From Aminobacterium mobile DSM 12262 (lineage in GTDB: Bacteria; Synergistota; Synergistia; Synergistales; Aminobacteriaceae), in NCBI RefSeq assembly GCF_000526395.1, contig NZ_JAFZ01000001.1, forward strand, positions 186,001 to 250,000: a stretch of DNA of 64,000 bases, given 5' to 3'. Positions 1 to 64,000 of this stretch are shown piece by piece. How positions within the stretch are numbered: the stretch's first letter is position 1; each line of letters begins with the position of its first letter. The notes beneath the pieces were generated by a model. The model was not told the origin of the DNA. It was given only the letters and a program-made list of their open reading frames with translations, and searched no databases. The position numbers and the translations under genes were made by a program.

Positions 1-210
1 CACTACAGGATGACCGAAAACAGGCTCAAGATGTTTGGCGAGAAGGCGGGCAAACGTATCTGTGGAACCGCCGGGGTTGTACCCTACAATAATGTTGACA
101 GTGGTTTTGGGCCAACCTTCCTTGGCTAGTGCTTGGTTGGAAAAGCCAAGACAGAAAACGAATACAGCGATAAAGCACATAACAATGGATAAAGAAAAAC
201 GTTTTTTCAT
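1..210 (-). CDS. Tripartite tricarboxylate transporter substrate-binding protein (TctC/Bug family), N-terminal part
   Basis: Only the first 70 codons are present; the gene runs off the left edge. The translation starts MKKRF, has a hydrophobic signal segment ending in the sequence NQALA, then WPKTTVNIIVGYNPGGSTD. The W-P-x-(K/R)-x-(I/V) start and the GGSTD turn are typical of the mature N-terminus of TctC/Bug periplasmic binding proteins. These bind citrate, dicarboxylates, aromatic or sugar acids for a TctAB or other carrier. A purine-rich ribosome site (AAGGGGG) sits just before the ATG. It lies downstream of an IlvD-like dehydratase and a GntR regulator on the same strand, so all three probably form one catabolic unit. 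Substrate cannot be told. Confidence 0.85.
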   Translation of the reverse strand, partial: MKKRFSLSIVMCFIAVFVFCLGFSNQALAKEGWPKTTVNIIVGYNPGGSTDTFARLLAKHLEPVFGHPVV

Positions 211-261
211 ACCTGAATCCCCCTTAATTGTAAAAAATGCTGTGTTTATATCTTTTCTGGG

Positions 262-1932
262 TTATGCCTCATCCCGCAGGATGGCACCCTTCCAGACGCT
301 CTCAACTTCTCTGCTGTATCGACGTAAGTATTTGCTGTCTACTTTGCAGGGAATGGGTTTCCAGTTCTTTTTCCTTTCTGCAAGCTCTTCTTCGGAGACG
401 TGTAGCTCTAAAGAACGATTCGGAATGTCAATAGTGATCATGTCTCCGTCGTGAACCAAAGCAATTGCTCCGCCCTTGGCCGCTTCAGGAGCCACATGCC
501 CTACGCATGGTCCATGAGTACAGCCGGAAAATCTACCGTCAGTAACAAGAGCGGTGCTCTCTCCGAGACCTGCTCCCATTAAAATAGCGGTTGCACCAAG
601 CATCTCTCGCATCCCAGGGCCACCTTTGGGGCCTTCGTAGCGGATAACGACAACATCTCCTTCTTTTATGTCGCCATTGAGCATTGCGGTGATAGCGTCT
701 TCCTGGGAATCAAAAACTTTGGCTGGTCCAGTATGTTTTTTCATTTTGTCTGAAACGGCTGTTTGTTTTATTACGGAGCCTTCAGGAGCAAGGTTTCCTT
801 TCAGTATGGCAAGACTCCCTTCTTTGTGAAGAGCTGTTTCGAGGGTTCGGATCACATCCGTATTTGTTATTTTTGCATCTTTACATAGCGTTTCCCATGA
901 TTCACCCATGATAGTTTGGGCATTAAGGTGAAGGTGCGATTCCCCAAGTTCTTTTATGACAGCAGGAATTCCACCAGCAAAATCGAAATCCTCGAGGGAG
1001 TAATGTCCTGACGGTTTTACGTTTACGAGATGAGGAGTTTTTTTACAAAGACGCTCGAAGTCGTCGGAATCAAGATGGAGACCAAATTCTTGAGCGATAG
1101 CGGGGAGGTGTAAAACAGAGTTTGTGGACCCGCCAATAGCCATATTTACAATAACTGCATTCTCAATGGAGTCCTGGGTCACAACATCTCGAGGGCGAAT
1201 ATTTTTTTTCACGAGGTCTACAACAATTTCCCCGCTCAGCTTGGCTTGACGAAGTTTTTTAGAGTACACTGCAGGAGTTGTTGTCGAACCCGGGACAGAG
1301 AGACCTATGACTTCTGTAAGACATGACATAGTGTTTGCAGTTCCCATCATGGAACATGAACCGGAGGTGGGGCATACATTGTTTTCGAATTCCTTGAATT
1401 CTAATTCAGAGAGAAGTCCCTGCTTTACTTTCGCCCCGGCTTCGCGTATTTCGTAAATAGCAACATCTTTACCTTGGAATTTGCCCGCTAACATAGGCCC
1501 ACCAGTAACAATAACAGTGGGGAGGTTCAAGCGGCCAGCTGCCATCATCATGGCAGGCACAATTTTATCGCAAGAGGCGATTAACACGAGGCCATCAAGT
1601 CTTTGAGCTTCTGCAATGACTTCGACAGAATCGGCTATAATCTCGCGGCTTGGGAGAACATAACACATTCCAAAGTTACTCTGGGTGATTCCATCGCAAA
1701 TAGAAATAGTGTTAACTTCAAAGGGAATGCCACCTGCGGTGTAGACTCCCCGTTTAACCGCCTCTGAAATTTCCCGGAGATGTTTATGCCCGGGATGCAT
1801 TTCATTGAATGTATTAATAACACCTATAAAAGGTTTGTGCAGATCTTCTTCTAAGAGACCAATGCACTTAAGATGGCTTCTGTTACCGGCATGGTCGAGT
1901 CCATCAACAACATCTTTGGTACTTCGCAACAT
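262..1932 (-). CDS. ilvD: IlvD/Edd family dehydratase (dihydroxy-acid or sugar-acid dehydratase)
   Basis: About 556 residues, the usual length for dihydroxy-acid dehydratase. The ATG at 1932 is chosen because GGAGGGGGCG lies 8 bases upstream and the protein then begins [11 protein letters not shown], matching the family N-terminus; the in-frame ATG at 1992 has no good ribosome site. Family motifs visible are [54 protein letters not shown] and DGRFSG. The SCDK and GSC cysteines are the expected Fe-S ligands; as in the E. coli [4Fe-4S] type, there is no Cys in the N-terminal P-G-H position. No ilvC, ilvE or leu genes are near, and its neighbours are a GntR regulator and a TctC binding protein, so a catabolic sugar-acid role is as likely as valine/isoleucine synthesis. 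Confidence 0.9.
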
Positions 1933-2045
1933 ATTCAACGCGCCCCCTCCATTACTATTGGTGAAATTTTCTGAGTCCTTCAAAGTATCCATTTTTTAAT
2001 TTTAAAAAAATCCCTTATTCTTATTTTATGTGTTATGAGAAGTTT

Positions 2046-2753
2046 CTATGATTCGAAGAAATGTCCAATGTCAACAAATCTTTCTTTGTAGCTCATTCGT
2101 ATATGGGTGATCATTTCTTGGCGAGCTTTTTCAGGATCCCTTGATGCAATAGCATGAATAACACGAGCATGTTCGAGGTAACTTAAAGGTTTTTGGGAAG
2201 AAAGAGGGAAAATCTCGGTGGAGCTTGAGTAAAAACTAGAAAGGTAGAATGTATAGAGTTGGGACTTCCAAAAAACTTGTCGGAAAAAACGTTGTAAATA
2301 AAGATTCCCACTCATTTGAACAATTTTGCTGTGAAGTTCTTTATTGATAGCTGTATACGCCTTACGATCGCTATTTTTAAAAGATTGTTCTTCTTTTACG
2401 TTTAATTCCTTAAGATACGCAATATCTTTTTGAGATATGGATTGAGCAGCTTCAAAAGCCGCTTCACCTTCAAGCAGTTCTCTCATTACGTATACGTGTT
2501 TCATGTCTTGAGGAGTGAGGATAGGAACAACATACCCCTTTTCTCGATGGGGATCTTCAAGAATTCCCTCGGAGACGAGGCGACCGATAGCGTGACGTAC
2601 TGGAGTACGACTTACTCCAAGTTGTTCTGCCAGCTGGGTCTCGTAAACGCGTTCTCCAGGTTTTATGTTATGAGACATGATTTCATCAACAATATATTGT
2701 TGAACCATATCTTCTACTTTTATTTTCGAGTGTTTTTTTTGCTCAAGAGACAT
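2046..2753 (-). CDS. GntR family (FadR/FCD subfamily) transcriptional regulator
   Basis: 235 residues. The N-terminal winged helix (about residues 12-80) carries the GntR signature IKPGERVYETQLAEQLGVSR followed by TPVRHAIGRLVSEG. The C-terminal all-helical part (about 90-225) fits an FCD ligand-binding domain, with an ELHSKI segment where FCD proteins place metal-binding Asp/His residues. The ATG follows GAGGGGAGAAAAGT, a good ribosome site. It is transcribed ahead of the IlvD-like dehydratase and the TctC-like protein with about 110 bases between stop and next start, so it probably controls that catabolic set in response to its substrate. The effector is unknown. Confidence 0.9.
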   Translation of the reverse strand: MSLEQKKHSKIKVEDMVQQYIVDEIMSHNIKPGERVYETQLAEQLGVSRTPVRHAIGRLVSEGILEDPHREKGYVVPILTPQDMKHVYVMRELLEGEAAFEAAQSISQKDIAYLKELNVKEEQSFKNSDRKAYTAINKELHSKIVQMSGNLYLQRFFRQVFWKSQLYTFYLSSFYSSSTEIFPLSSQKPLSYLEHARVIHAIASRDPEKARQEMITHIRMSYKERFVDIGHFFES

Positions 2754-2794
2754 ACTTTTCTCCCCTCACAAAAAAACTATAAAGTAGCCACTTG

Positions 2795-2851
2795 CGTATC
2801 CATTTAAATAATAATCAAAGGAGGGGCTTCTGTCAAATAAAAATCCATACG
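2795..2851. promoter_or_regulatory. Imperfect inverted repeat upstream of the gntR gene
   Basis: The 11-base arms CGTATCCATTT (2795-2805) and AAATCCATACG (2841-2851) are mirror images except for two central bases. They lie about 45-100 bases upstream of the GntR start codon in a 271-base non-coding gap. FadR-type regulators bind short palindromes near their own promoters, so this is a possible operator, but the spacing is long and no clear -10/-35 pair was found. Confidence 0.25.
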
Positions 2852-2970
2852 GCGTGTCGATGCCCATAAACACTGACTTGCAAATGATACGTAAGGTCTC
2901 TGCCTAATGAGAAAAAGCGAGTCCAATTGTTCTCGAGAGTAGAATAGCCCGTTTTTTCATGTTTTCTACA

Positions 2971-3018
2971 AAAAAAGAAAAGGCTCCCGAAAGAAAGTCC
3001 GGGAGCCTTTTCTTTTTC
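2971..3018 (-). terminator. Rho-independent terminator after livK
   Basis: A perfect stem of about 17 bases (GAAAAGGCTCCC pairing with GGGAGCCTTTTC and extending into A/T pairs) with a 12-base loop lies 7 bases past the livK stop codon. Read on the minus strand it ends in a run of T. It closes the liv cassette. Confidence 0.9.
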
Positions 3019-3024
3019 TGATCC

Positions 3025-4179
3025 CTACTTTTCAAGCACTGCGGGGTCGTCTACTGTGTCAAGATAGTGGAACCCCCAATCCTTTACAATCTGTACTACC
3101 ATGGGTTTTATGACTTCTCCCTGTTCTGTAAACTTGCTGACGCCAGTAAGGCCTTCAAGTTCAGAGGCGGCAATGGCATCTCTGATTTTCTGTGTGTCCA
3201 GCTCTCCTGCCACTTTAATACCGTTTATAATGACCATGAAGGCATCATAGGCAGAAGCACCTACCATACATGTATCTACGCCAAAACGTTCTTTGTACTG
3301 GCGAAGGTAATCCTGAACAAAAGCTCGTTTGTCATCTCGATCAAGGTTGGTGACAATTACAAAATCTTCTGCTGCTTCCCCGGCGATTTTAATCATTTCT
3401 GGGGAGTCGGCGCCTTCCTCACCGATGAAAGGAGCCGTAATGCCCATTTCGCGGGCTTGCTTCACCATTGGACCTACCTGGAAGAAATAACCACTGGAGA
3501 TAACCACGTCTGGATTGGCTTCCTTGATCTTGGAAAGGTACGCTTTATAATCTTTTTCTGCGAAAGGATAAGCTTGTTCTATGAGTATTTTTGTATCTGG
3601 AGCGTGTTTTTCAAGATATTCTCGTGTCCCAGTTGAGAGGGTACGTCCGAAGTCGTTGTCCGCATGAATAAGAGCCACAGTTTTGGCTTTAAAATTATGA
3701 ACGGCTACATAGGCACAGGCACGTCCTTCCACGTCTCCAAGCATACCCACGCGGAAGCAAAATTCTCCAGCCGATGTAACTTCCGGGTGAAGGGCATAGG
3801 CTGCTACAAAAGGAACTTTCTCTTCTTGAAAGATAGGCGCTACTGCTCTGCTCGGAAAGCTGTAAGATCCTCCTACAACTCCTATTACACTGTCGCGCTC
3901 AATGAGCTTATGAGCAAGGGCCACAGCTTCTTTAGGGTCGGCGCGATCATCATAGGTTACAAGCTCTATCTGTTTCCCGAGGATGCCTCCTTCTGCATTG
4001 ACTTTCTCTACTGCCATGACGACAGAGTTTTTCACGTTGATACCGTCGTCAGCAGCGGGACCTGTGAGGGGAGCTAAAAGTCCGATTTTAATGGTTTCTT
4101 CCGCTAGAGCCATACCGCTTAATACAAGGGTGAGGCAGCATACTAAAGCAAAAACCTTGACCAACCGACTGCATCTCAT
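3025..4179 (-). CDS. livK: Branched-chain/other amino-acid ABC transporter substrate-binding protein (LivK-like)
   Basis: 384 residues from the ATG at 4179; the upstream in-frame ATG at 4194 is rejected because the ribosome site GGAGGTG overlaps its codons 2-3. A signal peptide (MRCSRLVKVFALVCC through GMALA) precedes a type I periplasmic binding fold: ETIKIGLLAPLTGPAADDG, then VIGVVGGSYSFPSRAVAPIF, typical of Leu/Ile/Val-type receptors. No lipobox is evident. It is the last gene of a livH-M-G-F-K cassette on the minus strand and has its own terminator. Ligand specificity of LivK homologues is broad (aliphatic amino acids, amides, short peptides). Its position beside a histidine-degradation operon makes an amino-acid substrate likely but not proven. 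Confidence 0.92.
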   Translation of the reverse strand: MRCSRLVKVFALVCCLTLVLSGMALAEETIKIGLLAPLTGPAADDGINVKNSVVMAVEKVNAEGGILGKQIELVTYDDRADPKEAVALAHKLIERDSVIGVVGGSYSFPSRAVAPIFQEEKVPFVAAYALHPEVTSAGEFCFRVGMLGDVEGRACAYVAVHNFKAKTVALIHADNDFGRTLSTGTREYLEKHAPDTKILIEQAYPFAEKDYKAYLSKIKEANPDVVISSGYFFQVGPMVKQAREMGITAPFIGEEGADSPEMIKIAGEAAEDFVIVTNLDRDDKRAFVQDYLRQYKERFGVDTCMVGASAYDAFMVIINGIKVAGELDTQKIRDAIAASELEGLTGVSKFTEQGEVIKPMVVQIVKDWGFHYLDTVDDPAVLEK

Positions 4180-4215
4180 GAACAGCACCTCCAATAAAAT
4201 TTTTAAGTAACCTAC

Positions 4216-4926
4216 TCAAATGCCCAGGTAGGCTTCCCGAACTCCTGGGTCATTCATGAGTTCCTGAGACGTCCCTTCCATGACGAGGTTCCCAGCTTCC
4301 AGCACATATCCTCGATGGGATATCTGAAGTGAGGCGAGAGCGTTCTGTTCCACAATAAGGATGGTGATGCCAAATTCCTTATTAATATGCTGTAATACTT
4401 GGAAAACTGTGTTGACAAGCTTAGGCATGAGCCCCATGGATACTTCATCTACAAGCAAAATGCCGGGGCTTGATATAAGGGCTCTGGCAATGGAAAGTTG
4501 TTGTTGCTCTCCCCCGGAAAGAGTGCTTCCAGCTTGAGAATTTCTTTCTTTTAAAACTGGGAATAGAGAGTAGATCCAATTCAGGCGTTGTTGGAGATCA
4601 ATGTGTTCTCTCATTCCGTAAACACCTGTAAGGAGATTTTCATACACGGAGAGGGATGGAAAAACCCGGGCCCTCTCCGGAACAAGCCGGATGCCTTTTC
4701 GAGCTCTTAAGTGAGCCCCAAGAGATGTAATATCCTCTTCACCGAGGAAAATAGAACCGCTATGAACTGGGACGATGCCCATAATGGCATTCATAAGAGA
4801 GGTCTTTCCGGCCCCGTTAGCTCCGATAATGGAAACAAGCTCCCCTTTGTCTACATGAAAAGAAACGCCATGGACAGCCTCCACTTGCCCGTATGTGATA
4901 TGGAGATTTTCAATGCGCAGCAGCAT
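4216..4926 (-). CDS. livF: ABC transporter ATP-binding protein LivF
   Basis: 236 residues from the ATG at 4926, chosen because GGAAAGGAGAA lies just upstream; the longer in-frame start at 4965 would overlap livG by 56 bases, this one by 17. Walker A is GANGAGKTS, the signature is LSGGEQQQLSIARAL, Walker B is ILLVDEVSMGLMP, and the switch His is replaced by the LivF-typical VEQNA. The short form without the LivG-type insert and the end DPGVREAYLGI identify LivF. It pairs with LivG as the heterodimeric motor of the neighbouring permease. Confidence 0.94.
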   Translation of the reverse strand: MLLRIENLHITYGQVEAVHGVSFHVDKGELVSIIGANGAGKTSLMNAIMGIVPVHSGSIFLGEEDITSLGAHLRARKGIRLVPERARVFPSLSVYENLLTGVYGMREHIDLQQRLNWIYSLFPVLKERNSQAGSTLSGGEQQQLSIARALISSPGILLVDEVSMGLMPKLVNTVFQVLQHINKEFGITILIVEQNALASLQISHRGYVLEAGNLVMEGTSQELMNDPGVREAYLGI

Positions 4927-5689
4927 GATCCAGTTCTCCTTTCCCCAAATATGCTTCGATAACATCTGGATTCGATGTAACGTCTGACGGTGAGCCTTCT
5001 GTAAGCCATCGCCCGTGGTCTAAAACCACGATACGATTACAAAGCTTCATGGCCACTTTCATGTTATGTTCAATGAGAAGGATAGAAACACCTTGGGAAA
5101 TGAGGGAAAGAACAAACTCTTCCATCTTGACGATTTGTTCCTGTCGAAGCCCGGAGAAAGACTCATCCAAGAGGAGCAATTTGGGGTTTAGTGCTAGTGC
5201 CCGCCCGATTTCAAGGCGGCGAAGGTCGCCAAGAGGAAGGGTTGCCGATTGTTTAAAGGCATAGCTCTCCAGTCCGACCCGTTTAAGAATAGCCATCCCT
5301 TCATCAACAACAGAGGGGGAACGCCATTTATGAGTTATATCTAATAGAGAAGCATAATGCTGGACTCCAAGAGCTACCAAAATATTTTCTAGGACGGAAA
5401 GGTTCGAAAATGGTTTTACAATTTGGAACGTTCGCCCGATTCCGAGGCGCGCAATGCTATGGGGAGGTAAACCATCTATACGTTGTCCATCCAAATAAAT
5501 TTCCCCGGAAGAAGGCCTGTAGATACCTGAAATCATATTAAAACATGTGGTTTTCCCTGCTCCGTTAGGGCCGATAAGTCCTAATATATCTCCAGGATGA
5601 ATCTGGAAAGAAACATGATCCACTGCCTGGAGACCACCAAATTTTTTGGAGATGTTTTCTACGGAAAGAAGAATTGGACGACCCATCAT
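4910..5689 (-). CDS. livG: ABC transporter ATP-binding protein LivG
   Basis: 259 residues. Walker A is GPNGAGKTT, the LivG hallmark RTFQIVKPF follows, Walker B is LLLLDESFSGL and the switch region is IEHNMKVAM, all diagnostic of LivG. The signature helix reads LPLGDLRRLEIGRAL in place of the more usual LSYGQQRRLEIARAL, and Walker B has ES where most have EP; both look tolerable. The start overlaps the livM stop by four bases and the end overlaps livF, showing translational coupling. It energises uptake through LivH-LivM. Confidence 0.94.
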   Translation of the reverse strand: MMGRPILLSVENISKKFGGLQAVDHVSFQIHPGDILGLIGPNGAGKTTCFNMISGIYRPSSGEIYLDGQRIDGLPPHSIARLGIGRTFQIVKPFSNLSVLENILVALGVQHYASLLDITHKWRSPSVVDEGMAILKRVGLESYAFKQSATLPLGDLRRLEIGRALALNPKLLLLDESFSGLRQEQIVKMEEFVLSLISQGVSILLIEHNMKVAMKLCNRIVVLDHGRWLTEGSPSDVTSNPDVIEAYLGKGELDHAAAH

Positions 5690-6564
5690 CGGTCCCCCCT
5701 CTCTTTGGATGGGAAAAAGGAAAGAAGGAGACTTCCCTTCCCTAAAAGTCCTTGTGGCTGGAATCGGATCATGAGCAGTAATAACACACTATAGAGAAGC
5801 ATTCGATAGTCTGCTAAAGGTCGAGCGAGTTCGGGAAGGGAACCTAGGATGATAGCTCCCAACAAAGGTCCCCAAAGGGTTCCCATTCCGCCAAGTACAA
5901 CGAAGGAGAGAAGCATTACAGAAACTGGAAATCCAAAATCTGAGGGTGCGATAAAGTGCATTTGATGAGCGTATAGAGAGCCGCCAATCCCGGCGATGAC
6001 AGTTCCCATAACAAAAGCTATGAGCTTAAAACGTATGGGGGAGATTCCCATGCTTGATGCTGCAATTTCGTCTTCGCGAAGGGCAATACACGCTAATCCC
6101 ATCCAGCGTTTGGAAAACCATCGGTTTATAAGGATAACAAGCCCTAAAATAAAGATGCAGAGAAGAAGGTAACTTCCGCTTTTAAGTTTTACTCCTAAAA
6201 AAATGACCCTGGGGATGCCGCCAAGACCTAAAGCTCCACCGAAAAAAGGGATGTAGAGGAAGATAGCCTCTACTATAAAGTTGATTCCAATAGTGGTAAT
6301 GGCCAGAAAATCATTTCGTACCCGCAAGCTTGGCAGGCCGCAAAGAATACCTACTACAGCACAAATAATAATGATACAAGGGAGCGCCCCCCAAAAAGAA
6401 AGTCCGGCTTTCGTGGTTAAAAGAGCTGCCGAATAGGCCCCTATACCAAAAAAAGCAGCGTGTCCGAGGGATATTTGTCCGGCGTACCCCACAATGATAT
6501 TCAGGCCATAGGCTACGATAGCCTGAATAGTGATAAAAGTGGCGATGGTAATAGCGTAACTCAT
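5686..6564 (-). CDS. livM: Branched-chain amino-acid ABC permease LivM
   Basis: 292 residues from the ATG at 6564, directly after AAGGAGGGAACAACT. Eight to nine hydrophobic segments are seen. Motifs LNIIVGYAGQISLGHAAFFGIGAY, near the N-terminus, and YRMLLYSVLLLLMIRFQPQGL, at the C-terminus, are the standard LivM signatures. The EAA-like coupling region is CIALREDEIAASSMGI. It forms the transmembrane channel with LivH, from which it is separated by 13 bases. Confidence 0.93.
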   Translation of the reverse strand: MSYAITIATFITIQAIVAYGLNIIVGYAGQISLGHAAFFGIGAYSAALLTTKAGLSFWGALPCIIIICAVVGILCGLPSLRVRNDFLAITTIGINFIVEAIFLYIPFFGGALGLGGIPRVIFLGVKLKSGSYLLLCIFILGLVILINRWFSKRWMGLACIALREDEIAASSMGISPIRFKLIAFVMGTVIAGIGGSLYAHQMHFIAPSDFGFPVSVMLLSFVVLGGMGTLWGPLLGAIILGSLPELARPLADYRMLLYSVLLLLMIRFQPQGLLGKGSLLLSFFPSKERGDR

Positions 6565-6577
6565 AGTTGTTCCCTCC

Positions 6578-7444
6578 TTAGCCTTTTCGACCAAAGAGAC
6601 CTTGAGGTCTCCACATGAGCACGATAATCATGGCAATGAAGGCCAGGGCATCTCTGGGAAGAGGCACATGGGCATAGCCTATAAGAACAGTTTCTGCCAC
6701 CCCCAATGCGAGGGAAGCAACTACAGCTCCAGGCACGGAACCCAATCCCCCTACAACAATAAGAGCTAGGGCTTTATAGGCAGGGACAGCCCCCATGCCT
6801 GGGGAGACAGTATTGTAATAAATTCCTACGAGAATACCTGCCAGAGCTGCAATGGCTGAACTTATGAAGAAACTCAGATCTACTATCCGCTGGCTATTAA
6901 TACCCAAAGAGCTGGCTACAGCCATATCTTGAGACGCAGCCCGCATGGCAAGTCCTGTTTCTGTTCGAGTTGAAAAATACCAAAGCATTAGAAAAACTGC
7001 TGCAGTAATAACATAGATCCCTACTAAGTTTGAGGAGATAACCATCCCCTTTAGTTCAAAGTGAGGAAATGGAAGGGTTAGAGAATAGGTTTGAACTGTA
7101 GGACCGGCGACGAGACGTACCAGCTCTTCCATACCGGTAAATATTGCGATACTGCTGATAAGAGGTACATAGGGAGGAAATTTGAGAAGAGGGAAATACA
7201 CCAATCGTTCGATAGCTATGCCGAGGCATCCACAGGTTATCATACTGATAAGGGCGGCGAGAAAAATATTTCCTGTTACAGTATATATGCCAACGCCTAT
7301 ATAAGCCCCAGCCATATAAATCCCAGCGTGAGCTACGTGAAGAACGCCGAGAATGCCATAGACTAATGCGAGACCAAGAGAGATGAGGGCGTAGGTGGAT
7401 CCAGTTGCAAGGCCGTTCAGAATCTGTTCTGTAAGCAAATACAT
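6578..7444 (-). CDS. livH: Branched-chain amino-acid ABC permease LivH
   Basis: 288 residues from the ATG at 7444; a TTG at 7471 is in frame but has no ribosome site, while GGGGTGA lies before 7444. Signatures are EQILNGLATGSTYALISLGL, the coupling helix MRAASQDMAVASSLGIN and the C-terminal RPQGLFGRKG. First gene of the liv cassette (H-M-G-F-K). An extended -10 (TGCTAAAAT on the minus strand, 7490-7498) upstream may be its promoter; alternatively it is read through from hutU 145 bases away. Confidence 0.92.
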   Translation of the reverse strand: MYLLTEQILNGLATGSTYALISLGLALVYGILGVLHVAHAGIYMAGAYIGVGIYTVTGNIFLAALISMITCGCLGIAIERLVYFPLLKFPPYVPLISSIAIFTGMEELVRLVAGPTVQTYSLTLPFPHFELKGMVISSNLVGIYVITAAVFLMLWYFSTRTETGLAMRAASQDMAVASSLGINSQRIVDLSFFISSAIAALAGILVGIYYNTVSPGMGAVPAYKALALIVVGGLGSVPGAVVASLALGVAETVLIGYAHVPLPRDALAFIAMIIVLMWRPQGLFGRKG

Positions 7445-7544
7445 TCCACAATTCACCCCAATACTATACAAAAGTCATCTTTCAGAAAAATTTTAGCACG
7501 ATGAATGCGACAAAAAACTTAAGGAAATAACGCGAATATAATTA

Positions 7545-7576
7545 GCGAAGCGAAGAATTTTTTCTCCTCGCTTCGC
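7545..7576 (-). terminator. Hairpin between hutU and livH
   Basis: Perfect 9-base arms GCGAAGCGA and TCGCTTCGC with a 14-base T-rich loop begin 12 bases past the hutU stop. On the minus strand the stem is followed by an A/T-rich but not pure T stretch; on the plus strand by ATTTTTTAT. It probably ends or attenuates hut transcription before liv. Confidence 0.6.
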
Positions 7577-7588
7577 ATTTTTTATGTC

Positions 7589-9622
7589 TTATCGTTTTTC
7601 CCAAGCGTTTTCTACGGTTTGTTCTATAAGTTTTGTGTTAGGTATGTATGGAAGGGTAATGTGATAGGAATTGTTCTGTTTCTTATTGACTTGAGTTGCT
7701 ACCTCTATTGCGTGTTCACAGCGCCCCCAAGCGCGGCGAGCGACACCGCCAAGCACGTCCCACATCATGGCAGACTTTATGATTTCGTCAGTTTCAGGGC
7801 GACCGTCCAATAACAGGCCAAAGCCGCCGTTGATACACTTGCCGATGCCTACTCCGCCGCCATTGTGGAGTGCGCAAAGTGTCATGCCACGAGCGGCATT
7901 GCCGGCAAAACAGTGGGAGGCCATATCGGCACAAATGTTACTGCCGTCCTTGATATTGGATGTTTCGCGGAAGGGGCCATCTGTACCGGATACATCGTGG
8001 TGATCCCGCCCCAGCATAACAGGACCGATTTTACCTTCACGAACAAGTTCATTAAATTTCAGGGCAATGCGAGTACGACCTTCGGCATCTTGATAGAGAA
8101 TGCGAGCCTGAGTTCCTACTACGAGCTTGTTCTTTTCAGCGTCACGAATCCAGACCCAGTTGTCATAATCTTGACCGCGGCGATTGGGGTCGATACATTC
8201 CATGGCAGCCTTGTCAGTAGCTCGCAGATCCTCAGGTTTACCGCTCAGGCAGACCCAACGGAAAGGACCGTAACCGTAGTCGAAGAGGACGGGGCCCATA
8301 ATGTCTTCTACGTAGGAAGGCCAAATGAATCCTTCATACGTGTTCTCCCCATTTTTTGCAATTTCTTTTACTCCAGCATCAAAAATGGCTTTCATGAAGG
8401 AGTTGCCGTAGTCGAAGAAAAAAGCCCCTTTGTTGGTAAGCCTTTTGATGACCTCGAAATGGCGCTTCAGAGATGCATCCACGTGCTTTCGAAAATCCTC
8501 CTGATTTTCGTGAAGCATTTTTGTGCGCTCTTCGAAGGTGAGATCGGCAGGACAGTAACCGCCATCGTAGACAGCATGGCAGGAAGTTTGATCAGAGAGA
8601 AGGTGGATATGAATATTGTTTTCGTCGGCATACTCCAATAAAGTAACGATGTTGCCGTAATAGGCAATAGAGAGAGACTGTTTGGCTTCAAGGGCTTTTT
8701 GGGCCATGGCGAAGGCTTTCTCGGCAGAGTCGGTGATCATGGATACCCACCCCTGTTTATGGCGGGTTTCAATGCGGGAATAATCGACTTCGGCAACGAT
8801 AGCTACAGCTCCGGCAATTTCGGCTGCCTTGGGTTGAGCGCCGCTCATACCACCTAACCCGGAAGTGACGTACAAAATACCAGCAAGGTTCTCACGGGGA
8901 CCGACGCCAAATCTTTGACGGGCAGCATTGAGAATGGTGTTGAAAGTGCCATGAATGATACCTTGAGGCCCAATGTACATCCAGCCTCCAGCAGTCATCT
9001 GTCCGTAGTTAGTCACTCCAAGCTGCATGAGGCGATGCCACTCTTCTTGATTGTCAAAAATTCCTACTAAGAGGCCATTGGTAACAATGACTCGCGGTGC
9101 ATCTGGCTTAGATTTAAAAAATCCCAAAGGATGGCCTGAAGCTATAACAAGAGTTTGATCTTCAGTAAGTTCTTCCAGATATTTTTTTATGAGCCTGTAT
9201 TGCATCCAGTTTTGGCAAACTTGCCCGGTTTCGCCATATGTAACCAGCTCATAGGGATACAAGGCTACGTCAAAGTCCAGATTGTTGTCGATCATGACCT
9301 GGAAAGCTTTTCCAGCCAAACATTTCCCCTTATACTCCTGAATGGGCTTGCCATAAATTCGCCCTTGAGGCCTGAAACGATATCCATATATTCTTCCTCG
9401 TGTCTGTAGTTCTTCCATAAACTCTGGAGCGAGCTTTTCGTGAAGTTCTTCTGGTATATATCGAAGAGCATTTCGAAGAGCCAACGCGGTTTCTTTTTTT
9501 GAGAGAGTCCAGCCACGATCAGGTGCTCTACGAATGCCTTCAACAAAATCAGGATATTCCGGAAGCGCTGGCTCAAGCTTAATAGTCATGGCCTCAGCAA
9601 TGAGGCTGTTTGTTAATTCCAT
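7589..9622 (-). CDS. hutU: Urocanate hydratase
   Basis: 677 residues from the ATG at 9622, which follows GGAGGTGTTACAT; a GTG at 9631 overlaps that ribosome site and is rejected. The enzyme converts urocanate to 4-imidazolone-5-propionate with tightly bound NAD+. Recognisable segments are YGQMTAGGWMYIGPQGI, the Gly-rich LYVTSGLGGMSGAQPKA and the conserved RDHHDVSGTDGPFRETSNI. At about 680 residues it belongs to the longer bacterial form, not the 550-residue form common in Proteobacteria. It is the last gene of the iclR-ftcD-hutI-hutU operon, 36 bases after hutI. Confidence 0.97.
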   Translation of the reverse strand: MELTNSLIAEAMTIKLEPALPEYPDFVEGIRRAPDRGWTLSKKETALALRNALRYIPEELHEKLAPEFMEELQTRGRIYGYRFRPQGRIYGKPIQEYKGKCLAGKAFQVMIDNNLDFDVALYPYELVTYGETGQVCQNWMQYRLIKKYLEELTEDQTLVIASGHPLGFFKSKPDAPRVIVTNGLLVGIFDNQEEWHRLMQLGVTNYGQMTAGGWMYIGPQGIIHGTFNTILNAARQRFGVGPRENLAGILYVTSGLGGMSGAQPKAAEIAGAVAIVAEVDYSRIETRHKQGWVSMITDSAEKAFAMAQKALEAKQSLSIAYYGNIVTLLEYADENNIHIHLLSDQTSCHAVYDGGYCPADLTFEERTKMLHENQEDFRKHVDASLKRHFEVIKRLTNKGAFFFDYGNSFMKAIFDAGVKEIAKNGENTYEGFIWPSYVEDIMGPVLFDYGYGPFRWVCLSGKPEDLRATDKAAMECIDPNRRGQDYDNWVWIRDAEKNKLVVGTQARILYQDAEGRTRIALKFNELVREGKIGPVMLGRDHHDVSGTDGPFRETSNIKDGSNICADMASHCFAGNAARGMTLCALHNGGGVGIGKCINGGFGLLLDGRPETDEIIKSAMMWDVLGGVARRAWGRCEHAIEVATQVNKKQNNSYHITLPYIPNTKLIEQTVENAWEKR

Positions 9623-9658
9623 ATGTAACACCTCCTATATACAAGATTTAAAGGCGTT

Positions 9659-10903
9659 TTACGCTACTCGAACGCCTTTTTTGTAGACGGCAAAGACGGG
9701 AGATACCCCTGCATGATAGGCGAGAACAGCAGGAGACTCTCCGTCGAGAAGCAGAAAGTCGGCTTGTTTCCCCACGCTCAGACTTCCTACCTTCTTTTCC
9801 ATCCCTAAAGACCACGCCCCATTGAGAGTGGTTCCTACAAGGGCCTCTTCAACAGTCATATGCATATTCATAACAGCAAGGCCGAAAACAAAAGGCATAG
9901 ACTCTGTGAAGCATGAGCCGGGATTGCAATCTGTGGCCAGAGCTACAGGGACACTCAGTTCTATCATGCGTCGAGCGGAAGCGTAGGGTTTCCGGAGACT
10001 ATAGGCAGTGGCAGGCAACAGGTTGGCTATGACTCCTGCATGAGCCATGGCTTTCAGGTTCTCTTCTGAGGCTGCAAGCAAGTGTTCTGCTGAAATTGTG
10101 GGAAGTTCAGCTGCTAGTTTTGCTCCTCCTATGTCGTGAACCTCATCTGCATGAATACGAAGTTTCATCCCATGTTTCCTGGCTGCTTCAAGAATAGCCC
10201 GACTTTGACCGACAGAAAAAACGCCTTCCTCGCAGAAGACATCACAAAACTCGGCAATTCCCTGTTGCGATATGGCTGGAATCATTTCTTCTATCATGAG
10301 GCGCACATATTCGTCAGGATTTTCTTTATATTCTTTCGGTACCGCATGGGCTCCCATAAAGGTAATAGCGACGTCAAGAGGTGTCTCTTTTCGTATTCGT
10401 TGGATAACCCGAAGCATTTTGAGTTCTGTCTCTGTATCGAGGCCGTAGCCACTTTTGATTTCAATAGTGGTGGTTCCTAGCTCCAGGGCGGACAATACGT
10501 GGGTGAGGGTCGATTCAAAGAGTTCATCTTCGCTGGCTTTTTTCACAGCATGTACAGAAGAAAGAATGCCGCCTCCGGCTTTAAGAATTTCAAGATAGGG
10601 AGTTCCGGCGATGCGAAGAGAGAACTCCTGTTCCCGTCGGTCTGCAAAGCAGATATGTGTATGGGGATCCACGAAGCCGGGAATGAGGCAACTTCCCTCA
10701 CAATTTACCTCCATGTCCACCTCGTCTGAAGAGAGTTGGCGAAGAACATCTTCTTCCTCCCCTACTTTTTCGATGATTCCATTCTTACAGAAAAGAGCCC
10801 CTTTTTTATAGCTTGTTACGTGTCCCTGCGTAACGCCGGAAAGAGGGACGGGGCTATCTACCGGGCTGTAGATAACTGCATTTCTGAAGAGAGCAGATAT
10901 CAT
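9659..10903 (-). CDS. hutI: Imidazolonepropionase
   Basis: 414 residues, normal for the family. An amidohydrolase-superfamily enzyme that opens imidazolone propionate to N-formimino-L-glutamate. Metal ligands are visible as DPHTHICFADRR (HxH), IHADEVHD, the SAEHLL His and TDCNPGSC (Asp). Its ATG overlaps the ftcD stop by four bases (ATGA), so the genes are translationally coupled. Third step of histidine degradation in the same operon as hutU and ftcD. Confidence 0.97.
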   Translation of the reverse strand: MISALFRNAVIYSPVDSPVPLSGVTQGHVTSYKKGALFCKNGIIEKVGEEEDVLRQLSSDEVDMEVNCEGSCLIPGFVDPHTHICFADRREQEFSLRIAGTPYLEILKAGGGILSSVHAVKKASEDELFESTLTHVLSALELGTTTIEIKSGYGLDTETELKMLRVIQRIRKETPLDVAITFMGAHAVPKEYKENPDEYVRLMIEEMIPAISQQGIAEFCDVFCEEGVFSVGQSRAILEAARKHGMKLRIHADEVHDIGGAKLAAELPTISAEHLLAASEENLKAMAHAGVIANLLPATAYSLRKPYASARRMIELSVPVALATDCNPGSCFTESMPFVFGLAVMNMHMTVEEALVGTTLNGAWSLGMEKKVGSLSVGKQADFLLLDGESPAVLAYHAGVSPVFAVYKKGVRVA

Positions 10904-11820
10904 GCGTCTTCCTCCTTTCCCATAAGTTCAAGGAGCTTGATTTCTAGAACCTGATCTCGTTTAAAGTCGTCGATTTGCATGTAATAAGCGGAGCTCTCTA
11001 GGATTGCAGCAGAAGGAACCATGCCGTATACTTCAGTGCCATTTACTGTTACTCCCCATCGGGCAGCTTCTGCCTTAATGAGTTCCAAAACTCGGTACAT
11101 AGCCGTGCTCTCGTAATCTACAAGGTTCATACTCACTTGTACGAGCCCCTTTTCTTCTAATGCAAGCCCAATGGCTTTGACGCTTGTGAATCCTCCAGAG
11201 GAAGCTCTGAGGTGTCTTGCGATAGATTTTGCAATTTCTACATCTGTGGTATTCAGATTGACATTGAAGGCTACAAGAAATTTTCGTGCTCCAATAACAG
11301 TGGCTCCTGCAGTAGGATGAAGCTCAGGTTTCCCTATATCGGGATGACGGTCGGGGTTTTTCACATCTGCTTTAAGAGATTCATATTGCCCCTTCCTGAT
11401 CACTTCCAGACGCCTTCGTTCCGGCTTCAACGCGGCTTCTTCATAAAAATAGACTGGAATGTCCAACTCGTTGTAATAGTGCTCCCCAAAAGAATGGGCG
11501 AGTTCAACGCATTTCTCCATGGAAATGCCAGATATGGGGGTGAATGGTATAACATCTATGGCGCCTATACGGGGATGAGCCCCATGATGAACGTTAAGGT
11601 CTATGTGGTCTCGGGCTATTTTAGCGGCCTTTAGAACGGCATCGCAGATGGCGTCTGGGCGGCCAGCAAGACTTACCACCAAACGGTTGTGATCTACGTC
11701 GGCGCGGGAATCAAGAAGATAACATCCCTTTTTACTTTTCAATGGAGCCAGAATAGCCTCCATTACATCTTGTCTCCGCCCTTCACTAAAGTTGGGCACA
11801 CACTCTATTAACTGTGACAT
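10900..11820 (-). CDS. ftcD: Glutamate formimidoyltransferase (single-domain, no cyclodeaminase)
   Basis: 306 residues from the ATG at 11820, preceded by GGGAGGGATAAGCCC; a longer in-frame start would run into iclR. The N-terminal MSQLIECVPNFSEGRR and SRADVDHNR, HHGAHPRIGAIDVIPF motifs are diagnostic for formiminotransferase, which moves the formimino group from formiminoglutamate to tetrahydrofolate and releases glutamate. The cyclodeaminase domain found in the mammalian fusion is absent, so a separate FchA-type protein must recover the one-carbon unit; none lies in this window. Starts 26 bases after the IclR stop. Confidence 0.95.
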   Translation of the reverse strand: MSQLIECVPNFSEGRRQDVMEAILAPLKSKKGCYLLDSRADVDHNRLVVSLAGRPDAICDAVLKAAKIARDHIDLNVHHGAHPRIGAIDVIPFTPISGISMEKCVELAHSFGEHYYNELDIPVYFYEEAALKPERRRLEVIRKGQYESLKADVKNPDRHPDIGKPELHPTAGATVIGARKFLVAFNVNLNTTDVEIAKSIARHLRASSGGFTSVKAIGLALEEKGLVQVSMNLVDYESTAMYRVLELIKAEAARWGVTVNGTEVYGMVPSAAILESSAYYMQIDDFKRDQVLEIKLLELMGKEEDA

Positions 11821-11845
11821 GGGCTTATCCCTCCCTGATTTTTCC

Positions 11846-12598
11846 TCATAATTTAGGTGATATAGCACTGGCCGCTTCTTTGAGAAGAATGAGGAGATTT
11901 TCTACCTCTCCTTCAAAACTAGACGATAAGCCAGCCATTCCAAGTTGACAGACAAATTGCCCCCTATGGTCAAAAATGGGAACACTAAGGTCCCCAGCGT
12001 TGGTCATCCATTCTTCTTGACTGAAAGCATAGGCTTGTTTTTGAATTTGCTCTATCTCTTTCTGTAAAATGAGAGGATCTATTTTTGTTTTTTCTGTAAA
12101 AGGGACTAATTTTTGAGCTAGAACCCGCTCTTGAATTTCAGGTTTGGCATAAGCAAGAAGAATTTTCCCGGTGGCCCCAGCATATAAAGGAATATTCATC
12201 CCCTTATGTGCTACAAATTTAAGAGCGGTGGCCGGTTCCGCAGAGAGAATGCATCTCCCCACAGTTCCATCAAGTACGGAGAGAAGAATAGTCCGTCCTG
12301 TTTGAGCGAGAAGTTTTTTCATGTGAGGATAACAAATTTGGACAAGTTCATCGTAGTAGGCGTGGCGATCAAAGAGAAGAAAGAAGCGAATTCCAGTGCG
12401 AAATTTTTCTGTTGCAGGGTCTTGATAGACCCAATCCGCTCTTTTGAGTGAATGAAGGAAGCGATGAACTGTAGCCCGGGGAATGCCAGTCTGTTCTTCT
12501 ATTTCCCTCAGACTCAATAAATCGTCGGCAGTGCAAATTGCTTCCATGATACGTGCGATGCGTTGCACAGTATCTTCTCGAGGAGATAGAATATTCAT
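11846..12598 (-). CDS. IclR family regulator of the hut operon
   Basis: 250 residues. Winged helix at about residues 8-75 (LLSLREIEEQTGIPRATVHRFLHSL) and an IclR effector domain after it (KGMNIPLYAGATGKILLAY, then a C-terminal QLGMAGLSSSFEG). Good ribosome site AAAGGAGAGCCTT. It is the first gene of iclR-ftcD-hutI-hutU. A palindrome just downstream of its own promoter and a related palindrome at the divergent aldo/keto reductase promoter suggest autoregulation and control of both units, probably in response to urocanate or another histidine breakdown product. The ligand is inference. Confidence 0.93.
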   Translation of the reverse strand: MNILSPREDTVQRIARIMEAICTADDLLSLREIEEQTGIPRATVHRFLHSLKRADWVYQDPATEKFRTGIRFFLLFDRHAYYDELVQICYPHMKKLLAQTGRTILLSVLDGTVGRCILSAEPATALKFVAHKGMNIPLYAGATGKILLAYAKPEIQERVLAQKLVPFTEKTKIDPLILQKEIEQIQKQAYAFSQEEWMTNAGDLSVPIFDHRGQFVCQLGMAGLSSSFEGEVENLLILLKEAASAISPKL

Positions 12599-12614
12599 AA
12601 GGCTCTCCTTTCAG

Positions 12615-12635
12615 AATGAGACACTTTGTCCCATT
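12615..12635. promoter_or_regulatory. Putative IclR operator 1 (hut side)
   Basis: Nine-base arms AATGAGACA and TGTCCCATT around CTT match 8 of 9. The site lies immediately downstream of the predicted iclR -10 element, a position suited to repression of the hut operon. The core GRGACA-N3-TGTYYC resembles operator 2, 60 bases away, and the general IclR-family palindrome style. Confidence 0.55.
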
Positions 12636-12647
12636 TCTACTATTCAC

Positions 12648-12676
12648 AAAGTACTCCAAGAAAGAAAATATGTCAA
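12648..12676 (-). promoter_or_regulatory. Promoter of the iclR-ftcD-hutI-hutU operon
   Basis: On the minus strand a consensus -35 TTGACA (12671-12676) is followed after exactly 17 bases by TACTTT (12648-12653), a weak -10. It lies about 50 bases before the iclR ATG, with operator 1 between promoter and gene. Confidence 0.6.
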
Positions 12677-12687
12677 ATAGTTGGAAG

Positions 12688-12715
12688 GAAACATTTTGTT
12701 TCTCTTTGGTATACT
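12688..12715 (+). promoter_or_regulatory. Putative IclR operator 2 over an extended -10 promoter of the aldo/keto reductase gene
   Basis: The perfect palindrome GAAACA-TTT-TGTTTC occupies 12688-12702. An extended -10, TGGTATACT (12707-12715), follows at once, so the palindrome covers the place of a -35. There is no recognisable -35, which fits a regulated promoter. Relatedness to operator 1 suggests the same IclR protein acts here. Confidence 0.55.
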
Positions 12716-12764
12716 GGGGATGGTATTGTAAATACGAAAAGGAAGAGTGAAAGGGGGAAAAAGG

Positions 12765-13910
12765 ATGCTTTATAGAAAAATGCCTGGTATGGATGAGAAT
12801 TTGTCTATTCTCGGTTTCGGTTGCATGCGCTTGCCTGTAACATCAGAAGGAAATATTGACGAGCCTGTGGCTACGAAAATTCTTCGTTATGCCATCGACC
12901 ATGGAGTTAATTACATCGATACAGCATGGACATATCACAATGAGGAAAGCGAGCCTTTTGTAGGGAGAGCTCTTGCTGACGGCTACAGAGAGAAAATATT
13001 CTTAGCTACAAAACTTCCCTCATGGCTTGTAGAAAAACCGGAAGATATGGATATGTTCCTAAATAGACAGCTTCAGCGTCTTCAGACCGATCATATTGAT
13101 TTCTATCTTATCCATTCCCTCAATAAAGAACGTTGGGAGAATGTAGTAAGACATGATGTTTTTTCTTTTCTCGAGAGAGCCCTTGCAGATGGCCGGATTC
13201 GTTATGCAGGTTTCTCCTTTCACGGAGATTATGAACTCTTTGAAGAGATTTTGAATGCGTGGAAATGGGATTTTTGTCAGATCCAGTATAACTATCTTGA
13301 CGAGAATTATCAGGCGGGAACAAAGGGGTTGAAAGAGGCTGCCTCCAGAGGGCTTGGCGTTGTTGTTATGGAGCCCCTTCGGGGTGGTAAACTTGCACTC
13401 AATGTCCCAGCTCCTATTCAGAATATATGGAAGGAAGGGGATGAATCTATGAGCCCTGCGTCTTGGGGGCTTCGTTGGGTATGGAATCATTCGGAAGTGT
13501 CGGTAGTTTTGAGTGGTATGAATTCCATGGAGCAAGTGGAAGAAAATATTGCGGCAGCAAAAAAAGCCCTGCCTGAAACCTTATCTCCTCACGATCTTCA
13601 GATTGTGGAAAGAGTGAGGGACGAATATAAAAAACGAATGAAAGTAAACTGTACGAACTGTCGTTACTGCATGCCTTGCCCTCAGGGGGTCAATATTCCC
13701 GAATGTTTCAATCGCTATAATATAGCTTTTATGTTTGGTGACGAAAAAATGGCCAAAGACACATATTTTGTCTTCGTGAAAGAGTACGAGAGAGCAAGTC
13801 TCTGCGTAGAATGTGGCGCCTGCGAAAAAGTATGCCCTCAAAATATCTCGATTCGTAAACATCTAAAAGATATTGTGGAGCTTTTTGAAAAAAATGGGGG
13901 GCAGAGTTAG
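12765..13910 (+). CDS. Aldo/keto reductase with C-terminal 4Fe-4S ferredoxin domain
   Basis: 381 residues from the ATG at 12765, after AGGGGGAAAAAGG; a GTG at 12747 is in frame but overlaps that site. The N-terminal TIM barrel (to about residue 275) has the catalytic set Asp/Tyr in DTAWTYHNEE, Lys in ATKLP and His in LIHSL. The tail (about 285-381) carries CTNCRYCMPCPQG and CVECGACEKVCPQ, eight cysteines for two 4Fe-4S clusters. Such proteins are common in anaerobes and presumably couple carbonyl reduction to ferredoxin-type electron carriers; the substrate is unknown. Divergent from the hut operon and sharing its IclR-type operators, so it may act on an intermediate of amino-acid fermentation. 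Confidence 0.9.
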   Translation: MLYRKMPGMDENLSILGFGCMRLPVTSEGNIDEPVATKILRYAIDHGVNYIDTAWTYHNEESEPFVGRALADGYREKIFLATKLPSWLVEKPEDMDMFLNRQLQRLQTDHIDFYLIHSLNKERWENVVRHDVFSFLERALADGRIRYAGFSFHGDYELFEEILNAWKWDFCQIQYNYLDENYQAGTKGLKEAASRGLGVVVMEPLRGGKLALNVPAPIQNIWKEGDESMSPASWGLRWVWNHSEVSVVLSGMNSMEQVEENIAAAKKALPETLSPHDLQIVERVRDEYKKRMKVNCTNCRYCMPCPQGVNIPECFNRYNIAFMFGDEKMAKDTYFVFVKEYERASLCVECGACEKVCPQNISIRKHLKDIVELFEKNGGQS

Positions 13911-13954
13911 GGAGAAGAAGAGATCCAATTCCCTCCGGCGAGATTGCAGATTAT

Positions 13955-13998
13955 AGAGAGAGTCTCTCTGAGAAAATTCCGCAGAGGGGCTCTCTCTG
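13955..13998 (+). terminator. Hairpin after the aldo/keto reductase gene
   Basis: Sixteen-base arms (13955-13970 and 13982-13997) pair with only two G-U wobbles around an 11-base loop. No T run follows, so it may be a transcript-stabilising or factor-dependent end instead of a classical terminator. Confidence 0.5.
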
Positions 13999-14047
13999 TC
14001 ATAAATGGCAGGCCCTTAGTTTTTATTGCGAGCAAAATTTTGCTCGT

Positions 14048-14839
14048 CTAAAGAACAGCTTTTACCATGCCGCCATCGGCAAGAATTGTTTGACCTGTAA
14101 TATAGCTATTCGCTTCTGAACACAGAAACACGGCTAATCGGCCGTATTCGTCAGGATCACCATATCGGCCTAATGGAATTTGAGCGAGGGCTTCCCTATT
14201 CACTTCTTCCACTGAAATCCCTCGTTTCGCTGCTAAAGCCTGATCGAGTTGGCGGATACGTTGAGTGTCAAATCGGCCAGGTCCAATAGCATTGACGAGA
14301 ATGTTGTATGGCGCAAGTTCTTGAGAGAGGGTTTTTGTTAGACCAATGACTCCAAGTCTGAATGTGTTTGAGAGGATTAGATTTTCTATAACCTGCTTTA
14401 CCGATGAAGATGTGGAGTTAACAATTCGTCCCCATTTTTGAACCTTCATGAAAGGCAATACCTCTCGAATAGTGCGGACATAGCTTAATAAGTTGAGCTC
14501 GAAAGCTTTTTGCCATGCTTCATCGTCAAATGATTCGAAAGTTCCTGCAGGAGGGCCTCCTGCGTTATTGACTAAGATAGAAATAGGACCAAGCGTTTCT
14601 GCGGCAGTTCGTACAAGCGCTTTAATTTGCCCTGGTTGCGCAATATCGCATACTTTATAGTAGGGAGTGACCCCAATTTCATCGGAGAGTTCCTCTACTG
14701 TCCGCAAAAGTTTGTCTTCATTTCTGCTTGCCATCATTACAATAGCTCCTTCCATGAGGAAACGACGAGCTATGGCTTTCCCTAGGCCAGTGCTTGATGC
14801 CATGATAAGGGTTACTTTCCCTTTTATTCCTAAATCCAT
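14048..14839 (-). CDS. Atypical short-chain dehydrogenase/reductase (BKR-like) lacking the catalytic Tyr-Lys pair
   Basis: 263 residues from the ATG at 14839 (ribosome site GAGGGGGGAGAGTAC). Rossmann fold with NNAGGPP and the C-terminal TGQTILADGG of SDRs. The cofactor motif reads ASSTGLGKAIA in place of TGxxxGIG, and the YxxxK site aligns with SNTFR (Ser for Tyr, Arg for Lys) just before LGVIGLTKTLSQEL. This matches an SDR subgroup described as beta-ketoacyl-ACP-reductase-like with an imperfect catalytic tetrad. Function is therefore uncertain: altered catalysis or a non-catalytic binding role. A perfect 18-base palindrome follows the stop codon (14029-14046). Confidence 0.85.
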   Translation of the reverse strand: MDLGIKGKVTLIMASSTGLGKAIARRFLMEGAIVMMASRNEDKLLRTVEELSDEIGVTPYYKVCDIAQPGQIKALVRTAAETLGPISILVNNAGGPPAGTFESFDDEAWQKAFELNLLSYVRTIREVLPFMKVQKWGRIVNSTSSSVKQVIENLILSNTFRLGVIGLTKTLSQELAPYNILVNAIGPGRFDTQRIRQLDQALAAKRGISVEEVNREALAQIPLGRYGDPDEYGRLAVFLCSEANSYITGQTILADGGMVKAVL

Positions 14840-14861
14840 GTACTCTCCCCCCTCTGTTGGT

Positions 14862-14890
14862 TTTATATCAATAGTATTCTGTATATTCAA
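14862..14890 (-). promoter_or_regulatory. Promoter of the SDR gene
   Basis: Minus strand TTGAAT (14885-14890), 17-base spacer, TATAAA (14862-14867), about 22 bases before the start codon. The leader is short. Confidence 0.6.
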
Positions 14891-14966
14891 CTTTGAATCA
14901 AGTGGGGTTGTGCTTTTCAGCATTTTATCGGATTAAAAACGCAAAACTTCGTGATAAACTCAAAAC

Positions 14967-14972
14967 TATAAT
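14967..14972 (+). promoter_or_regulatory. -10 element of the S9 peptidase gene
   Basis: Perfect TATAAT 24 bases before the ATG; no convincing -35 at 16-18 bases. Divergent from the SDR promoter. Confidence 0.4.
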
Positions 14973-14996
14973 TGCAAATGAAAGGAAGAGAATGCT

Positions 14997-16907
14997 ATGT
15001 CGAAACAGGTCCTTTTTATAGTCGTTGTGGCTGGGTTAGCTATTGTCTTTTTGTTTTGGAACGCTGATAGCGCTTCGGCCTTGCCACGCATTATTCCCCT
15101 TGAAGATTTTTTTAAAAATCCTGAAAAAGTTGCTTTTTCCATCTCTCCAGATGGGCAATATTTAGCTTTTATGCAGCCGTGGCAAAGAAGGCTTAATGTG
15201 TTTGTGAAAAAGATAGGGGGCGTAGAAGAGCCTGTACGTCTCACAGATGAAAGAAATCGAGATATAGCTGGTTATTTTTGGAAAGGGAATAATCAGATTA
15301 TTTATATGAAGGATTCAGGTGGCGATGAAAATTATCATCTTTTCTCCGTAGACATATCTGGTGCAAATCGGCGAGAGCTTACGCCTTTCCCCAAGGTAAG
15401 AGTTTCAGTGGTTGACGATCTTGAAGATGTAGATGACGAAATGCTTATTGCCATGAATAAAAGGGACCCCAGGGTTTTTGATGTCTATCGCATACATGTG
15501 AAGACCGGCGCAATAGATTTAGTGGCTGAAAATCCTGGAGACATAGCAGGGTGGCTTACGGACCATAAAGGGAAACTTCGCGTGGCTGTAAAAACTGATG
15601 GAGTGAATACAAGCCTTCTTTATCGTGAAAAGGAGGAAGATCCTTTTAGAACGATTGTTACGACAAATTTTAAGGACTCTATTGACCCTCTCTTCTTTAC
15701 TTTTGATAATCGAAATCTTTATGTGGCATCAAATTTAAATCGAGATAAAAGTGCTATCTATCGTTACGATCCGACAACAGGAGCTTTTCTTGAGTTAGTG
15801 TACGAACATCCTGACGTAGATGTGTATAGGCTTCTTCAATCAAAGAAACGAAAAATTGTTACGGGTGTTCGCTTTACTACGGATAAAGCACACTATGTTT
15901 TTTTTGATCCCGATCGAGAACAATTACAAATAACTCTTGAAAAGAAACTTCCGGGCTATGAGGTTGTTGTAGCAAGTATGAGTCGAGATGAAAAGAGAAT
16001 GCTTGTCTATGCAGGAAGCGACCGCACTCTGGGAGCCTACTATTTTTACGATAGGGAAAGTGGAGCTTTCGAAAAACTGGCAGATTTAAGTCCTTGGTTG
16101 AAGGAAGAAGAGATGGCAACTATGAAGCCAGTTCGTTACCAAGCACGGGATGGCCTTCTTATCCACGGGTATCTCACGATACCAGTAGGAGTTGAGCCTA
16201 AAAACCTCCCTGTAATTATTCTTCCTCACGGTGGCCCATGGGCCCGAGATTCATGGGGATTTAGTCCTGAGGTTCAGTTTTTTGCCAATAGAGGATATGC
16301 CGTACTATCTATGAATTTTAGAGGTTCTACTGGATACGGGAAACAATTTTGGACGGCTGGTTTCCAGCAATGGGGACGCGCTATGCAGGACGATATTACC
16401 GACGGGGTGAAATGGCTTACAGGCCAGGGTATAGCAGACCCGAAAAAAGTGGGTATTTACGGTGCTTCTTATGGAGGATACGCAGTTCTTGCAGGCTTGG
16501 CTTTTACTCCGGATGTGTATGCTTGTGGCGTGGATTATGTGGGGCCCTCCAACCTCTTTACGCTTCTTGAGACCATACCGCCATATTGGGAGTTAGGCCG
16601 ACAAATGATGTATGAACAGATCGGCCATCCGGAGAAGGATAAGGCTCTGCTTCAGGCGGCATCACCTGTTTTTCATGCTGATCAAATACGATCACCTCTT
16701 TTAGTTGCTCAAGGAGCAAATGATCCTCGGGTGAAAAAAACAGAATCTGATCAAATAGTGGAGGCTCTCCGCAAGCGGAACATTTATGTGGAGTATATAG
16801 TGAAAGACAATGAAGGACATGGTTTCCGAAACGAAGAAAACCGATTTGAGTTCTATCGAGCCATGGAAAGATTTTTAGCTATTCATTTGGGGGGCCGTAT
16901 GGAGTAA
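14997..16907 (+). CDS. Secreted S9 family (prolyl-oligopeptidase-like) serine peptidase
   Basis: 636 residues. An N-terminal signal/anchor segment (about residues 5-28) precedes a beta-propeller of WD/TolB-like strands (about 40-370) and an alpha/beta-hydrolase domain (about 385-635). The catalytic triad is Ser491 in GASYGGY, Asp576 in GANDPRV and His608 in NEGHGF; the oxyanion segment is LPHGGPWAR. This order is that of acylaminoacyl-peptidase/dipeptidyl-peptidase type S9C enzymes, which trim oligopeptides. Export to the periplasm or surface would feed amino acids to the fermentation pathways. A strong terminator follows. Divergent from the SDR gene. Confidence 0.93.
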   Translation: MSKQVLFIVVVAGLAIVFLFWNADSASALPRIIPLEDFFKNPEKVAFSISPDGQYLAFMQPWQRRLNVFVKKIGGVEEPVRLTDERNRDIAGYFWKGNNQIIYMKDSGGDENYHLFSVDISGANRRELTPFPKVRVSVVDDLEDVDDEMLIAMNKRDPRVFDVYRIHVKTGAIDLVAENPGDIAGWLTDHKGKLRVAVKTDGVNTSLLYREKEEDPFRTIVTTNFKDSIDPLFFTFDNRNLYVASNLNRDKSAIYRYDPTTGAFLELVYEHPDVDVYRLLQSKKRKIVTGVRFTTDKAHYVFFDPDREQLQITLEKKLPGYEVVVASMSRDEKRMLVYAGSDRTLGAYYFYDRESGAFEKLADLSPWLKEEEMATMKPVRYQARDGLLIHGYLTIPVGVEPKNLPVIILPHGGPWARDSWGFSPEVQFFANRGYAVLSMNFRGSTGYGKQFWTAGFQQWGRAMQDDITDGVKWLTGQGIADPKKVGIYGASYGGYAVLAGLAFTPDVYACGVDYVGPSNLFTLLETIPPYWELGRQMMYEQIGHPEKDKALLQAASPVFHADQIRSPLLVAQGANDPRVKKTESDQIVEALRKRNIYVEYIVKDNEGHGFRNEENRFEFYRAMERFLAIHLGGRME

Positions 16908-16947
16908 AAGCAAATAAATCTGAACATAAGAAATCAAGTCTTTTGAT

Positions 16948-16993
16948 AACGATAAGAGACTGTCTTTATAAAAGGCAGTCTCTTATCGTTTTA
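16948..16993 (+). terminator. Rho-independent terminator after the S9 peptidase
   Basis: Perfect 15-base arms (16948-16962 and 16976-16990, AACGATAAGAGACTG and its complement) around a 13-base loop, followed by TTATT. Confidence 0.9.
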
Positions 16994-17030
16994 TTACCTC
17001 CTTATGTTTTGCTATTTTAAGGAAGAATAT

Positions 17031-17555
17031 CTAAAATGGAAAAGATTTGTTGTAAAAGCAGCAAATAGCAGCGGAGGCTGTTTGCCCAAGAGTCTCGAAA
17101 AGGGAGATATGAACGGATTCATCCCCCTCTTCTTTTTCCCATAACGCGACAAATCCTAGGAGTTTTGTCTTTTTATGAATGAGAGGAATGACCCACTGAG
17201 CTCCTATTATTTCAGGGAAGTTTAAAAGCTCAGGTACTTTGAGATAATGGAAATAAGATCTTGCCATCTCTAAAGAAAAAGAGGAAGGCATACTTCCTTT
17301 GTCCATGGAGAAAAAAGGAAGTTTTATGGACCGAGTAGGTGCTTTTATTTTGCCATGACAATATATTCCGCGAAGGGTATAGCTTTGTTCCTCCATATCC
17401 CACAGCATAAGAAGACCTTGGTGGCTTCTGGATATTTCACAGAACATATCCAAGATGGCCTTACAAAGATGATGTATATCAGGTTGTTCCATAAGTTGAA
17501 GAGTAGCTTGATGAAGAGCTTGCAATGCATAAGCCTGTTCCGATAATCCTTTCAA
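17031..17555 (-). CDS. GAF-domain protein, C-terminal fragment (downstream of an in-frame stop)
   Basis: Reads as a GAF domain (about 150 residues from LHQATLQLMEQPDIHHLCKAILDMF to GQTASAAICCF). It is in the same frame as the upstream fragment at 17622-18440, from which it is separated only by one TAA codon at 17622-17624. The 22 codons after that TAA (LLGNVASKALSISCLHEER...) continue the terminal helix of a GAF domain and a coiled linker, so the two pieces are one ancestral two-GAF protein of about 470 residues. If the stop is real this piece would need re-initiation, for instance at the TTG at 17555, which has no clear ribosome site. No output domain is attached. Confidence 0.6.
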   Translation of the reverse strand: MKGLSEQAYALQALHQATLQLMEQPDIHHLCKAILDMFCEISRSHQGLLMLWDMEEQSYTLRGIYCHGKIKAPTRSIKLPFFSMDKGSMPSSFSLEMARSYFHYLKVPELLNFPEIIGAQWVIPLIHKKTKLLGFVALWEKEEGDESVHISLFETLGQTASAAICCFYNKSFPF

Positions 17556-17621
17556 GGCTGCGTCGCGTTCTTCATGGAGGCACGATATAGAGAGTGCTTT
17601 AGAAGCTACGTTACCTAGAAG

Positions 17622-18440
17622 TTACAGGAAGTTCAGGTCTTCTTTTTCTAAGGAATGATTCCACTTCAGAAGGCAATATAATTTTTGCTTCATGCTGGGA
17701 ATAGGTAAAAGCACAGACCATTTATGGGCAAGTCTGGAATATCGTTCCTCTCCGAATATCTCAGCGTGATCAGAATCAATAGGTATAGGTGAAGGGGTAA
17801 AAAGGCGAGTAAACAGATTTGCGTCCCGCTTGGGAAGATTGAAAATATCTCCTTCCAGAGAGGTAAGTTTTTCTCCATCGTCATGAATGATTGCCAAATC
17901 TGCGGGAAACAGACTCTCTCGTATTACATCGCTTAGAAAGGCGGCAAAGTAGTCGAGGGGCATCGGTTCAAAAATTGAAGAAAGGGTATTTTTTGTGGCA
18001 AGGATCATGTAGGCAAGGCGAGATAAGCGTTGTTCCATTGCTTCCCGACCGTTGAAATCTTGCCAGAGCTTTATCAGTCCTTCAATAGCAGGTAAGTTAT
18101 TGAGAAATTGCTGAGAAGGGCGGTGACTAAAAAGGAAATAGAAGGTCCATTCCTTTCCCTTCAAAGGAATTCCCCACCCCCATTTATTATTCATTAAAGA
18201 GAGATTTAATGGCGTCATAGAGAGAGAAGGAGTTCCATAGAACGTTTGTTCCAACGAATACCTCTCTCCGGAAATGATCAAGTTTGGTGGGGTGATGCCT
18301 ATGGCTTCGAGAACAGAGAGATCCTCTCCTTGTGGTTCAAGGATTACGGCCTGTGGAGATGTCTTTGACATTTGGTCGGCAAGCATATCGAGAATGCCGC
18401 CATGAAGAAGAAAAGACATTTTTTCGAACAGTTCGTGCAT
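17622..18440 (-). CDS. GAF-domain-like protein, N-terminal fragment ending at an in-frame TAA
   Basis: 272 residues from the ATG at 18440 (TTG and GTG alternatives lie 7 and 4 codons upstream; the ribosome site AAGGG is weak for all). The N-terminal half is not recognisable. The C-terminal part (about residues 135-272), ending KLYCLLKWNHSLEKEDLNFL, looks like a GAF domain that stops one helix short. A CAA-to-TAA change at 17622 would explain the break; a sequence error or readthrough are alternatives. It is divergent from the CitB-like regulator gene, which it may once have served as a cytoplasmic sensor. Confidence 0.6.
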   Translation of the reverse strand: MHELFEKMSFLLHGGILDMLADQMSKTSPQAVILEPQGEDLSVLEAIGITPPNLIISGERYSLEQTFYGTPSLSMTPLNLSLMNNKWGWGIPLKGKEWTFYFLFSHRPSQQFLNNLPAIEGLIKLWQDFNGREAMEQRLSRLAYMILATKNTLSSIFEPMPLDYFAAFLSDVIRESLFPADLAIIHDDGEKLTSLEGDIFNLPKRDANLFTRLFTPSPIPIDSDHAEIFGEERYSRLAHKWSVLLPIPSMKQKLYCLLKWNHSLEKEDLNFL

Positions 18441-18675
18441 AATAACACTCACGCCCTTCAAGCCTTATTAAATTTAATATTTTGCCTTATGGTACCTGAA
18501 TAGCTTGTTTGCGTCCATATTTTTGTGAAAGGATATAAAAAATTATAGTAAAAAGTTATAATAAAATACTGTAAACAAAGAGGAAATGGGAAGTTGGTCG
18601 TATATACTTTTTCTATATAGCCTTAGAATGAAATATTGAAGATGAAAACGAAAAGTGAGGATTGTCTACAATAGA

Positions 18676-19365
18676 ATGAAAGAAGAGCCCATTCATATTC
18701 TTATTGCTGATCAAGATCTTATGACTGTTTCTGTAATGGAGCGATATATCTCTGCAGTTCCAGGATTTGTTGTTGTGGGAATAGCTTCTACCCTGCCGCA
18801 GCTCTGTCTCCTTCTGCAAAAAAAGAAGATAGACGTTATTTTCGTAGAGCCTGCAGGTTTCGCTTCAGATATGGCGGAAACGGTGGGGCGAATTCATCGT
18901 ATCTCTCCAATGACAGCTATTGTAGTTGTTTCTTCTCTCCCAGATAGAGTTTCCATTCAACATGCCTTAAGCTTAGGTGCTTTTGATTATATTCTCAAGC
19001 CTTTTTCTTTTGAACGTTTTAGGCAATCTCTTTACGATTCTAGAGACAGACAACTTTTCTTCAGGACCCTCCCCCCTTTATGTACCCAAAAGGATATAGA
19101 TGATCTTTTCCCTCTACGTGGAGAAAAAAACCTATGTAATCATCTTCCCATTAGCATTCAGCAAGAAACTCTTGACCATATGATAGAAGTTCTGTCCACA
19201 GTTAATGCTCCTTTGACTATTGGTGATATAGCATTTGCCACAGGATTCTCCCGTACGACTACGTGGCGGTATCTCGACTATCTTCTCAAAATAGGCAGCG
19301 TCGTTTCAACGTTAGAATATCGCCCGACAGGGCGTCCTCTAAAAAAATTTAAATACCTCAAGTAG
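18676..19365 (+). CDS. CitB/DcuR-like response regulator with Glu in place of the phospho-acceptor Asp
   Basis: 229 residues from the ATG at 18676; a GTG at 18655 would add seven residues and both ribosome sites are poor. A receiver-like domain (residues 5-120) is followed by a linker and a helix-turn-helix at about 180-228 (TIGDIAFATGFSRTTTWRYLDYL), the layout of the CitB family. In the receiver the acidic pocket is ADQD and the conserved Lys is in ILKPF, but the acceptor Asp of the usual DxxMP site is Glu58 (VEPAG). Asp-to-Glu substitutions can mimic phosphorylation, so it may be constitutively active or phosphorylation-independent. No sensor kinase is adjacent. Confidence 0.85.
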   Translation: MKEEPIHILIADQDLMTVSVMERYISAVPGFVVVGIASTLPQLCLLLQKKKIDVIFVEPAGFASDMAETVGRIHRISPMTAIVVVSSLPDRVSIQHALSLGAFDYILKPFSFERFRQSLYDSRDRQLFFRTLPPLCTQKDIDDLFPLRGEKNLCNHLPISIQQETLDHMIEVLSTVNAPLTIGDIAFATGFSRTTTWRYLDYLLKIGSVVSTLEYRPTGRPLKKFKYLK

Positions 19366-19584
19366 CATGCTGTTATTTTCAAAAAAGGTTATATTCCCCT
19401 ATGTAGATTCAAAAATGTAACCCCCTTTCTTATGGAATAAAAGGATAAAACAAAAAATATTTAGTTTTTTTCTTGCTTGGATTTTTTAAATCCTTAGACT
19501 AATAAATTAATTGTACGAGGATTTATAGGAATTGCGCTATTATTTTTAATATTCTTTGGGATCATAAGGAGGGGAACAGACAAC

Positions 19585-21639
19585 GTGACCATTAAAGCCA
19601 GACTTTGGGGTATGCTTGCTGCTATTTTGGTTGTAATTGCAATAATGACTGGCATTACGTACTATCGAGGGACTGCTATTTTAGTAGACACTATCAGCAA
19701 AACTGGCATGGAAACGGCACAAAAGGGATCAGGACTTATTGATAGCTATTTTGATCGTTTAACAGGCATTCTTGATTCGGTAGCAGAATCAGTACGTTAT
19801 AACTGGCTGTATCATCATATTACAGATGAAGATGTTGTAGAGTCCTTCCTTTCATGTCTGACACAGCAAAATAAGAAAGAAGGAATCACTAACATCTTTA
19901 TGGGACGGGAAGAAGATGGCCGTTTTTCTGACGGGACAGAATGGAAAGAACCAGAGAATTTTGATGCTCGGACTCGTCCGTGGTATCAACAGGCTGTATC
20001 GGCTAAAAAGATGATCATTACAGATCCATATTTAGATTCCATTTCAGGAGATTTGGTTTTATCTATAGCAATCCCTATCTACAGTGAATCGGGCACCCTT
20101 CTTGGAGTAGTTGGGGGGGATGTTAATCTTGAAACCTTGGCAGAGATGGTTGCTTCCTTGAAGGTTTATGGTACAGGAGAAGCTTTTTTACTTGATCGTA
20201 AGGGAACTATTATCGCATCTCCTCATACTGAAGATATTATGAAAGCAAATTTGACTCAAGACAGCAAATTCCCTGATGCACTAAAATCTGTAGCACAAAA
20301 GATGGTTGTAGGTGAAACCGGTTCGGCGACCTATAGTTATGGTAATGAAGAGAAAATGGTTTTTTATGCTCCTTCAGAGCACGGGCTGCCTCTGGCTGTT
20401 TTTTTCCCTGTATCAGTTATCACGCATATTATTCATTCTTTGACATGGATGCTCTTGGCAGTATCTGTAGTAGCAGTTGTTGTTGTGGCTCTTCTTGTCT
20501 TTACTATTGCTCGAGGACTGGCTCGTTCTATTCGTCATATGGAAACAGCAACAAATTGTATTGCCAAAGGGAACTTGACAACTCGTTTTAACACAAAAGG
20601 TAAAGACGAGATTGCTCGTATTTCTAACCATCTCAACGAAATGGTGGATCGTCTTCGGGAACTTATTGTTTCTGTTCGCCATGAAGCCGTAGAAACCTCT
20701 CAACGAGCAGAAACACTTGCATCTCTCTCGGAAGAAACAGTTGCTTCCATGGAGGAAGTTGCCGGTTCCATCGACCAGGTTTTGGAGAGAAGTGAAAACA
20801 GTTCGTCTGCGTTGCAAGAGACGAATGCTTCTATTCAGGAAGTAGCTGCTGGTGCTCAGGCGGCTGCGAAATCGGCTACTGACGGGGCGGAAGGGTCATC
20901 GAAAGCGGTGAATATGACGGAAACAGCAGTAGAGGATGTGAACCGGATGATAGAAGGCATCTCTTTCGCTGTAAAAGAATCTCAAAAAGGGGCAGAAACG
21001 ATCCTTGCTCTTGCACGTTCTGTAGACGATATCTCAGGTTTTGTCGCCACTATTACCTCCATAGCCGATCAGACGAATCTCCTAGCTCTCAATGCCGCTA
21101 TAGAAGCAGCCCGAGCTGGCGAAGCGGGACGTGGTTTTGCCGTCGTAGCTGAAGAAGTTCGAAAATTAGCGGAAGAATCGGCCTTAGCCGCGCAGAAAGT
21201 TCAAGCTCTTATTAAGGGGCTTCAGGCAAGCTCTCAGCACTCCATTTTGGCAGCACAGGAGAGCGAGAAGACTCTTGGAAAAACTATGGATCAAGCTTTG
21301 GCTGCCCAAGAGAAGCTGAAGGAAGCCGTGTCGGCCGTGGCGAGAGTATCTGAATCCGTTCAGAGCATTGCGGCTGTCTCAGAAGAACAGGCAGCTTCCA
21401 GTGAGGAAATGACAAGCGCAATTCAGACAGTTACCGATGCTACAGTGGAAGTAGTGCAATCTATGAGCAACATAAAAAATGCCTCTGGAGATACGACGAA
21501 AGCCGCAGAGGGCATAGCTTTGGAATCTCAAAATATGTCTCGGTCTGCAAATGGTTTACTCCGTCTCATCTCCCAATTTGTAGTGGAAACAGAGACAGAA
21601 GAAAAAGGAAAAACTACAGGCCTCGTTCCTTTGAAATAA
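19585..21639 (+). CDS. Methyl-accepting chemotaxis protein with amino-acid-binding dCache domain
   Basis: 684 residues, GTG start after AAGGAGGGGAACAGACAAC. First membrane segment at about 8-27, periplasmic dCache_1 domain to about 280, second membrane segment about 285-310, HAMP to about 365, then the signalling hairpin with the tip [21 protein letters not shown]. The ligand site shows Phe126, Arg131, Trp133, Tyr134, Tyr149, Asp151 and Asp179, with spacing almost identical to the amino-acid motif of PctA-type receptors; only the first Tyr is Phe. It probably senses amino acids. There is no C-terminal CheR tether. Confidence 0.93.
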
Positions 21640-21680
21640 CACGATCAAGGGATTTTTGACCTCCCATACATAAACGAGGA

Positions 21681-21732
21681 AACCCCGATCTCAGAGAGAT
21701 GCAGAGCTCTCTGGGGTTGGGGTTATTTTTTT
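21681..21732 (+). terminator. Rho-independent terminator after the first chemoreceptor gene
   Basis: AACCCC (21681) pairs with GGGGTT (to 21724) and CAGAGAG with CTCTCTG inside, followed by ATTTTTTT. Confidence 0.85.
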
Positions 21733-21835
21733 GAAAAATAAAAAAAGAACTTCAAGACTTGAGATTTAATCGTTCTAGATTAAACTGTATGTATAATGAA
21801 TCTTGTAATTTTTCTTCAAGGGGGATGTGAACTTT

Positions 21836-24013
21836 ATGGGTTTTAACAGACTTGGCACTCGAGTTACAGCTATTGTCGTTGCTCTGATTCTTGTTGCTGT
21901 GGTTGGCGTAGGCTTTTTTGCTGTTCAAAAAAGCTCTCAGGCTCTTGAAAACGCGGCTGTTGAATATGAAAATGCCGAAGCGGAACGGATCGCCAGTGCT
22001 CTGGATAATACTTTCGGACGATTTAATGGCCTCTTGTTGGCCCTTAATGCGACTGTTCGAACCCGTTTTAAGCCTGTAATGGCTAAGGCCCTTGGAATGG
22101 AAGCTTATGTAGCTCAGTTTGCTGCCACTAACGTTCAATTCATTTCGGAACTGGGAAGCCAGGTAGAGGAAACGAGGGAAATTTTTATCTGTTTTAACCC
22201 TGAGGAATTCGATTCAGATCAAGTGCACATGGTTTCCTTCTCCAGGGAAAATGCCGATTCAATCTTCACTTTCTCTGATAAAACAGCATATACCGCACAA
22301 GATCTTCTTAATAGGAAAACACAGCAGACATCATGGTTCTGGCGTCCTATTGATACGCAACAGCCAGTTTGGGGCGACGTTATTACCAACGATGTAGAGG
22401 AAAAGATCCCCTATTCGATGCCTGTAGAGATAGAGGGTAAAACTATAGCGGTTATTGGCATGATTTTTGACTATTCTTTTGTTCAGGATACATTAAAGGA
22501 CGTGAAATTCTACGATACGGGGTATGCTTTCCTCCTCAACAGAGATCTTCGTTTTATGTATCACCCAGAGTACTCCTTTAATGGGCCTACAGCCTCTGAA
22601 ATAGAAGGAGGGCTTCTCGCAGATTACGTTAAAGGGATGCTCGCTAATCCAAAAGGTATTTTCTCCCACGAAATAAAGGGTAAATCTGTATCTACTGCTT
22701 ATCGCACTTTAGAAAATGGCTTTATTCTTGGTATCACTGCTCCTAAAGACGAGGCGTTAGCAGCAATTCCTGTTCTTCGAAAAGCTATTTTGATTGGAGT
22801 TCTGGCGGCAGTAGCCGTAGCTGTTATAGTCGTCTTCTTCTTTTCACGGAGCATTTCGAATCCTCTTACTCATGTGGTGTCTAAAGCGAAAGAAATAGGT
22901 TCTACGGGTGACCTTTCTGTCCAGATGGATACCTCTTCCTCCATTATGGAAATTCAGGAATTGGTAGGTGCTTTTAACACGCTTATAAATAGTGTGGGGC
23001 ATGTGGTCCTCGCCATTCGGGATGATGCAGAAGAGGTTCTAAATAAGGCGGAACATTTAAGTACCTCAGCAGAACAAGGTTCCGCTGCGGCTCAACAGGT
23101 AGCTGCCCTTGCGGATAAAGTTAGCCAAAATACGCAGGATTCAGCGGCAGCAGTGGAACAGGCCAACGCCGGTGTTCAAGAAGTGGCTGCCAGCGCTCAG
23201 GCAGGAGCGAAGACAGCTGCAGAAGCAGGGGAAAGTGCTTCCCAGATTTCAGAGGTAGCTGATCGCGGAGGGAAGGCTGTTGATGATATTGCCTCTTTGA
23301 TTAACGAAGTAGCAAAAGCCGGCGAAAAAGTAGGATCGGCAATTGGCGAGCTCTCGGGGTCTGTAGAGGGAATTACAGGATTTGTCAACACCATTACTCA
23401 GATCGCAGATCAGACGAACCTTTTGGCTCTTAATGCTGCTATTGAAGCGGCTAGGGCGGGAGATGCGGGACGGGGTTTTGCTGTTGTGGCTGAAGAAGTT
23501 CGAAAACTTGCGGAGGAATCAAGTCGTGCTGCATCTCAGGTAAGCGACGTTATTTCAGAAATCGCTAATAGAACGAAGGCGGCTATCTCCGATCAAAAGG
23601 GTTCAGAAGAAAAAGTGCGTGTTCTTGTTGATAAAGCTGCTGAAACAAAGGCAGTGATTGACGATGTTGTAGAAAAAATAGCGGTCGTTACAGAAAGCGT
23701 TCAGACTATTGCTGCTACCATGGAAGAGCAATCTGCAAGTGCTCAGGAGATGACAGCTGGTATGGATAATGTAGCGCGAACAAGCCAGGAAATAGCCGAT
23801 CAGGTCGGCTCTATTACCCAATCTATGGATGAACAGGGACGAGTTTCTCAGTCTATTTCTGAAGCGGCAGAAGAGTTGGTTCAGCTGAGCGGAGAAATGC
23901 AGAAATCTGTAGCGCAGTTTAAGCTGAAAAAAGAGATGGAAGATATGAAGGACATGGAAGGACCTGAAAAACTTGAAGAGTCAGAAGAGCGGGCGGGGCT
24001 TCTTCCTGCATAA
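21836..24013 (+). CDS. Methyl-accepting chemotaxis protein, second
   Basis: 725 residues from the ATG at 21836, 11 bases after AAGGGGG; a GTG at 21827 sits on the ribosome site. Membrane segments at about 9-30 and 315-340 enclose a dCache-like sensor ([32 protein letters not shown]) that lacks the amino-acid motif of its upstream neighbour, so it should sense something else. HAMP follows, then the signalling domain with the same tip [21 protein letters not shown]. The C-terminus ends in a Met/Glu/Lys-rich tail. A -10 TATAAT lies at 21792-21797, so it has its own promoter after the terminator. Confidence 0.93.
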
Positions 24014-24027
24014 TAGATGAAGAGAGC

Positions 24028-24058
24028 GCGAGGGGAGCAGCTGCTCCCCTCGCTTCTT
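24028..24058 (+). terminator. Terminator after the second chemoreceptor gene
   Basis: A perfect 26-base palindrome (arms GCGAGGGGAGCAG / CTGCTCCCCTCGC at 24028-24053) followed by TTCTTTA, 14 bases past the stop. Confidence 0.85.
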
Positions 24059-24086
24059 TAGCCTTTCTTTATTTCCTCTCCATGAG

Positions 24087-25889
24087 CTAAAGGAGATCGA
24101 GTCTTCTTCGTGTTTCTTCCGTTGGGATACCCTTTTCATCCCATCCTCTTAAGCGATAGTATTCAGGAAGCATTTCTGGAACCCTGCTCAACTTTCCTTT
24201 CCCAGGGCCTTCAGGAATAGGCTCTTTGAGAAGGCGGGGTGGCAATGTATCTTCTTTACTAGGGTTAAGCCCTTCCCTGAGATTAAAAAGTCTTTCAAGG
24301 TTCCAAATTCTTTCACCACAGGTCATGATCTCGTCAGCGGTGTAGTCAAATCCTGTTCCAGCTTTTAAAAATGCAGCATAATCTGCCGCGTCTAGAGCAA
24401 AAGATGTAAAGAGACACATTCCGGAAGAATCAATGGCAGCTGTAAGATCATGAAAAATTTTCCCCCACATGGGTTTTTGAGAGATATCGTCTGGGTCAAG
24501 CTTTTCTGGCGCTCCGAGAATTTCTGGAGAAATAAGGTACCCTCTTACATGACATGCTCCCCGGTTGCTTACTGCGTATGTAAGACCAATCCCTTGAATA
24601 CCACGGGCATCGTAAGCGGGCATTTCCTGCTTTTTTACAGTCATGGAGAGTTCAGGATGTCCGTACATGGTACAAAGACGCCAAGACCCCTGATTTAGTT
24701 TTTTGCCAAGCCCCTCTCCTTTCCCCATTTTCTCTGTCCAATACGTTATGGCTTCTTCATTCCCGAACAGAAGCTCTGGTCCCCCCTCAAGTTCCTCTTT
24801 TTTAATGAACTTTTTTTCGTAAAGCTCCATGGCAGCAGCTATAGTGACTCCGGTACTAATAGTGTCGAGCCCATATTCATTACAAATATAGCTAGCTTGA
24901 ATAATAGGTTCAATAGACGCTATCCCGCAGCAAGTTCCAAAGGCGAAAATAGTCTCATATTCTGGCCCTTCCCCAGCCTTTTCTTTTACTTTTGTTATCC
25001 GTCCGCAGCCAATAGGACAACCGAAACAGTGGTAATTTCCCGTAAGATATTTCTCGGCGAGAGTTTCTCCAGATTGCTTGTCTGCATCTTCCATATAAGA
25101 TCCCTGCCAATTTCGGTGGGGATACGCTCCAGTCTGGTTGATTATATTGACTAGAATGGCAGTGCCATATGCAGGAAGTCCCTGGCTTGTTACTGGGTGT
25201 TTCTTTAATTTCTCCAATCTTTCTTTCAAAACTGCTGAAAGTTCTTCGGATTGAGCTACGTAAGGTCGAGATGTACCTCGTACCACTATTGCTTTCAGAT
25301 TCTTAGACCCCATGACTGCTCCAACACCGCTTCGGCCGGCAGCTCTATTTTTCTCGTTCATGATAGATGCTAGAGGGGAAAGAATTTCCCCTGCTGGTCC
25401 GATGCAGAGTACTCTTGCCTTCGTATCTTTTATCTCCTCTAAAATTCGGTCGGTAGTTTCATGGGTGTTAAGCCCCCAAAGATGACTGCTATCTCGTATT
25501 TCGACGTTCTGGTCATAAATATGGATATATACAGGATGATTTGCTTTCCCTTCAACTATGATCATAAACCAGCCAGCTTTTGCAAGTTCTGCTCCCCAAT
25601 AGCCTCCAGAGTTACTTGATGCGATATAGCCTGTTAGAGGGCTTTTAGTGACCACCATATATCGTCCGGCAGCAGGTACTCCTCGGCCGGTTAAGGGGCC
25701 AGTCACAAATAAAAGGCGATTTTCAGGGCTGAGGGGATCTATGTTGGGAGGATTTTCATTGAAAAGAATTCTTGAACCGTATCCACGTCCACCTATATAT
25801 GCGCGAAGAAGCTTTTCATCCACCGGCTCTTTCGATATTTTGTGAGAAGACAGATCTATTCGCAAAATGGTGCCCATGTGGCTCCCCAT
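24087..25889 (-). CDS. Aldehyde:ferredoxin oxidoreductase (tungsten bis-pterin family)
   Basis: 600 residues, the normal size. Start ATG follows GGAGGGATTGTAA. N-terminal domain has YIGGRGYGSRILF and the pterin/tungsten motif AGRYMVVTKSPLTG; the 4Fe-4S ligands are Cys288, Cys291, Cys295 (CFGCPIGC) and Cys492; EMPAYDARGIQGIGL and TYAVSNRGACH are conserved AOR segments. It oxidises aldehydes, such as those formed from amino-acid-derived 2-oxo acids, to acids while reducing ferredoxin. It is encoded 57 bases after an RpiR-type regulator and probably cotranscribed. Pterin-synthesis genes are not in the window. Confidence 0.95.
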   Translation of the reverse strand: MGSHMGTILRIDLSSHKISKEPVDEKLLRAYIGGRGYGSRILFNENPPNIDPLSPENRLLFVTGPLTGRGVPAAGRYMVVTKSPLTGYIASSNSGGYWGAELAKAGWFMIIVEGKANHPVYIHIYDQNVEIRDSSHLWGLNTHETTDRILEEIKDTKARVLCIGPAGEILSPLASIMNEKNRAAGRSGVGAVMGSKNLKAIVVRGTSRPYVAQSEELSAVLKERLEKLKKHPVTSQGLPAYGTAILVNIINQTGAYPHRNWQGSYMEDADKQSGETLAEKYLTGNYHCFGCPIGCGRITKVKEKAGEGPEYETIFAFGTCCGIASIEPIIQASYICNEYGLDTISTGVTIAAAMELYEKKFIKKEELEGGPELLFGNEEAITYWTEKMGKGEGLGKKLNQGSWRLCTMYGHPELSMTVKKQEMPAYDARGIQGIGLTYAVSNRGACHVRGYLISPEILGAPEKLDPDDISQKPMWGKIFHDLTAAIDSSGMCLFTSFALDAADYAAFLKAGTGFDYTADEIMTCGERIWNLERLFNLREGLNPSKEDTLPPRLLKEPIPEGPGKGKLSRVPEMLPEYYRLRGWDEKGIPTEETRRRLDLL

Positions 25890-25946
25890 TTACAATCCCT
25901 CCTTCTCTCTTCTCTTTAGTTTCTCTCCTCTCTTGTAATCTTTTCT

Positions 25947-26858
25947 CTACTCTCTCTCCTCTTCCTTTGCGATATTTACAATACTATTTTCCCCGATGTA
26001 GATTCCCCCCCTTTTTTTAAAAGTAGGTGGTACATATAGATTGTTCTCTTCCCAATATCGTTCAAGAATTTCGAGACGGGATGAAAGTGTATCTCCTAGT
26101 TCTTGAGCGATACTGAGTATAATGCAATTCAAAACGCTTATTGGCGCAGCAAAGGAATCAATAAATGAAATAGGTGTATAAGGTATGGTTACAACATGAA
26201 GGGCATATGTAGCTAAAGGGCTTGTATATTCGTCAGTTATAGCTACAGTCTGTAGGTTATTTCCACGAGCGTAGCGAAGGACCTTAAGGGTCCATGTGGA
26301 ATACCGTGGAAAACTGATACCAGTCACAACGCTCTCTGGGGGAGCATTCACCAAGAGCTCGTAAGGCATATCAAGGGGCATTAATTTGATGTTTGGGAGG
26401 ATCCATGATAGGTAAAAGGAAAGGTAATAAGCAAGAGTATAGGAACTTCGATACCCTGCGATATAGATAGCAGGAGCTTGGGTAAAAAGAGCAGCTAAGT
26501 TGCGGATTACTTTCTCATCGAGACGAGATTGAACAAGTCTCATGGAGTTAATATCCTTTCCTATAGCGGTGTCGAAGAGACTCTTTTCTCCAGATGTCCG
26601 ATACTTCTCCATACGTTCAAGGGTCGTAAGATGATCTATAAGCATGTGGCTGATTGCTTGATGCAGTTCTTGATAGCCAGATAACCCTAACGTATGAGCA
26701 AAACGTATTACAGTGGCCTCACTAACTCCTACCTGGGTCCCAAGTTGAGATGCTGTTAAAAAAGCAGCCTCTCGTGGCTTTTCCAAAATAAAGTAAGCTA
26801 CTTTGCGTTGCCCTGGGGATAATTCATTTATTTTTGCTGCAATCTGCTCTCTCAACAT
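25947..26858 (-). CDS. RpiR family transcriptional regulator (HTH + SIS)
   Basis: 303 residues from the ATG at 26858, after AAAGGAGATCTTAT. The RpiR-type helix-turn-helix (residues 1-75: LSPGQRKVAYFIL, SQLGTQVGVSEATVIRFAHTLGLSGYQEL) is followed by a SIS domain (about 110-250: IYIAGYRSSYTLAYYLSFYL, VVTGISFPRYSTWTLKVLRYARGNN), which normally binds a phosphosugar. Pairing with an aldehyde oxidoreductase is unexpected for a sugar-sensing regulator. It has a strong own promoter with two direct repeats that may be its operators. Confidence 0.9.
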   Translation of the reverse strand: MLREQIAAKINELSPGQRKVAYFILEKPREAAFLTASQLGTQVGVSEATVIRFAHTLGLSGYQELHQAISHMLIDHLTTLERMEKYRTSGEKSLFDTAIGKDINSMRLVQSRLDEKVIRNLAALFTQAPAIYIAGYRSSYTLAYYLSFYLSWILPNIKLMPLDMPYELLVNAPPESVVTGISFPRYSTWTLKVLRYARGNNLQTVAITDEYTSPLATYALHVVTIPYTPISFIDSFAAPISVLNCIILSIAQELGDTLSSRLEILERYWEENNLYVPPTFKKRGGIYIGENSIVNIAKEEERE

Positions 26859-26875
26859 ATAAGATCTCCTTTGTA

Positions 26876-26936
26876 GAATCATTTCCGACAAAAAGAATTG
26901 TATAAACAGCATAAAAAGAAGTGAATCATTTGTCAA
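26876..26936 (-). promoter_or_regulatory. Promoter of rpiR-aor with flanking direct repeats
   Basis: Minus-strand TTGACA (26931-26936), 17-base spacer, TATGCT (26908-26913). The nonamer GAATCATTT occurs at 26876-26884 and 26923-26931 (47 bases apart), one copy in the promoter spacer and one in the leader, suiting binding by the RpiR regulator. Confidence 0.65.
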
Positions 26937-27124
26937 TTAATGAAACTACGTCATCGATATTGAAAAAAAAGACCCCTTCAGGTATCATAAAAATATTCTA
27001 ACATATTCTTATTTTTTAATTATTGTTTCTTGTTATTTAATAATGTACTGTTTTTAAAGGTAAATGCGTAAAGGGTAATTTAATATAAGTAATTTTAGTA
27101 TGGCTTCCTGTGGAGTGAGCGAAG

Positions 27125-29143
27125 ATGAAAGAGAGAGAGTGGGGAGGGGGGTTTACCGATGCGAACCCCCGGCAGATCGCTCTTCCGCTGGGAAATAATC
27201 CAGATGTGGAGAAAAGGGGAGATCGAGTTTATAAACTCCCCGAAAAAGGCTTTTGTTCCCAAGAAGCACTTTTATATAAGTCGGTCTGCTTCGATAGTTT
27301 TTTTAACCATCCCGATATGTTATTGTGCCTTTTTGATGAGGAAGGCAGGGTTATTTTATGGAATAAGACTTTGGAACGAGTATCGGGGTACACATTTGAA
27401 GCTGTTCAGGGATCCCGTCGCTGGCTTTCCTTGTTGTATCCTAATATAGAGACGCGACAGAGGCTTCTTTCGTCTCTCCATGTTTTTGCAGACATGAAGG
27501 GCGCATCTGTCTCTTGTGAGACAAAAATGCGGGGAAGGGATGGTGAGACGGCTACTGTTTTATGGAGCTGTACTACCGTTTCTTTTGCTTCAGGGCTATC
27601 AGGTATCCTTTGTTCAGGTGTAGATGTGACAGCTCGTTCAAATCGGGAAAGAAAACTTGCTGAGCGTCTTTCAACGCTGACGGAGCTTTTTAATACGATG
27701 GGAGATGCTGCTTTCTTTCATGAAATAGTAAATAAAAGTACACCAGGTCTTTTTTTGGAAGTGAATGAGGGAGCTTGTCGAATGCTAGGTTATAGTCGCG
27801 AGGAGTTGCTCTCCCTTTCCCCCTTGGCCATTGAGGGCGAGTTGAGACGAGAGGGAATAAACCATGTTATCTCTTCTCTATTCCAGAAAGGGCAGGTAGT
27901 ATTCCAGACACAACTGAGAAAAAAAGATGGGACCTTTATCCCTGTGGAGATATGTGCCCATCTTTTTTGCCTTCGAGGTAAACCTGCCATTCTTTCCATT
28001 GCTCGCGATAGCACAGAGAGGAAGCAGGCTGAGGAAGCTCTTCGCGATAGTGAAGCCTTTTCTAGACGGATTTTAGCTCAAAACCCCAACCCTATTTTTG
28101 TCGTTGGTCCCGACACGAGAATTCAATATGTTAATGAGGCCTTTGAACATGTATTTGGTTACTCTTCAGAAGATGTTTTAGAGCGCCCAGCCCCTTATCC
28201 ATGGTGGCGGAGCGACTATTGGCTAAACATGGGGGAGCTTCGGCTGGCAATACATGAAGGGATGACAAGAAAAGAAAAGCTCTCTATTCGTAAAGATGGG
28301 GAAGAAATATGGGGCGAGGTGACAGCTGTCCCTATTCGCGAAAGGGACGGGTGTTTAAAATATTGTGTTCTTAGCTGGAATGACATTACTGCCCGAAAAA
28401 AATTAGAAGAGCAGATACGGCTTAACCAACATCAGTTGCAGTTTTTAACATCGGAACTATATGTTGCAGAAGAACGAGAGCGCCGACGTATAGCGACAGA
28501 CCTTCATGATGGAGTAGGACAAAATTTGGCCCTTATCAGAATAAAGTTAGAAATGCTGAGTAGCTATAACTCCTATTCTTCAAGTTCAAAAGAGATTTTT
28601 CAGGAAATCCTTGCTCTTTTAGATCGTTCCATCGTGGAAATGAGGACTCTTATTTTTGATTTGAGTCCCCCTATGCTCTACGAGTTGAGTTTCCATTCTG
28701 CGGTAGAGTGGCTTATAGAGAAAATGGGAGATGAGCACGGGTTATGTATTGTCTTTAAAGATTTGTTAATGTCGGATGATATAGCTATGGACATTAAAAT
28801 CTTCCTTTTCCGAGCTTTGCGGGAACTTTTAATGAATGTAGTGAAACATGCTCGAACATCTGAGGTGTCTGTATGCCTTTCTCGTTTTGACCGTTGGACT
28901 GTCGCTTTAGAAGTACGGGATAATGGCGTCGGCTTTGATCTCTCTTCTCTTCGAGAGTTAGGGAGAGATCCGAGTAACTTCGGGCTCTTGAATATCCAGG
29001 AACGAGTAAACTACATTGGAGGTTTTATGCAAATTGAATCGTCACCAGGGCAAGGAACGAATGTCACCCTTTTTGTTCCAGTAGAAAACGAAGAAGAAAG
29101 GGCCGGTGACTTTATTGAAAAAAGTGAAGATTCTGTTGGCTGA
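27125..29143 (+). CDS. PAS-domain sensor histidine kinase, NarL-type (HisKA_3)
   Basis: 672 residues. No signal peptide or membrane segment is evident, so probably cytoplasmic. Three PAS domains can be traced at about 55-175, 190-300 and 310-430 (each ending in a DxTARS / DSTERKQAEEAL / DITARKKLEEQ type boundary). HisKA_3 dimerisation helix follows with His461 in RIATDLHDGVGQ, then an HATPase domain with ELLMNVVKHA, VRDNGVGFD and NFGLLNIQERV. The gene overlaps the response regulator by 38 bases. The signal is unknown. The next genes downstream are the surface-assembly locus, a plausible target. Confidence 0.92.
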   Translation: MKEREWGGGFTDANPRQIALPLGNNPDVEKRGDRVYKLPEKGFCSQEALLYKSVCFDSFFNHPDMLLCLFDEEGRVILWNKTLERVSGYTFEAVQGSRRWLSLLYPNIETRQRLLSSLHVFADMKGASVSCETKMRGRDGETATVLWSCTTVSFASGLSGILCSGVDVTARSNRERKLAERLSTLTELFNTMGDAAFFHEIVNKSTPGLFLEVNEGACRMLGYSREELLSLSPLAIEGELRREGINHVISSLFQKGQVVFQTQLRKKDGTFIPVEICAHLFCLRGKPAILSIARDSTERKQAEEALRDSEAFSRRILAQNPNPIFVVGPDTRIQYVNEAFEHVFGYSSEDVLERPAPYPWWRSDYWLNMGELRLAIHEGMTRKEKLSIRKDGEEIWGEVTAVPIRERDGCLKYCVLSWNDITARKKLEEQIRLNQHQLQFLTSELYVAEERERRRIATDLHDGVGQNLALIRIKLEMLSSYNSYSSSSKEIFQEILALLDRSIVEMRTLIFDLSPPMLYELSFHSAVEWLIEKMGDEHGLCIVFKDLLMSDDIAMDIKIFLFRALRELLMNVVKHARTSEVSVCLSRFDRWTVALEVRDNGVGFDLSSLRELGRDPSNFGLLNIQERVNYIGGFMQIESSPGQGTNVTLFVPVENEEERAGDFIEKSEDSVG

Positions 29144-29774
29144 TGACCATCAAATTCTTCGAGATGGTTTGCGAACTCTTTTAAACACCCAAAATGATAT
29201 GGAAGTTGTAGGCGAGGCGGAAACAGGACGGCAAGCTATAGAAATGTCTGTTGCTCATTGTCCGGATGTGCTCGTTATGGATGTTATTATGCCAGAATTG
29301 AATGGAATTGAAGCTACATGCCGCCTCAAAAAAGAGCAGCCGGGAGTAAAAGTCTTAGCTCTTTCTATGCATGCCGATAGAAAGTTTGTGACGGAAATGC
29401 TGAGGGCAGGAGCTTCCGGATTTCTGCTAAAAGAATGTGCTTTTCGAGAACTGGCAGAGGCAATTCGGGCCATAGTCGCAGGGAAAGTATATTTGAGTCC
29501 GAGCATTTCAAAAGTTGTTGTGGAAGAGTACCTTGATTTTTTAAACGAGGATAAAGAATGCGTATCGTCTGGTCATGTTTTAAGTCTTCGAGAAAGAGAG
29601 GTTTTGCAACAAATCGCAGAAGGCAAAGGGAATCGAGATATAGCGAAGAGTCTTCACGTAAGTGTAAAGACAGTAGAAACTCATAAATACAACATTATGC
29701 GTAAACTAGGCCTTCGATCTGTGGCAGAGCTGACAAAATATGCCATAAAGAGCGGCATTACCTCTATAGACTGA
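29106..29774 (+). CDS. NarL/FixJ-type (LuxR HTH) response regulator
   Basis: 222 residues. Receiver domain 5-125 with acidic pair LADDH, phospho-acceptor Asp59 in VMDVIMPE and Lys in FLLKECA; C-terminal LuxR-type HTH at about 155-215 (LSLREREVLQQIAEGKGNRDIA, VSVKTVETHKYNIMRKLGL). Start is GTG at 29106 inside the kinase gene, with AAAGGG very close by; a TTG nine bases further on is possible. Partner of the upstream PAS kinase. A short hairpin (TTAAAG/CTTTAA, 29777-29791) follows the stop. Confidence 0.92.
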   Translation: MTLLKKVKILLADDHQILRDGLRTLLNTQNDMEVVGEAETGRQAIEMSVAHCPDVLVMDVIMPELNGIEATCRLKKEQPGVKVLALSMHADRKFVTEMLRAGASGFLLKECAFRELAEAIRAIVAGKVYLSPSISKVVVEEYLDFLNEDKECVSSGHVLSLREREVLQQIAEGKGNRDIAKSLHVSVKTVETHKYNIMRKLGLRSVAELTKYAIKSGITSID

Positions 29775-29949
29775 CTTTAAAGAAGCTTTAAGTGTTTTCC
29801 TGATCCTTTTCTAAGTATTTCTCCCCCCTTTTTCCAGAAAAACAAAAAATTTTGTAAGGGAATCTCCTCCTTCTTCTCAGCCCTATCCTGATTTAATACT
29901 TTCCAAAAATTCAGTACCCTTAATGCGAGCTATCCGGCTCAAGCAATAT

Positions 29950-30018
29950 CGCTAGAGAGGGGGTTATGACTATGCCCGCCGTATGCGGGTTTACCTGATA
30001 AGCATGAACTTTCTGGCG
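29950..30018 (+). promoter_or_regulatory. Possible structured leader RNA ahead of the surface-assembly locus
   Basis: In the 306-base gap before the first subunit gene, CGCTAGAGAG (29950-29959) pairs over ten bases (two G-U) with CTTTCTGGCG (30009-30018). Inside, CCCGC/GCGGG (29975-29979 and 29985-29989) forms a hairpin with loop CGTAT, extended by TATGC against GCATG (29971-29975 and 30002-30006). Unpaired GGT (29962-29964) could reach ACC (29993-29995) to make a pseudoknot. It does not fit the riboswitch families I compared by eye. The rest of the gap (29800-29949) is A/T- and pyrimidine-rich without a clear promoter. Confidence 0.4.
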
Positions 30019-30080
30019 TTAAGGGAGAAATAAGGGGCACGAAAGAAATAGGGTATCTGCAGAAAAGGGAGGAAGAAAAG

Positions 30081-30629
30081 ATGAAAAGATTGTTTCTTCT
30101 GTTTGCAGTAGCAGCCATGGTCGTTTTTGCGGCTGGTGCTGTGTTTGCCGAGGAAGCCCCCATGACCATGGAGGAGGCTGGTTTTTCACGTTGTAACCCC
30201 TCGGGATGTTCACCGTGGGATACGCTGAAAATCAATTGGAGAGTTATTCCCATTAACTGCCTGCAGATTCGGCAGGACGAGATCTGCATGGCCACCTACA
30301 TCGGCTGCTGCGATGGATGGTGTGATGAGGAGTGCATTTGGTACGCCGTCGTTGCTACAGGTACTGATGAGAGAAAGATTGTTGGCAAGATCGACGTCAA
30401 TATGCCCGAGCACGTAACACTGTGGGCAAAACTGAGAGCTCCTTATGGAACCAGTGCTGTTGGAACACCTAACTGGACCGAGCTTTCCACAGATTATGTG
30501 GATCTCGTGACCGGGATTTCCAAGATTTGCGGAGCTTGGGGCAAGGGCGGATTGAAACTTTGCGCCGGCGCTGATGCTCAGAAAGGCTCCGGAGTTAGAG
30601 TCCTAACCCTTCTCATTCAGGACGTATAA
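30081..30629 (+). CDS. Secreted Cys-rich surface subunit (putative major pilin-like protein)
   Basis: 182 residues, ribosome site AAAAGGGAGGAAGAAAAG. Signal peptide ends AVFA (cleavage near residue 23). The mature protein has a Cys-rich front (Cys 38, 43, 60, 69, 76, 77, 81, 85; cluster GCCDGWCDEEC) and a C-terminal beta-type domain (about 88-182) with two more Cys. That domain matches the protein at 34908-35387: YAVVATGTDERKIVG against YIVTATGTTPRKIVG, then MPEHVTLWAKL against LPEGVQLFLKL. It is first in the locus and is followed by a terminator-like hairpin, as expected for a highly made structural subunit. Not assignable to a named family by eye. Confidence 0.8.
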   Translation: MKRLFLLFAVAAMVVFAAGAVFAEEAPMTMEEAGFSRCNPSGCSPWDTLKINWRVIPINCLQIRQDEICMATYIGCCDGWCDEECIWYAVVATGTDERKIVGKIDVNMPEHVTLWAKLRAPYGTSAVGTPNWTELSTDYVDLVTGISKICGAWGKGGLKLCAGADAQKGSGVRVLTLLIQDV

Positions 30630-30671
30630 GAAGGAGAGAGGATATCTGCATAAGAGGTATCCGAGGGACGA

Positions 30672-30703
30672 GGGCGGCGTTCCATGAGGGCGCTGCCCTT
30701 TTT
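30672..30703 (+). terminator. Intercistronic terminator/attenuator after the first subunit gene
   Basis: GGGCGGCG (30672-30679) pairs with CGCTGCCC (30691-30698, one G-T pair) and is followed by TTTTT. Just upstream is a second hairpin (GGATA...TATCC, 30640-30662). This should raise expression of the first subunit over the downstream assembly genes. Confidence 0.75.
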
Positions 30704-30723
30704 AGTCAAGGAGGAGACGAAAA

Positions 30724-31209
30724 ATGAGTGGGACTACAGTAACATCGAGAATTGTTCTTCTCGTCTTTCTCGTAATTTTTTCTCCTTTGAGTGAGCGCTC
30801 GGAAGCGATGGAGCTCATCGCTTTAAGTGGCTGGTCGTCCCTCGTTATAGGGGCATCAGCTTCTAGTGGGCGAGGTTCGCGCGAGAGTGATCCTTCTATA
30901 GCCTCATTGGGTATTGTTAATGCTAAGGGGCAAGATGATATGTGGAATGTGGAGGTCAAGCTCATAGAAGGAGCTACATTGCCTGAGGGAATTCAAATAT
31001 GGATTCGTCGGACAGGGAACGGTATGGGGGCTGGATGGATACGTGGCGGTACATCCTATCAACTTGTTGATCCTGCGGGGACGTTGTTTTTTACAGGAGC
31101 GGGAGATCGTAGTCATATAACAGTGCAGTTTAAGGTTTCCGGAATATCACCAGAAACACCGAAAGGGATTTATGCTCCACACATTGCTTTTACGGTGGTG
31201 GATTTATGA
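30724..31209 (+). CDS. Secreted subunit 2 of the surface-assembly locus
   Basis: 161 residues with a strong ribosome site (AAGGAGGAGACGAAAA). A signal peptide (about residues 8-28, ending SERSEA) precedes a small beta-rich domain. The segment LPEGIQIWIRR followed by GAGWIRGGTSYQLVDPAGT and a final beta pair (HITVQFKVSGI, APHIAFTVV) parallels the LPEGVQLFLKL...LSGIWGIYG...IRIRLSV course of subunit 3, so it is probably a diverged member of the same subunit family. No Cys remains in the mature part. Its stop overlaps the next start (ATGA), coupling it to the chaperone-like protein. Confidence 0.72.
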   Translation: MSGTTVTSRIVLLVFLVIFSPLSERSEAMELIALSGWSSLVIGASASSGRGSRESDPSIASLGIVNAKGQDDMWNVEVKLIEGATLPEGIQIWIRRTGNGMGAGWIRGGTSYQLVDPAGTLFFTGAGDRSHITVQFKVSGISPETPKGIYAPHIAFTVVDL

Positions 31210-32039
31210 TGAGAAAAATAATAATGAAAACCCTTTGTGTCTGTGTTATGGCCCTGTTAGCATTACCAAGTGGTGGAGGGCAGTGCTTTGCCAATATAGA
31301 TATAGTGGGAGATCTTACCTATCGTTTCAATGTATCCCCCGGCCAGGAAGTGCGGGGACAAATAGCCATAAGAAATTATAGCAAAGAAGAATCTGTGCAG
31401 GTTTCTATTAATCAGAATGATTACCATTGTTATGCTGATGGACGGAACGAATATCCGTCCCCAGGGAGTCATAATCGATCCAATGCTCTTTGGATGGCTC
31501 TCAGTCCACGACAGCTTATTATTCCTCCAGATAGCATCGGTACTTTTGAATATGTTATTTGTACTCCCAAGGAAGAAAGTCTTCGTGGAACCTATTGGAG
31601 CCTCATTATAGTAGAGCCTATAGGACAGGAACGTTTACAGGTTCCGGATGGGTCAAAGGAAGATATGGCTTACAACGTTACTACCGTTTTTAAATATGCC
31701 ATTCAAATGATCACTGATGTAGGTACATCTGGAGTACAGGAAATTCAGTTTATAGATAAGAGATTAAGAACGGTAGAAGGCATGCCTGTTCTTGATCTTG
31801 ATATTGAAAATACAGGGGAACGCGTTATTCGCCCTGTTGTATGGGCAGAACTATACGATCAACAGGGGAATCAGGCGGGAAAATTTGAAGGTGGACGGCG
31901 ATGGATTTATCCTGGTTCCTCATGTCGGTTTGAAATTCCTCTCAAAGGGATTAAGCCTGGGGATTATAAGGTTTTGCTTGTAGCGGATGGTGGAGAAGAC
32001 GAAGCTTTTGGTGCTCAGTATGCCCTGGTCGTAAAATAG
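31206..32039 (+). CDS. PapD-like periplasmic chaperone candidate (two Ig-like domains)
   Basis: 277 residues. Signal peptide ends near QCFA (residue 29; in-frame ATGs at codons 1, 2 and 7). Domain 1 (about 30-175) has the course of a pilus chaperone: a strand with PGQEVRGQIAIRNYSKEE, then LSPRQLIIPPDSIGTFEYVI and LRGTYWSLIIVEP, resembling the P-x(n)-pg-x-Y/F...P...Y.l.i...P pattern of PapD-like proteins. Domain 2 (about 180-277) is a second Ig fold (LDLDIENTGERVIRPVVWAELYD, PGDYKVLLVADGG). It could hold exported subunits for the barrel protein downstream. The call rests on pattern and context; structural modelling would settle it. Confidence 0.65.
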   Translation: MMRKIIMKTLCVCVMALLALPSGGGQCFANIDIVGDLTYRFNVSPGQEVRGQIAIRNYSKEESVQVSINQNDYHCYADGRNEYPSPGSHNRSNALWMALSPRQLIIPPDSIGTFEYVICTPKEESLRGTYWSLIIVEPIGQERLQVPDGSKEDMAYNVTTVFKYAIQMITDVGTSGVQEIQFIDKRLRTVEGMPVLDLDIENTGERVIRPVVWAELYDQQGNQAGKFEGGRRWIYPGSSCRFEIPLKGIKPGDYKVLLVADGGEDEAFGAQYALVVK

Positions 32040-32050
32040 GGGGGGTGGGC

Positions 32051-34900
32051 ATGATGAGAGGCAGAGAGCAAAGACTGGCAATAGGCATAGTTTGTTTGCT
32101 GCTTTGCCTATTCTCCAGTTTCGCATGGGCTCAAGGAAAGGGATATGGCGTAGAGGTTAGGGCCCGTTCCCCTTTGCAAATTAGTACAAAGCCAGGGCGC
32201 ATTATTAGCGTGAGTGTTCTTATCACAAGTTTTCAGACTAGAGAAGAGACGTTTATTGAAGAAATTAAACTTCCTGAGGGCTGGCAACCTTTAGTGCCGC
32301 CAGGGCGCTTTTCCATTCCGGCACGTGGCAGCATATCTCGTGTTGTGGCCTTCCAGGTCCCAGCTTCTACAAAAGCGAATGACTACGATGTTATTTATTC
32401 TGTAAAAAATCGCCGAGATTACGGCGTCTATGATGAAGAAATTTTTACAGTCTCTGTTTTAACTGTAGAAGGTCTTGACCTTATTCTCGTTAGAAAGCCT
32501 GTTGCCATTATTGCAGGGCAGAGTTACGAGGTGGACCTTCAAGTTTTAAATAAGGCAAATACATCTCGGGAGATCCATATAGATTTACCCGATCGCGACC
32601 CTCGCTTCCCCGCAACTGTTACTCCCACAGATGTGGCTCTCGAAGCAGGAGAGAGTGCAAATTTAAAATTAAAGGGGAAAATTTTTGCCGAAAGTACATC
32701 TCGTTTCCATTTTGTGGAAGTGCGGGCTACTACAACTGGTGATAAAGGGCCAGAATCAGCAGTTCTAACAGTAGATCTTGATGTTATCCCAAAGGGTGGC
32801 GGAGAGTTGGATATTTTCCATGTCTTGCCAACAGAACTTGCTTTCAGCGTTATGGGCAATTCGGGGGGAGATGGAGCCAATATCGAATGGAGCGGGTACG
32901 GGTATCTCGATGAAGAACGTACCAAGGGTGTAGATTTCCTTTTCAGGGGCCCTGATACAGATGACAAAGGACTTTATGGTGACGTAGAAGAGTATTGGCT
33001 CACCTATTTTACCGATACATTTTCTCTTTTTCTCGGAGATCAGGGGTATCCCCTCTCTCGCCTGACCTCGTCCTCTTCCTATGGTAGAGGCATAGGTTTT
33101 TCATATGAACCGGAAAGGCTTGGCTTAGGCGGTGGAGGTCACTACATGAAGAGCCGCTGGGGGTACCCTGATAAGAAAGAGTTCGGGTTCTACATAAGTC
33201 AGAAGATGCAAGAGAATCTTGAGATACGTTTGAATATGCTTCAGAAAAGGCGAGATGCTTATAAAAATAAACCTTCTACAGAAGACAAGCTGTGGAGCGT
33301 GAGCGCCGAGTATCGACCATGGGAGCATACGCTTCTCGAATTGGAGTATGGATTCTGCGATACCGATAGGGAGAGAGCGCTTGATGATGATGAAGCATAT
33401 CGTATTTATTTGAGAGGCCGCATGGGTAAAAATATGCCCTACTCCATTACAAGAGTGAGGGCGGGTACCGACTATTGGGGGTACTATCACGATTACGACT
33501 ATACAAGTGCCTCTCTTGGGTTTCCTTTAAGCGATCGCTTGCAATGGAATGTGTCGTGGTACGAATATAAAAACAATCTAAATATGCGTAGCGAAAATAA
33601 TACAACACAGATTATTGAAGAGCTGTTCCAAACCTATATGGACTATGAACTTTCAGATGGTTGGTATATTTCATTGGGATATGATGATTTTTCTATGAAA
33701 GACAACCTTCTTCCCGCAGAATATGATTTTTATGAAAAATCTTGGTGGGTGCGAGTGGGGAGAAATATGGAGAAGTACAGCTATTCGGTAGAGGCTCGTT
33801 ACGCCGATCAGGATGATCTCCTGAGAGGAGAGAGCACCCACGCATGGAATTACAATGTTTCATTAAGTTATCAGTTAACTCCAGATTTATATGTCTCTCT
33901 GTATGGAGGCTTTGGTGATAATAGGGTGCTTGAAGATAGTTATCTTTTAAGAGCATCGACAAACAGAGGGATAAGTATTATATGGGATGCAACTCCCAGT
34001 TTAAGGCTTTCGTGCTGGTATACTCGCTATTCTTATGATGATAATGATTTTGTAGACAACAGTGAGCAATACGAATTCATGGCGGAGCAGACTTTCGCTG
34101 ATGAAAGCATTCTACGTTTCCGAATTCAACGTAACGACAACAGTGGAGAAATGGAGACTTCATACTCCATTATGTACGTTATTCCTCTCGATATAAAAAT
34201 GGCTAAGAAGAAAAATGTGGGTGTTCTGCAGGGCCTCATTTATGAAAACGTAGGAGATGAAAAAAGAGGAGTTCCTAATGTTGTTCTGGCCATCGAAGAG
34301 CAGACCGCGGTTACTGATGTCAAAGGAGTGTTTCTTTTCCCGTCGTTAACGCCAGGCCCCTACCTTTTGAAGATAGATCGAGCTTCTCTCGGTGGTAGCC
34401 GAGTTCCAGATGTGAAGACCCCGATTATAGTGGAGATAGCGGGGTATGGAGAGATTACTTCTATGGATATAGGAATAACTGATGGAGCAACGCTCAATGG
34501 TGCTGTAGTCCTTGTAGATCCTGAAGCTGGGAAAGATGGAACGGCTACGCTAGAAGGAGAAAAAGGATACCTCGTAGGGGATACTCTCGGCAACGATGGG
34601 GCATTACAGGCAGGGGGGCTTCAAAGTGTCTTGGTAGAAATGAAGAATGGCGAAGAGGTTCATCGAAGACTTACAGATGAGTGGGGAAAATTCTTGTTCG
34701 AAGGGTTACGCCCAGGGAAGTGGACTTTAAAGATTTACGATATAAATATTCCTTCATCTTATCATCTAGAACAAACAGAGCAGGTTTTCGAGTTTAAGCC
34801 GGGGGAAGTGGGAAGCTTTGAAGCCAAGGTTCTCCCAAGAAAGAGAACCATTCGTTTTCTTGAAGAAGGCAAGATTGTAATGGGCCGGGAAGGAAAGTGA
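32051..34900 (+). CDS. Outer-membrane beta-barrel protein with flanking Ig-like domains (usher-like)
   Basis: 949 residues from the ATG at 32051 (ribosome site AGGGGGGGTGGGC; the GTG at 32045 lies inside it). Signal peptide to about residue 27 (SSFAWA). Two N-terminal NEW3/Ig-like domains at about 30-130 and 135-243. A long stretch (about 250-715) of alternating aromatic/polar strands (FSLFLGDQGYPLS, WNVSWYEYKNN, YNVSLSYQLTPDLYVSLYGG, EMETSYSIMYVIPL) fits an outer-membrane barrel. Two C-terminal carboxypeptidase-regulatory-like Ig domains follow, with TDVKGVFLFPSLTPGPYLLKI and TDEWGKFLFEGLRPGKWTLKI. The periplasmic-barrel-Ig order recalls fimbrial ushers, but no FimD sequence motif is obvious. 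Confidence 0.7.
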   Translation: MMRGREQRLAIGIVCLLLCLFSSFAWAQGKGYGVEVRARSPLQISTKPGRIISVSVLITSFQTREETFIEEIKLPEGWQPLVPPGRFSIPARGSISRVVAFQVPASTKANDYDVIYSVKNRRDYGVYDEEIFTVSVLTVEGLDLILVRKPVAIIAGQSYEVDLQVLNKANTSREIHIDLPDRDPRFPATVTPTDVALEAGESANLKLKGKIFAESTSRFHFVEVRATTTGDKGPESAVLTVDLDVIPKGGGELDIFHVLPTELAFSVMGNSGGDGANIEWSGYGYLDEERTKGVDFLFRGPDTDDKGLYGDVEEYWLTYFTDTFSLFLGDQGYPLSRLTSSSSYGRGIGFSYEPERLGLGGGGHYMKSRWGYPDKKEFGFYISQKMQENLEIRLNMLQKRRDAYKNKPSTEDKLWSVSAEYRPWEHTLLELEYGFCDTDRERALDDDEAYRIYLRGRMGKNMPYSITRVRAGTDYWGYYHDYDYTSASLGFPLSDRLQWNVSWYEYKNNLNMRSENNTTQIIEELFQTYMDYELSDGWYISLGYDDFSMKDNLLPAEYDFYEKSWWVRVGRNMEKYSYSVEARYADQDDLLRGESTHAWNYNVSLSYQLTPDLYVSLYGGFGDNRVLEDSYLLRASTNRGISIIWDATPSLRLSCWYTRYSYDDNDFVDNSEQYEFMAEQTFADESILRFRIQRNDNSGEMETSYSIMYVIPLDIKMAKKKNVGVLQGLIYENVGDEKRGVPNVVLAIEEQTAVTDVKGVFLFPSLTPGPYLLKIDRASLGGSRVPDVKTPIIVEIAGYGEITSMDIGITDGATLNGAVVLVDPEAGKDGTATLEGEKGYLVGDTLGNDGALQAGGLQSVLVEMKNGEEVHRRLTDEWGKFLFEGLRPGKWTLKIYDINIPSSYHLEQTEQVFEFKPGEVGSFEAKVLPRKRTIRFLEEGKIVMGREGK

Positions 34901-34907
34901 GGTGAAG

Positions 34908-35387
34908 ATGATGGTCTGGAGAATGTTTACTTTGGGGTTTATTGCTGCCTTCCTTCTCGCTTGTGGCCCTGTGGAAGGAGTAGATCGAACTGTGGCTACA
35001 ATACAAATTTCTATAGAAGTTCCAGAGGAAAATGCCATCTCTATTCTTCAGAATCCTCTCTCGCTTAACAGCTATATTGGTAATGAAGGCGAGACGTCTC
35101 CGCTAACTTATATTGTTACAGCTACAGGAACTACCCCACGGAAAATTGTTGGTCAGATAGAAGGGATTCTCCCTGAAGGGGTACAGCTTTTTCTGAAACT
35201 TGATGCCCCTGTTCGAGGACAATCTGCAGGCTTTGTGGAACTTGGAGCACAGGAAGTAGAGCTTCTTTCGGGAATTTGGGGGATATATGGGGTACAAGGG
35301 AATGGAGTTGTCCTTCTTAAGGCAGGAAATGAAGCGGCCCGGAATTTGGGACAGATTCGAATTCGTCTCTCGGTCCGGGAAACGTAA
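34908..35387 (+). CDS. Subunit 3 of the surface-assembly locus, candidate lipoprotein
   Basis: 159 residues from the ATG at 34908 (GAGGTGAAG just before it; the GTG at 34902 overlaps that site). The hydrophobic leader ends FLLACGPVEG, an acceptable lipobox with Cys19, although cleavage after the VEG by signal peptidase I is also possible. The mature part is homologous to the C-terminal domain of the first subunit over about 90 residues (ATGT-x2-RKIVG, PEGVQLFLKLDAP, GNGVVLLKAG). It lacks the Cys-rich front half. A membrane-anchored base or terminal subunit would fit. It starts 7 bases after the barrel gene. Confidence 0.72.
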   Translation: MMVWRMFTLGFIAAFLLACGPVEGVDRTVATIQISIEVPEENAISILQNPLSLNSYIGNEGETSPLTYIVTATGTTPRKIVGQIEGILPEGVQLFLKLDAPVRGQSAGFVELGAQEVELLSGIWGIYGVQGNGVVLLKAGNEAARNLGQIRIRLSVRET

Positions 35388-35403
35388 AGGAGGGCTTATA
35401 AAC

Positions 35404-35607
35404 ATGGGGGATCTATATTCTCTGCGAAAGGAGCGAGATTATCTTTCTCGAGAATCCACAAGGAAGAACATGGATCAAAGAGAATGGGAAATTCGCTACC
35501 TGAAAGTCCTTGAAGATATTTATCGTGAAGAACAGAAGCTCCGAGGTCGAGGACACTGCTTGGATAAAAAAAGAATCCATAGTGAAGACCGACCCTATCC
35601 AGAATAA
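35404..35607 (+). CDS. Small charged hypothetical protein
   Basis: 67 residues, start ATG at 35404 after AAAGGAGGGCTTATAAAC, 17 bases past the previous stop. Rich in Arg, Glu, Lys and Asp (MGDLYSLRKERDYLSRES, KVLEDIYREEQKLRGRG), without signal peptide or membrane segment, probably helical and cytoplasmic. Last gene of the surface-assembly operon and followed by a strong hairpin. Not recognised. Confidence 0.6.
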   Translation: MGDLYSLRKERDYLSRESTRKNMDQREWEIRYLKVLEDIYREEQKLRGRGHCLDKKRIHSEDRPYPE

Positions 35608-35618
35608 AAGAACGACTA

Positions 35619-35658
35619 GAGGCTTCCTTTACAGCATATGCATATAAAAGGAAGCCTC
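35619..35658 (+). terminator. Hairpin closing the surface-assembly operon
   Basis: Perfect 12-base arms GAGGCTTCCTTT and AAAGGAAGCCTC around a 16-base loop that holds GCATATGC. No T run follows on the plus strand, so efficiency is uncertain. Confidence 0.65.
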
Positions 35659-35721
35659 GCCTCACCTCATTTCTGTTGTAAAATAAACAGTATATTCGTA
35701 GGTCGTAATGAGGTGATGCTT

Positions 35722-36591
35722 ATGATGCTTCGATGGAAAATCGCAAGCATGTTTTTTGCGTGTTTTTTAGGTCTTATATTCGTTGGGCCTCTTCGTGGGG
35801 ATGAGAAAATCCATGTAGCTGTTTCCATTCCACCACAAGCCTATTTTGTTCAGCAAATAGCTGGCGAGCATGCTGTTGTTCAGGTACTTATCCGTCCTGG
35901 AAACGATCCGCATACCTACGAGCCGCGCCCTTCTCAAATGAAGCTTTTATCTGACGGTGCTATTTATTTTGCGGTAGGTCTTCCCTTTGAAGAAGCGTTG
36001 CTTCCGCGGCTTCAGTCATTGAGCTCCTCTCTGCGAATAGTAAAAACACAAAAGGACATAGAGCGACTTGTTGGAAGTGACCATCATAGCGGTCATGATC
36101 ATGAGCTTGTGGATCCGCATATTTGGTTATCTCCATCCCTCGTAAAGATTCAGGCAGCAGCGATACGAGATGGTTTTGTTGCCTTGGACCCTGCCCATAC
36201 ATCAGAGTATAATCGCAACTATAGCATTTTCTGTTCCCAAATAGACCAGTTAGATCAATTAATTCGAGGAGAATTTCAGGGAAAAACAAAGAATAAATTT
36301 GTTGTTGTTCATCCTTCCTGGGCTTATTTTGCTCGAGAATACGACCTGGAACAGATTGCTATGGAAATAGAAGGCAAAGAGCCGAAAGCGGCAGATCTCG
36401 CCGCTCTTATTCAGAAAATGAAAGAAGAAGGACTCTCTACTATTTTTGTTTCTCCTCAGTTCTCTAAAAAGATAGCGGAAAGTCTTGCTCGTGAGGTTGG
36501 GGCTTCTATTGTTGTTATAGACCCTCTACCTATCAATTGGGCGGAAGGAATGCTACACACAGCTCAAGTTATAGGGGAAAGTTTACGATGA
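35722..36591 (+). CDS. znuA: Zinc/manganese ABC transporter substrate-binding protein (ZnuA/TroA family)
   Basis: 289 residues from the ATG at 35722, six bases after GAGGTGATGCTT; in-frame ATGs at 35716 and 35725 are less likely. Signal peptide ends near FVGPLRG. Metal ligands are visible in DPHTYEPRPSQM (His), the His-rich loop SDHHSGHDHE, VDPHIWLSP (His), VVHPSWAYFAREYDL (His) and a C-terminal VVIDPL (Asp). The His/Asp-rich loop favours zinc. First gene of znuA-znuC-znuB, each overlapping the next. Confidence 0.93.
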   Translation: MMLRWKIASMFFACFLGLIFVGPLRGDEKIHVAVSIPPQAYFVQQIAGEHAVVQVLIRPGNDPHTYEPRPSQMKLLSDGAIYFAVGLPFEEALLPRLQSLSSSLRIVKTQKDIERLVGSDHHSGHDHELVDPHIWLSPSLVKIQAAAIRDGFVALDPAHTSEYNRNYSIFCSQIDQLDQLIRGEFQGKTKNKFVVVHPSWAYFAREYDLEQIAMEIEGKEPKAADLAALIQKMKEEGLSTIFVSPQFSKKIAESLAREVGASIVVIDPLPINWAEGMLHTAQVIGESLR

Positions 36592-37388
36592 GTGACAATA
36601 ATTATGTGATTTCTTTTAAGAACGTTTCTTTTCATTACGAAAATGGTGACAAGGTTTTGGATAACGTGTCTTTTCTTGTGCCACGAGGTGAGTTCCTAGT
36701 TATTATTGGCCCTAATGGCGGAGGAAAAACAACCTTGCTTAAGTTAATTCTCGGCCTTGTAAAGCCTACGTATGGAGAAATACAGGTTTTAGGGAGAACG
36801 CCTGGCCACTCCACGGGATGCGTTGGGTATGTCCCTCAAGATACCGGCCGTAGCCGAGATTTTCCTATAAGTGTTCTTGATGTAGTGTTAATGGGGCGTC
36901 TCGGGGGAGGCAGAAAGGGATTTCTTTTCTCTCAGGAAGATCATGAAATTGCTATGGAAGCTCTCGCTCGCTTAGGTATGGCAGATCAGAGTTGTGCCAA
37001 AATGGGAGAATTATCTCAAGGGCAACGCCAAAGAGTTTTTATTGCACGAGCTCTCGCTTCTCGACCCCAGATTCTTTTAATGGATGAACCAATGGCGAGC
37101 ATTGACCCAGAAGCGAGAGGTGTTCTCTATGAAGAATTGGCTTCTCTGGCTGGGAGTCTCACTATTTTAGTGGTAAGTCATGACCTATCTGTTATAGCCA
37201 GTGGTGCTACGGCAGTGGCTTGTGTTTGTAGCGATGTGTATTACCACAATGCTGGTGAGATTACAGAAGAAATGTTGGCTATGGAATATGGAGGACAGTG
37301 TCCGGTAGAGCTCGTTGCTCATGGCGTTCCTCATCGTGTGCTCGCTCGCCACGACCATGCTTCAAAGGAGCTCTCTTCTCATGATTGA
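36588..37388 (+). CDS. znuC: Zinc ABC transporter ATP-binding protein
   Basis: 266 residues from the ATG at 36588, which overlaps the znuA stop as ATGA; GGGGAAAG lies upstream. Walker A GPNGGGKTT, signature LSQGQRQRVFIARAL, Walker B ILLMDEPMASIDP, switch VVSHDLSVI. The C-terminal extension with CVCSDVYYHN, and a late HRVLARHDHASKE, is His-containing as in many ZnuC proteins. Energises zinc uptake with ZnuB. Confidence 0.93.
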   Translation: MSDNNYVISFKNVSFHYENGDKVLDNVSFLVPRGEFLVIIGPNGGGKTTLLKLILGLVKPTYGEIQVLGRTPGHSTGCVGYVPQDTGRSRDFPISVLDVVLMGRLGGGRKGFLFSQEDHEIAMEALARLGMADQSCAKMGELSQGQRQRVFIARALASRPQILLMDEPMASIDPEARGVLYEELASLAGSLTILVVSHDLSVIASGATAVACVCSDVYYHNAGEITEEMLAMEYGGQCPVELVAHGVPHRVLARHDHASKELSSHD

Positions 37389-38199
37389 TATGTTACAGTT
37401 TGAATTTATGAAAAACGCTTTTGGGGCGGCTCTTCTTGCCAGCGTACTTTGCGGTATGATGGGAACTCTTGTTGTTGTTCGTCGCCAGGTTATTATTGCT
37501 GGAGGGGTTGCTCACGCTGCGTACGGCGGTGTGGGCCTTGCTTTTTTTCTAGGCATATCACCTCGCTTGGGAGCTATTGGCTTTTCTCTTGTCATGGCCC
37601 TTATAATGGCATGGGTTACCCTCCATAAGCCCTCTCGATCCGACTCGATTATCGGTGTCCTTTGGGCTGTCGGTATGGCTGCAGGGGTTATCTTTATAGA
37701 TATAACACCTGGATACGGCTCTGATCTTATGAGCTATTTGTTTGGAAGCATTTTGACGGTATCACGAGGTGATTTATGGTCTATGGGTAGTCTGGTTGCC
37801 ATTTCTCTTCTCTTAGGTATTCCTTTTCACCGAGAAATTCTCGCCTTCGCCTATGAGCCGGAGTTCGCAAAGACTCGAGGAGTGCCTGTGGTTCTTTTGC
37901 ACTTCGTTACAATTATCCTTATTTCCGTAGCTGTTGTTCTCTTAATTCGGGTGGTTGGGCTTATCCTCGTTATAGCTCTTTTGACGATTCCCCCCTCTAT
38001 AGCGGAACAGTGGGCTCATTCCCTCTTTTCTATGATGGGCATTGCTTTTGTCTTGAGCCTGCTCTTTTCTACGATAGGGTTATGGCTCTCTTTCCGTTTC
38101 AATGTAACAGCAGGCGCTGTGATTATATGCGTAGCAGCTGTCGGGTATGTCTTGGCATTTCTTATTTCCCCCATAGCCCGCGGAAGCCTCCGGAAATGA
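37381..38199 (+). CDS. znuB: Zinc ABC transporter permease
   Basis: 272 residues from the ATG at 37381, overlapping the znuC stop by eight bases, with AAAGGAG upstream. Family motifs: MKNAFGAALLASVLCGMMGT at the N-terminus, GGVAHAAYGGVGLAF, and VVGLILVIALLTIPPSIAEQ. About eight membrane spans. Its last 38 bases overlap the end of the convergent mprF-like gene. Confidence 0.92.
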   Translation: MIDMLQFEFMKNAFGAALLASVLCGMMGTLVVVRRQVIIAGGVAHAAYGGVGLAFFLGISPRLGAIGFSLVMALIMAWVTLHKPSRSDSIIGVLWAVGMAAGVIFIDITPGYGSDLMSYLFGSILTVSRGDLWSMGSLVAISLLLGIPFHREILAFAYEPEFAKTRGVPVVLLHFVTIILISVAVVLLIRVVGLILVIALLTIPPSIAEQWAHSLFSMMGIAFVLSLLFSTIGLWLSFRFNVTAGAVIICVAAVGYVLAFLISPIARGSLRK

Positions 38200-40705
38200 G
38201 GAGAGATAGATCTAATAGAAAACCTGTGAGGGGCCCTTTCGGGGAGAAAGCAAGGTATTGAGGAACCCAGATAGGGCGATATTTATCTTTATATTGTCTT
38301 ATCCCTTGAAAGTTATAAAAATGTTCTCCATGACGGTAGATTAGATGACCAAGCCGATTCCAAAGAGGGGCTAAACGATGATCTCTGAGCCCTGAAAGCG
38401 GAGCCATGCCCAAGTCGAACCATTTAAAACCGTTGTCTTTCCCAAAAAGAATGAGTTTTAAAAACAGGTAATCCATAAGTCCTGGAGATGTATCGGGTCT
38501 GTACCGCATTAAGTCTATAGAAAGCGTTTTCTTGTTCGCACCTTCCCATACGTTGGCAAAAGCTATAATAGTATTGTCTTGAATTAAAACAGCTACCGGA
38601 CAGGAAGCAATATAGGATTCGGAGAAAAAACCTAAGGAGAACCCTTTTTCTTTCGTGTTTTTTGTAGAAAGCCACCCATCAGACACCTCTTTTAATTGTG
38701 AAAGGATGGACGGTACATCCTGAGGCGGATAGATTTTGAAAATCACACCCTCCTTCTCTTTTTGCGAAATAGTATGTCTTTGACTTTTGAAATGGCTCCC
38801 CTCAAGGGAAAAGTCTTCCAGAGAAACGAGGGCTTTTTCCCCAATTTTAATAAGAGAAAAACCTAATTCGATATACGTATCTATAAATGTTTCTCCTACT
38901 TCATAAAAGGCTACCTGACCACCATATCTGTCGGCCATTTCTGTAAAGAGCCATATGAGTTCTTTACCGTCATCCACATCCCCTATAGGGTCTCCCATTG
39001 CGATCCAATGAGATTCTCGTACTTGGTACATTATCATGGCATTTTTGTTGGAGCTAAAAAGGAAATATTTATCCCCTGTCAATGCAAGAGCAGAAGAGGC
39101 TTCTGGAGAGAGGGAGACGAGCATACGGGCTAGAGAGAGATCTTCAGCAGTAAGCGTTGAGGGTTTTACATGGGCTGGTCGACTTAATCTCCAGAGGGAG
39201 AAACATAACGTTAGGATCGTTACCCCCAGAAACATTCTTAAGAACCGCGGGGCGTCTTTTTCAAAGGCTACCTGCCACCAAAGTTCATGACTATAAGGAA
39301 CATGTCTGAAAGAAAATAACCCTAACCATACAATACTCGCCACTGCTGTAGTGATGAGAAGGAACCACGTAAAACTAAAGGGCTGTTCCATAAAACGGGA
39401 TCGTCTATAAAAAATTTTTCTAGCAGGAGCAAGAGAGATGGCCACGATGAGAAGAACAATAGCCTCTTCATAGTCGGCACCTTTAAAGAGAGAGAATGCT
39501 ACCCCACTGATAAGGAGCAATACAACACCAGTATGGGCTTCTCGTAATCGCAACGCTAACCCTCTTGAGAGGAAGAGCAAAAAAAGGCCAGTAATGCTTC
39601 CCAAGAAATGAGAGGTTTCAAGGAGTGCAAGAGGGAAAATTTTCTTTAAAAAAAGGAGTCGATTTTCTATACCAGGGGTAGCTCCTGATGCCAAAAGAAT
39701 GAGACCGCTTATAAAAGTCAGGATAGAAAATATAATGGGTATTGAAGGACTGACGGCAGAAAAAATAGAGGTTGCCATGGGTTTCCCTTTTAATAGTACT
39801 GATGCTTCTAAAAACATAAGGCTAAAAGTTGCGATAAGGAGAGGAAGAATATAGTAAATAAGTCGGTATATCAAGAGAGCCCCCATGAGGGTAGGAGATG
39901 AATAATGAGGCGACAGGAGTACAAGAAAAAGGGAATCAAAGACGCCTAACCCGCCAGGAACCTGGCTCATCCCTCCTGATAACTCACATATGACAAAAAG
40001 TCCGAGAAAAGATAGATAGTTCATATCTGGAGAGGAAGGAAGAAGAAGGAACAGAACTAAAGACGCGGAGAGCCAGTCGAAAGTGGCTAAAACAAGTTGG
40101 CTGCTTAGAAGACGTGTTGAAGGAAATTTTATAGTATGACCTGCCAATGTGATAGTCTTCCCCCAAAAACTTAAAAGAAATATCCCGGAAAGAAGAGAGA
40201 GGCAAAGTATCCCTACAGTACGAGCACTCCAATGTATTCCCAATGTAACAAAAAGAGTTGGTGGTTCCAGGAGGAACGCTCCCCCACCAAGAGCTAACGC
40301 TCCAATCCAAAAACTCATGCCGCAAAAAGCGGTGATTTGCCCGACATCGAAAAGAGAGAGTCCTAAAGGTGAATAAAGGCGGTAACGGATGGATCCGCTT
40401 GAGAACATGGAAAAACCCACATTGTAACTAATAGCATAGCTTAAAAAGGAGGCAAAAATTGTTTTCCCATAAGGAATCCGTCTCCCGATATGAAGCAAAG
40501 CAAGCAAATCGTTTCCAGTAAGAAGAAGATAGCTGACAATAGAACAGAAAAAGGAGAGCAGAATTCGTTGCGAAGGGATGGCCGTAATGGCTCTGCGAAT
40601 ATCGAAATAAGAAAAATGACCTAACTCTCTGTGGATAACCCAAAGTGCAGATGTAAAAAGAGCGAAACTCAAAAAAAGAGTTATATGTTTCTTTTTTAGG
40701 CCCAT
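38162..40705 (-). CDS. mprF: MprF-like bifunctional membrane protein (phosphatidylglycerol aminoacyltransferase/flippase)
   Basis: 847 residues. N-terminal flippase-like domain with about 12-14 membrane segments (family marks LSYAISYNVGFSMFSSGSIRYRLY and CELSGGMSQVPGGLGVFDS). C-terminal cytoplasmic DUF2156 acyltransferase domain from about residue 520 (LTGDKYFLFSSNKNAMIMYQV, WIAMGDPIGD, FDLGMAPLSGL, YNFQGIRQYKDKYRP). It would transfer Lys or Ala from charged tRNA to phosphatidylglycerol and flip the product, lowering surface negative charge. The 3' end overlaps znuB by 38 bases in opposite orientation. Confidence 0.92.
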   Translation of the reverse strand: MGLKKKHITLFLSFALFTSALWVIHRELGHFSYFDIRRAITAIPSQRILLSFFCSIVSYLLLTGNDLLALLHIGRRIPYGKTIFASFLSYAISYNVGFSMFSSGSIRYRLYSPLGLSLFDVGQITAFCGMSFWIGALALGGGAFLLEPPTLFVTLGIHWSARTVGILCLSLLSGIFLLSFWGKTITLAGHTIKFPSTRLLSSQLVLATFDWLSASLVLFLLLPSSPDMNYLSFLGLFVICELSGGMSQVPGGLGVFDSLFLVLLSPHYSSPTLMGALLIYRLIYYILPLLIATFSLMFLEASVLLKGKPMATSIFSAVSPSIPIIFSILTFISGLILLASGATPGIENRLLFLKKIFPLALLETSHFLGSITGLFLLFLSRGLALRLREAHTGVVLLLISGVAFSLFKGADYEEAIVLLIVAISLAPARKIFYRRSRFMEQPFSFTWFLLITTAVASIVWLGLFSFRHVPYSHELWWQVAFEKDAPRFLRMFLGVTILTLCFSLWRLSRPAHVKPSTLTAEDLSLARMLVSLSPEASSALALTGDKYFLFSSNKNAMIMYQVRESHWIAMGDPIGDVDDGKELIWLFTEMADRYGGQVAFYEVGETFIDTYIELGFSLIKIGEKALVSLEDFSLEGSHFKSQRHTISQKEKEGVIFKIYPPQDVPSILSQLKEVSDGWLSTKNTKEKGFSLGFFSESYIASCPVAVLIQDNTIIAFANVWEGANKKTLSIDLMRYRPDTSPGLMDYLFLKLILFGKDNGFKWFDLGMAPLSGLRDHRLAPLWNRLGHLIYRHGEHFYNFQGIRQYKDKYRPIWVPQYLAFSPKGPLTGFLLDLSLLISGGFRGLWGK

Positions 40706-40751
40706 TTTTCGAACCCCTTTCTGCTATGGATCTTCAATAATTTTATAGCAG

Positions 40752-40798
40752 AAAAAGAAAACAGGGGCAGGCAGAATAGCTTTTTTGCCCGCCCCTGT
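40752..40798 (-). terminator. Terminator after the M20 amidohydrolase gene
   Basis: Arms of 13 bases (40761-40773 and 40786-40798, one mismatch) with GC-rich core CAGGGGC/GCCCCTG, followed on the minus strand by TTTTCTTTTT. It lies between the amidohydrolase and mprF genes, which run the same way. Confidence 0.9.
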
Positions 40799-40815
40799 AA
40801 TTTGTCTGTAGAAGT

Positions 40816-42024
40816 TTATTTATGTTTCTTAAGCCAGTTTATAGCCATGGTTGACATGACAGCAGAGCCAATCCATAGCACGTCCTCATCTACTGCGAAG
40901 CGCGAGTTATGGTGAGGGTAAATCTGTCCTTTTTCCTCATTGCAACTCGGGTGGAAAAAGAAAGTGCCAGGAACTTCTTCAAGGAAGAAGGCAATGTCTT
41001 CTCCTCCCATAGAGGGATTTTTGATCTCTTTTACGTGCGCCTCTCCAAGAACAGCTACGGCAGCCTGACGAAGTTCCTCTGTTACGTCAGGGTCGTTTAC
41101 AACAGGAGAAGGCCCTTCCCAACCATATCGGAATTCAATCTCTCCTCGCATCCCCTGAGCGACTGTTTGGGCAATAGTTTCAATCCGGTCTGCTAAAACT
41201 TTCCGGGTGTCGTTGGTAAGAGCTCTTACAGTTCCACTAATACGGCATTCTCCAGGAATAATATTAAAAGCGGAGCCGGCATGAATTTCCCCAATAGAGA
41301 TAACGGCTGGTTCTACAGGATTCATCTCGCGACTTACGATTGTCTGAAGTTCAGTTACGATATGACAAGCAATGCTGATTGGGTCGATAGAACCATGAGG
41401 ATACGCACCGTGACTTCCTTTCCCCTTCACTACAATCTCAAATCGATCCATGCATGCCATAAAGCTTCCTGAACGATATCCAATATCGCCTGGTTTAAGA
41501 TCATCATTCCAAAGAGAACCGGTATGAAGAGCTACTATAACGTCAGGACGTGGGTCCTCTAAAGCGCCATCATCTATCATGCGTTTGGCGCCACCATACC
41601 CTACTTTACAACCTTCTTCTCCTGGCTGAAAAATAAACTTTACAGATCCTTCCAAATGATCTTTGTTATCAGCAAGGATTTTCGCGGCTCCAAGGGCCAT
41701 AGCTGTATGTACGTCGTGACCGCAAGCGTGCATGCACCCGTTCTTAGAAGCAAAGGGAAGGCCTGTTTCTTCCTTTATGGGAAGACCGTCGCAATCAGCG
41801 CGAAGGGCGAATACTTTTCCTGGCTTGCTCCCTTTAAGTACGGCAACAACTCCATGTCCTGCAACTCCCTTTCTGTAGGGAATGCCCATTTCATCCAGAC
41901 AAGCACAGATATATGCTTCGGTCTGAACAGTATCCATCTCTGTTTCGGGGATTTGATGCAGGTCTCGTCTCCAAGCTACAACCTGTTCCTGCAACGCCAA
42001 TGCTTCTTTCTTTGTTGTTTCCAA
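40816..42024 (-). CDS. M20D family amidohydrolase/aminoacylase
   Basis: 402 residues with a TTG start at 42024, six bases after GAGGGGGAG. Metal-binding and catalytic motifs of the M20D family: ALRADCDGLPI, MHACGHDVHTA, FIFQPGEEGCKVGYGG, a dimerisation lid domain (KGKGSHGAYPHGSIDPI) and the final MGGEDIAFFLEEVPGTFFF. Related enzymes hydrolyse N-acyl amino acids or amino-acid conjugates (hippurate, indole-acetyl-amino acids, N-acetyl-diaminopimelate). It is the last gene after a DUF5058 membrane protein and a second membrane protein, an arrangement suggesting uptake and cleavage of one conjugate. Confidence 0.92.
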   Translation of the reverse strand: METTKKEALALQEQVVAWRRDLHQIPETEMDTVQTEAYICACLDEMGIPYRKGVAGHGVVAVLKGSKPGKVFALRADCDGLPIKEETGLPFASKNGCMHACGHDVHTAMALGAAKILADNKDHLEGSVKFIFQPGEEGCKVGYGGAKRMIDDGALEDPRPDVIVALHTGSLWNDDLKPGDIGYRSGSFMACMDRFEIVVKGKGSHGAYPHGSIDPISIACHIVTELQTIVSREMNPVEPAVISIGEIHAGSAFNIIPGECRISGTVRALTNDTRKVLADRIETIAQTVAQGMRGEIEFRYGWEGPSPVVNDPDVTEELRQAAVAVLGEAHVKEIKNPSMGGEDIAFFLEEVPGTFFFHPSCNEEKGQIYPHHNSRFAVDEDVLWIGSAVMSTMAINWLKKHK

Positions 42025-42072
42025 GAGTGACTCCCCCTCTTATCCTGTGTGATGTGATCTGAAATGTAAAAT

Positions 42073-42761
42073 TTAATGTAAAAGCCCTTTCTTATAGAGC
42101 AAGCGCCCAAAGCCGATAGTGCCAAAAACAGAACCAATGATAACAATCCATGACTCCGCTAAAAAAGATAGGCCGATAGCGGGCCCTCCAATGAACAGGA
42201 GCAAGGGGATACCTAGTCCGGCTGCTGCAAGGGCTGGATATTTTAATGTAAATTGGCCAAAAACTGCACCAAAAATAGCCGCTACAGTGTACTGCTTAAA
42301 AGCAATAGCTATAGGTTCCGGGAAGATAGCAAGCAATGTTGCTCCAGCTACCGCCGCTAATGTAGTGAAAAAAGGTTCGTTACCACTGAGTCAGTGAGAC
42401 CAAGGGTTGAAACAATTTCAGCTTCTTGTGTCCCTGGCTTGACGCCGACAACTTCCTGTGCGACGGCGGAGCAAGGGACGCGGAGATTTCCCATGTTACC
42501 TGTGAGGAAGGTAATATAGGTACCTGTAAGACCCAATATAGGGTAATAAGACACCAACTCCACTATGTAAAATGCCCCAAAAATGGTAGCAATCATAGCC
42601 CAGGCTTTAAGTGCTACGGAGAGAGGCGGAAAAGCCCCAAACCGAAGGAATAAATATACGTTAGGTAAAAAACACATCAGCATAGGAACTATGATAGTTA
42701 TAACTCCTATCTTTACAGCTGGCTTTTTCCATATTTTGTCGAATTCTTCATGACTGACCAT
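42073..42761 (-). pseudogene. Membrane protein split by a -1 frameshift at a run of six T (partner of the DUF5058 protein)
   Basis: Two adjacent minus-strand reading frames (42357-42761, 134 residues; 42073-42336, about 87 residues) join into one protein of about 229 residues if one base is gained at the T6 run (A6 at 42368-42373 on the plus strand). The first frame ends NLFSLH and stop; a -1 shift gives NLF-FTTLAAVAGATLLAIF and runs straight into the second frame. Several membrane spans are present (VITIIVPMLMCFLP, YYPILGLTGTYITFLTGN, VAAIFGAVFGQF). The run could be a slippage site, a real disabling indel, or a sequencing error. It lies 17 bases after the DUF5058 gene. Confidence 0.75.
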
Positions 42762-42778
42762 AATAGAGCCTCCTTTAG

Positions 42779-43510
42779 CTAGACGAGAATAACAGCTACA
42801 GCCATTCCTATGAGCATGGCGATACCAAGGGTATATTCACGGAGCCAAGTAAGTTTTTTTGCTAAATGCATCATAAGAACCATGCCGAGCAACCCTCCGA
42901 TAGCAGCATAGAGGGGGCCACCGCCACCAGCCAGGCCAGACTGAAGTTCTCGAAGTCCAGAAACTATATTTCGAGAATTGAGAAATCCAAAACACCCTAA
43001 CATAGCGCCACCAGACATAATAGCAAGCCATACAGGATCTCCGCCCCCCATTTTCTCTCGCATACCCTCTAGCTTATGAGTGAAGAGAGCGGCACAGATA
43101 AGCCAACCTGTACCATTAATGGTCATGGTCCACCACGATGTGGCCAAAGCGGTTAAGTCGTAATCTGCCGACCCAAACTTAACGCCAAGCGCTTCGGCTC
43201 CAATAGTAGCCGCTGTTAACTCAGTGGGAGCGGCTCCGATAATGGAAAGCCGCAGCCATGTAATAGGCCCGCCAACAACAGACATCATACCTACCATAAC
43301 AATAAAAATAGCTATGGACGGCCCAATGGCAGAAATAGCGCCAGCTCGAAGGCCGCGGACGCATTTTTCGCGGGGAAATCCAATCTGATCTGCAGCTCTG
43401 AAAGAAAGGCGGATATACAAAAGAGATTGTATTAGAACGATGACTATGATAGCAATAGCAATGCCCCAAATGAGCCAACTATTTGCTATTTGAAGAACAG
43501 CCTCTGGCAT
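42779..43510 (-). CDS. DUF5058 family integral membrane protein
   Basis: 243 residues from the ATG at 43510, which follows GGAGGTGTTTTTGTT; a longer in-frame start lacks a ribosome site. About seven hydrophobic segments with a conserved polar/Gly-rich core (EKCVRGLRAGAISAIGPSIA, FIVMVGMMSVVGGPITWLRL, IGAAPTELTAATIGAEA). The family has no proven role; it is found with M20 amidohydrolases, as here, so a transport role for the amidohydrolase substrate is inferred. First gene of a three-gene operon downstream of a PucR regulator. Confidence 0.8.
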   Translation of the reverse strand: MPEAVLQIANSWLIWGIAIAIIVIVLIQSLLYIRLSFRAADQIGFPREKCVRGLRAGAISAIGPSIAIFIVMVGMMSVVGGPITWLRLSIIGAAPTELTAATIGAEALGVKFGSADYDLTALATSWWTMTINGTGWLICAALFTHKLEGMREKMGGGDPVWLAIMSGGAMLGCFGFLNSRNIVSGLRELQSGLAGGGGPLYAAIGGLLGMVLMMHLAKKLTWLREYTLGIAMLIGMAVAVILV

Positions 43511-43565
43511 AACAAAAACACCTCCACAGTATTCCAACGACAACAGCGTTTTTTGCATATTCGTT

Positions 43566-43581
43566 TGTGTGCGCGCTCACA
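43566..43581. promoter_or_regulatory. CRP/FNR-like palindrome upstream of the DUF5058 operon
   Basis: TGTGTGCGCGCTCACA differs from TGTGA-N6-TCACA at one position and is a 16-base palindrome with one mismatch. It lies 56 bases before the DUF5058 start codon. No CRP/FNR gene is in the window. Confidence 0.4.
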
Positions 43582-43641
43582 CGAAACAAAACATAGTCGC
43601 AACTTTCACAAGAAATTGTATCTGTAATGGAGGCAATAAAC

Positions 43642-43727
43642 ATCGTCCCTCAAAAACAATATAAGGTTCAAGTTTATGTTCCTAAGGGACGATTTCGTTT
43701 CTTTTTTAGTTTTTATAGAAACTAAAA
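43642..43727 (-). terminator. Two hairpins after the pucR gene
   Basis: TTTTAGTTT/AAACTAAAA (43704-43727, six-base loop) lies just past the pucR stop, and ATCGTCCCT/AGGGACGAT (43642-43650 and 43685-43693, 34-base loop) further on. Neither has a clean T run on the minus strand, so transcription into the DUF5058 operon may be only partly stopped. The rest of the gap carries the CRP-like site. Confidence 0.4.
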
Positions 43728-43732
43728 GACAA

Positions 43733-45349
43733 TTATTTATCTAGATATTTGTCCATAAGATACAATTTTAATGAAAGAGCCACATTGAGGCGATCTTCAC
43801 TATCATTCGTATTGAGGTCTATGAGCTCGCAAATTTTTCTGTAACGATATTTCAATGTGTTGTAATGGAGTGAAAGGTCTTGAGCTGCGGCTTTCAACTG
43901 CCAGTTGCAACGTACAATAGTCTCGAGGGTTTCAACGAGTTGATTCTTTTTCTTTTTGTCGTGTTCGATAAGTTTCCCTATATAGTCGTAATAGAAAGCC
44001 ACGGCTTCTTTTGTGTTATAGAGGTTGCCGAGAAGCTTATAGACGCCAAGATCTCTCCAGAAAATAGCATGTCCGCCGCCACAGGTTGTTCGTATCATTT
44101 CCAGAGCTTTTTGCGCCTCTTCATAACTTTGGTGGCAAGCAAATATACTATCTTTTGTATTTCCTACACCAATAGTAACGGTAAAATGTGTTTTTTTCGA
44201 AACTTCTTCTTGGATTGACGTAAGCGTTCTTAATAGTTTCTTTTTAAATTCATCGTAGTCACGTAGAGATGATGGAATGATATAAGCTATGGAATCGCTC
44301 ATCTCTGCGTAGGGAACGTTAGGAAAATCCTTTTTTGTGATAGAGGTAGAAATGTTATAAATCCGCTGTTTTACCTCATCAAGAGTAGCTACTGCTTCGT
44401 CAATTTGCCGAGCTGTCTCAAACTGATGCTTGTAGTTATCTATATCGACTACCATTACAGCCTGAGGGCCGCGTAAATCCCAGTCGAAAAGTTGAGCACG
44501 ATTCCAGACCTCCTTCTCAAACCGGACATTTTTTAAAAGGATGTCCTGGACAAATTCATCACGATATCGTTTCTCAGCTTCACTTTTAGCGATCCGTTTT
44601 TGAGTGCAAATTAAAATAGCTGTAATAGCATGAGAAATAGAGATGTCCCAACTTTTAGGAAGGGTCCCTAAGTCCTCTACATCGAAGAAAAGATACCCGT
44701 ATGTTTTATCTCCAATAACTGCTTGTCGATTAGGGATCTCACGCACAAGTTGGGGTAAACTTGTTCTCCGGATACGGTCGACAAAGTCCTCAGATTGGGC
44801 ACAGTAATAATTTTGTCCAAATACCGTATCGACAAAAGCTAAATCTACATGAATAAAGTACTGAAGGTTGTCGAGTATTTCGTCGATACTTTCTCCGTTC
44901 ATAATAAGCTCGTAGAAAGATTGACTAACTTTCTCGGAGAAACGCAGCTCCTGAGCTTGTGCGTTTACTACATTAGAGAGTACCGGATTAATAATATCGC
45001 TAAAAGCAAAATCAATAGGTACATTAATAATGGGGAAACGAAGCTTGTTTGCTGCTTCTATTACTTCAGTTGGGAGAGTTTTCAAAAAGCGTTCCAACTT
45101 TATGCCAATGGCAGCCATTCCTCCCTTACTTAGATTCTCGATTACTTGCACCAGGGCTGTAGGATCATCTTTGAAAATATATCCAGAGGTAATGACAAAT
45201 TCTCCTCCATGAACCCATCTCTCTATATCTGGAGCATCAAGAACAGTGACCGTAGATACAAGATTCGTATCAAGGCCACTTTCTCCAGCAACAATTTTCA
45301 TTCGTCTCAACTCTGGGATTCGAAGCATTTGGCGTACAGTAATGGTCAT
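43733..45349 (-). CDS. PucR family transcriptional regulator
   Basis: 538 residues. N-terminal PucR domain (about 5-125: MTITVRQMLRIPELRRMKIVAG, VHGGEFVITSGYIFKDD), a middle GGDEF-like/CdaR domain (about 285-410) and a C-terminal PucR-type helix-turn-helix (about 470-530: CNWQLKAAAQDLSLHYNTLKYRYRKI). Such proteins activate purine, amino-acid or polyamine catabolism. It lies directly upstream of the DUF5058/M20 operon on the same strand, its likely target. AGGGAG precedes the ATG by nine bases. Confidence 0.92.
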   Translation of the reverse strand: MTITVRQMLRIPELRRMKIVAGESGLDTNLVSTVTVLDAPDIERWVHGGEFVITSGYIFKDDPTALVQVIENLSKGGMAAIGIKLERFLKTLPTEVIEAANKLRFPIINVPIDFAFSDIINPVLSNVVNAQAQELRFSEKVSQSFYELIMNGESIDEILDNLQYFIHVDLAFVDTVFGQNYYCAQSEDFVDRIRRTSLPQLVREIPNRQAVIGDKTYGYLFFDVEDLGTLPKSWDISISHAITAILICTQKRIAKSEAEKRYRDEFVQDILLKNVRFEKEVWNRAQLFDWDLRGPQAVMVVDIDNYKHQFETARQIDEAVATLDEVKQRIYNISTSITKKDFPNVPYAEMSDSIAYIIPSSLRDYDEFKKKLLRTLTSIQEEVSKKTHFTVTIGVGNTKDSIFACHQSYEEAQKALEMIRTTCGGGHAIFWRDLGVYKLLGNLYNTKEAVAFYYDYIGKLIEHDKKKKNQLVETLETIVRCNWQLKAAAQDLSLHYNTLKYRYRKICELIDLNTNDSEDRLNVALSLKLYLMDKYLDK

Positions 45350-45365
45350 GTATAAAAACTCCCTT

Positions 45366-45427
45366 CAATGTCTCTTTTCTCTGTTCTCTCATGCGATCTG
45401 GTTAACAACGTCTCTTTTCTCTGTTCT
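45366..45427. repeat. Short direct repeat between the tamB-like and pucR genes
   Basis: GTCTCTTTTCTCTGTTCT occurs at 45370-45387 and again at 45410-45427, exactly 40 bases apart; CAAT/CAAC before each extends the match to 22 with one difference. It occupies the gap between the end of the tamB-like gene and the start of pucR. Confidence 0.75.
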
Positions 45428-45428
45428 T

Positions 45429-48400
45429 TTATAGCCCGCCATTAGAAGAAGATGCTCCAGCATCGTTTTCTTTACTAGGGCTTGGCGAGATCTCTTCAAT
45501 TTCTTCTGGTTTTATTATTTGTTTTAACAGGTTTTCCATAAGTTGTTTTTTTACTTGTTCTCCCGGGCTGAGCGAGCTATCTTTCCCCTCTCCAGTCGGA
45601 AAAGATAGCTTAATGGTTATATCGTCAATTTCATCGTCTCTTTTCTCCCGTGTGAAGGAGCTGTCTGTCGGTATAGGCGATTTTTGAACAGGCTGAGAGA
45701 CTTTTAAATCGTACATTTTAAGATTGTCCCATGTCCCTTCAAGTGTAAAACTAGCCTCACGAAAATCTCGTACAGAGTAATACCCGCCTAAAAGTCCAGA
45801 TAGGAACTTTTGAAGCAACAGGGGGTCTGTAATATTGTCTCCCACGCTTATGAGTCCCTTGATACCGCCAAGGAGGGCATTTAAAGCTTTCAAATTAATG
45901 TCTCCCATGCATTTTAGCGAAACGGTTTTATCTCCAAATCCAAGAGAGCCGCTTGCGTTTAAATAGCGATAAACAGGATCATTAGGAAAAGCGGAAATCC
46001 TGCTTCCTGGAAGGAGATAAAGGCTTCTTCCGTCGAGATTGAAATTAGCCATGATCGAACGATAACCAATTTTATCTGTGCCGCTTACTTTCTTAACAAG
46101 AGGGAATCCTTCTATGGCCCCTTCTTTTATATAGAGAGAGCCACTTCCGAAAACAAACTTTAACTGCCCCATTGTGCCAGAAGCATCAAGTTTGAGGGTC
46201 CCTTCCCCGGAGAGTTTCCCTTCTGGTGGTAGCCAGTCTATAGAGGCTTTTTCCAAGTCAAGCCCTTCTACTATAACATTTGCGTCCCACCTAAACTTTT
46301 GAGGATCGAAACTCCCAGAGATTGTACCTTCCCCTCCGTATGCTTGAACCTCCCCATCTGTAATTAAAAATTTCCCATCAGAACTTGTTTCAATGGGAAG
46401 CTGAATTCTGGAAAGAGTAAAGCCGTATAGTTTCATCTCTGAAGAAGAGATAAGCCCACTGCCACGAAGGCCTTTTTCGCTAACTTTCCCTTTCCATGAA
46501 GCGTTAAGGAAGCCAGAAAAGCGTCCTTTCCCATTTCCATTGGCAGCGAGAAGTTCAAGGGGAATGCCTTTTTCTCCTGTCGTTAAAGAAATTTCCCATC
46601 CGTCTTTAGCAAGGTCTCCTCCGCCTAGAATGGTTACAGGAACATTTTTATATATTCCATCGAGGGAAAAAACAAAAGCTCCGTCTTTTTGGGGTTGGGC
46701 TTTTAATGAGACGTCACTCAGAACAAGTCCGCCAATACGAATATGTTGAGATGTGCCTGTAGCCGAGATAGATGGCCGTTGTAGGGGGCCAGAAATAGAA
46801 ATCTCACCAGCGATGTTCCCATCTACAGGTGATTGAGAAAGCCATTGTGACACTATTGCCTGGAGATTTGTGGGAGGGATGGTAATGTTCATATTTAACC
46901 CTTTCCCCACAGAAAATGTACCTGCCCCTTCCAATAATGACCCCGCTAGCATGGCCGTAACAGTTTCTATTTGTAACTCTGTTGGCGTCCCTTCTATTTT
47001 CGCTGTAACTTTATCGAAAAGAAGGCCAGAAAGCGTCATGTTCTCTCCTTCTATGATGGCTGTTAATAAAGGAGCCCTCGAGGTGCCAAGGATGTTGAAA
47101 GTTCCATTTACTTCCCCATCCATTTTTTGCCAGCCTGCCAAGGTAGGACCCATTTTGTTTACTTTCATGTGACGTATATCCCCTGTTATATTGAGAGCTA
47201 TTCCAGGTTGAGCTATGTCAAAGGTACCGGAAAGCAGAAAAAGCCCTCCCCATATCCTTCCTCTGATTGCGTCTAGCGAAAATAGATTTTTTCTATACTT
47301 TCCCGACATTTCAAGGTCTTGAAGAGGAACCTTTTCAAAAATTTTATTGTTCTCCCCTTTTGCATTTATAGTAAAAATAGGATCTTTAAGAGAACCTGAA
47401 ATTTGCCATGTTGCCGATAGAGATCCTGAAGCATGAAGAGGCTTTATATCTGGTAGAAGAGTCTCAAGAGCAGCAGTGGACAGGTTGTTCATGTTTCCTC
47501 TTATGTTGCAAATGGGTTCTTCTTTTGCGAAGAGGTGTTGTATCTCCCCCCCTCCTTTAATAGATGTTTTCTGAAAAAGAGCAGCGAAAGAGGGAATAGT
47601 AGTAATATTTCCCTTTTGTATGAAATCTAGGGCAAAACTTTCCAGGATATTACCTTTTATTCGAATCCGTTTAGATCGGATCTCTCCCTGAATTTCTGGT
47701 GAAGTAGAAAGACCTTGAAGAGAAACAGCAGCAGATACATCCCCTTCGAGGAGAAGAGCTTGAAATTCCGGCGTTATTTTTTGTATATTTTTGAGAGAAA
47801 GTTTCGGCACATCGAATGCAAGATCAAGGTTCGCCCCTTTTTCTTTAATAGTAATAGTGCCCTTCCCTTTTACTGGAGTAGCATGCCACAACCCCGAAGC
47901 ATCTACAGTTATGAGGTGCTCTGGAGAGAAAAAAAGTTTCCCAGTCAGCTTTTCTAGAGGGAAGCCGGAAAGGACAGCAGACGTGCTAGTAAAGGTGGTG
48001 ACTCCTTCTCTCTTCCCATTATGTATTGCCAACTCTACGCGGAGGGTATCGAGAGTTCCTTGTGCAAAACGAAGCCAGGGGAAAACGCCATACCATTCAG
48101 CTGTTTTTAACTCATGTCCCGTTACGTCTATCTGAACCATTTTTTGAGGAGAGATAACGATATTTCCCTGTACGTTGCTTCCAAAGAACAATCCATTTAT
48201 GTCAAGAAAACTTAACGTCTTACCATCCCATGCCCAACGAGTTGTTCCCTGCGAAACGTCGAATCCCCAAATGTGCCCCTTCTCCACGGAAAGCTGCCCT
48301 TCCGCAACAAGGGATGGCCAACGGCCGCGAAGAATAATGCTGGAAGAAACGGTCCCTTCTAAAGGACGATCAATAGTCTTCTTAGCCGGAGGGAAAGCGA

Positions 48401-49088
48401 GCATGAATTTTGAGAGATTCACATTCTCTATTTTGCCGGCAAGCCCTATTTCCGGGCATACATATCCAGAAAGTTGGATAGTCCCTTCAGCTATTTTAAA
48501 ATTCATATATTTAACAGAAATTCTCTCCCCTACTTGCCCTTCCATATTGATCCAGAGAGGGGCGTTATTTATTTTCACCCGCCCGTCTACTGTAATGTGT
48601 TGGTTATTTACTGATATTTTGCCTCTCCCAATATCTACAATACCTAAAGAAGAGCTGGTAATTTTCCCTTGGGATACGATGATATCCATAACAATATCTT
48701 GAGGTAGGTTCCATCTCCTAGCTTCCTCTTTTTTAAAAGATAGAAAGTGGTCTATGGAAAGAGAGAATTTTTCTAGACGAAGTCTCTTTAATCTCGGGTG
48801 GTCTGTTGCAAGAGATAATAGAGAGGGCCGAATAGAAAGAGTGCTAACCTGTCCAACAATAGCCTGACCGTTAGATATAACAACATCATTTATTGTAAAC
48901 CCTCCAAGGGGGTTCCCATGAATGTCTCCTATTTCTATAGAATAAGAAGTCGCTGTTTCCAAGATTTTTTCCAAAGCTGCTCGAAGCGATGCAGTCCCGA
49001 GATCAATTTTAACGAAGGGGAGGAAAAAGATACCTCCTATCGAACAAATGAGGACGAATAGTAAAACAAAATAAATGGATCTTTTCAT
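45429..49088 (-). CDS. tamB: TamB/AsmA-like envelope protein
   Basis: 1219 residues. A single N-terminal membrane anchor (about 5-25) is followed by a very long repetitive beta-strand region (repeated units such as EGTVSSSIILRGRWPSLVAEGQLSV, ISGSLKDPIFTINAKGENN, GEISISGPLQRPSISATG), characteristic of the TamB/YhdP/AsmA bridge proteins that span the periplasm and move lipids or assist outer-membrane protein insertion. The last 80 residues are charged and Ser/Pro-rich, an unusual tail. Its presence shows a diderm envelope. Located beside the putative oriC. Confidence 0.85.
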   Translation of the reverse strand: MKRSIYFVLLFVLICSIGGIFFLPFVKIDLGTASLRAALEKILETATSYSIEIGDIHGNPLGGFTINDVVISNGQAIVGQVSTLSIRPSLLSLATDHPRLKRLRLEKFSLSIDHFLSFKKEEARRWNLPQDIVMDIIVSQGKITSSSLGIVDIGRGKISVNNQHITVDGRVKINNAPLWINMEGQVGERISVKYMNFKIAEGTIQLSGYVCPEIGLAGKIENVNLSKFMLAFPPAKKTIDRPLEGTVSSSIILRGRWPSLVAEGQLSVEKGHIWGFDVSQGTTRWAWDGKTLSFLDINGLFFGSNVQGNIVISPQKMVQIDVTGHELKTAEWYGVFPWLRFAQGTLDTLRVELAIHNGKREGVTTFTSTSAVLSGFPLEKLTGKLFFSPEHLITVDASGLWHATPVKGKGTITIKEKGANLDLAFDVPKLSLKNIQKITPEFQALLLEGDVSAAVSLQGLSTSPEIQGEIRSKRIRIKGNILESFALDFIQKGNITTIPSFAALFQKTSIKGGGEIQHLFAKEEPICNIRGNMNNLSTAALETLLPDIKPLHASGSLSATWQISGSLKDPIFTINAKGENNKIFEKVPLQDLEMSGKYRKNLFSLDAIRGRIWGGLFLLSGTFDIAQPGIALNITGDIRHMKVNKMGPTLAGWQKMDGEVNGTFNILGTSRAPLLTAIIEGENMTLSGLLFDKVTAKIEGTPTELQIETVTAMLAGSLLEGAGTFSVGKGLNMNITIPPTNLQAIVSQWLSQSPVDGNIAGEISISGPLQRPSISATGTSQHIRIGGLVLSDVSLKAQPQKDGAFVFSLDGIYKNVPVTILGGGDLAKDGWEISLTTGEKGIPLELLAANGNGKGRFSGFLNASWKGKVSEKGLRGSGLISSSEMKLYGFTLSRIQLPIETSSDGKFLITDGEVQAYGGEGTISGSFDPQKFRWDANVIVEGLDLEKASIDWLPPEGKLSGEGTLKLDASGTMGQLKFVFGSGSLYIKEGAIEGFPLVKKVSGTDKIGYRSIMANFNLDGRSLYLLPGSRISAFPNDPVYRYLNASGSLGFGDKTVSLKCMGDINLKALNALLGGIKGLISVGDNITDPLLLQKFLSGLLGGYYSVRDFREASFTLEGTWDNLKMYDLKVSQPVQKSPIPTDSSFTREKRDDEIDDITIKLSFPTGEGKDSSLSPGEQVKKQLMENLLKQIIKPEEIEEISPSPSKENDAGASSSNGGL

Positions 49089-49188
49089 TGCCCACCTCTT
49101 ACCCTTTCTTAGTTCACATATATATAAAGTTCACGATACTCTCTCTTGAAGATTTTGTCATCGGGAAGACGTGTAAAGAATACTCGTT

Positions 49189-49350
49189 TGATAATTTTAA
49201 TTATTCAGTTTAAAACTACACACATATAGAGCCTTTTTAAAGGGCGTGGATATGTGGATAAGTGGATAACCCAGTGGAGAAGTCGTGGATTTAGTCCCAC
49301 TTACCCCGTGCATTATAAGGATTGTGGATAACTTGTCCAGATGTGGAAAT
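49189..49350. other. Candidate chromosomal origin (oriC): AT-rich element and DnaA-box cluster
   Basis: In a 291-base non-coding gap, an A/T-only-like stretch (49189-49217) is followed by a same-orientation array: perfect DnaA boxes TGTGGATAA at 49253-49261 and 49323-49331, one-mismatch AGTGGATAA at 49261-49269, and weaker CGTGGATAT (49245), AGTGGAGAA (49273), CGTGGATTT (49284) and TGTGGAAAT (49342). rsmG-parA-parB and a perfect parS lie within 5 kb, a usual origin neighbourhood. dnaA itself is not in the window. Confidence 0.7.
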
Positions 49351-49379
49351 CATTTATAAAGCCACTAGGCTCTTTCCCA

Positions 49380-50186
49380 TTAGTAGACAAGAGTAAACAG
49401 CTGTAATGGGCTATTTAGAATAATTTCACCTCCGCTATTTCCTGAAATCACCTTCCCTACCCCCTCTATGTGAGTCCCTTTTTTTATACTATTTAAAGGA
49501 AAAAGATCTTTTTCGCTTTTATATATGATAAGTGAGAGGCGTCCATCACGGAAAATATAACGTAAAGGCGTTTCTTTTACATCTTGAATTGTTGCAGAAA
49601 AAGAGACAAAATGTCCTCTCAGGAAAGGAAGGAACTCCCATATCTGTTTCGCAGTGAAACGACGATGACGAGCTAGTCTCCAAAGGCCCGCTTCCCTCTC
49701 GCAAGCGTCTCGAAAAGCATTTTGAATTCGGGATACATACTTAACATTAGGAGGAATGGTAGAAGGCATTGCTACACCCTGGCGTACGAGCTCTTCATTG
49801 ACTAAAAATGTTCCTTCTTTCGTAATGCACCAAATATAGGCAAGAAGACGTTGGTAACAATCCCGTTTTTCAACGTCAAACTCTAAGAGGATTTGTCCCA
49901 TTTGGAGCAGTTGTGTATTCATCTGAAGGGCTTCCTCCCCTAGTTCCTCTTCTCCACGATGGGGGTGGTGGAGTTCTGGTGTATCTATGAGAAGATAGCG
50001 CACCCGTTTTTCTGTTCCGTCGGGGAGAGACACAGAAATAGTATCTCCGTCAATAACTTTCCTCACAGAGACAGGGCAAAAGAAAGACGTGCAGGAAGCT
50101 TGTGAAGAAATAACGAAGATGGAGATAAGAACAACAAAAAGAAGCCATAACACAAAAAAGCGTTGCGTTCTTTTTTTAACATTCAT
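49380..50186 (-). CDS. Staphylococcal-nuclease-like (thermonuclease) secreted protein
   Basis: 268 residues from the ATG at 50186, overlapping the previous stop by four bases. A membrane/signal segment (about 10-28) is followed by an SNase OB-fold domain: VRKVIDGDTISVSLPDG, VRYLLIDTPE, YQRLLAYIW and a helix with REAGLWR. Catalytic Asp/Arg/Glu positions appear retained (DGDT, RYLLIDTPE, KRDCYQR). A second small beta domain (about 195-268) resembles an OB-fold/tRNA-anti module (GHFVSFSATIQDVKE, KKGTHIEGVGKVI). Probable extracytoplasmic nuclease. Confidence 0.88.
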   Translation of the reverse strand: MNVKKRTQRFFVLWLLFVVLISIFVISSQASCTSFFCPVSVRKVIDGDTISVSLPDGTEKRVRYLLIDTPELHHPHRGEEELGEEALQMNTQLLQMGQILLEFDVEKRDCYQRLLAYIWCITKEGTFLVNEELVRQGVAMPSTIPPNVKYVSRIQNAFRDACEREAGLWRLARHRRFTAKQIWEFLPFLRGHFVSFSATIQDVKETPLRYIFRDGRLSLIIYKSEKDLFPLNSIKKGTHIEGVGKVISGNSGGEIILNSPLQLFTLVY

Positions 50187-50917
50187 AAGATATGCACCCG
50201 CCACGTAATATGTCGACAGAGCCAAGGATTTCCACCTGCTGCAATAAAAGATGTAATGGAAGAGATTTCGTATTTATTTATAGAGGGCAGAATAAGGTGT
50301 GTTACCCCTGCTGTTTTGAAGAGATGGGGAAGCCATGGAAGGCCTGGGCCTCGAAGAAAAACTCCTTTCATTTGGGAGATATATGGTTGAATGAAAGTAA
50401 ACCACCTGTTTCGAAGAGTGTCTGAAGAGAGCCAACACCACTTGCATAAAGGTAATTTTTGAGGGGTTTCATCTTCAGGGAAAACATCAGGAGCCTCTCT
50501 TTCGTCATCAAGGATCACCATAGACCATCCCCAATCTCGCAGGAAAGGAGTAAGTGTTCGATCGTATCCCATAACTGCAACGTTATCGCCGGCTGGAATT
50601 CCTGCTATGGTATCGAGAGGAAGAGAAGGTCCTTCTGGAGGCAAGAGTGCTGCAGCGGCAGCAGAGGCAGCTGCGAATTCTTGAGGGTAAGGGGATGCAA
50701 AAAGAGATACGAGATCATGAGCAGTAGAGGCAAGGAGCCTTTGGGTGTGTTCTTCTCTGGAGGATAGTGGGATTTTTTCTCCAGGGGGAACCATGCCGAG
50801 CCCCCATCTTCCATCTTCAAAACTAACAATACTTGCGTGCCATCCAAGAATTATTTCTCGAACAGGAGCATCTTTCTGTTCTTTGGCTAGAGAAATAAGT
50901 TTTTCAAAAAAGCGCAT
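50183..50917 (-). CDS. DUF364/DUF4213-type protein (putative heavy-metal chelation fold)
   Basis: 244 residues. N-terminal DUF4213-like segment (VREIILGWHASIVSFEDGRWGLGM) and C-terminal DUF364-like region (GDNVAVMGYDRTLTPFLRDWG, LPLCKWCWLSSDTLRNRWF, VFLRGPGLPWLPHLFKTAGVTHL). The family is linked to metal or cofactor handling by structure only; the reaction is unknown. Cytoplasmic. Cotranscribed with the nuclease gene (ATGA overlap) and divergent from rsmG. The family assignment is from memory of the motif pattern. Confidence 0.65.
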   Translation of the reverse strand: MRFFEKLISLAKEQKDAPVREIILGWHASIVSFEDGRWGLGMVPPGEKIPLSSREEHTQRLLASTAHDLVSLFASPYPQEFAAASAAAAALLPPEGPSLPLDTIAGIPAGDNVAVMGYDRTLTPFLRDWGWSMVILDDEREAPDVFPEDETPQKLPLCKWCWLSSDTLRNRWFTFIQPYISQMKGVFLRGPGLPWLPHLFKTAGVTHLILPSINKYEISSITSFIAAGGNPWLCRHITWRVHIL

Positions 50918-50935
50918 AAGCGTCCCTCCATCTGT

Positions 50936-50964
50936 TTGGAAAACTTCCCTTTAAGGGTTATGAT
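50936..50964 (+). promoter_or_regulatory. Promoter of rsmG-parA-parB
   Basis: TTGGAA (50936-50941), 17-base spacer, TATGAT (50959-50964), 50 bases before the rsmG start. The spacer contains CCCTTTAAGGG, a perfect palindrome. Confidence 0.55.
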
Positions 50965-51013
50965 AACAAAAATAATGAATGAATATTATTTGATATTAGA
51001 GGAGGTTGGCTGA

Positions 51014-51703
51014 TTGCCAGTCCAATTAAATATTGAAGAGATTCTTTGTATGGTTCAACCTTTCCGGCCAGCTTTGGATCGCTATATTGCGGGTCTTGTT
51101 TCTTTTTCTGGTCGGGTGCGATTGACAGGACCGCAGGATCCTGAAACCCTATGGGACGAACATGTTCTTGACTGTCTTTTTTCTCTTCCTTTTCTCCCTG
51201 ATCAAGGGAAGGTTATTGATGTGGGGACTGGTGGAGGGCTCCCTGGGATAGTATGGGCTATATGTAGGCCCGATATACACGTAACTCTTCTTGATAGTGT
51301 GCGGAAGAAGTGCAAAGCCCTTGAAGAGCTTGTACAACTTTTGAGGTTAACCAATGTGGATATTGTTTGTGCCAGGGCCGAAGAGTATGCAAGAGAACAG
51401 AGGGAACGTTATATGTTAGCTGGCGCTCGGGCAGTAACAGGAACAGGGGTCCTTTTGGAATATCTATCTCCTTTTGTAGCAAAAGGAGGGGGGGTGCTTG
51501 CTTTTAAGGGGCCTCTTTACAAGGAAGAGATAGCCCCTTTAGAGGGGAAGTTTTTGCGATTAGGGCTTTCTGCAACAGACATTTCTCCGTATAGCATTAA
51601 CAAAAAAGAACACTATCTTCTTAAATGGGAAAAAGTATTACCGTGCCCTAAAGAGTTTCCACGGAGATCTGGAATGGCAGAAAAAAAATTTTGGTGGAGG
51701 TGA
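51014..51703 (+). CDS. rsmG: 16S rRNA (guanine-527-N7)-methyltransferase
   Basis: 229 residues with a TTG start after GAGGAGGTTGGCTGA. SAM-binding motif I is VIDVGTGGGLPGIV, followed by LLDSVRKKCKALEELV and the catalytic-region sequence ARAVTG (usual AR[AG]). Classic gidB. It heads rsmG-parA-parB, the common near-origin arrangement. Confidence 0.95.
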   Translation: MPVQLNIEEILCMVQPFRPALDRYIAGLVSFSGRVRLTGPQDPETLWDEHVLDCLFSLPFLPDQGKVIDVGTGGGLPGIVWAICRPDIHVTLLDSVRKKCKALEELVQLLRLTNVDIVCARAEEYAREQRERYMLAGARAVTGTGVLLEYLSPFVAKGGGVLAFKGPLYKEEIAPLEGKFLRLGLSATDISPYSINKKEHYLLKWEKVLPCPKEFPRRSGMAEKKFWWR

Positions 51704-51707
51704 CACT

Positions 51708-52484
51708 GTGCTATCTATAGCTATTACCAACCAGAAAGGTGGAGTTGGGAAAACTACCACGTGCATCAATCTTGCGGCAGAATTAGGAAGCCTTGGCTAT
51801 TCTGTTCTGGCAGTGGATATGGATCCGCAGGGAAACTGCACAAGCGGATTAGGAGTGGAGCCAGACACTATAAAGACGAGCCTTTATGATGTTCTTTTAG
51901 GGGGAGTCTCTATTCATGAAGCATTATCCCCTACCCCTTGGGAAGGCGTAACTCTGTTGCCAGCAACTATCGATTTAGCAGGAGCTGAGGTAGAATTGGC
52001 CTCCATTATTAGTCGAGAGACGTGTTTACGCCGTCACATGTCTCTCCTAAAAGATTTTGATGTGGCTATTATCGACTGCCCACCTTCCCTTGGCATGCTT
52101 ACTATTAACGCTCTTGTTGCGGCGAACAAGCTGATAGTTCCTATACAATGTGAGTATTATGCCTTGGAAGGCGTTGGTCAATTAGCCCGTACCATCGGGC
52201 TTATTCGAGATTGTCTGAATCCTGATTTGAATATAGATGGAGTGCTCCTTACAATGTATGATTCCCGTACTCGTTTAGCGAATGATGTGGTAGAGGAAGT
52301 GAAGAAACAGTTCGGGGAGGTAGTTTTTTCTACGGTTGTTCCTCGAAACATTAAGCTTTCTGAGGCTCCAAGCCATGCGATGCCCATTGCATACTACGAA
52401 CCCAACTGTTCTGGAGCCCAAGCGTATTCTACCTTTTCCAGGGAGGTTGCAAAAAGATGGCTGGAAGCAAAGGCAGAGCACTAG
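51708..52484 (+). CDS. parA: Chromosome-partitioning ATPase ParA (Soj)
   Basis: 258 residues, GTG start after GGAGGTGACACT. Deviant Walker A KGGVGKTT, Walker A' AVDMDPQGN, Walker B IIDCPPSLG, and VVPRNIKLSEAPSHAMPI at the C-terminus, all standard for Soj-type ParA. Moves ParB-parS complexes away from the origin and modulates DnaA. Overlaps parB by 28 bases. Confidence 0.96.
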   Translation: MLSIAITNQKGGVGKTTTCINLAAELGSLGYSVLAVDMDPQGNCTSGLGVEPDTIKTSLYDVLLGGVSIHEALSPTPWEGVTLLPATIDLAGAEVELASIISRETCLRRHMSLLKDFDVAIIDCPPSLGMLTINALVAANKLIVPIQCEYYALEGVGQLARTIGLIRDCLNPDLNIDGVLLTMYDSRTRLANDVVEEVKKQFGEVVFSTVVPRNIKLSEAPSHAMPIAYYEPNCSGAQAYSTFSREVAKRWLEAKAEH

Positions 52485-53350
52485 GACGGGGGTTAGGAGC
52501 CCTCTTGCCAGGGGCTAAGAATGTATCGTCCATCCATAACGATGAGCGGGAAGTACAAACACTTCCTCTCTCTCTTCTTCAACCAAATGATAAACAGCCA
52601 CGTAAAAGTATGGATGAAAAGAATTTGCAGGCGCTGGCGGAATCCATTCGAACTCATGGAGTGATCCAACCGTTAGTGGTTCGTAAAGTGGGAGAAATGT
52701 ATAACATTGTAGCTGGAGAGCGACGCTGGAGAGCGGCTCAGATAGCAGGCCTTAACGAAGTCCCAGTATGTTTTTTTAATGGGACAGATCAGGAAGTACA
52801 GGAGATCTCTCTTATTGAAAATATCCAGCGGGAAGACCTTTCACCCTTAGAAATAGCTAGAGCTATTCGAGAACTTATTGACATATTTTCTCTTACTCAA
52901 GAAGAAGTTGCTGAACGAATAGGATGGAGTCGCACCCTTCTAACAAATAAATTGCGTTTATTGCAATTACCTTCTTCTATTCAAAAAATGCTTGAAGAAG
53001 AAGATATTACAGAGGGCCATGCTCGAACATTGCTTGGCCTTCAATCTGAAGGACATATGCTGGTACTTGCACGGCGAGTACAGAAAGAGCATCTTTCTGT
53101 TCGGCAATTGGAATTGCTTGTGAAGCGATTTAAGGAGGGCTCTTGGGAGGAATCTAAGGAAAAGACTTTTTGTAAACAGAAATGTCCAGCTGTGTTCGAA
53201 CACCTTGCAAAACAATATGGTCTTCAGGCACGGATTTCGGGAGATGGGGACGCATTACGTCTTTCTATTCGTGGTTTATCCATGGAACAGATAGAAAAAT
53301 TGGGTTCTCTTCTTCAAGAATCAGCTGTCCAATTATTTCCCGGGAAATAG
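52457..53350 (+). CDS. parB: Chromosome-partitioning CTPase ParB (Spo0J)
   Basis: 297 residues. N-terminal basic leader (SKGRALGRGLGALLP) that contacts ParA, CTPase motifs GVIQPLVVRK, GERRWRAAQ and ENIQREDLSPLE, a KorB-type helix-turn-helix (TQEEVAERIGWSRTLLTNKLRLL) and a C-terminal dimerisation segment. Binds the parS sites found at 53597-53614 and probably at 55582-55597. GGGAGGTTGCAAAAAG precedes the ATG. Confidence 0.96.
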   Translation: MAGSKGRALGRGLGALLPGAKNVSSIHNDEREVQTLPLSLLQPNDKQPRKSMDEKNLQALAESIRTHGVIQPLVVRKVGEMYNIVAGERRWRAAQIAGLNEVPVCFFNGTDQEVQEISLIENIQREDLSPLEIARAIRELIDIFSLTQEEVAERIGWSRTLLTNKLRLLQLPSSIQKMLEEEDITEGHARTLLGLQSEGHMLVLARRVQKEHLSVRQLELLVKRFKEGSWEESKEKTFCKQKCPAVFEHLAKQYGLQARISGDGDALRLSIRGLSMEQIEKLGSLLQESAVQLFPGK

Positions 53351-53365
53351 GGGAGGCGTTTTATA

Positions 53366-53590
53366 TTGAAGGGACTAGAGGACCTTTTATTATTTGGAAA
53401 GGTTATTTCAACAGCCCTTCTTATAGCAGGTTATATATTCTTGGGCTATTGGATCGGGCGGTGGCTTTTTTCTAGAGGATACCCCGATACGGTTATTATA
53501 GGGTGTACATTATTAGGTGCCATTATTGGTTTATGGCAAGGATGGCTTTATTTAAAACAGATATGGCGTAAAAATAAAAGAAAGAGATAA
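53366..53590 (+). CDS. AtpZ/AtpI-like small membrane protein
   Basis: 74 residues, TTG start after GGGGAGGCGTTTTATA. Two membrane spans (about 12-33 and 42-65) and a basic tail (IWRKNKRKR). The pattern GYWIGRWLF followed by a Gly-rich second span (GAIIGLWQGWLYL) fits the AtpZ family, thought to help ATP-synthase assembly or ion supply. No atp genes follow in this window, so it is detached from the ATP synthase operon. Confidence 0.7.
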   Translation: MKGLEDLLLFGKVISTALLIAGYIFLGYWIGRWLFSRGYPDTVIIGCTLLGAIIGLWQGWLYLKQIWRKNKRKR

Positions 53591-53596
53591 TTATTA

Positions 53597-53614
53597 ATGT
53601 TTCACGTGAAACAT
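53597..53614. other. parS centromere site (perfect)
   Basis: ATGTTTCACGTGAAACAT, an 18-base perfect palindrome containing the exact parS consensus TGTTTCACGTGAAACA, in the gap between atpZ-like and HIT genes, 247 bases after parB. Confidence 0.95.
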
Positions 53615-53633
53615 ATAGCGGAGGTGTGGCATC

Positions 53634-54125
53634 GTGGAAAGTATTTTTGCCCCATGGCGTATGGCTTATATCTCAAGTTCGACGGAAGAAAAAGAAGAGC
53701 ATTGTATCTTTTGTGACTTTCCCAAAGAAGACCGAGATGAGGACCGTTTAATTTTGTTTAGGGGAGAAAGATGTTTTGTAATGTGTAATGCATTCCCTTA
53801 CAATCCTGGACATTTAATGGTTGCTCCGTATCGACATACAGCGTTATATGAAAATCTTCTTGATGAAGAATTGTTGGAGATGCATCGCTTGGCTGGTCAT
53901 TGTTTAAAAGTTTTAAAAAAAGTTATGGCACCACAAGGATTTAATCTCGGAGTAAATTTAGGCCGAGTTGGAGGGGCTGGTTTTGACGGCCATTTGCATT
54001 TGCATATAGTTCCTCGATGGAATGGAGATACTAACTTTATGCCAGTTTTAGCTGAGACTAGAGTGATCCCAGAAAGTCTTGAACAGACATATTGCAAAAT
54101 AAAAGATGCATGGAGCCTTGAATGA
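53634..54125 (+). CDS. HIT family nucleotide hydrolase/transferase
   Basis: 163 residues, GTG start after GCGGAGGTGTGGCATC. Catalytic His-triad is GHLHLHIVPRW, with a CIFC zinc-type pair near residue 24-27 and NAFPYNPGHLMVAPYRH. This longer HIT group resembles Ap4A phosphorylase-like enzymes acting on dinucleoside polyphosphates or AMP conjugates. Its stop overlaps the next start. Confidence 0.92.
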   Translation: MESIFAPWRMAYISSSTEEKEEHCIFCDFPKEDRDEDRLILFRGERCFVMCNAFPYNPGHLMVAPYRHTALYENLLDEELLEMHRLAGHCLKVLKKVMAPQGFNLGVNLGRVGGAGFDGHLHLHIVPRWNGDTNFMPVLAETRVIPESLEQTYCKIKDAWSLE

Positions 54126-54760
54126 TTTCTGATTTTTTTTATGAACCTTTAAACAATGTAACGTACGAACTAAAAATAAAACGTTCTCTTTTCATTGCCC
54201 ACGTAAGTGTTTCCAGAAGTGAGGAGATAGCCCGCCAGTTTATTTCAGATGTATCTCAAAAACATAAACAAGCAACCCATAACTGTTGGGCCTATAGGGT
54301 AGGAATTGATCCTATTATAGAATATTGTTCAGATGCAGGAGAGCCTTCAGGTACAGCTGGGAAACCTATATTAGGAGCAATTCAACGAGCGAACTTAACT
54401 TTTACGACTGTTGTCATAACACGCTATTTTGGAGGTATTAAATTAGGCGTTCGAGGCCTTATTGAGGCGTATGGGAATGCAACAACCCAAGCACTTGAAA
54501 AAGCAGGGAAAAAAGAGGGTCGAATGGGCAAAAGAGGATATGTAGAATTTCCTTACTCTCTTTATAAAACAATAGTCTATCAGTTAAAAAATCGCGATGT
54601 TTCAGAAGAAAGTATGCTTCCTGCCTATGCTGAAACGATTACTCTATCTTTTTTTGTCCCCCTTTCTTCTGTTCCTTCTGTAGAATCTTATTTATCAGAA
54701 GAAGAGGCTTCCGGTATGATAAAAAAATGGGGATGGGAAGAAACGTCCAAAGATCAGTAA
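54122..54760 (+). CDS. YigZ/IMPACT family protein
   Basis: 212 residues. N-terminal IMPACT domain with KRSLFIAHVSVS, HNCWAYRVG, DAGEPSGTAGKPIL and TRYFGGIKLGVRGLIEAYG, then a C-terminal DUF1949 ferredoxin-like domain. The family is tied to translation/ribosome stress; in eukaryotes IMPACT restrains GCN2. ATGA overlap with the HIT gene. Confidence 0.93.
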   Translation: MISDFFYEPLNNVTYELKIKRSLFIAHVSVSRSEEIARQFISDVSQKHKQATHNCWAYRVGIDPIIEYCSDAGEPSGTAGKPILGAIQRANLTFTTVVITRYFGGIKLGVRGLIEAYGNATTQALEKAGKKEGRMGKRGYVEFPYSLYKTIVYQLKNRDVSEESMLPAYAETITLSFFVPLSSVPSVESYLSEEEASGMIKKWGWEETSKDQ

Positions 54761-54802
54761 TAGTCAATACCTATATACTCTTTAATATTAAGGAGAAGGG
54801 GC

Positions 54803-54850
54803 TTTACACCTCCCTATGTTAACCTATATAATAGTCTGGTTAACATAGGG
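54803..54850 (+). promoter_or_regulatory. bioY promoter overlapped by a BirA operator
   Basis: TTTACA (54803-54808), 18-base spacer, TATAAT (54827-54832). Perfect 13-base arms CCCTATGTTAACC (54812-54824) and GGTTAACATAGGG (54838-54850) flank the -10, with a 13-base spacer. The GTTAACC/GGTTAAC core is the BirA biotin operator. The right arm runs into the ribosome site. Confidence 0.9.
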
Positions 54851-54862
54851 AGGTGCTTTTTT

Positions 54863-55429
54863 GTGAGATTTTCTGTTCGTAGCATGGCGATTGTTTCTCT
54901 CTTTTCTGTTTTAACGGCAGTGAGTGCGCAAATACGCATTCCTTTTCCAATTGTACCTATGACATTGCATGTTTTTGTGGTTTTGTTAGCAGGAATGCTT
55001 TTGGGGCCTAAAAATGGCGCTTTATCTCAACTTCTCTATTTTTTGCTTGGTGTTCTTGGCCTCCCGTTTTTTGCTGGCGGAGGAGGCGTGCAAATTTTTT
55101 TGTCTCCTACGATTGGTTACTTAGTGGGCTTTGTTATTGCTTCGTGGGTAGCTGGAAGCATTGTTTGGAAAATAGATATTCCTAAGGAGAATATTTTTCT
55201 ATATGGGATAGCTGCTTTTGTTGGTCTCTTTGTAATTTACTGTATGGGAATGGTTGGCCTATATGTAAATCTTAATTTAATAGCAGGAAAAGCTGTGAGT
55301 TGGTTCGGTGTATTTAAGATAGGAGTTATGCCTTTTCTTCTTTCTGATATTATAAAAGGAGTAGGAGCTACATTTTTTGCGTGGAGAATTGTTCCTCTTC
55401 TTCAAAAATCTGGATTTATAACAATATAA
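54863..55429 (+). CDS. bioY: Biotin ECF transporter S component BioY
   Basis: 188 residues, GTG start after GGGAGGTGCTTTTT. Five to six membrane spans; motifs AQIRIPFPIVPMTLHVF, GMLLGPKNGALSQLLYFLLG and FAGGGGVQIFLSPTIGYLVGF are BioY signatures, forming the biotin site. It needs a shared EcfA-EcfA'-EcfT module, not in this window, unless it works alone. The preceding BirA operator independently supports biotin. Suggests the cell imports biotin; no synthesis genes are seen here. Confidence 0.96.
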   Translation: MRFSVRSMAIVSLFSVLTAVSAQIRIPFPIVPMTLHVFVVLLAGMLLGPKNGALSQLLYFLLGVLGLPFFAGGGGVQIFLSPTIGYLVGFVIASWVAGSIVWKIDIPKENIFLYGIAAFVGLFVIYCMGMVGLYVNLNLIAGKAVSWFGVFKIGVMPFLLSDIIKGVGATFFAWRIVPLLQKSGFITI

Positions 55430-55444
55430 CTTAAAAAGTCAAGG

Positions 55445-55487
55445 AAAAGGGAGGCCCTTAAAAAATTTTTAGGGGGCCTCCCTTTTT
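55445..55487 (+). terminator. Rho-independent terminator after bioY
   Basis: Arms AAAAGGGAGGCCC (55445-55457) and GGGCCTCCCTTTT (55474-55486) with further A/T pairing in the loop, ending in TTTTT. Confidence 0.95.
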
Positions 55488-55547
55488 ATAATGTCCGTAC
55501 TTGACTGGCAAAATAAGAGGGAATAGGGTTTGATTTTATTTGACCAA

Positions 55548-56903
55548 TCATGGATTTAAAATCGTAACACTATCGATATAATGTTTCACGTGAAACTTTC
55601 GATACGCGCCTTTTTCATTCATATAGCGAATTTTCCCAAAGATAGGCCTTTCGGGCCAAGGTCTATCATGAATGCCGCCTATAGACCATGCTATGCCTGT
55701 ATATCCATTGGGGTCTCGTCCATCTATTTCGTAATGGTCGTTTAAGTAGATTGCTCTTTTCAAGGCTTCTTCTGGAGAGAGGGACCATTCAAGGATTTTT
55801 TTCGCCCAATACATTCGAAGCCAACTGTGAAGTTTCCCATGAATGCACATGTCTTTCTGAGCCGCATTCCAGAGAGGATCATGTGTTTCTCCCTGTTCAA
55901 GTAATTCTAAGGAGTAAAAATATGGGCGAGAATCGAAACGGTGTTTGTTCAATGTGTTTTTTGCCCAATCAGGGAATGCATCGAATGTGTCATAGTTATC
56001 TGTATAAAAACAAAAATTATCGGCTAATTCTCTTCGAACAATAAGTTCTTCCAAAAAGTCTTCTCGTGATTGAGTGTCTATTTCTTCCTCCCCCTTATAA
56101 GATATGACTTCATAAGCTACTCGTTGAGGAGAAATATGCCCAAAATGCAGATAGGGGGAGAGGCCGGATAAGCAATCTACAGTGGGGTTATTTTTTTGTG
56201 TACTATATTGAGATATTTTTGTCTGTAGAAAAAATTCAAGTTTCTTCATCCCGTACGTTGTCCCAGGAGTCCATTGTAGGGATGGAATATTATTAAAATG
56301 AGGAAATACTTTTTCAACTACAGCCTGAAAGGGGTCTGTCTCTATAGTTTGTGAGTAAGGATGAAACAAAAGAGGAGGAATGTTTGTAAGAAAAGAGGGA
56401 AGTAACTTATTAATTTTAGATCGGAATGCCCTGGCAGTATATTCCCTTTTAGGGGAGGCTGTCCAACAAGGAATAATATTATGAGCATCCACTTCATAGA
56501 AAGGGATATGGATTTGTTCCGTTATTTGATAAATCCATTCTTTCTTAATGCGAAGGGGGTTAAAGTCTGTAAATAGCGCAGCGGCTTTAATGTTTTCTAA
56601 TGTCTGTGGTAGGGAAAGAGGAGCTGCACCTGATAGTATGCATAAGGGGATGTTATAAGAAGCAAGTTCGTCTCTAACACGTTCAAGCCCGTGAATCATG
56701 AATGAATACATTGTTTTGTTTGCATGAAGATAGGATGGGGTTAAGCAGAATAGTACATGCAGAGGCTTCCTTTGTTCGAGGGCGTATTTTTGGGCAGCGA
56801 GCAAGGCCCAGTTGTCTCGAGCTCGTTGGTCTCTATTCATCCAATATACTACTGGACCTTCCCCAAGCTCTCCTTCTCTTATAATACGCATTCTTTTTTC
56901 CAC
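55548..56903 (-). CDS. phr: Class II deoxyribodipyrimidine photo-lyase
   Basis: 451 residues, GTG start (an ATG four codons on is possible). N-terminal alpha/beta antenna domain begins VVYWMNRDQRARDNWALL, typical of class II; FAD-binding helical domain contains LSPYLHFGHISPQRVAYEV, REDFLEELIVRRELADNF, MCIHGKLHSWLRMYWAKKILEW and NGYTGIAWSIGGIHDRPW, WPERPIFGKIRYM. Repairs cyclobutane pyrimidine dimers with blue light. The last codons contain a parS-like site. Runs opposite to the neighbouring bioY and EamA genes. Confidence 0.95.
   Translation of the reverse strand: MEKRMRIIREGELGEGPVVYWMNRDQRARDNWALLAAQKYALEQRKPLHVLFCLTPSYLHANKTMYSFMIHGLERVRDELASYNIPLCILSGAAPLSLPQTLENIKAAALFTDFNPLRIKKEWIYQITEQIHIPFYEVDAHNIIPCWTASPKREYTARAFRSKINKLLPSFLTNIPPLLFHPYSQTIETDPFQAVVEKVFPHFNNIPSLQWTPGTTYGMKKLEFFLQTKISQYSTQKNNPTVDCLSGLSPYLHFGHISPQRVAYEVISYKGEEEIDTQSREDFLEELIVRRELADNFCFYTDNYDTFDAFPDWAKNTLNKHRFDSRPYFYSLELLEQGETHDPLWNAAQKDMCIHGKLHSWLRMYWAKKILEWSLSPEEALKRAIYLNDHYEIDGRDPNGYTGIAWSIGGIHDRPWPERPIFGKIRYMNEKGAYRKFHVKHYIDSVTILNP
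55582..55597. other. Second parS site (15 of 16), inside the photolyase gene
   Basis: TGTTTCACGTGAAACT differs from the parS consensus only at the last base. It lies within the C-terminal coding part of phr, where it encodes part of RKFHVKHYID, about 2 kb from the perfect site. TATCGA and TCGATA flank it as an outer inverted repeat. Confidence 0.85.
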
Positions 56904-57065
56904 GCCGATTCAGTCCTCTCTTTCCTAAAAGTCGTCCCCATTTATTTCCTGGGAAATAATAGTCATTTATCTTTTGAAAATATGTATAATGAAAAATATA
57001 TTATTATTGATTCTAGCAAGTATAAGGGGTAGGGTAAACGGATTTTTATAAGGGTGGGATTATAG

Positions 57066-57929
57066 ATGTGTATTTCTTACATGGCTTTATTAAGCCGTAT
57101 CATATTGCTTGGTTTTGAACGAATTGTAGTAAAGATGTTAGGAAACGATGCTAATCCTTCGGCAGCTTTGATGCTTTTTGTTGGATTGGCCACTCTTTTT
57201 CTTTCCCCTTTCGTTTGTTTTATTCTCATGTCAGAAAATGTGGATTGGAATTTTTTGAAATATGTAGCAGGAAGCAGCGTTATTTATTCCTTTGCTTTTC
57301 TCCTCTATATTAAGGCTTTAGCAGAAGGAGAAGTATCTCTTGTTTCTCCTCTCTATAATTTCAACATACTTTTTCTTCTCCTTCTTTCAGTTGTTTTTCT
57401 ATCAGAATCATTATCTGTCATGAAGGGGGTAGGATTGTTTTTTTTGCTTTATGGGGCAACCTTCCTCAATCGTCAAAAGAACATCTATCAATCATTAAAA
57501 GCCTTGTTTGTCGATAGACCTTGCCAGATGATGATGGTGTCCTCTCTCCTTTTGGCTATTGGACGGGTAATTGATAAAGGGAATGTATCAACAACATCTC
57601 CTGTTCTTTATTCTTTTTTCCTTTATTTCTTTGTGACTTTATACCTCGGAATTTGGCTGGTTATTACAGGGGCATTTAAAGAAGTGTTCTCGTTGTTTCA
57701 TTGTCGTCCGTGGGTTTCTTTAGCCAGTGGATTTATAAATGCTTACGCTTATCTTTGTTTGCTTATCGCTTTCCAAAGTGTAGAAGTGAGCATTGCTGAA
57801 CCTTTATCTATGTTGAGCATGGTGGTTACGTTATTGTTGTCAGTGATTGTTTTCAAGGAAAAGATACGCCAACGCATTACAGGTGTTTTACTCATGTTCG
57901 TCGGGGCGTGGTTTCTTTTTTCTTTTTGA
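57066..57929 (+). CDS. EamA/DMT-superfamily transporter
   Basis: 287 residues, ATG after GGGTGGGATTATAG. Ten hydrophobic segments in two five-helix EamA halves (YIKALAEGEVSLVSPLYNFNILF and AFQSVEVSIAEPLSMLSMVVTLLLS are the duplicated motif). Exports or imports small metabolites, often amino acids; substrate not predictable. Own promoter region upstream has TATAAT at 56985-56990. Confidence 0.85.
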   Translation: MCISYMALLSRIILLGFERIVVKMLGNDANPSAALMLFVGLATLFLSPFVCFILMSENVDWNFLKYVAGSSVIYSFAFLLYIKALAEGEVSLVSPLYNFNILFLLLLSVVFLSESLSVMKGVGLFFLLYGATFLNRQKNIYQSLKALFVDRPCQMMMVSSLLLAIGRVIDKGNVSTTSPVLYSFFLYFFVTLYLGIWLVITGAFKEVFSLFHCRPWVSLASGFINAYAYLCLLIAFQSVEVSIAEPLSMLSMVVTLLLSVIVFKEKIRQRITGVLLMFVGAWFLFSF

Positions 57930-57973
57930 GAAAAAATAAAGGAAAAACTCTTTTCTTTCTCTTACATGTTAGT

Positions 57974-58013
57974 AAATAAAACCCAATCAAATTTACTCGA
58001 CTGGGTTTTATTT
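57974..58013. terminator. Bidirectional terminator between the EamA and aminotransferase genes
   Basis: Arms AAATAAAACCCA (57974-57985) and TGGGTTTTATTT (58002-58013), with A and T tracts on both strands, between two convergent genes. Confidence 0.9.
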
Positions 58014-58036
58014 GCCTTCTTACAGTGTTTTATTCC

Positions 58037-58864
58037 TTAATCTAACCATTTCTCTATATTTGTGAGATAGAGGGTGTGGAGACGTCGGGTTATTTCCCCA
58101 GGCTTACCATTCCCAATAACTTGATCTCCCACGCGTACAACAGGTACAACCTCTTTTACAGTTCCAGTAATAAAAGCTTCGTCAGCTTCTGAAAGTTCCG
58201 TGAGGAGAGGACACCTTTCCTCCACTTCTATTTGTTCTTTCCGGGCTATTTCTAAAATAATTTTTCGAGTTGTTCCTGAAAGAACGCGAGTCGTAGGGGC
58301 CGTAATAATTCGGTTATTTTTTACAAGAAAGAAGGTGCTGTGAGCTCCCTCTACTATTTCTCCTTCTGGACAATAAAGTATTTCGAAGGTTCCTTTAGCT
58401 GCTTTTTGCCCTGTAAAGGAGAGCATGTAATTAATACTCTTAGCGCTGGGAAGATATCGTTCAGCGTTAATGGGGTGAAGAGTGACTCCTTTTTCATATA
58501 TTTCCTGGTTTGGCTTTTCAACAGTCTCAAAAAGTACAAAGAAACGAGGAGAATTGAAAAGCTGATTCTCTCCGAAAGAGTCGCCTCCAGTTATATATGG
58601 ACGGATAAGGACTTCTGAGTCCATTTTTGCGATACCTTCTCTTATTATCTCTGCAAAATGGTCTAGAGAGAGAGGCATAACCATTGACGAAGAAATAGCG
58701 GAACCTTCAAGGCGCTCAAGATGAGATCGAAGCATCAAAGGACGCCGAGAGTGAGTGCAAATTGTTTCAAAAACGCCTACACCTCGTTGAATAATAAGGT
58801 CTGTAACAGGGAGGGTCGCTTCCTCTAAAGGGAGATATTTTCCATTCATATAACATAGGTTCAT
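58037..58864 (-). CDS. Class IV PLP aminotransferase (branched-chain / D-amino-acid / aminodeoxychorismate lyase type)
   Basis: 275 residues from the ATG at 58864 (GAGGTGAACAATGCT upstream); a GTG four codons earlier overlaps that site. Fold-type IV features: [23 protein letters not shown] at the front, PLP Lys in AKSINYM, the E-x(n)-STFFLV segment ([13 protein letters not shown]) and [12 protein letters not shown] for phosphate binding. Cannot be assigned confidently to BCAT, D-alanine transaminase or PabC from sequence alone. Monocistronic. Confidence 0.88.
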
Positions 58865-59033
58865 AGCATTGTTCACCTCTTCATATTTTCGCTAGCTGCG
58901 ATGGCTAGTATAACGTGAAAGGAAATTTGATGCATCAGTTTTTCTTCTAACAGATAAGAATGGTATGATATTAAAACAAAGATCTAAAGGGGGCTGCTTT
59001 GTCCTGTTCTTCTGGCGCTTTTGCAATGATTTC

Positions 59034-61721
59034 ATGTTTATAAAAATAGTGCAAAAATGGCCAAGACACTGTGAAAGATGCTTTCTTATAGTGTCATTGT
59101 TTTTGTTGTTCCTTTTCCCCTTGCCCATCTATGGAAAAACTTCAATCTCTCATGTTCCAACGCTACTCGTTTTGCATTCTTATCATGAAGGCTATCCTTG
59201 GTCTGATGGTTTAACCGATGGAATTATGAAAACTTTTTCTCAATGGAATAGTACAACAAGAATTTTTGTAGAATATCTTGATGCAAAGCGCTCCGTTCCG
59301 GGCAAATATATAGCACACTTTGAAAATACTCTTCGGCTTAAGTATCAGAATATTCCTCTCGATGCCATCTTATGCTGTGATGATGAAGCTTTTTCTTTCC
59401 TCGCTCACTCTGGCAAAAGACTTTTCGGGGAAATACCTTTTATTTTCTGTGGGGTGAATAGCCGTAATTTTTCTCCCGATGAAATAGGGGCAAACACGAC
59501 TGGAATTATAGAGCGAGTTGACATAGAAGGAACGCTGCGTTTGGCTTTAAGATTCTATCCTTATACGAGACACATTGCTGTTATTAGCGACTTGTCTCCC
59601 ACTGCTATGAGTATTATCTCTCTTTTTCGTCAGAGTATAATTCCCTTCTCAGTTGAACTAGAAGAAATTGATCTTTTAGGGTTTTCGCACAAGGAATTAG
59701 AGAAAGCCCTAAAATCTCTTCCATCTCAGACCATCGTTCTTCTGTTGCAATTTTCCAGCAATGGAGAGGAAGAATATATGTCTCCTGCAGAGGTTATATC
59801 CTTTATTCAGCAAGCTACCGACGCTCCTATATTTAGCTTTTGGGATATTATGATAGAGGCAGGTGCCTTGGCTGGCAGTGTCTTACAGGCTAAAGAGCAT
59901 GGCCGTGAAGCAGCTACTTTGGCTATACAAGCACTGGAAGGCACGCCTCCTTCTGATATCCCGATTCGTGAGGACTCTCCAATTTTTATGGTTAACTACC
60001 CTTCGCTGGAGTCGCGTTCCCTTTCTTTACGAGATGTTCCATACCTCGCTGTTTTTGTGAACGAACCTCAAAGTTTTTTATACAAGTATCGCAGAGTTAT
60101 TGCTATAAGTGCAGCCATTACGACAATCCTTTTTATCCTCGCCCTCGCCCTTTTTTGGAATGATAGGCAGCTTAAAATAGAAATGGAGGCTCTTCGTTCT
60201 GAAACGGAACTTCTTGAGAAGCTTTTTGAAAACGCTCCTCATGGCACAATCCTTACAGATTGTAAAGGAAGGATTGTGAGGGCTAACAGGGTTTTTCTCA
60301 GAATGTTTGGATATAAACTAAAGGAAGTTTTAGGGCAAGATGCCGATCTTTTGCTTACCGATAGTCCTGATCTTTTAAAAAATGCCAGGGAGCTTTCAGA
60401 AGTAACAGTCAGAGGTGGCGTTATAAGTGAAAAAGAGACGTATAGAGTGAGAAAAAATGGGGTTCCTCTGCCAGTTCTTATTTCTACATACCCTTTGGTA
60501 GTAGATGGACTCTATCGAGGGTGTTACGGCATCTATTCAGATAATACCGCATCAAAAAAAAGAGAAGAAGCCGTTCGAGAACACTTACGAATGAAGGAAA
60601 TAGTGGCATCTACATCAGCTCATCTTGTGAGTGAAGATCCTTTTGAGCAAACGGTTCTTGCCGTTCTTCATGAAGTTTGGCAGATTACAAAAACTCGCTA
60701 TATGGCGTTTTTTTTCTTCGATACATCTGTTTTTGACAGAGGAATAGCCTATGTGCGGCATAGGGATGCAAAAGAGGGGGGTGGAGAATCTTTTCCATTG
60801 ACTTTCGATGAAGTAGAGCCTTTAAAACGAGTCCTTTCGTCTCAGACCATGCTTTGTTTTGGTGAAGAGTATCCATTTTATTGGTCTTCTTTTGACAAAA
60901 ATAGAATTTTTAAACCCTATCCTAAGGAATCGGTGTATATGCTCCCCATTCTTTGTGAAGATGAAGTTGCAGGATGTTTGACGTGTGCATCCTGTTGGGA
61001 GGGAGAGGCAAAAAATTCTGTAAAAAACCTTCTTGAAATCGTCGCTTTATTGCTTGGAGCTGCTTTATCGCGTAGGAAGACAAATCAATTATTTCGCGAT
61101 AATATTTTATTGTTAGAAAAGACATTTCAGGAAACTTTTCATCTAATGGGACGATTACTGGAAATTAAAGATCCTTACACCGTAGGACATCAACAGAATG
61201 TAGCTATTTTAGCTCGGTTTATAGGGAGAGCCCTGCATTTATCTTCTTTCCAAGTTGACACTATTTATTATGCGGCTCTTGTGCACGATATAGGAAAAAT
61301 CCCCATACCATCATCTATTCTCAGTAAACCCGGTAGCCTCAATGCGGCTGAATTTGCCATTATAAAAGAACATGCTCACTATGGAGCCGATATTCTTTCT
61401 TCTATTTGTTTTCCATGGCCGATTGCCGATATTGTGCGACAACATCATGAGCGTTTTGATGGATCAGGGTATCCTTGTGGATTAAAAGGGGATGAAATAC
61501 GCCTTGAAGCCAGAATTATTTCAGTGGCGGATGTAGTGGAAGCAATGTCTTCTTTCCGTCCATACCGCCCCGCGTTGGGGGTAGATGCAGCTTTGCGAGA
61601 GATTCAAGAGCACCGTGGAGATTGGTTCGATCCTCAGGTTGTAGATACATGCATAGATGTTTTTGCGCGACATGGAAATACTATATGGGACAACGTATTA
61701 CGTTCTTCTATTCATGTATAA
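59034..61721 (+). CDS. Periplasmic-sensor / PAS / GAF / HD-GYP protein (putative cyclic-di-GMP phosphodiesterase)
   Basis: About 895 residues from the ATG at 59034, which puts a signal/anchor helix (CFLIVSLFLLFLFPLPIYG) close to the N-terminus; a longer start at 58965 coincides with an extended -10 (TGGTATGAT, 58961-58969) and neither has a clear ribosome site. An ABC-type periplasmic binding domain (about 35-335: LLVLHSYHEGYPWSDGL) is followed by one membrane helix (about 355-377), PAS (to about 515), GAF, and a C-terminal HD-GYP domain with HDIGKIPIP and HHERFDGSGYP. Would tie an external ligand to cyclic-di-GMP breakdown. Confidence 0.9.
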   Translation: MFIKIVQKWPRHCERCFLIVSLFLLFLFPLPIYGKTSISHVPTLLVLHSYHEGYPWSDGLTDGIMKTFSQWNSTTRIFVEYLDAKRSVPGKYIAHFENTLRLKYQNIPLDAILCCDDEAFSFLAHSGKRLFGEIPFIFCGVNSRNFSPDEIGANTTGIIERVDIEGTLRLALRFYPYTRHIAVISDLSPTAMSIISLFRQSIIPFSVELEEIDLLGFSHKELEKALKSLPSQTIVLLLQFSSNGEEEYMSPAEVISFIQQATDAPIFSFWDIMIEAGALAGSVLQAKEHGREAATLAIQALEGTPPSDIPIREDSPIFMVNYPSLESRSLSLRDVPYLAVFVNEPQSFLYKYRRVIAISAAITTILFILALALFWNDRQLKIEMEALRSETELLEKLFENAPHGTILTDCKGRIVRANRVFLRMFGYKLKEVLGQDADLLLTDSPDLLKNARELSEVTVRGGVISEKETYRVRKNGVPLPVLISTYPLVVDGLYRGCYGIYSDNTASKKREEAVREHLRMKEIVASTSAHLVSEDPFEQTVLAVLHEVWQITKTRYMAFFFFDTSVFDRGIAYVRHRDAKEGGGESFPLTFDEVEPLKRVLSSQTMLCFGEEYPFYWSSFDKNRIFKPYPKESVYMLPILCEDEVAGCLTCASCWEGEAKNSVKNLLEIVALLLGAALSRRKTNQLFRDNILLLEKTFQETFHLMGRLLEIKDPYTVGHQQNVAILARFIGRALHLSSFQVDTIYYAALVHDIGKIPIPSSILSKPGSLNAAEFAIIKEHAHYGADILSSICFPWPIADIVRQHHERFDGSGYPCGLKGDEIRLEARIISVADVVEAMSSFRPYRPALGVDAALREIQEHRGDWFDPQVVDTCIDVFARHGNTIWDNVLRSSIHV

Positions 61722-61775
61722 TGTGGTTCGACGAAAAGAAGGCGCACGTTCACTTGTCTGAAGGGGGGTACTTGC

Positions 61776-62870
61776 GTGTTTTTCCAAGTGTTGGCTATTA
61801 ATCCTGGTTCTACAAGCACAAAGATTGCTTGGTTTCACGACGATGAGGAACAGTGGAGGGAAACCGTTCATCATGACCTCGAAATACTGGCCAAGTACGA
61901 CCATATCGTCGATCAATTTGAATTTCGCTTGGCAACGATTCAAGAAGCGGCAACAGCTCATGGCGCATTTTTCCATTCTCTTAGTGCAGTAGTGGGTCGA
62001 GGAGGTCTTGTAGACCCCATCCCTGGAGGAACATATACTATGAGTGACGCTTTGTTAAGTAGACTTAAGCTGGGAAAGCCTTGGGAACATGCTTCAAACC
62101 TTGGTGGAATTCTTGCAGATGCTATAGCAAATCCTCTTCATATCCCCGCCTTTATTGTGGACCCTGTAGCTGTAGATGAAATGGATGAAGTAGCGAGGAT
62201 TACAGGTCTTCCTGAATTGCCTAAAATATCTTTAGCTCATGCTTTAAACGTGAAAGCTACTGTGCGATTAGCTGCGCGAGATCTTGGTAAGCCTTGGGAT
62301 AAGGTGAACTTTGTAGTGGCTCATATCGGTGGCGGCTCTACTGTTTGTGCCCATTGCCAAGGGCGTATGATAGATCTTAACAGCGGTAACGATTTTGGCC
62401 CATTTTCTCCAGAGCGAGCAGGGGGATTGCCTGCAGTAGATCTTGTACGCCTTTGTTTTAGTGGCCAGTATAGCCTTAAAGACATGCTCCGTAAGCTCGT
62501 AGGAAAAGGTGGTCTTATGGCCTATCTAGGGACGAGTGACATGAGGGAAGTAAAGAAAAGAATAGGGTCGGGAGATGCCAAGGCGAAGCTGGCTTATGAA
62601 GCGATGGCCTATCAATTTGCAAAAGAAATTGCTGCTCAGGCTACAGTTATGGCCGGTAAAGTAGACGCTATACTGATTACAGGAGGAGTTGCTTACGATA
62701 GTGATTTTGTTGCTTTGATACAGAACCGTGTTCAATGGATAGCACCAGTTTTAGTCTATCCTGGCGAAGACGAGATGAAAGCTTTGGCCGATGGAGCCCT
62801 TCGGGTTCTTAGGGGAGAAGAAAAAGCTAAAATATACGAACAAAGTCTTGTGGGAGGGAAAATAGAATGA
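61776..62870 (+). CDS. buk: Butyrate kinase (acyl kinase)
   Basis: 364 residues, GTG start after GAAGGGGGGTACTTGC. ASKHA-fold: phosphate-1 motif NPGSTSTKIA, AHIGGGSTV, the FGPFSPERAGGLP loop, and ILITGGVAYDSD. Makes ATP from butyryl- (or other branched/short acyl-) phosphate. Overlaps ptb by four bases. In an amino-acid fermenter isobutyryl- or isovaleryl-phosphate are likely substrates too. Confidence 0.95.
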   Translation: MFFQVLAINPGSTSTKIAWFHDDEEQWRETVHHDLEILAKYDHIVDQFEFRLATIQEAATAHGAFFHSLSAVVGRGGLVDPIPGGTYTMSDALLSRLKLGKPWEHASNLGGILADAIANPLHIPAFIVDPVAVDEMDEVARITGLPELPKISLAHALNVKATVRLAARDLGKPWDKVNFVVAHIGGGSTVCAHCQGRMIDLNSGNDFGPFSPERAGGLPAVDLVRLCFSGQYSLKDMLRKLVGKGGLMAYLGTSDMREVKKRIGSGDAKAKLAYEAMAYQFAKEIAAQATVMAGKVDAILITGGVAYDSDFVALIQNRVQWIAPVLVYPGEDEMKALADGALRVLRGEEKAKIYEQSLVGGKIE

Positions 62871-63775
62871 TGCACAACCTCGATTTTCTGATCGATATGT
62901 GTAAAAAGGGGCGACGTATGAACCTTGCCGTAGCCTGCCCCTACGGCGACGATGTTCTTGGGGCAGTATGTGAAGCCCACAAGTTAGGATTGATTAATGG
63001 ACTCCTTATCGGTAACCCTAAAAACATTCGTGCTAAAGCAGAAGAACATGGTTTCGATCTTGCGGGACTTTCTCTTATCGAAGAGAAAGATGATTATTCC
63101 GCAACGGAAAAAGCTGTCCAGATGGTTTCATCAGGAGATGCGGACCTTTTGATGAAGGGGCTCATAAAAACTGCGACGTTGCTTCATGCTGTTTTGAACA
63201 AGGAGTGGGGGCTTCGAACTGGATCTCTTCTTTCCCACCTTTTCCTTTTTGAGATACCTCTTCTCCAGAAAAGAGTCATTGGTATCTCTGATGGGGGTAT
63301 GAATATGTACCCAGATTTGAATGCTAAAGTTGCTATCGTAGAAAATGCGGTAAAGTGTTACCATAAAATTGGTGTTAGTAATCCCCTCATTGCAGCTCTA
63401 GGCGCTGTAGAGGTGGTTAATCCTGATATGCCTGCCACTCTCCATGCTGCGGCTCTTACCCAAATGAACCGCCGAGGTCAGATTACTGGATGTACTCTCG
63501 ATGGGCCTTTTGCTCTTGATAATGCTGTAAGTATAGAGGCAGCGCAGATTAAAGGTATTGATTCGCCTGTAGCAGGACATGCTGACATGCTTTTAGTCCC
63601 TTCCATAGAGGCGGGTAACATGATAGGTAAAGTACTGTTGTATATGACTGGGGGGCGGGGGGCGGGTGTTATCCTTGGAGCTAAAAAACCAATAGTGCTC
63701 ACTAGTCGTTTCGATTCTATGGAAACAAAATTGCTTTCTATAGCCCTTGGAGCTGTGGTAGCGAGTAAAGATTAG
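62867..63775 (+). CDS. ptb: Phosphate butyryl(acyl)transferase
   Basis: 302 residues. PTA/PTB fold with VACPYGDDVLGAVCEAHKLGL, LMKGLIKTATLLHAVLN, ISDGGMNMYPDL and the C-terminal GHADMLLVPSIEAGNMIGKVL. Converts acyl-CoA plus phosphate to acyl-phosphate for the upstream kinase. ATGA-coupled to buk. Confidence 0.95.
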   Translation: MMHNLDFLIDMCKKGRRMNLAVACPYGDDVLGAVCEAHKLGLINGLLIGNPKNIRAKAEEHGFDLAGLSLIEEKDDYSATEKAVQMVSSGDADLLMKGLIKTATLLHAVLNKEWGLRTGSLLSHLFLFEIPLLQKRVIGISDGGMNMYPDLNAKVAIVENAVKCYHKIGVSNPLIAALGAVEVVNPDMPATLHAAALTQMNRRGQITGCTLDGPFALDNAVSIEAAQIKGIDSPVAGHADMLLVPSIEAGNMIGKVLLYMTGGRGAGVILGAKKPIVLTSRFDSMETKLLSIALGAVVASKD

Positions 63776-63824
63776 TTTTTTATTTTAAATTCTATCAATT
63801 CTATCAAGGAGGTCTTTAATTCTC

Positions 63825-64000
63825 ATGGAACAGATTCGCTCTCTGACTCAACTACTTGAGTATGCAAAGAAAATTGGTTCGGAAAAAGGGCCCAAAAAGC
63901 TTTCTGTTGCAATGGCGGAAGACGCAGGTCTTCTCTCTGCCATTGAAGAGGCCAGAATTGCTGGTTTTGCTGAAGCCATATTGGTTGGACACAAGGAAAA
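63825..64000 (+). CDS. Second phosphate acyltransferase (Ptb-like), N-terminal part
   Basis: First 58 codons before the right edge, after AAGGAGGTCTTTAATTCTC. MEQIRSLTQLLEYAKK, then KLSVAMAEDAGLLSAIEEAR and GFAEAILVGHKE, matches the start of phosphate butyryltransferase and parallels the preceding ptb (LAVACPYGDDVLGAVCEAHK, LINGLLIGNPK). A tandem paralogue 49 bases downstream suggests different acyl-CoA specificities. Incomplete, so length and active site cannot be judged. Confidence 0.85.
   Translation, partial: MEQIRSLTQLLEYAKKIGSEKGPKKLSVAMAEDAGLLSAIEEARIAGFAEAILVGHKE

Follow-up and report, generated by a model that had tools for sequence, protein, structure and literature searches.

Analysis of the open reading frames between positions 30081 and 35607 of the window, which is the whole stretch of 64,000 nucleotides of Aminobacterium mobile DSM 12262 DNA that was analysed, revealed six genes, Q1 to Q6, all located on the plus strand as the earlier note had read them (Table 1). 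The tight or overlapping spacing that had been ascribed to the entire series applies from Q2 onward, where Q2 and Q3 overlap by 4 bp and the pairs Q3/Q4, Q4/Q5 and Q5/Q6 are separated by 5-11 bp, 1 bp and 16 bp, respectively, while Q1 is set apart from Q2 by a gap of 94 bp that carries a terminator-like hairpin. The start codon of Q4 is either GTG 32045 or ATG 32051.

Table 1. Features of the locus and of the regulatory genes upstream of it (window coordinates).
Feature	Position	Strand	Evidence
PAS/HisKA_3 histidine kinase and LuxR-type response regulator	27125..29774	+	Domain matches; congener synteny
Q1, secreted subunit, 182 aa, first gene	30081..30629	+	ORF; 29-member subunit family; homology to Q5 and Q2
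Terminator-like stem-loop between Q1 and Q2	30670..30700	+	13 bp stem and U run; folding energy
Q2, secreted subunit, 161 aa	30724..31209	+	ORF; locus comparison; hhalign
Q3, periplasmic two-Ig chaperone, 277 aa	31206..32039	+	AlphaFold; Foldseek; homology chain to archaic chaperones
Q4, usher-like outer-membrane protein, 949 residues	32045..34900	+	AlphaFold; Foldseek; Pfam; C-terminal domain profile
Q5, subunit, 161 aa, LLAC lipobox	34902..35387	+	ORF; homology to Q1
Q6, small charged protein, 67 aa, without signal peptide	35404..35607	+	Congener alignment

The sixth, small charged gene proved to be real, and its start lies not at 35287 (35287-35607), as had been assumed, but at ATG 35404 following AGGAGG, as indicated by cross-species alignment. 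Two congeners share the 67-aa frame at 79-81% identity; of their 31-34 substitutions 24-25 affect the third position of a codon, and conservation is strong in the first 48 residues. The view that Q6 is a spurious ORF, raised because no ORF of at least 80 aa matched, was dropped since the shorter frame is conserved in the congeners. No relatives of Q6 were found outside the genus; being confined to the genus, Q6 is not a core part of the system, and its tie to the assembly system is putative.

Comparison of the locus with other genomes showed that, wherever the contig extends far enough, one or more subunit genes are followed by Q2, Q3 and Q4 and often by one further subunit. This order is kept across genera and phyla at about 30-45% protein identity, and the arrangement is therefore not due to chance. 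Among the 151 Synergistota genomes sampled, relatives of Q3 were present in 11 and relatives of Q4 in 12, and the canonical usher (PF00577) was found in none. When 84,980 species genomes were scanned, further loci were found in an Armatimonadetes-titled MAG, in two Deltaproteobacteria-titled MAGs and in MAGs titled 'bacterium' from the same phylum as the Armatimonadetes-titled one; these loci outside Synergistota all come from MAGs, whose contig assignment carries some risk. The conservation of gene order elsewhere, suggested in the earlier note as a check, was thus observed in Synergistota and in the MAGs of both other titles. Across loci Q4 strictly co-occurs with the chaperone and the subunits, and the number of paralogous subunits varies, as in pilus loci, reaching three Q1-type genes in L016 and in L033. 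The viral contigs searched encoded no relative, and no description of this system was found in the literature searched. In one congener the locus is present a second time as a divergent copy (L020, G047:C1:682001-702000), which is about 37-38% identical and has no trailing subunit. In a distant cousin locus (L064, G223:C108) the barrel protein has 1039 residues and a PKD domain at its C-terminus, and it is accompanied by a chaperone and an additional secreted protein of 278 residues.

AlphaFold models of Q3 and Q4 were obtained with ten homologues each. The Q3 model (pLDDT 84.8) contains two tandem Ig domains, the region between the F1 and G1 strands being poorly defined, in agreement with the two-Ig, PapD-like reading of this protein, for which structure prediction had been set beforehand as the refuting test. 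Foldseek against the PDB placed WxLIP 9i25 at the top (E 1.6e-15), next CfaA 6k73 (8e-10) and then, among others, FimC, Caf1M, YadV and CsuC; CfaA is the best chaperone of the chaperone-usher (CU) pathway by fold, with TM-scores of 0.46/0.57. WxLIP was also matched by sequence (hmmsearch 2e-4; hhalign 9.6e-6 over 218 columns, signal peptides removed), while the direct hhalign comparison of Q3 with archaic PapD-like chaperones, signal peptides removed, was not significant (E 0.005) and that with classical PapD gave 0.007 over 44 columns; in the same test the control, archaic against classical chaperones, gave 1e-7. Pfam and NCBIfam returned no PapD_N or PapD_C match to Q3. Untrimmed hhalign values (1e-5 for Q3 and archaic PapD, 3e-6 for Q1/Q5 and SCPU) were dropped because they were inflated by the signal peptides, trimming of which changed them to 0.005 and 0.24, respectively. 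Q3 ends after its second domain and is without the C-terminal transmembrane helix of WxLIP.

One proline is invariant in all CU chaperones, Pro59 in CsuC and Pro60 in EcpB, and Arg89, which anchors the subunit carboxylate, marks the archaic and alternate types (PMC4654587). Alignment with EcpB, whose residue positions were verified on its sequence, revealed that P101, invariant in all Q3 rows, corresponds to P60, so that Q3 carries the superfamily proline. The Arg89 column on strand F1 is occupied in Q3 by an invariant Trp, W131, within the motif GTYWS, and the Arg marker is thus absent from Q3.

In the Q4 model (pLDDT 79.3) two Ig domains at the N-terminus are followed by about 26 barrel strands in succession (residues 261-719) and then by two prealbumin domains at the C-terminus. 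The signal peptide, the two N-terminal Ig domains and the barrel that had been proposed for this protein were all recovered, but the C-terminal pair, taken for Ig-like, is prealbumin/carboxypeptidase-regulatory-like according to Pfam. The FimD usher 3rfz was the best match among 350,542 PDB chains (E 7e-13), with LptD behind it at 6e-9 and BtuB also among the fold matches; the TM-scores against FimD are low (0.28-0.37), so this comparison ranks the fold and does not prove homology. At the sequence level no match to PF00577 was obtained for any protein of the window and Pfam returned a weak Porin_4 match in Q4. Profile comparison of the barrel segment with known ushers gave an E value of 0.03 (control 2.4e-5). 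No inserted plug domain is present in the model, and plug profiles reached at best 0.02, within one of the C-terminal domains (control 3.4e-11); the profile of the usher N-domain found nothing at its place in Q4 (control 9.4e-6). The C-terminal domain profile of archaic ushers, on the contrary, matched Q4 with 1.1e-5 (reversed decoys 0.27-0.54), a match that counts less alone since the prealbumin fold is common.

The three subunits are mutually related: Q1 is homologous to Q5, and Q2, in which a short N-terminus precedes the shared part, has its C-terminal half in common with both (hhalign E 1.4e-6). Alignment of the related subunits, a family of 29, showed an alternating hydrophobic N-terminal stretch and a C-terminal strand at the chain end. 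Q1/Q5 matched no known pilin family in hhalign with signal peptides removed; SCPU (PF05229) was not matched by any of the subunits in Pfam and gave 0.24 with Q1/Q5 in hhalign, and WxL domains were matched neither in Pfam nor in hhalign. Q1 is Cys-rich, as first described, with 10 Cys after residue 25. Cys-rich first subunits occur in several Synergistota, with up to 12 Cys (window 30081-30629; L021:8933-9451). A DsbA-family (PF01323) protein was not found in the genome to which the window belongs, and the cysteines of the first subunits might bind metal or make use of another oxidase. The lipobox noticed in the last subunit is present in Q5, but it is limited to the genus (LLAC, LLSC and LLSC), and the trailing Q5-type subunit is optional in other loci. 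Q1 is probably the major subunit, whereas Q2 may be a tip or minor subunit and Q5 may form the base or anchor. Co-variation between the basic residue of the chaperone G1 strand and the acidic residue at the subunit end was inspected by eye and gave no clear pattern.

Folding of the Q1/Q2 gap (97 nt folded) gave -34.6 kcal/mol (z -4.1). Strong hairpins were identified at the same position in L013, L014, L021 and L024 (z -5.0, -3.2, -5.1 and -4.0, respectively), so that hairpins after the first subunit are common to several genera despite differing sequence; a comparable hairpin was absent from this position in L015, L018, L019, L022 and L031. The stem-loop is probably a partial terminator that sets the subunit ratio, in which case more Q1 than later products would be made, as expected of a major subunit. 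The two-component system lies directly upstream and has syntenic counterparts in two congeners (59-77% identity); its possible role is to regulate the locus. Downstream of the locus, at 35638-38199 of the window, a ZnuA-type binding protein, an ABC ATPase and an ABC-3 permease form a zinc/manganese uptake operon that is syntenic in congeners. Neither the two-component system nor the zinc transporter was accepted as a conserved part of the system because their synteny is limited to the genus.

Pfam, NCBIfam and PDB sequence searches matched Q1-Q5 to no CU family (PapD, usher or SCPU), in keeping with the failure of the earlier note to recognise a named family by eye. A link was provided by nine more distantly related Armatimonadota loci (L126-L134, hereafter bridge loci), from phylum-mates of the Armatimonadetes-titled MAG, most of which show the same gene order, L131 ending after the chaperone. 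All nine bridge chaperones hit the Q3 profile, with E values down to 5e-27, and for six of them the profile of archaic PapD gave a match as well (down to 9.5e-10). In hhalign the bridge chaperone profile matched Q3 with 6e-29 (230 columns) and archaic chaperones with 1.4e-12 (197 columns) in full-length and collinear alignments, reversed decoys giving 0.1 or worse, and its match to WxLIP (0.0019) was weaker than that to archaic PapD. Arg at the Arg89 column is kept only in L126-L128. The bridge usher-like proteins matched Q4 (4.5e-19) and archaic ushers (1.3e-6), the latter mainly through the C-terminal domains, for which the archaic profile gave 8.9e-8, and one group of bridge subunits matched SCPU with 7e-6 over the N-terminal 46 columns. 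In the maximum-likelihood chaperone tree, which is only a guide at such divergence, a single clade (support 99/97) comprised the classical, alternate and archaic chaperones; neither the bridge chaperones nor Q3 fell within it, and WxLIP was connected to Q3 by a long branch. Judged from these sequence comparisons, Q3 appears to be homologous to the PapD/CsuC chaperones through the bridge family, and by its chaperone and usher C-terminal domains the locus appears to belong to the CU superfamily. The earlier note had left the choice between an analogous and a very remote homologous system; remote homology is the better supported of the two because, through the bridge loci, the chaperone as well as the C-terminal domains of the usher can be connected with archaic CU proteins.

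CU pili have been sorted into three types, of which the archaic is the wide-range type (PMC4654587, PMC9452303). The present locus shares with archaic (sigma, Csu-type) loci the pilin(s)-chaperone-usher-pilin order, a two-Ig chaperone, a predicted barrel with C-terminal sandwich domains and, through the bridge loci, the homology of chaperone and C-terminal domains; it differs from them in having no SCPU-type subunits and no plug, in W131 at the Arg89 column, in two Ig domains instead of the usher N-domain and in not being recognised by Pfam. Alternate (alpha; CFA/I, ECP) systems likewise possess a two-domain chaperone, and CfaA, the best CU fold match, is one of theirs, but Arg89 is missing here and no CooC_C/TcfC match rose above the threshold, while the lack of a PapD_N/PapD_C match separates the locus from classical systems. 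Since the locus misses the defining features of all three types and homology of the barrel is unproven by sequence, it was placed outside them. We consider it likely that the locus is a CU-type pilus or surface-fibre assembly operon belonging to a branch outside the classical, alternate and archaic types; gene order, domain architecture, predicted folds and the remote homology of the chaperone and of the C-terminal usher domains were established, and from these we infer fibre formation, donor-strand exchange and the individual roles of the subunits. The models showed both a barrel and a two-Ig protein, and as far as predicted structures go they support the fibre or coat assembly system that had been proposed.

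WxLIP (DUF916-DUF3324) is the best direct relative of Q3 in both fold and sequence, which would fit a WxL-like surface complex in which Q3 is a diderm WxLIP-type adaptor holding small secreted Ig-like proteins, Q4 serves only as anchor or exporter and no fibre is polymerised. WxLIP is a Gram-positive protein that is not known to build fibres. Comparable cluster make-up is found in WxL clusters, where a single WxLIP is accompanied by at least two small secreted proteins (PMC10599100). Such a complex is nevertheless unlikely, given that Q3 is without the WxLIP transmembrane helix, that the subunits match no WxL domain, that the monoderm WxL clusters contain no barrel and that the bridge chaperones are nearer to archaic PapD than to WxLIP.

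Convergence, by which an Ig chaperone and an outer-membrane barrel were recruited independently of the CU pathways, would account for a barrel whose homology to ushers is not supported by sequence, for the missing plug and usher N-domain and for C-terminal domains that belong to the widespread prealbumin fold. It is an improbable explanation in view of the chaperone homology chain with its full-length collinear alignments and null decoys, the gene order identical to that of archaic loci and the C-terminal domain match specific to archaic ushers. That Q4 acts as a general porin, or as an exporter of the LptD kind, surrounded by unrelated envelope proteins is very improbable: its strand number near 26 is that of LptD, LptD and BtuB are among its fold matches and a weak Porin_4 match exists, but the E value for FimD is better than that for LptD by orders of magnitude, the periplasmic domains are different and Q4 strictly co-occurs with the chaperone and subunits.

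In the CU-type assembly operon that we favour, Q1, Q2 and Q5 would reach the periplasm as subunits with an incomplete Ig-like fold. Q3 would cap each of them, probably through donor-strand complementation, in which its long F1-G1 region or G1 strand is lent to the groove of the subunit. The periplasmic part of Q4, made up of the two N-terminal Ig and the two C-terminal prealbumin domains, would receive these complexes. The subunits would then be handed over to one another's N-terminal extensions and pass through the barrel of Q4, forming a surface fibre with Q1 as major subunit, Q2 as candidate tip and Q5 as candidate base or anchor.

If Synergistota, Armatimonadota and Deltaproteobacteria share a fourth and deeper branch that present profiles overlook, the CU pathway would be more widespread than has been recognised, and anaerobes without recognised pili of this kind would gain a candidate attachment organelle. 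Such a branch would suggest that neither the plug nor the customary N-domain is needed for an usher to work, Trp instead of Arg89 would offer a different grip on the subunit ends, and the CU pathway would be tied to the Gram-positive WxL system. It is conceivable, although doubtful, that the family is the missing link between diderm CU pili and the Gram-positive WxL/WxLIP system, with one ancestral donor-strand chaperone module having served both and the plug-less usher system being an early form that predates the split into classical, alternate and archaic types.

The plasmid record CP069367.1, labelled Klebsiella pneumoniae, codes at 101785-102456 for a protein that shares 73% identity with WxLIP of Enterococcus; this record is likely mislabelled or contaminated.
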